DNA of 14,605 bases from Nitrospinae bacterium RIFCSPLOWO2_12_FULL_45_22 (GTDB taxonomy: Bacteria; 2-12-FULL-45-22): positions 1 through 14,605 of the forward strand of contig MHDQ01000115.1 in the NCBI GenBank assembly GCA_001803565.1, read 5' to 3'. The position numbers were made by a program, and so were the translations under genes. The notes beneath the pieces were generated by a model. It searched no databases. It saw only the letters and a list, made by a program, of their open reading frames with translations, and was not told the DNA's origin. This document shows positions 1-14,605 of the stretch, piece by piece (the stretch's first letter is position 1; the number at the start of each line of letters is the position of its first letter).

Positions 1-150
1 CTCGAGTTTATAAAACTGTATAACAAAAATTCAAAACCATTTCGCTGGACTTATACGGGAGACCCTCTCACGATATAAGTATATTAATTAATGTTACAGA
101 CTACTAGTACTTCGTTACATTAAAATGTTTCCAAATGCGTAACCAAGTCT

Positions 151-240
151 TTGCCACGAAGTCACAAAGACACAAAAGTTCTAATTCATTGTTTTTAAAG
201 AAAAAAAATAACTCTTTGTGCCTTAGTGCCTTTGTGGCTA
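151..240. repeat. Imperfect inverted repeat of the CACAAAGACACAA type
   Basis: The left arm (151-180) runs from TTGCCACGAAG to CACAAAAGTT. The right arm (210-240) runs from AACTCTTTGTG to TTTGTGGCTA. They are reverse complements apart from one gap and about four mismatches, with an AT-rich loop of about 29 bases. Similar elements are common between genes in many environmental genomes, and this one may be a non-autonomous, MITE-like element. No target-site duplication was identified. Confidence 0.75.
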
Positions 241-283
241 ATACAAGTTTTTATTGTATACTTTTTTATGAAACGTTCTACTA

Positions 284-349
284 GTCAGTGGTCATTAGGT
301 CATTAGTAATTAGAAAAAAACCAATGACCAGTGACTAATGACCACTGAC
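284..349. repeat. Inverted repeat GTCAGTGGTCATTAG
   Basis: GTCAGTGGTCATTAG (284-298) is the exact reverse complement of CTAATGACCACTGAC (335-349), a perfect 15-bp arm. A second, imperfect GGTCATTAG/CCAATGACC pair lies inside it. The element contains the ATG at 338 that would extend cimA by 12 codons, which argues against that start. Confidence 0.75.
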
Positions 350-373
350 TTTAAGGGAAGTGAGGTTTTTTGT

Positions 374-1966
374 ATGAGTCGTACTATAAAGATCTATGAT
401 ACTACCTTACGGGACGGGACTCAAGGGGAAGAGATATGTTTCTCCCTGGAAGACAAATTGAGGATCGCCCAGAAGCTGGATGAATTAGGCATCCATTATA
501 TTGAAGGCGGCTGGCCCGGCTCCAATCCCAAGGATATATCCTTTTTTACAGAGATTAAAAAAGTCCCCCTAAAATCCGCTAAGGTTGCTGCTTTTGGTAG
601 CACCCGCCGGGCAAAAGTAAAGGCCGCAGATGATTATAATATAAAAACCCTTTTAGAAGCCCAAACCCCAGTAGTAACCATTGTAGGGAAAACCTGGGAC
701 TTGCATGTAAAATATGCCCTGGGGGTCTCTCTAGAAGAAAACCTGGAGCTGATTTATGACACCCTGTCTTATCTTAAAAGACAAACCGATGAAGTCATTT
801 TCGATGCCGAGCATTTCTTTGATGGCTTTAAACGTAATCAGACCTATGCCTTAAAATGCCTCCAGGTAGCGAAAGAGGCTGGTGTGGATTGGATCGTCAT
901 GTGCGATACTAACGGCGGGACTTTAGTCCATGAATTGCCTGGGATTTTGGAAAAAGTAAAAAAGGTAATAACGCCTATCCCCTTTGGTATCCATACCCAT
1001 AATGATACCGAAATGGCGGTAGCTAACTCTATCATGGCCATACAATGTGGTGCCGAACAAGTACAAGGGACTATTAACGGCTATGGTGAGAGGTGTGGCA
1101 ATGCTAACCTCTGCTCTATCATACCCAATTTGAAGCTCAAGCTCTCTCTGGGATGTATTGCTGATGAGCAACTCACCCGGCTGCGGGAAGTCTCTCATTT
1201 TGTCTCAGAACTGGCCAACCTTAAACCTATGACCCACCAGCCCTATGTGGGCAATAGTGCCTTTGCCCATAAAGGCGGTATTCATGTTAACGCCATACAA
1301 AAAAATCGAGAGACTTATGAACATATCCAGCCGGAGTTGGTAGGTAATAAACAAAGGGTATTGGTCTCTGACCTTTCCGGGAAAAGCAATGTTATGTATA
1401 AAGCCAATGAGTTTAAAATAGACCTAAAAGATAGAGAACCGGAGATCAAGCAGATTCTCAACTCCCTTAAAGAATTAGAGCATCAAGGTTATCAATTCGA
1501 AGGGGCGGAAGGTTCTTTTGCCCTATTAATGAAAGAGGCATTAGGGGAGAGGAAGAAATTTTTTGATTTGCAGGGGTTCAGGGTTATTGTAGAAAAAAGG
1601 CAAGGAGATGCTGAGCCCATTTGTGAAGCCACTATTATGCTCGATGTGAATGGAGCTGTAGAGCATACCGCGGCTATTGGCAATGGGCCAGTAAATGCCC
1701 TGGATAATGCCCTGCGTAAAGCCTTAGAAAAATTCTACCCCTCTCTCAAAGAACTTACCCTCCTGGATTATAAAGTGCGTATCCTTGATGAAAGTAGCGG
1801 TACGGAAGCTAAGACCCGGGTATTGGTCGAGTCCGGAGACCGGGAGGGAAAGTGGGGCACAGTGGGAGTATCCCGGAATATTATAGAGGCTAGCTGGCAA
1901 GCCCTGGTTGATGCCATTGAATACAAACTCGAAAAGGAATGCGAGAACGATCCCCAGGCTAAATAG
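374..1966 (+). CDS. cimA: (R)-citramalate synthase
   Basis: Condenses pyruvate and acetyl-CoA to (R)-citramalate, the first step of the threonine-independent route to 2-oxobutanoate and isoleucine; cytosolic. The product is 530 aa from the chosen start, usual for the family. The N-terminal HMGL-like TIM barrel shows [13 protein letters not shown] (residues 8-20, R13 and D14 at the metal/active site), [10 protein letters not shown] (45-54, typical of citramalate synthases rather than LeuA), and the metal-binding HTH at 207-209 in GIHTHND. The C-terminal third (about residues 390-525) is the LeuA-type dimer regulatory domain, the usual site of feedback control, probably by isoleucine. An in-frame ATG at 338 exists but lies in a repeat; ATG 374 follows the purine-rich GGGAAGTGAGG at 354-364 and starts at the conserved [14 protein letters not shown]. 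No partner isoleucine genes are in the window. LeuA or homocitrate synthase is less likely. Confidence 0.93.
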
Positions 1967-2246
1967 ATAAGGGCCAAATAGCTTATTGCTTAATTAATTA
2001 TTATATTAAACGTCATAAATAAGACGACATAAGTAAATCCTAAATTCTGATTACTAAATCCTAAACAAATTCTAAATTCAAATATTCAAATTCAAGTTTA
2101 ATGATGGTTAATAATCATTTTGAATTCTTGTCATTTGATATTGTTTAGAATTTAGAGTTTCGGATTTAGGGTTTATTTTAAAGAAACTCGTTTGCTTATT
2201 ATTGTCGTTGAGTATAGTTATTATTTGCTGAAAGGAGAGGGGAGCG
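1967..2246. other. Intergenic region, cimA-ppdK
   Basis: This gap has no gene. Most of it is the long inverted repeat at 2034-2175. Downstream, TTTGCT (2191-2196) and TATAGT (2213-2218), 16 bases apart, could be the ppdK promoter but match consensus only moderately. The ribosome binding site GGAGAGGGGAG lies directly before ATG 2247. No convincing terminator follows cimA. Confidence 0.5.
2034..2175. repeat. Long imperfect inverted repeat (TAAATCCTAAATTC type)
   Basis: The left arm (about 2034-2095) begins TAAATCCTAAATTCTGA, and the right arm (about 2119-2175) ends CGGATTTAGGGTTTA. The reverse complement of the right arm follows the left arm over most of its length (TAAAcCCTAAATcCGA, then TAAATTCTAAACAA), with a loop of about 23 bases. 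It could form a long AT-rich hairpin and resembles dispersed intergenic elements of environmental bacteria. Whether it ends cimA transcription cannot be told. Confidence 0.7.
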
Positions 2247-4889
2247 ATGGTCAGAAAATATGTCTATTTCTTTGGCCCTGATGGTACAGATGGGAATGGG
2301 GCCATGCGAGACTTGTTAGGTGGTAAAGGGGCTGATTTAGCAGAAATGACCCGGCTGGGTATTCCGGTACCACCAGGGTTTACTATTACTACCGAGGCAT
2401 GCATAGAATATTTTACCAATAACCAGCAATATCCCCCAGGCATCTGGGAGCAACTAGAAGAACATCTTGCTAAACTAGAAAAGGCTATGGGAGCCAAATT
2501 CGGTCAGAAAGACCATCCCCTCTTAGTCTCTGTCCGCTCTGGCGCACGGGTATCTATGCCAGGGATGATGGATACAGTGCTAAATTTAGGTCTTAACGAT
2601 GATACGTTGGAAGGTTTAATCAAGGTCTCTAACAATCCGAGATTTGCCTACGATAGTTACCGGCGATTCTTAACCATGTTTGGTAATGTGGTGCTGGGGA
2701 TAGAACATAACCTCTTTGAAGAGGTCCTGGAAGAGGTAAAGAAGAGGGTAGCGGTTAAAACCGATGTAGAGCTTGGGGCTAATGAGCTGAAGGAGATTGT
2801 TAAGCTATATAAAGAATTGATCCGAAAGCAAAAAGGGGCTCCGTTTCCCCACGATCCCAAAGAGCAGTTAAAGTTGGCTATTAACGCCGTATTCAATTCC
2901 TGGAATAATCAACGGGCCATTACCTACCGAAGAATCAATAATATACCCGATGAGTGGGGGACCGCCGTGAATGTCCAGGCCATGGTCTTTGGTAATCTGG
3001 GCAATGATTCTGCCACGGGTGTAGCCTTTACCCGTAACCCCTCTACCGGTGAAAACCGGTTTTATGGTGAATACTTAATGAATGCCCAGGGAGAGGATGT
3101 AGTAGCCGGAATCCGTACGCCTGAAAACATAGAATCCTTAAAAGAGCCACTCCCAGGAGCATATGCTGAGTTGATGCGAATCTATAAGAAGCTGGAAAAC
3201 CATTATAAAGATATGCAGGATATAGAGTTTACTATCCAGAAGGGTAGGCTATATATGCTGCAGACCAGAAGGGGTAAAAGGACGGCCGCGGCGGCGGTTC
3301 GAGTGGCGGTAGAAATGGTAGAGGAAGGATTAATAGATAGAAATACGGCAGTCTTAAGGGTAGAACCTGGTCAGGTAGATCAATTGCTCCACCCTATGAT
3401 TGATCCTAAGGCTAAATACCAGGTCATTGCCCGGGGCTTGCCAGCTTCTCCAGGCGCAGCCGTAGGTAAAGTAGTATTCACGGCTGAAGAGGCAGAAAAA
3501 CGGGCTTCGCAGGGAGAAAAAGTTGTCCTGGTTAGGCAAGAAACCTCACCGGAAGACATCGGGGGGATGAATGCCGCTCAAGGGATCCTTACTGCTAGAG
3601 GTGGTATGACCTCCCATGCTGCCGTGGTAGCCCGCGGTATGGGCAAGTGCTGTATAGTGGGCTGTGGAGACATAACGATTGATGAAAAAGAACACCGGTT
3701 CTCCCTTAACCAATCTTTGATGGTTAAAGAGGGGGATGTTATTTCCCTTAATGGCAGTACCGGCGATGTAATCCTGGGGCCGGTGAAGCTAGTCCAGCCC
3801 ACACTGACGGGTAACTTTGCTAAGCTTATGGAATGGGCGGATGAAGTCCGCACTATAGGCATCCGGGCTAATGCTGATACCCCCCATGATGCCCAGGTAG
3901 CCAGAGATTTTGGTGCGCAGGGTATTGGGCTTTGTCGCACGGAGCATATGTTTTTCGAGCGTGATAGGATCCTGGCCGTACGGGAGATGATCCTGGCTGA
4001 CACCAAAGAAGAGCGGGAAAAGGCCCTGGCCAAGATCCTGCCTATGCAGAAGAAAGATTTCCGGGAGATATTCAAGGTAATGGATGGGCTACCGGTGACT
4101 ATTCGGCTGCTAGACCCGCCTCTACATGAATTCTTACCCCATACTGAAGAAGAGATCGCCAAGCTGGCAGAAGAAATGAGGGTCTCGCCGGAAAAACTCA
4201 GGCATAAGGTTGAGAGCCTGCGAGAGATGAACCCTATGCTAGGCCACCGGGGTTGCCGCTTAGGAATCACCTATCCGGAAATTTATGATATGCAGTCCCG
4301 GGCGATCTGTGAAGCGGCTTGTGAGCTGTTAAAAGAAGGATACAATGTATTACCTGAAATAATGATCCCTCTGGTAGGTCACGTAAAAGAATTATCAGTT
4401 ACCAGAAAGAATGTGGAGCGGATAGCCCAGCAAATAATGGCAGAGAAGGGAGTGAACGTCAGTTATCTAGCAGGTACTATGATAGAGCTGCCCCGGGCGG
4501 CCTTAACCGCCGACCAGATTGCCCGGGAGGCAGAGTTCTTCTCTTTTGGCACCAACGACCTGACCCAAACGGTATATGGCCTAAGCCGCGACGATGCGGC
4601 TAATTTCCTCCCATTTTATGTAGAACATGGCCTGTACCCGATAGATCCTTTCATAGCCATTGATCAGGAAGGCGTGGGGCAATTAATGGAGATAGGGGTC
4701 AAAAAAGGCAGGGCGGTCAGGCCTGATTTAAAGATCGGTATCTGTGGTGAACATGGTGGTGAACCTAGTTCTATTAATTTCTGCCATTCCATAGGCTTAA
4801 ATTATGTGAGTTGTTCCCCCTTCCGGGTGCCTATAGCTCGCTTAGCCGGTGCTCATGCTGCCCTGCAAAACAAGAGGAGAGATGGGTAA
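2247..4889 (+). CDS. ppdK: Pyruvate, phosphate dikinase
   Basis: Interconverts pyruvate + ATP + phosphate and PEP + AMP + PPi in the cytosol, serving either gluconeogenesis or PPi-saving glycolysis. At 880 aa it is the standard bacterial length. The N-terminal ATP-grasp half starts YVYFFGPDGTDGN and contains LLGGKGADLAEM (23-34) and SVRSGARVSMPGMMDT (95-110). The swivelling phosphohistidine domain has TARGGMTSHAAVVARGMG (449-466), with catalytic H457 next to T455, the residue type targeted by PDRP regulators elsewhere. The C-terminal TIM barrel has the PEP-binding segment GLCRTEHMFF (561-570) and GICGEHGGEP with acid/base C833. ATG 2247 follows a strong GGAGAGGGGAG site. The stop lies three bases before the ribD start, so the two are probably cotranscribed. 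No PDRP gene is in the window. Confidence 0.97.
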   Translation: MVRKYVYFFGPDGTDGNGAMRDLLGGKGADLAEMTRLGIPVPPGFTITTEACIEYFTNNQQYPPGIWEQLEEHLAKLEKAMGAKFGQKDHPLLVSVRSGARVSMPGMMDTVLNLGLNDDTLEGLIKVSNNPRFAYDSYRRFLTMFGNVVLGIEHNLFEEVLEEVKKRVAVKTDVELGANELKEIVKLYKELIRKQKGAPFPHDPKEQLKLAINAVFNSWNNQRAITYRRINNIPDEWGTAVNVQAMVFGNLGNDSATGVAFTRNPSTGENRFYGEYLMNAQGEDVVAGIRTPENIESLKEPLPGAYAELMRIYKKLENHYKDMQDIEFTIQKGRLYMLQTRRGKRTAAAAVRVAVEMVEEGLIDRNTAVLRVEPGQVDQLLHPMIDPKAKYQVIARGLPASPGAAVGKVVFTAEEAEKRASQGEKVVLVRQETSPEDIGGMNAAQGILTARGGMTSHAAVVARGMGKCCIVGCGDITIDEKEHRFSLNQSLMVKEGDVISLNGSTGDVILGPVKLVQPTLTGNFAKLMEWADEVRTIGIRANADTPHDAQVARDFGAQGIGLCRTEHMFFERDRILAVREMILADTKEEREKALAKILPMQKKDFREIFKVMDGLPVTIRLLDPPLHEFLPHTEEEIAKLAEEMRVSPEKLRHKVESLREMNPMLGHRGCRLGITYPEIYDMQSRAICEAACELLKEGYNVLPEIMIPLVGHVKELSVTRKNVERIAQQIMAEKGVNVSYLAGTMIELPRAALTADQIAREAEFFSFGTNDLTQTVYGLSRDDAANFLPFYVEHGLYPIDPFIAIDQEGVGQLMEIGVKKGRAVRPDLKIGICGEHGGEPSSINFCHSIGLNYVSCSPFRVPIARLAGAHAALQNKRRDG

Positions 4890-4892
4890 TAG

Positions 4893-6008
4893 TTGGCTAA
4901 CAAGCACTTCATGAACCGGGCCCTGACTTTAGCAGCCAGGGGCAAGGGCCAAACTACTCCTAACCCATTAGTGGGAGCTGTTATTGCTAATAGAGGAAAG
5001 ATTGTCGGGGAGGGCTATCATGCCCAGGCTGGCAGACCTCATGCTGAAATAATAGCCCTTCAACAAGCCAAACAACTCGCCGCTGGCGCTACTCTATATA
5101 TCAATCTGGAGCCCTGCTGTCATTATGGCCGCACCCCGCCCTGTACTAAAGCCATTATAGAAAGCGGTATAAAGAGGGTGGTACTGGCCATGTTGGACCC
5201 TAATCCCCTGGTATCCGGGAAAGGCAAAGAAGAGCTTATCCGGGCTGGTATCCCGGTAGAAACCGGGCTGATGGCCCAACAAGCCTATCAACTCAATGAA
5301 GTCTTCATAAAATATATTACCACCCAAAGACCTTTTGTTATCCTTAAGGCCGCTATCAGCCTGGATGGAAAGCTAGCTACCGCTAGCGGTCAATCCCGCT
5401 GGATAACTGGTATCCAATCCCGACAAATGAGCCACCAGCTCCGCCAGGAGGTAGACGCCATACTCATTGGAAAGGGGACAGTATTGGCGGATGATCCGCT
5501 ATTGACTGTCCGGTTACCCGAAGTAAAGGCAAAAAACCCCATAAAAGTGGTGGTGGATAGTACCCTGGAGATCCCCCTGGAAGCAAAGATATTCTCAGCC
5601 CAGTCCCCTGCCTCTACTATAGTTGCTACTCTGCGACATGCCCCCAGAGAAAAGATCAAACAGCTAGAAGAGAGAGGGATTCGGGTATTGATATTGCCTG
5701 AGAAGGATCAACGCGTAGACCTGGCGGAGCTCATGCAAATCCTGGCCCAGGAAGAGGTTGCTAGCATAATGATTGAAGGAGGGGCAGAGATAAATGCCAC
5801 CGCCCTCCAGCTTGGTATTGTGGATAAAGTAATCTTCTTCATTGCCCCAATTATTATTGGGGGGAAATCAGCCCCTGGTGTGCTGGGTGGGACTGGGTTT
5901 CCCGATCTTAAAAAAGCCGTGCGCTTAGAAAAGATTCAGATAAAGAAGCTGGGTAGAGACTATATGCTCCAGGGCTACATCCGGCAAACAACTGTAAGTA
6001 GTAAGTAG
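4893..6008 (+). CDS. ribD: Bifunctional riboflavin deaminase/reductase RibD
   Basis: Deaminates 2,5-diamino-6-ribosylamino-pyrimidinone 5'-phosphate and then reduces the ribosyl chain with NADPH, the second and third steps of riboflavin synthesis; cytosolic. At 371 aa it is full length. The N-terminal cytidine-deaminase-like domain has TTPNPLVGAV (21-30), HAE with zinc ligand H50 and proton shuttle E52, and PCCHYGRTPPC supplying C75 and C84. The reductase domain begins near 145 with LKAAISLDGKLATASGQSRW (151-170). The start is TTG 4893, three bases after ppdK; it restores the usual N-terminus MANKHFMNRALTLA, whereas ATG 4911 has no ribosome binding site. The C-terminal codons and stop lie in a GTAAGTA tandem repeat. 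No ribE, ribBA or ribH follows, so the pathway is scattered. There is no room for an FMN riboswitch. Confidence 0.95.
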   Translation: MANKHFMNRALTLAARGKGQTTPNPLVGAVIANRGKIVGEGYHAQAGRPHAEIIALQQAKQLAAGATLYINLEPCCHYGRTPPCTKAIIESGIKRVVLAMLDPNPLVSGKGKEELIRAGIPVETGLMAQQAYQLNEVFIKYITTQRPFVILKAAISLDGKLATASGQSRWITGIQSRQMSHQLRQEVDAILIGKGTVLADDPLLTVRLPEVKAKNPIKVVVDSTLEIPLEAKIFSAQSPASTIVATLRHAPREKIKQLEERGIRVLILPEKDQRVDLAELMQILAQEEVASIMIEGGAEINATALQLGIVDKVIFFIAPIIIGGKSAPGVLGGTGFPDLKKAVRLEKIQIKKLGRDYMLQGYIRQTTVSSK

Positions 6009-6021
6009 TAAGTAGTAAGGA
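5994..6021. repeat. Tandem heptanucleotide GTAAGTA, four copies
   Basis: Three exact GTAAGTA units (5994-6000, 6001-6007, 6008-6014) and a variant GTAAGGA (6015-6021) lie head to tail across the ribD stop codon. The last residues of RibD (VSSK) and its TAG are read from this repeat. A change in copy number would alter the RibD tail and stop. Confidence 0.9.
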
Positions 6022-6048
6022 GAAGATTCAATGAGAAAGTCTCCTTAC
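6015..6048. terminator. Hairpin between convergent ribD and acyl-CoA dehydrogenase genes
   Basis: GTAAGGAGA (6015-6023) and TCTCCTTAC (6040-6048) are perfect 9-bp reverse complements with a 16-base loop, placed between two convergent stop codons. This position suits a shared bidirectional terminator, but no T-run follows on either strand. It could equally be part of the dispersed CCTTACCCCTCACCCCTTAC repeat that continues to about 6063. Confidence 0.4.
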
Positions 6049-6066
6049 CCCTCACCCCTTACCAGG

Positions 6067-7254
6067 TTAACGGCGGGGTAAGCCTAATCCAATGTTGGAA
6101 ATGACATTCCGTTGGATCTCCGGTGTCCCACCAGCGAAAAGAGAACCCAGCGTACCTTGATAGGCTGAGGCCGTCCATCCAGCTAAAGGAGCCCATTTGG
6201 AACCTTTAGCCAGTTGGCCGTAAAGCCCTAGAATATCCATACCTATCCGGGCAATACGGAAGTTTAGCTCATCACCAAAAGTCTTTGCCAGCGAGGCTTC
6301 ATAACTAGGGAAAAGCCGCTTCCCTTGCATCCAAATAACGCGATAGGTGAGGAGTCGTGCTACCTGTACCTCGATAGCCAGCTCAGCCAGCTTGTGCCGA
6401 ACCATAGGGTCTTGAGCAAGAGGCTGGCCATTATGGCGCATCTCTTTAGCACAGGCGATCAATTCGTCGAGGGCACGGCGGGCCTGCCCGGCCATGGAGG
6501 CAAGGGTCCCGCGCTCAAAATTAAGGGTAGCCATCATGATCTTCCAGGCCTCATTCTTCTTCCCCAGCATGTTCGCTTTGGGGACGCGCACTTCATCAAG
6601 ATATATCTCATTAAAGCTATGAGCGCCAAGCATATTTATTAGGGGTCGCATGGTAATACCCGGAGACTTCAGGTCTACCAGGAAGTAACTTAGGCCCTTA
6701 TGCTTTGGGGCATTAGGATCAGTCCTGGTAGTCAGGTAGCAGTAATCAGAATGATGGGCGAGTGAGGTGAAGACTTTTTGGCCATTGATAATGTAATCGT
6801 CACCATCATCTACGGCACGGGTCTGGATGGCAGCCGAATCTGAGCCAGCACCGGGCTCTGTATAGCCCTGGCACCATATTATTTCCCCCCGCGCCGTGGG
6901 GACTAAAAACCGTTTCTTCTGCTCCTCAGTGCCATGGACCATAATAGTCGGCCCTATGATACCTGTGCCAGCTACATCCACCCGGGGCGCCCTATAGTAA
7001 GCCATCTCTTCGTTAAAGATAAGGTATTGCACATCAGAACCGCCTAAGCCACCATATTCCCTGGGCCACCAAAGGGCCAACCAGCCTTTCTTCCCCAGCT
7101 TTTTAGTAAACTCCCGGGCAAATTCCCACTCTTCTTCCGTCTCTCCTTCCCATAAGGTTAGTACACTCATCCCTTTGCTGGTAAGCTCTTTCTTAAGAAA
7201 ATCAAGGACCTCTTGCCGGAACGCCTCTTCCTCCTCGCTGAATCTAAAGTCCAT
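6067..7254 (-). CDS. Acyl-CoA dehydrogenase family protein
   Basis: FAD-dependent oxidation of an acyl-CoA thioester at the alpha-beta bond, passing electrons to ETF; substrate unknown. The product is 395 aa, a normal length. The N-terminal helical domain contains LWWPREYGGLGG (61-72). The middle beta domain has the FAD/substrate segment CQGYTEPGAGSDSAA (128-142) and INGQKVFTS (156-164). The C-terminal helical domain ends AGGTPEIQRNVISNIGLGL. At the position of the catalytic glutamate in MCAD-type enzymes (YEGT) this protein has glycine (G375). The base may sit elsewhere, as in isovaleryl-CoA and long-chain enzymes, or the protein belongs to the AGGT subgroup common in side-chain and aromatic degradation. 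ATG 7254 follows a G-rich ribosome binding site. It is convergent with ribD and has no partner beta-oxidation gene here, so its pathway cannot be set. Confidence 0.9.
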   Translation of the reverse strand: MDFRFSEEEEAFRQEVLDFLKKELTSKGMSVLTLWEGETEEEWEFAREFTKKLGKKGWLALWWPREYGGLGGSDVQYLIFNEEMAYYRAPRVDVAGTGIIGPTIMVHGTEEQKKRFLVPTARGEIIWCQGYTEPGAGSDSAAIQTRAVDDGDDYIINGQKVFTSLAHHSDYCYLTTRTDPNAPKHKGLSYFLVDLKSPGITMRPLINMLGAHSFNEIYLDEVRVPKANMLGKKNEAWKIMMATLNFERGTLASMAGQARRALDELIACAKEMRHNGQPLAQDPMVRHKLAELAIEVQVARLLTYRVIWMQGKRLFPSYEASLAKTFGDELNFRIARIGMDILGLYGQLAKGSKWAPLAGWTASAYQGTLGSLFAGGTPEIQRNVISNIGLGLPRR

Positions 7255-7293
7255 ATTCCCCCCCTTTTTCCTTCTGAAAAATGCTCCTTCCCA

Positions 7294-7352
7294 GTCATTG
7301 CGAGCCTGCTGAAGGCAAGCATGGCAATCTGATTGGAATTGCCTTTGCCATT
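7294..7352. repeat. Dispersed GTCATTGCGAGC-type palindromic element
   Basis: GTCATTGCGAGC begins at 7294 and the element runs on to a nested hairpin: GGCAAT (7323-7328) with ATTGCC (7338-7343), and ATGGCAA (7321-7327) with TTGCCAT (7345-7351). Elements beginning GTCATTGCGAG and ending GGCAATCT are widespread intergenic repeats in environmental bacteria. It lies between the acyl-CoA dehydrogenase start and the intI stop, at the chromosomal edge of the integron. Confidence 0.55.
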
Positions 7353-7411
7353 TTTATACTCAAATTTGAACTTTTTATATCATCCATCTCGATCTGAGTC
7401 AAGAGAGATGT

Positions 7412-7753
7412 TCAGATATCCAGATCATCTAGGGGACTCAACACGCCCCGCCCCCCTTGTTGCAGCACATGGGTATATATCATGGTTGTAGCGACATCCT
7501 TGTGGCCAAGCAAGGCTTGTATTGTTCTAATGTCAGTGCCTCGTTGCAGGAGATGAGTGGCGAAACTGTGGCGGAAGGTGTGTGAGCTAATACGTTTAGT
7601 TAGGCCTGCCTTACCTACAGCCACCTTGATAGCCTTGTTGATAACACTGGGGTCAACATGATGTCGGCGTATTTTGCCGCTTCGGGGATCAGTAGCTAAA
7701 TTACGGGCGGGAAATACGTACTGCCAACTCCATCTTAATCGCCCGTACAGCAT
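7412..7753 (-). pseudogene. intI: Integron integrase IntI, C-terminal fragment
   Basis: This is the C-terminal half of an integron-type tyrosine recombinase. It reads [19 protein letters not shown] and then RRHHVDPSV, strings characteristic of IntI and absent from XerC/D. The box II region follows: [12 protein letters not shown] (H58 and R61 of this frame), LLGHKD (H84) and nucleophile Y93 in MIYTHV, ending [13 protein letters not shown] as integron integrases do. It overlaps the N-terminal fragment in another frame over 7701-7753. The apparent start ATG 7753 is an accident of frame, since the first seven residues come from out-of-frame N-terminal codons. On its own it lacks the first catalytic arginine, so it should be inactive. 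Confidence 0.92.
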
Positions 7754-8048
7754 TGATTTCTTCGCCTAGCTGCTTTTTGAACACCTGTTTGTATAGGAAA
7801 ACCAGGGCATTCATGGTCTGATTCTGCGTGGATGGTGACACATCCTTATCCACTGCTAGATGAGTCAGGAAAGATTCGATCTTAGCCTCACCATTCATTA
7901 ACTCCTCTCGGCATGTCATCCGATGATACTTTATATACCGCTTAATCCAGTCACAGTATATTCGTTCCGTATGGATCGAGTAGTGATGTAGCCGCATCAC
8001 ATCCCGTACTTCGTCTAACAGTTTCCTCTTCTTTTTGGGTATTGACAT
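7701..8048 (-). pseudogene. intI: Integron integrase IntI, N-terminal fragment
   Basis: This is the N-terminal core-binding (SAM-like) domain of the same integrase: KLLDEVRDVMRLHHYSIHTE (9-28), then YCDWIKRYIKYH and FLTHLAVDKDVSPSTQNQ. After INAVRAIK (about residue 105) the reading frame leaves the IntI sequence and stops nine residues later. Intact integron integrases have roughly 120 more residues between this point and WSWQYVFPA. They carry the box I arginine, the beta-strand lysine and part of the integron-specific insertion. The join lies near 7733-7738 and shifts the frame. The ATG at 8048 is preceded by AAGGCG about eight bases upstream. The gene diverges from the cassettes, as usual. 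A sequencing or assembly error cannot explain the missing 120 residues unless a read misjoin occurred. Confidence 0.9.
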
Positions 8049-8072
8049 ATTTTTTTCGCCTTGATATATAAT
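8042..8072 (+). promoter_or_regulatory. Cassette promoter (Pc) candidate
   Basis: TTGACA (8042-8047) and TATAAT (8067-8072) both match sigma-70 consensus perfectly and are 19 bases apart. The orientation is towards the cassettes. The -35 hexamer overlaps the intI start codon on the other strand, so expression of the cassettes and of intI would interfere. A transcript would start near 8079 and run through attI into cassette 1. The spacer is two bases longer than the optimum, which should weaken the promoter. Confidence 0.6.
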
Positions 8073-8173
8073 GGTATGAAAGTGGTATGATAATGGCCTA
8101 GATAAAATTTGCCTGAAAAGAGACCTAATATCATTATATCAAGGCAAATTTTCTTGTCAATCAATGGTTAGGC
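8049..8173 (+). other. attI-like recombination region
   Basis: This stretch lies between intI and the first cassette. It contains the core site GTTAGGC (8167-8173), an exact GTTRRRY; recombination would cut after its G, so cassette 1 begins at 8168. Two nested inverted repeats lie upstream: GCCTTGATATA (8058-8068) with TATATCAAGGC (8135-8145), and AAAATTTGCC (8104-8113) with GGCAAATTTT (8143-8152). They are perfect over 11 and 10 bp. The repeats may be integrase binding sites, or RNA hairpins in the Pc leader; the inner stem ends in TTTT followed by CTT and could attenuate transcription. Confidence 0.65.
8065..8095 (-). promoter_or_regulatory. Possible intI promoter (Pint)
   Basis: On the minus strand TTATCA (about 8088-8093) and TATATA (about 8065-8070) are 17 bases apart and lie just upstream of the intI ATG. 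Both hexamers are only moderate matches. The direct repeat TGGTATGA (8072-8079 and 8083-8090) lies between them, 11 bases apart, and could be a protein binding site. No LexA-type CTG-N10-CAG box was seen. Confidence 0.3.
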
Positions 8174-8191
8174 TGGTCAATAGGACAAGCG

Positions 8192-8638
8192 ATGGAGTCA
8201 GCCAGACGCAAAAACGCAGGGGAGTGGGAGATCATGGATTACGAGATCTGGATGTTCCGGGCTCTCAGAAACCGGAAACTGCCTGTAGAAATGGCAGGAC
8301 GACCAGAATGGCAATACCTACGGAATGCCCTGACGGAGGCCATTGTCCTTCACACTCGAATTCTTGTGGAAATACTTCTTTCAAGAGGTGGAAGACCAGA
8401 CGACATCCAGCTCAAGCGTCTACTGCCATCATTCGCGTCAGACCATCTTCTGAGGCTCAAAACGGAATACGGGACAAGATCGGAGAAGAACTCCCCCTGC
8501 TGGAGATTCAACAAGCTCTTGGCACACGCAACGACCGAAAGATCCACCTGCCACGACTACAGCGATGCCATCAGGCAGCTGGACCCGATCATCGAACAGA
8601 TTTTGGCAGAGGTGGCATCGGTTCGCCCGATTCCGTGA
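8192..8638 (+). CDS. Hypothetical protein, integron cassette 1
   Basis: Function unknown. The 148-aa product is mostly helical and soluble, with no signal peptide or membrane segment. Conserved-looking parts are LRNALTEAIVLHTRILVEIL (about 43-62), then PDDIQLKRLLP and FNKLLAHATTER (about 106-117). That pattern, an asparagine/alanine-rich helix followed by a late LAH-TTER helix, recalls small HEPN-like helical proteins often found as single genes in environmental genomes. No RX4-6H motif is clear, so this is only a suggestion. ATG 8192 has AGGA at 8183-8186; ATG 8234 (start MDYEIWMF) also has a purine-rich GGGAG and may be the real start. A longer overlapping frame (8164-8670) crosses the attI core and is rejected. 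It is the sole gene of its cassette and is followed 11 bases later by attC1. Confidence 0.65.
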   Translation: MESARRKNAGEWEIMDYEIWMFRALRNRKLPVEMAGRPEWQYLRNALTEAIVLHTRILVEILLSRGGRPDDIQLKRLLPSFASDHLLRLKTEYGTRSEKNSPCWRFNKLLAHATTERSTCHDYSDAIRQLDPIIEQILAEVASVRPIP

Positions 8639-8647
8639 GACACAACA

Positions 8648-8742
8648 CCCTAACAACCACCTCAAGCTGACGGCTCGCCTGTCACAGCCCCTGCATCCGC
8701 AAGGCCTGCGCCAGGCGCCCGCAGCTTACGTGCACGTTATGC
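8648..8742 (+). other. attC site 1 (end of cassette 1)
   Basis: R'' is CCTAAC (8649-8654), complementary to the GTTAGG at the start of this cassette (8167-8172). L'' is CAAGCTGAC (8663-8671), and L' is GCAGCTTA (8721-8728). AAGCTG-C pairs with GCAGCTT, leaving one unpaired A, the extrahelical base typical of attC. An inner stem CGCCTG (8676-8681) with CAGGCG (8712-8717) forms the variable terminal structure. R' is GTTATGC (8736-8742), where cassette 2 joins. Confidence 0.88.
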
Positions 8743-8800
8743 CACCAAAAGCCCTATCGCATTACAAGAACGTATTGTCCGAAAAAAAACTACCACTATG

Positions 8801-8829
8801 TTGAAAAGTGTATCACTGGGTGTTATAGT
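8801..8829 (+). promoter_or_regulatory. Promoter of higBA, probably leaderless
   Basis: TTGAAA (8801-8806) and TATAGT (8824-8829) are separated by 17 bases. The expected start of transcription, about seven bases after the -10, falls on the ATG of the toxin gene at 8836. There is no Shine-Dalgarno sequence in front of that ATG. A small GTGTATCAC element (8808-8816) inside the spacer could be an antitoxin operator, but this is weak. Confidence 0.6.
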
Positions 8830-8835
8830 TTAAGC

Positions 8836-9204
8836 ATGAAAGAGTTAATGACAAAACATTTTTCAAAATGGGCATCCAAACAGAAAATTCCAAATAATGA
8901 ACTTGCCGTTGCCTTGGCAGAAGTTAAGGCCGGGAATTTCGAGGCAAACCTTGGTGGTCACATTTACAAAAAGAGAATCTGTTTTGAAGGGCAAGGCAAA
9001 AGTGGCGGTGGACGAACGATTATTTGCTACAAAAAAGATGATAGAGCCATTTTCATTCATGGCTTTGCCAAAAACGAAAAATCGAATTTGTCTCAAAAGG
9101 AACTTAATGCCTTCAAAGAATTAGCAAAAATTTTGCTTAGACTGTCGTCAGAAGAAATAACAATAGCCATAGAAAATGGAGATTTTATTGAGGTGAAATC
9201 ATGA
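8836..9204 (+). CDS. higB: HigB-2/RelE-family toxin
   Basis: Predicted ribosome-dependent mRNA endonuclease toxin of a type II toxin-antitoxin pair. The 122-aa product has the signature of the HigB-2/YgjN branch of the RelE superfamily (Pfam RelE, PF06296). This includes GQGKSGGGRTIICYKKDDRA (52-71), IFIHGFAKNEKSNLSQKEL (72-90), and a C-terminal helix with FKELAK. The alternative start ATG 8848 would remove four residues. The 3' end overlaps the antitoxin gene by ATGA, so translation is coupled. Toxin-first order is characteristic of higBA. The gene is AT-rich compared with the flanking cassettes. Such pairs are the commonest genes with their own promoter in integron arrays, where they are thought to prevent cassette loss. 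Confidence 0.85.
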   Translation: MKELMTKHFSKWASKQKIPNNELAVALAEVKAGNFEANLGGHIYKKRICFEGQGKSGGGRTIICYKKDDRAIFIHGFAKNEKSNLSQKELNAFKELAKILLRLSSEEITIAIENGDFIEVKS

Positions 9205-9506
9205 GAGAATCCATTGCAAAATCAATCACAAGCACAGTCAAAGACTTAAATAAAAGTGGATTGGTAGATGATATCACTATGAAAAATATTGAAAATCTCT
9301 GCCTTCCAGAGATACATGAATATAGTCCGGAAAAAATTGTTTCCATAAGAAAAAAATTCAGACTGAGCCAAGCCGCTTTAGCCAGCATTTTTAATATTAG
9401 TCCTTCAACCGTTCAAAAATGGGAACAGGGCAACAAAAAACCTACAGGTGCTTCAAAGAAATTATTAGATATTATGGAAAGAAAAGGCCTGGAAGCACTC
9501 ATCTAA
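9201..9506 (+). CDS. higA: HigA-type XRE-family antitoxin
   Basis: DNA-binding antitoxin that neutralises the preceding toxin and probably represses the shared promoter. The 101-aa product has an N-terminal region (1-48) that probably contacts the toxin, and a C-terminal helix-turn-helix. The latter is IVSIRKKFRLSQAALASIFN (about 48-67) followed by recognition helix SPSTVQKWEQGNKKPTG (69-85), typical of HTH_3/XRE antitoxins of the HigA-2 type. GAGGTG at 9190-9195, five bases before the ATG, lies within the toxin gene. The stop codon is followed six bases later by the attC2 R'' element, so the pair fills the cassette. Confidence 0.87.
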   Translation: MRESIAKSITSTVKDLNKSGLVDDITMKNIENLCLPEIHEYSPEKIVSIRKKFRLSQAALASIFNISPSTVQKWEQGNKKPTGASKKLLDIMERKGLEALI

Positions 9507-9512
9507 AAAATA

Positions 9513-9601
9513 GCATAACAAATCAGTGGAGCGGACAGCGAGTAGCTCGGGGCCTTGCCGGGCATGCTCTTTGGCGCTGCCGCTCACTTCTGTCGATATG
9601 C
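9513..9601 (+). other. attC site 2 (end of cassette 2)
   Basis: R'' is GCATAAC (9513-9519), the exact complement of the cassette-2 start GTTATGC (8736-8742). L'' is AGTGGAGCGGACAGCG (9525-9540) and L' is CGCTGCCGCTCACT (9575-9588). They pair completely apart from an extra G and an unpaired A in the L'' strand, the usual attC asymmetry. The R' position reads GATATGC (9595-9601) instead of GTTRRRY, a change at the second base. Cassette 3 would start at 9596. Confidence 0.88.
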
Positions 9602-9642
9602 CGCTTAACTCGACGAAAGGATTACGGAACAAAGGAGAATAG

Positions 9643-10215
9643 ATGTCATTCAGCACGAAACTAATATACCTGCTCAAAAGCGACCCGCGCTTTGTGGACG
9701 ATGAAGGTGAACTCGTCCTTGCCGCTGTGCAAGACCGCGCGTGGAAAATTAACCGCGACCTTGTGACGTTGCTCCTTTCAGATAAAGAAATTAAGGCCAA
9801 GTTCTTCGATGAAATCGAAGGGCATTGGATTTTAAACCTCAACACTTTTATTGACTATATCGCTCAAAAGAATTTTCTGGATAACTCCTATACCCGCTTT
9901 CGCAATCGCATCGGGCTGACGATTGGCGGCAAATACCTGCGCGAGCGCGGCGAAGTGGCGCTGGTCTGGCCCTACAAGGACTGCGTGCTGGAAGGCGGGC
10001 AGATGAAGGAAGAAGAAAAGCGCAAGGAGATTTTTTTCAACGAAGTGCTGGCGCAGGATGAGATCAACCGCCTGCTCGACCCGAAAGTGTTGACTAACCT
10101 TGTACGCTACAAGGCAAAGGGCAAAGAGAAGGTAAAGGACTTCAAGCGCGATGAAAACGGCGTCATCCGCGAAAACCTGATTATCAAAGGCAAGAACAGA
10201 ACTATGTATACGTGA
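9643..10215 (+). pseudogene. mod: Type III methyltransferase Mod, N-terminal fragment
   Basis: This is the N-terminal part of the type III restriction-modification methyltransferase, which would both recognise the site and transfer a methyl group to adenine. Residues 1-185 match the family start: SDPRFVDDEGELVLAAVQDR (14-33), then FRNRIGLTIGGKYL and the run to ENLIIKGKN. In intact Mod proteins the latter leads within about 25 residues to IDPPYNTG. Here the sequence instead departs after KGKN near 10197 and stops at 10215. AAAGGAG (9631-9637) lies five bases before the ATG. This is the first gene of cassette 3 and has no promoter of its own that I can see. The missing segment carries the catalytic DPPY motif (motif IV). 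Confidence 0.88.
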
Positions 10216-10382
10216 TGAATGCTATGGATAAGGGAAAATATATTAAGGAAATAAATGGTGGGAAAACTGGAAGCATTAAAGTTTTTACACATACAAAATT
10301 TGATTGTCATAAGCTTGACCGCAAGGACAGAATAGAAAATAATTACAAAAAATCATTTGATAAAATTTTTATTTTAGATTGA
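10215..10382 (+). pseudogene. mod: Mod target-recognition fragment
   Basis: A 55-codon frame continues the broken methyltransferase. Read back through the first break in this frame it gives NYVYVMNAMDKGKYIKEING and then GSIKVFTHTKF, ending NNYKKSFDKIFILD. This resembles the central target-recognition region of type III Mod proteins, where GKYIK and DKIF strings recur. The N-terminal fragment lies in a different frame, and the C-terminal half in a third. The ATG at 10215 overlaps the TGA of the upstream fragment by chance (TGATG) and has no good ribosome binding site. The segment is strongly AT-rich: a hand count gives about 30% G+C over 10201-10260. Confidence 0.65.
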
Positions 10383-10402
10383 CGAATCCACAAGGAGGCT
10401 TA

Positions 10403-11227
10403 ATGAAACGAATCATCCCGCAGCTTCCTAAAGGATTTGTATCTATTGAATACACTCCAACAAAGGGTCGGAATAAAGGTCAGATTTATCGTGCTTACTT
10501 TATAGATCAATCACTTGTTGTTTGGTTCAGAGATTCAGCAAAGATGGAAAACGGCACATTAATAAAACTTATCAAGATGTCAAATCTCTGGATTGACAAT
10601 TTATTCCAAGGTATCGCTAAAGAAGGTTCTGTCGAACTAAAAGCTGGCAAAAAACCTGAGGCGTTATTGCAAAAAATTATAGAAATAGGATCAAAACCAG
10701 GTGACCTTATTTTTGATTATCACGTAGGGAGTGGAACTACATGTGCAGTGGCTCATAAATTGGGACGCAGATATGTTGGTATTGAACAACTCGATTACGG
10801 GAAGAACAATTGCGTTGTGCGGCTTCAGAACGTTATAAATGGTGACCAAACAGGTATTTCCAAATCCGTCAACTGGCAGGGCGGCGGAGATTTCATCTAC
10901 TGTGAACTGATGAAATACAACGAAGCCTTCATGGAGCGCATTCAAGCCGCCAAGACTAGCAAAGAACTCCTAAAAATCTGGCGCGAAATGGCGGAAGGTT
11001 CATTCTTGAATTGGTATGTCAACCCCGCAATGCCCGAAGAAGCGGTCAAGGATTTTGAAGAACTCGGCAAGGACGAGAACGGGCTTGAAAAGCAAAAACG
11101 CCTGCTGGCGGAACTGCTGGATAAAAACCAGTTGTACGTGAATCTCTCCGAGATAGACGACTCGCAATTCAACGTCAGCAAAGAAGATAAGGCGTTGAAC
11201 AAGGCGTTTTATGGAGACAACCGATGA
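10403..11227 (+). pseudogene. mod: Type III methyltransferase Mod, C-terminal half
   Basis: This is the C-terminal half of Mod, 274 aa from ATG 10403. It contains PKGFVSIEYTPTKGRNKGQI, the SAM-binding motif I as DYHVGSGTTCAVAHKLGRRY, EQLDYGKNN, and the conserved tail VNWQGGGDFIYCEL, then EGSFLNWYVNP and NKAFYGD. Beta-class methyltransferases place DPPY before motif I, and no DPPY exists anywhere upstream, so this half cannot methylate. AAGGAGG (10392-10398) stands four bases before the ATG. It may allow separate translation as a remnant, or the frame was once continuous through 10380. The open frame extends back to TTG 10379. The 3' end overlaps the next gene by ATGA. Base composition returns to about 48-50% G+C after roughly 10870. 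Confidence 0.88.
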
Positions 11228-11637
11228 GCGACCAGGACATCCGTTGGATACAGCGATACAATCATTATACTCAGGCGCTTGCTCAATTGACAAAATTCAT
11301 CGAAAAAGGTGAATTGAATGAGCTGGAAAAACAAGGGTTGATTCAGGCGTTTGAATATTCCTACGAATTGGCCTGGAACACTATCAAAGATTATTTCGAA
11401 GCCCAGGGCGAAACCGACATCCACGGCAGTCGCGACGCCTTTCGTTTGGCATTCAGACGAGGGCTGATTGAGGACGGCAAAACATGGATGGATATGATTA
11501 AGAGCCGCACTTTGACATCTCACACTTATAATGAAGACCTCGCCGAAGAGATTTCCACCGCAATCGTCAACAGGTATTTTTCAGAGTTTGTTGCGCTGCG
11601 GACTAAATTGCAAAATCTTAAGGATAAGAACTATTGA
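11224..11637 (+). CDS. hepT: HepT-like HEPN protein (HI0074 family)
   Basis: Member of the nucleotidyltransferase substrate-binding family (HI0074, Pfam PF08780), a four-helix HEPN relative. The 137-aa product contains SRTLTSHTY (94-102), an exact RX4HXY motif (R95, H100, Y102), the RNase motif of HepT toxins. In the studied MntA-HepT systems the partner nucleotidyltransferase adds AMP to the tyrosine of this motif and silences the toxin; the tyrosine is present here. The start overlaps the mod stop by ATGA and the stop overlaps the next gene by TGATG, so all four genes are translationally linked. The family could also act without RNase activity, so the toxin role is inferred from the motif. 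Confidence 0.87.
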   Translation: MSDQDIRWIQRYNHYTQALAQLTKFIEKGELNELEKQGLIQAFEYSYELAWNTIKDYFEAQGETDIHGSRDAFRLAFRRGLIEDGKTWMDMIKSRTLTSHTYNEDLAEEISTAIVNRYFSEFVALRTKLQNLKDKNY

Positions 11638-11969
11638 TGCGCCGTTTCGGGCTTGAAGAAAACGATATACAGGCCATTTGCTCCGTATTTGCCCGCCATC
11701 CGCAGGTGGATCAAGCGATCCTGTACGGCTCGCGCGCCAAAGGGGATTACAAAAACGGGTCGGATATTGACTTGACCCTGCTGGGCAGCGAAGACCTGAC
11801 GCTAAAGGCGCTTTATCGCATCATGGACGACATCGACGATCTGCTTCTGCCCTACACGTTCGACCTGTCCATCTTTCAACACATCAGCGACCCCGATGTG
11901 ATTGACCACATCCGGCGCGTCGGCGTTGTGTTCTACGAGAAGGGCGAGGTCGTCCCTGAGCCGGCGTAA
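11637..11969 (+). CDS. mntA: MntA-like minimal nucleotidyltransferase (HI0073 family)
   Basis: Partner of the preceding HEPN gene; predicted to transfer AMP from ATP to it, as the antitoxin of an MNT/HEPN pair. The 110-aa product shows the polymerase-beta fold motif GSRAKGDYKNGSDID (31-45), exactly GSX10DXD, with metal ligands D44 and D46. A third carboxylate D76 lies in YTFDLSIF. All catalytic residues of the MNT family are therefore visible. An in-frame TTG one codon earlier (11634) is possible, but ATG 11637 overlaps the upstream stop in the common TGATG form. Res starts 11 bases after the stop. The product is soluble and single-domain. Confidence 0.88.
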   Translation: MRRFGLEENDIQAICSVFARHPQVDQAILYGSRAKGDYKNGSDIDLTLLGSEDLTLKALYRIMDDIDDLLLPYTFDLSIFQHISDPDVIDHIRRVGVVFYEKGEVVPEPA

Positions 11970-11980
11970 TAGGAAAAAAC

Positions 11981-14545
11981 ATGCCTGAGCAATTTCTGTA
12001 TGAACGTCTTGACGCGGCGTCCAGCATGGGCTTTCTCAAAAAGGAAGTCCCCGATAGCGTGGCGCAAAACCTGAACCCCAAATACGAACTGCGCCCCTAT
12101 CAGGTGGACGCGTTTGCGCGCTTTTTCCATTGCTATAAAAACGACTTTCCCAACAAAGCCTATCCCCTGCACTTGCTCTTCAACATGGCAACGGGGAGCG
12201 GCAAAACGCTCATCATGGCGGGGCTGATTCTCTATCTCTACGAGCAGGGCTGCCGCAATTTCCTGTTCTTCGTCAATTCTACCAACATTATCGAAAAGAC
12301 CAAAGACAACTTTCTCAACCCTGCCGGCATCAAGTACCTGTTCAATTCGGATATCAACATTGGCAACCGCCGCGTGCGCGTCACGCCAGTGGAGAACTTT
12401 GAAGCGGTCAATCCCGCCGACATCAACATCTGCTTCACCACGATTCAAAAACTCCACTCCGACCTGACCAGCGAAAAGGAAAACACCCTGACCTTTGAAG
12501 ACTTTCACAAGCATCGCGTTGTCTTGATTGCCGATGAAGCCCATCACATGAACGTCAAGACCAAGGCGCAAGGCGAACTGTTCGAGAGTTGGGAAAACAC
12601 CGTCGAGCGTATCTTTACGCAGAATGAACACAATCTCCTGCTGGAATTCACTGCCACGCACGATTACGCCACGCCCGCGATGGTGGAAAAATACCGCAAC
12701 AAGGTCATCATCCGCTACGACCTGCTCCAATTCCGCAACGACCGTTTTTCAAAGGATGTCGTCATCGTTCAATCGGATTTTGACCAGCGGGAGCGCCTCC
12801 TGCAAGCCTTGGTTCTCAGCCAGTATAAGCAACAAGTGGCGGCGAAATACCGCATCAACCTTAAGCCTGTGATTTTGTTCAAAGCCCAGCGCACCATCGC
12901 GCAGTCGCAGGAGAACAAAGCCGAATTTCACAAACTCATTGACGCTCTTACGGCAAAGCACATCGCCCGCATCCGCAAATCGAACATCCCGCTTGTTCAA
13001 CGCGCATTTCGGTTCTTTGACGAACACCGCATCAGCGACGAGCAACTGGTGGAACGACTGAAGCGGGAATTTCACCCTGATTTTTGCCTGTCGGTGAACG
13101 ACGAGAAAGAAAAAGAGAACTATCAAATTCTCGTCAACACGCTGGAAGATAATACCAACCGTATTCGCGCCATCTTCGCCGTGCAGAAACTGAACGAAGG
13201 CTGGGACGTGCTGAACCTGTTCGATATTGTCCGCTGTTACGAAGCGCGCGACACGGGCAGAGCAAAAATCGGCACAACCACGATATCCGAAGCGCAGCTT
13301 ATCGGGCGCGGGGCGCGTTACTTCCCCTTTGTTCTGCCGTCCAGTAATGACCGTTTCCGCCGCAAATTTGACGGCGACCTGGAACACGAACTGCGCGTGC
13401 TGGAAGAACTGCATTACCACAGCATCAACGACTCGCGCTACATTGCCGAAATTCGTCAGGCGCTCATCGAACAGGGCATGATGGACGAAGGCGAAGTGAC
13501 CCGCGAACTGAAACTGAAAGAGTCGTTCAAGAAAACGCAATTTTACAAGTATGGGATTGTATGGCTCAACGAACGCCGTCCCAAAGATTATCAGCGCGTC
13601 CGCTCCTTTGCCGATTTAGGCGTGAAGAAGCGAAATTACACCCACTTCATCGCCACAGGTCACGGCGGCGCGACCGTCGCGCTGGAGAACGGGGAAAAAG
13701 GCTTGGTGGTGAAAGACGAAACCCGCCAGGACGTGAAGGTGCAGGACATCGAGCGCAACATTATTCAATCCGCCCTCGCACGCAATCCGTTTTTCACCTT
13801 TGCAACGCTCAAACGCTATTTCCCCCATCTTCCATCCGTGCGCGACCTTATCGCATCGGACGATTATCTCGGCGGACTGGAAATCACCTTTCAGGGCAAT
13901 GTGCAAGGGCTGGACGAAAACCGACTTGAAAAACTCGCCGCGATGTCAGGCTTGCTGAGTCAAATCGAATCAGAAATTCGCGCCAACGTCACCGACTACG
14001 AAGGCACGCGCGACTTCAGGCGCGATTGGGTGCGTGAAGTCTTCAAGGACAAAGTTTTGAAATTCGACCCTCAGAATCCGCGCGCCGCAGACGACGCACA
14101 GTTTGAGCATTTCGTTTCTGCCAAAGATTGGTTTGCCTTCAACACCGTTTATGGCACAAGCGAAGAAAAAGCCTTTGTGCGTATGCTGGACAGGCAAATG
14201 CAAAAACTACAAACGCAATACGAGCAAATCTATCTTCTGCGCAATGAAGGGCATTTTGCTATCTACAACTATGCCGATGGTCAAGCCTTTCAACCAGATT
14301 TTGTATTGTTCCTGCGCGAGAATAGCGGCGAATTGCTTATTTACCAGCTTTTCATCGAGCCGAAAGGGAGACACCTCAAAGAGCATGACCGCTGGAAAGA
14401 GACTTTTCTGAAAGAAATCACCAGCGAGTTTGGCGGTAGACCGCTGACGTTTGAAGACAAGAAATACCGCTTGATTGGCGTGCCGTTCTACAACAACGAA
14501 GACGAAAATCAATTCAGGACAAGCCTTGAGTCTGTGTTGAATTAG
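11981..14545 (+). CDS. res: Type III restriction endonuclease, Res subunit
   Basis: ATP-dependent translocase/endonuclease that cleaves DNA when two Mod-Res complexes meet; it normally depends on Mod for site recognition. The 854-aa product is complete. Superfamily 2 helicase motifs in order are ATGSGKT (70-76, Walker A), DEAHH (185-189, Walker B), EFTATHD (222-228, motif III), NEGWDV (405-410) and SEAQLIGRGARYFPF (436-450, motif VI). The C-terminal nuclease has QPDFVLF (D773) and FIEPKGRHLKEHDRWKETF (E793, K795), the usual PD-EXK of the family. ATG 11981 follows AGGA at 11971-11974. With mod broken, Res has no DNA-recognition partner in this window and is probably inert unless Mod is supplied from elsewhere. 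Codon use is GC-rich and unlike the left half of the window. Confidence 0.96.
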   Translation: MPEQFLYERLDAASSMGFLKKEVPDSVAQNLNPKYELRPYQVDAFARFFHCYKNDFPNKAYPLHLLFNMATGSGKTLIMAGLILYLYEQGCRNFLFFVNSTNIIEKTKDNFLNPAGIKYLFNSDINIGNRRVRVTPVENFEAVNPADINICFTTIQKLHSDLTSEKENTLTFEDFHKHRVVLIADEAHHMNVKTKAQGELFESWENTVERIFTQNEHNLLLEFTATHDYATPAMVEKYRNKVIIRYDLLQFRNDRFSKDVVIVQSDFDQRERLLQALVLSQYKQQVAAKYRINLKPVILFKAQRTIAQSQENKAEFHKLIDALTAKHIARIRKSNIPLVQRAFRFFDEHRISDEQLVERLKREFHPDFCLSVNDEKEKENYQILVNTLEDNTNRIRAIFAVQKLNEGWDVLNLFDIVRCYEARDTGRAKIGTTTISEAQLIGRGARYFPFVLPSSNDRFRRKFDGDLEHELRVLEELHYHSINDSRYIAEIRQALIEQGMMDEGEVTRELKLKESFKKTQFYKYGIVWLNERRPKDYQRVRSFADLGVKKRNYTHFIATGHGGATVALENGEKGLVVKDETRQDVKVQDIERNIIQSALARNPFFTFATLKRYFPHLPSVRDLIASDDYLGGLEITFQGNVQGLDENRLEKLAAMSGLLSQIESEIRANVTDYEGTRDFRRDWVREVFKDKVLKFDPQNPRAADDAQFEHFVSAKDWFAFNTVYGTSEEKAFVRMLDRQMQKLQTQYEQIYLLRNEGHFAIYNYADGQAFQPDFVLFLRENSGELLIYQLFIEPKGRHLKEHDRWKETFLKEITSEFGGRPLTFEDKKYRLIGVPFYNNEDENQFRTSLESVLN

Positions 14546-14605
14546 GCGAGACAAACGCAGTAAAGTTCATTGTGCAAATCTTGAAAGGCAAAAGGCGGCA
14601 TAACA
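14546..14605 (+). other. Start of attC site 3, truncated by window end
   Basis: The last 60 bases hold no gene. GCATAAC (14598-14604) repeats the R'' element of attC2 exactly. Its complement, GTTATGC, matches the cassette-3 start GATATGC (9595-9601) at all but the second base. The rest of the site lies beyond the window. Confidence 0.65.

Follow-up and report, generated by a model that had tools for sequence, protein, structure and literature searches.

The window, a stretch of 14,605 nt, comprises the whole of contig C115 from a genome of 3.67 Mb in 321 contigs. No contig overlapping it was found among the contigs of the bin. Its right half carries, in this order, a split IntI gene, an open reading frame, a RelE/HTH gene pair and a type III restriction-modification (R-M) segment. 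The IntI pseudogene (7412-8048, minus strand) consists of an N-terminal part (7701-8048) and a C-terminal part (7412-7753), which match positions 1-94 (92.5 bits) and 211-315 (172.4 bits) of TIGR02249, respectively. The middle of the protein, about 115 aa, has been deleted. The first cassette encodes a protein of 148 aa (8192-8638) without a match in Pfam, NCBIfam or PADLOC. The second cassette encodes a RelE-type toxin (8836-9204, plus strand; PF06296, 134.8 bits) and an HTH antitoxin (9201-9506, plus strand; PF01381, 30.5 bits). RelE/HigA pairs 40-48% identical to it were observed in L019 (8955-9610) and L050 (5426-6081), located downstream of an R-M cassette with further attCs present. The R-M segment of the window thus stands in an array, preceded by an IntI pseudogene and two cassettes. 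Elsewhere in the same genome, two full-length IntI (C243, C304), many IntI fragments and 51 attC matches at E <= 1, scattered over many contigs, were detected. The organism is therefore rich in integron cassettes, given the attC matches and the two IntI. Contigs with this integron content include C261, C304, C17, C140, C216 and C206.

The attC sites were located with two covariance models. R1 was derived from eight attCs, all of resistance-plasmid integrons, and is independent of the window. The broader model R2 included the second attC of the window in its training, while the first lay outside the training set. A preceding scan for R''/R' pairing and folding barely separated real from shuffled sequence (156 versus 145 matches) and was dropped, for which reason the covariance models were adopted. 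The first cassette is closed by attC1 (8648-8742, plus strand), which scored 27.6 bits with R2 (E 4.1e-6) in a scan of 7400-14605. A preliminary description of the window had proposed an attC-like site just before mod. This site, attC2 (9513-9601, plus strand), proved to be a real attC, found by the plasmid-only model R1 with 34.3 bits (E 4.4e-6 over 924 kb); with R2, in whose training set it is contained, it reached 50.8 bits. Its R' box reads GATATGC (9595-9601), GAT replacing the GTT core. The R-M cassette has its left boundary at this R', where the cut is expected between 9595 and 9596. The covariance scan that had been recommended for the operon was conducted over 7400-14605 with filters off and yielded no internal attC in 9602-14605 (best about 7 bits, E >= 2.5). 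Rfam families gave no match in the window.

The R-M segment (9596-14605) measures at least 5.0 kb and comprises mod, HEPN, MNT and res. The mod gene (9643-11227, plus strand) is broken and was recognised by PF12564, PADLOC MTase_III and comparison with 33 relatives. It is followed by a gene for a HI0074/HepT-like HEPN protein (11224-11637, plus strand; PF08780, 146.1 bits; TIGR01987, 95.4 bits at a cut-off of 55.8), the Rx4HxY motif of which is intact (RTLTSHTY). The adjoining MNT nucleotidyltransferase (11634-11969, plus strand; PF18765, 66.0 bits) retains its GSx10DxD motif. The two adjacent genes with these motifs show the architecture of HepT/MntA, a type VII toxin-antitoxin system, and of HI0074-type pairs. 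The window pair differs from HepT/MntA in belonging to the HI0074 branch and in being embedded within an R-M operon; with 20.0 and 39.1 bits it does not reach the cut-offs of 60 set by NCBIfam for HepT and MntA. It may act as a toxin-antitoxin module against cassette loss, or as an added defence. The res gene (11981-14545, plus strand) encodes 854 aa (PF04851, 106.4 bits; PADLOC REase_III, 485.8 bits). Its frame is intact, and the Walker A (GSGKT), DEAH and PD...EPK motifs are present. Beyond its stop, the contig ends eight bases into the cassette's own attC (14598-14605, plus strand), which retains the R'' GCATAAC (14598-14604) and the next base.

Among known systems, EcoP15I (PDB 4zcf) and the Mod structure 6k0w resemble the intact relatives of this operon in the DPPY motif of Mod and in a Res with helicase and PD-(D/E)xK motifs. 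The Mod of L002 matches 6k0w (2.8e-38) and the EcoP15I Mod (7.7e-28); a PDB sequence search with Res gave no match. In contrast to EcoP15I-type systems, the operon is here an integron cassette with a variable slot between mod and res, and the Mod of the window is broken.

The mod gene of the window is divided into two open reading frames. The first encodes residues 1-185 (9643-10215), the second the C-terminal part (10379-11227). Alignment to the relatives covers residues 1-185 and resumes at about 350-460, the AT-rich part lying in other frames. This middle (10196-10840) has a GC content of about 30-40% versus about 50% in the flanks, as expected for a swapped specificity region. None of the three frames of mod in the window contains the DPPY motif, whereas it is present in 32 of 33 relatives near residue 206, the exception being a fragment of 80 aa. 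The Mod of the relatives is a single protein of about 570-690 aa; one further copy ends early, after DPPY. Type III Res depends on Mod for DNA recognition. Since Mod is broken, the window copy should not restrict. The system is of type III R-M descent and is not predicted to work here; the R-M function has probably been lost, with the frames of res and of the HEPN/MNT pair remaining open. The preliminary description had recorded a four-gene defence module. In that count mod stood as one gene; it is broken, and its inactivation had escaped notice. The loss of the IntI middle, the mutated R' core and the Mod without its catalytic motif give the cassette the appearance of a fossil.

The broken Mod may instead stem from faulty assembly, in which mod alleles with conserved ends in common and differing specificity regions were joined into a chimera; the true cassette would then have an intact Mod. 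The break sits at the junction of a conserved segment with a variable, AT-rich region, and the source is a MAG of 321 contigs, in which such alleles assemble poorly. However, no close match to the missing piece occurs elsewhere in the bin, and signs of decay are visible in IntI and attC2 of this contig as well, in agreement with a real loss. An assembly error is accordingly regarded as rather unlikely. An uncultured Caldilineaceae (L028, 1592-12616) carries four tandem mod genes, one of them cut short, followed by one res. Their ends are conserved and their middles differ, as if a single Res served several specificities.

Relatives with a Res identity of 82-91% contain the same mod-res operon with the same edges in unrelated surroundings in five phyla (Hydrogenedentota, Bacteroidota, Spirochaetota, Chloroflexota and Thermodesulfobacteriota). 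The cassette sizes are about 4.6-5 kb. The left edge was compared with L002 (Hydrogenedentota), L003 (Bacteroidota), L039 and L033 (Spirochaetota) and L007 (Calditrichota). DNA similarity starts at about 9579-9601, the R' end of attC2, and the sequence further upstream differs. An attC directly before mod was detected by R2 in L002 (440-493) and L039 (5646-5717), and the first bases of contig L003 are CGTTATGCCGC. In 10 of 31 operons, an R'-like box (GTTATGC, GTTGGGC, GTTGGGT or GTTAACC) precedes mod by 43-50 nt.

At the right edge, a tail after the res stop ending in GCATAA or a close form is common to L002, L003, L006, L009, L036, L039 and L045. The preliminary description had read GCATAAC after res as the R'' of another attC. 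The heptamer is present at 14598-14604, the res stop ending at 14545, and occupies a homologous position in L002, L003, L006, L039 and L045. The sequence between the res stop and the end of GCATAACA is found again in relatives of other phyla; GCATAAC is therefore not a chance heptamer. The attC continues after res in L003 (4721-4787) and L006 (3128-3179) according to R2. A diverged group with 62-66% Res identity, mostly Thermodesulfobacteriota, carries a different attC type directly after res, identified by the independent model R1 in L019, L050, L027 and L043 and by R2 in L015. Against the cassette reading, two complete, intact attCs around the operon were present on no single contig; in each example a full attC is paired with a site that is partial, truncated or at a contig end. 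All copies except some reference-like records originate from MAGs, in which errors of binning or assembly may have occurred. Res relatives were absent from viral contigs, and the 172 plasmid records with Res relatives are all below 60% identity. In the same phylum, the search covered one other genome and gave no match.

The first bases of an integron cassette must pair with its own R''. In the window, the start GATATGCCGC (9595-9604) and the end GCGGCATAAC (14595-14604) pair at 9/10 positions, and the one mismatch is the second base of the GTT core. The complementarity noticed earlier is thus present, with a count of nine over ten positions rather than six over seven. Among 30 operons in which both ends were read, exact pairing extends over 10 nt in L002 and L003, 9 nt in L021 and 7 nt in L043. 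None of 3000 shuffles reached 9 nt, and 1.2% reached 7. The 8 nt of L046 may have paired by chance.

These edges bear on the reading that a type III R-M operon of the ordinary chromosomal kind happens to be located beside an integron array, GCATAAC being a chance match. Related operons without attC-like edges do exist in genomes without detected IntI (e.g. L004, L008, L012, L014). Against a chance neighbourhood, the same edges recur in unrelated surroundings, an attC follows res directly in seven relatives and the complementarity of start and end exceeds that of shuffles, which renders such an arrangement extremely unlikely. The same operon with the same flanks outside integrons, named earlier as a refuting case, was not encountered; related operons outside integrons, for instance those of L004, L008 and L012, are without these edges.

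An intact IntI of 346 aa is encoded in L021, divergent from mod and about 290 nt from the cassette edge. This layout is the geometry of a first cassette. The attC after the L021 res scores better reversed (18.0 bits, minus strand), a point against the cassette reading. IntI was detected in the genomes of 9 of 14 cassette-edged copies, the window included, versus 1 of 9 others (p 0.03), and attC matches in 11 of 14 versus 3 of 9 (p 0.08). In the Res tree, the window falls into a clade with L036, L039, L002 and L033 (support 100/97), which spans copies from Thermodesulfobacteriota, Spirochaetota and Hydrogenedentota. The mixed phyla of this clade point to transfer between phyla. Over the whole Res tree, the cassette label requires 9 changes versus 10.6 in shuffles; there is no clear clustering, so that repeated gain is indistinguishable from an old state with losses. 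The earlier suggestion that the module had moved as one cassette is supported by the shared edges in unrelated genomes, the complementarity, the attCs after res and the IntI beside L021. The segment very probably represents a single integron gene cassette, 5.0 kb or more in length and bearing a type III R-M operon, preserved here as a fossil copy.

The slot between mod and res varies in content. It is empty in L002, L003 and L036, the gap between the two genes measuring 8 nt in L002 and L003. The HI0074/HepT-like HEPN and MNT nucleotidyltransferase occupy it in the window and in L054, and are absent from most relatives. In L039 (7704-8523), L033 (5628-6447) and L011 (552-1371), it encodes proteins of 84 aa and 191-196 aa, 82-88% identical among these copies. 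The larger one, without a match in Pfam or PADLOC, looks by eye like another nucleotidyltransferase (GGS...RTTQDSDI). Other contents are a PIN protein (L007), a ParE toxin (L010) and a DUF3800 protein (L004).

The segment could also have arisen from several former cassettes, fused once internal attCs had been lost. A size of about 5 kb with four genes is unusual, and the restricted occurrence of the HEPN/MNT pair would agree with such an origin. However, no trace of an attC exists within the window segment or in any related operon scanned with R2, L002 and L003 share the outer edges of the segment with mod and res 8 nt apart, and mod and res form a single functional unit. Fusion is thus very unlikely. 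The loss of internal boundaries, offered earlier as a source of the size, is disfavoured by the missing internal attC and by slot-less relatives with the same edges. Growth by insertion, the other option given, is plausible for the HEPN/MNT pair between mod and res.

For working copies of a single cassette, the following course can be proposed. The folded bottom strand of attC would be the substrate of IntI, with cleavage at G|TT. The circular cassette would span TTATGCCGC... to ...GCGGCATAAC-attC and would insert at attI or at another attC. At the new site, Mod would methylate the DNA, and Res would cut unmodified phage DNA. It is on balance probable that a lineage of type III R-M cassettes of about 4.6-5 kb has been exchanged via integrons among at least five phyla. 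Its members would keep a constant edge 43-50 nt upstream of mod, with a toxin-antitoxin-like slot of exchangeable content separating mod from res, and would have been split and missed by surveys with a 4-kb limit.

Integrons are usually described as collectors of small single-gene cassettes, and in recent work they figure as libraries of compact phage defences. A two-subunit restriction system with a gene pair, moving as one cassette across phyla, would raise the size and the complexity of integron cargo. R-M genes and anti-phage systems in integron cassettes are already known (PMC4176335; PMC12444791; PMC9668308). Like the present segment, known defence cassettes consist of attC-bounded defence genes in arrays, and movement of R-M genes by integrons has been reported; the present segment differs in that a type III system in full, together with an additional gene pair, occupies a single cassette of about 5 kb. 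Searches of open-licence papers gave no description of a type III R-M integron cassette; in these papers, type III cassettes with several genes, of such a length and spread over phyla, seem to have gone unreported. In integron surveys, attCs form a cluster when their spacing stays under 4 kb (PMC9668308). With about 4.6-5 kb, the present cassettes exceed this limit and would therefore be split by standard surveys. This points to a blind spot in rules based on attC distance, by which larger cassettes would be missed.

Group II intron elements are located downstream of res in L036 (5462-6627, minus strand; RF02001, 130 bits). The sequence of L036 diverges at the cassette R'', and the intron elements start near there. 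attCs are known targets of group IIC introns, and the elements in L036 possibly belong to an attC-targeting intron.
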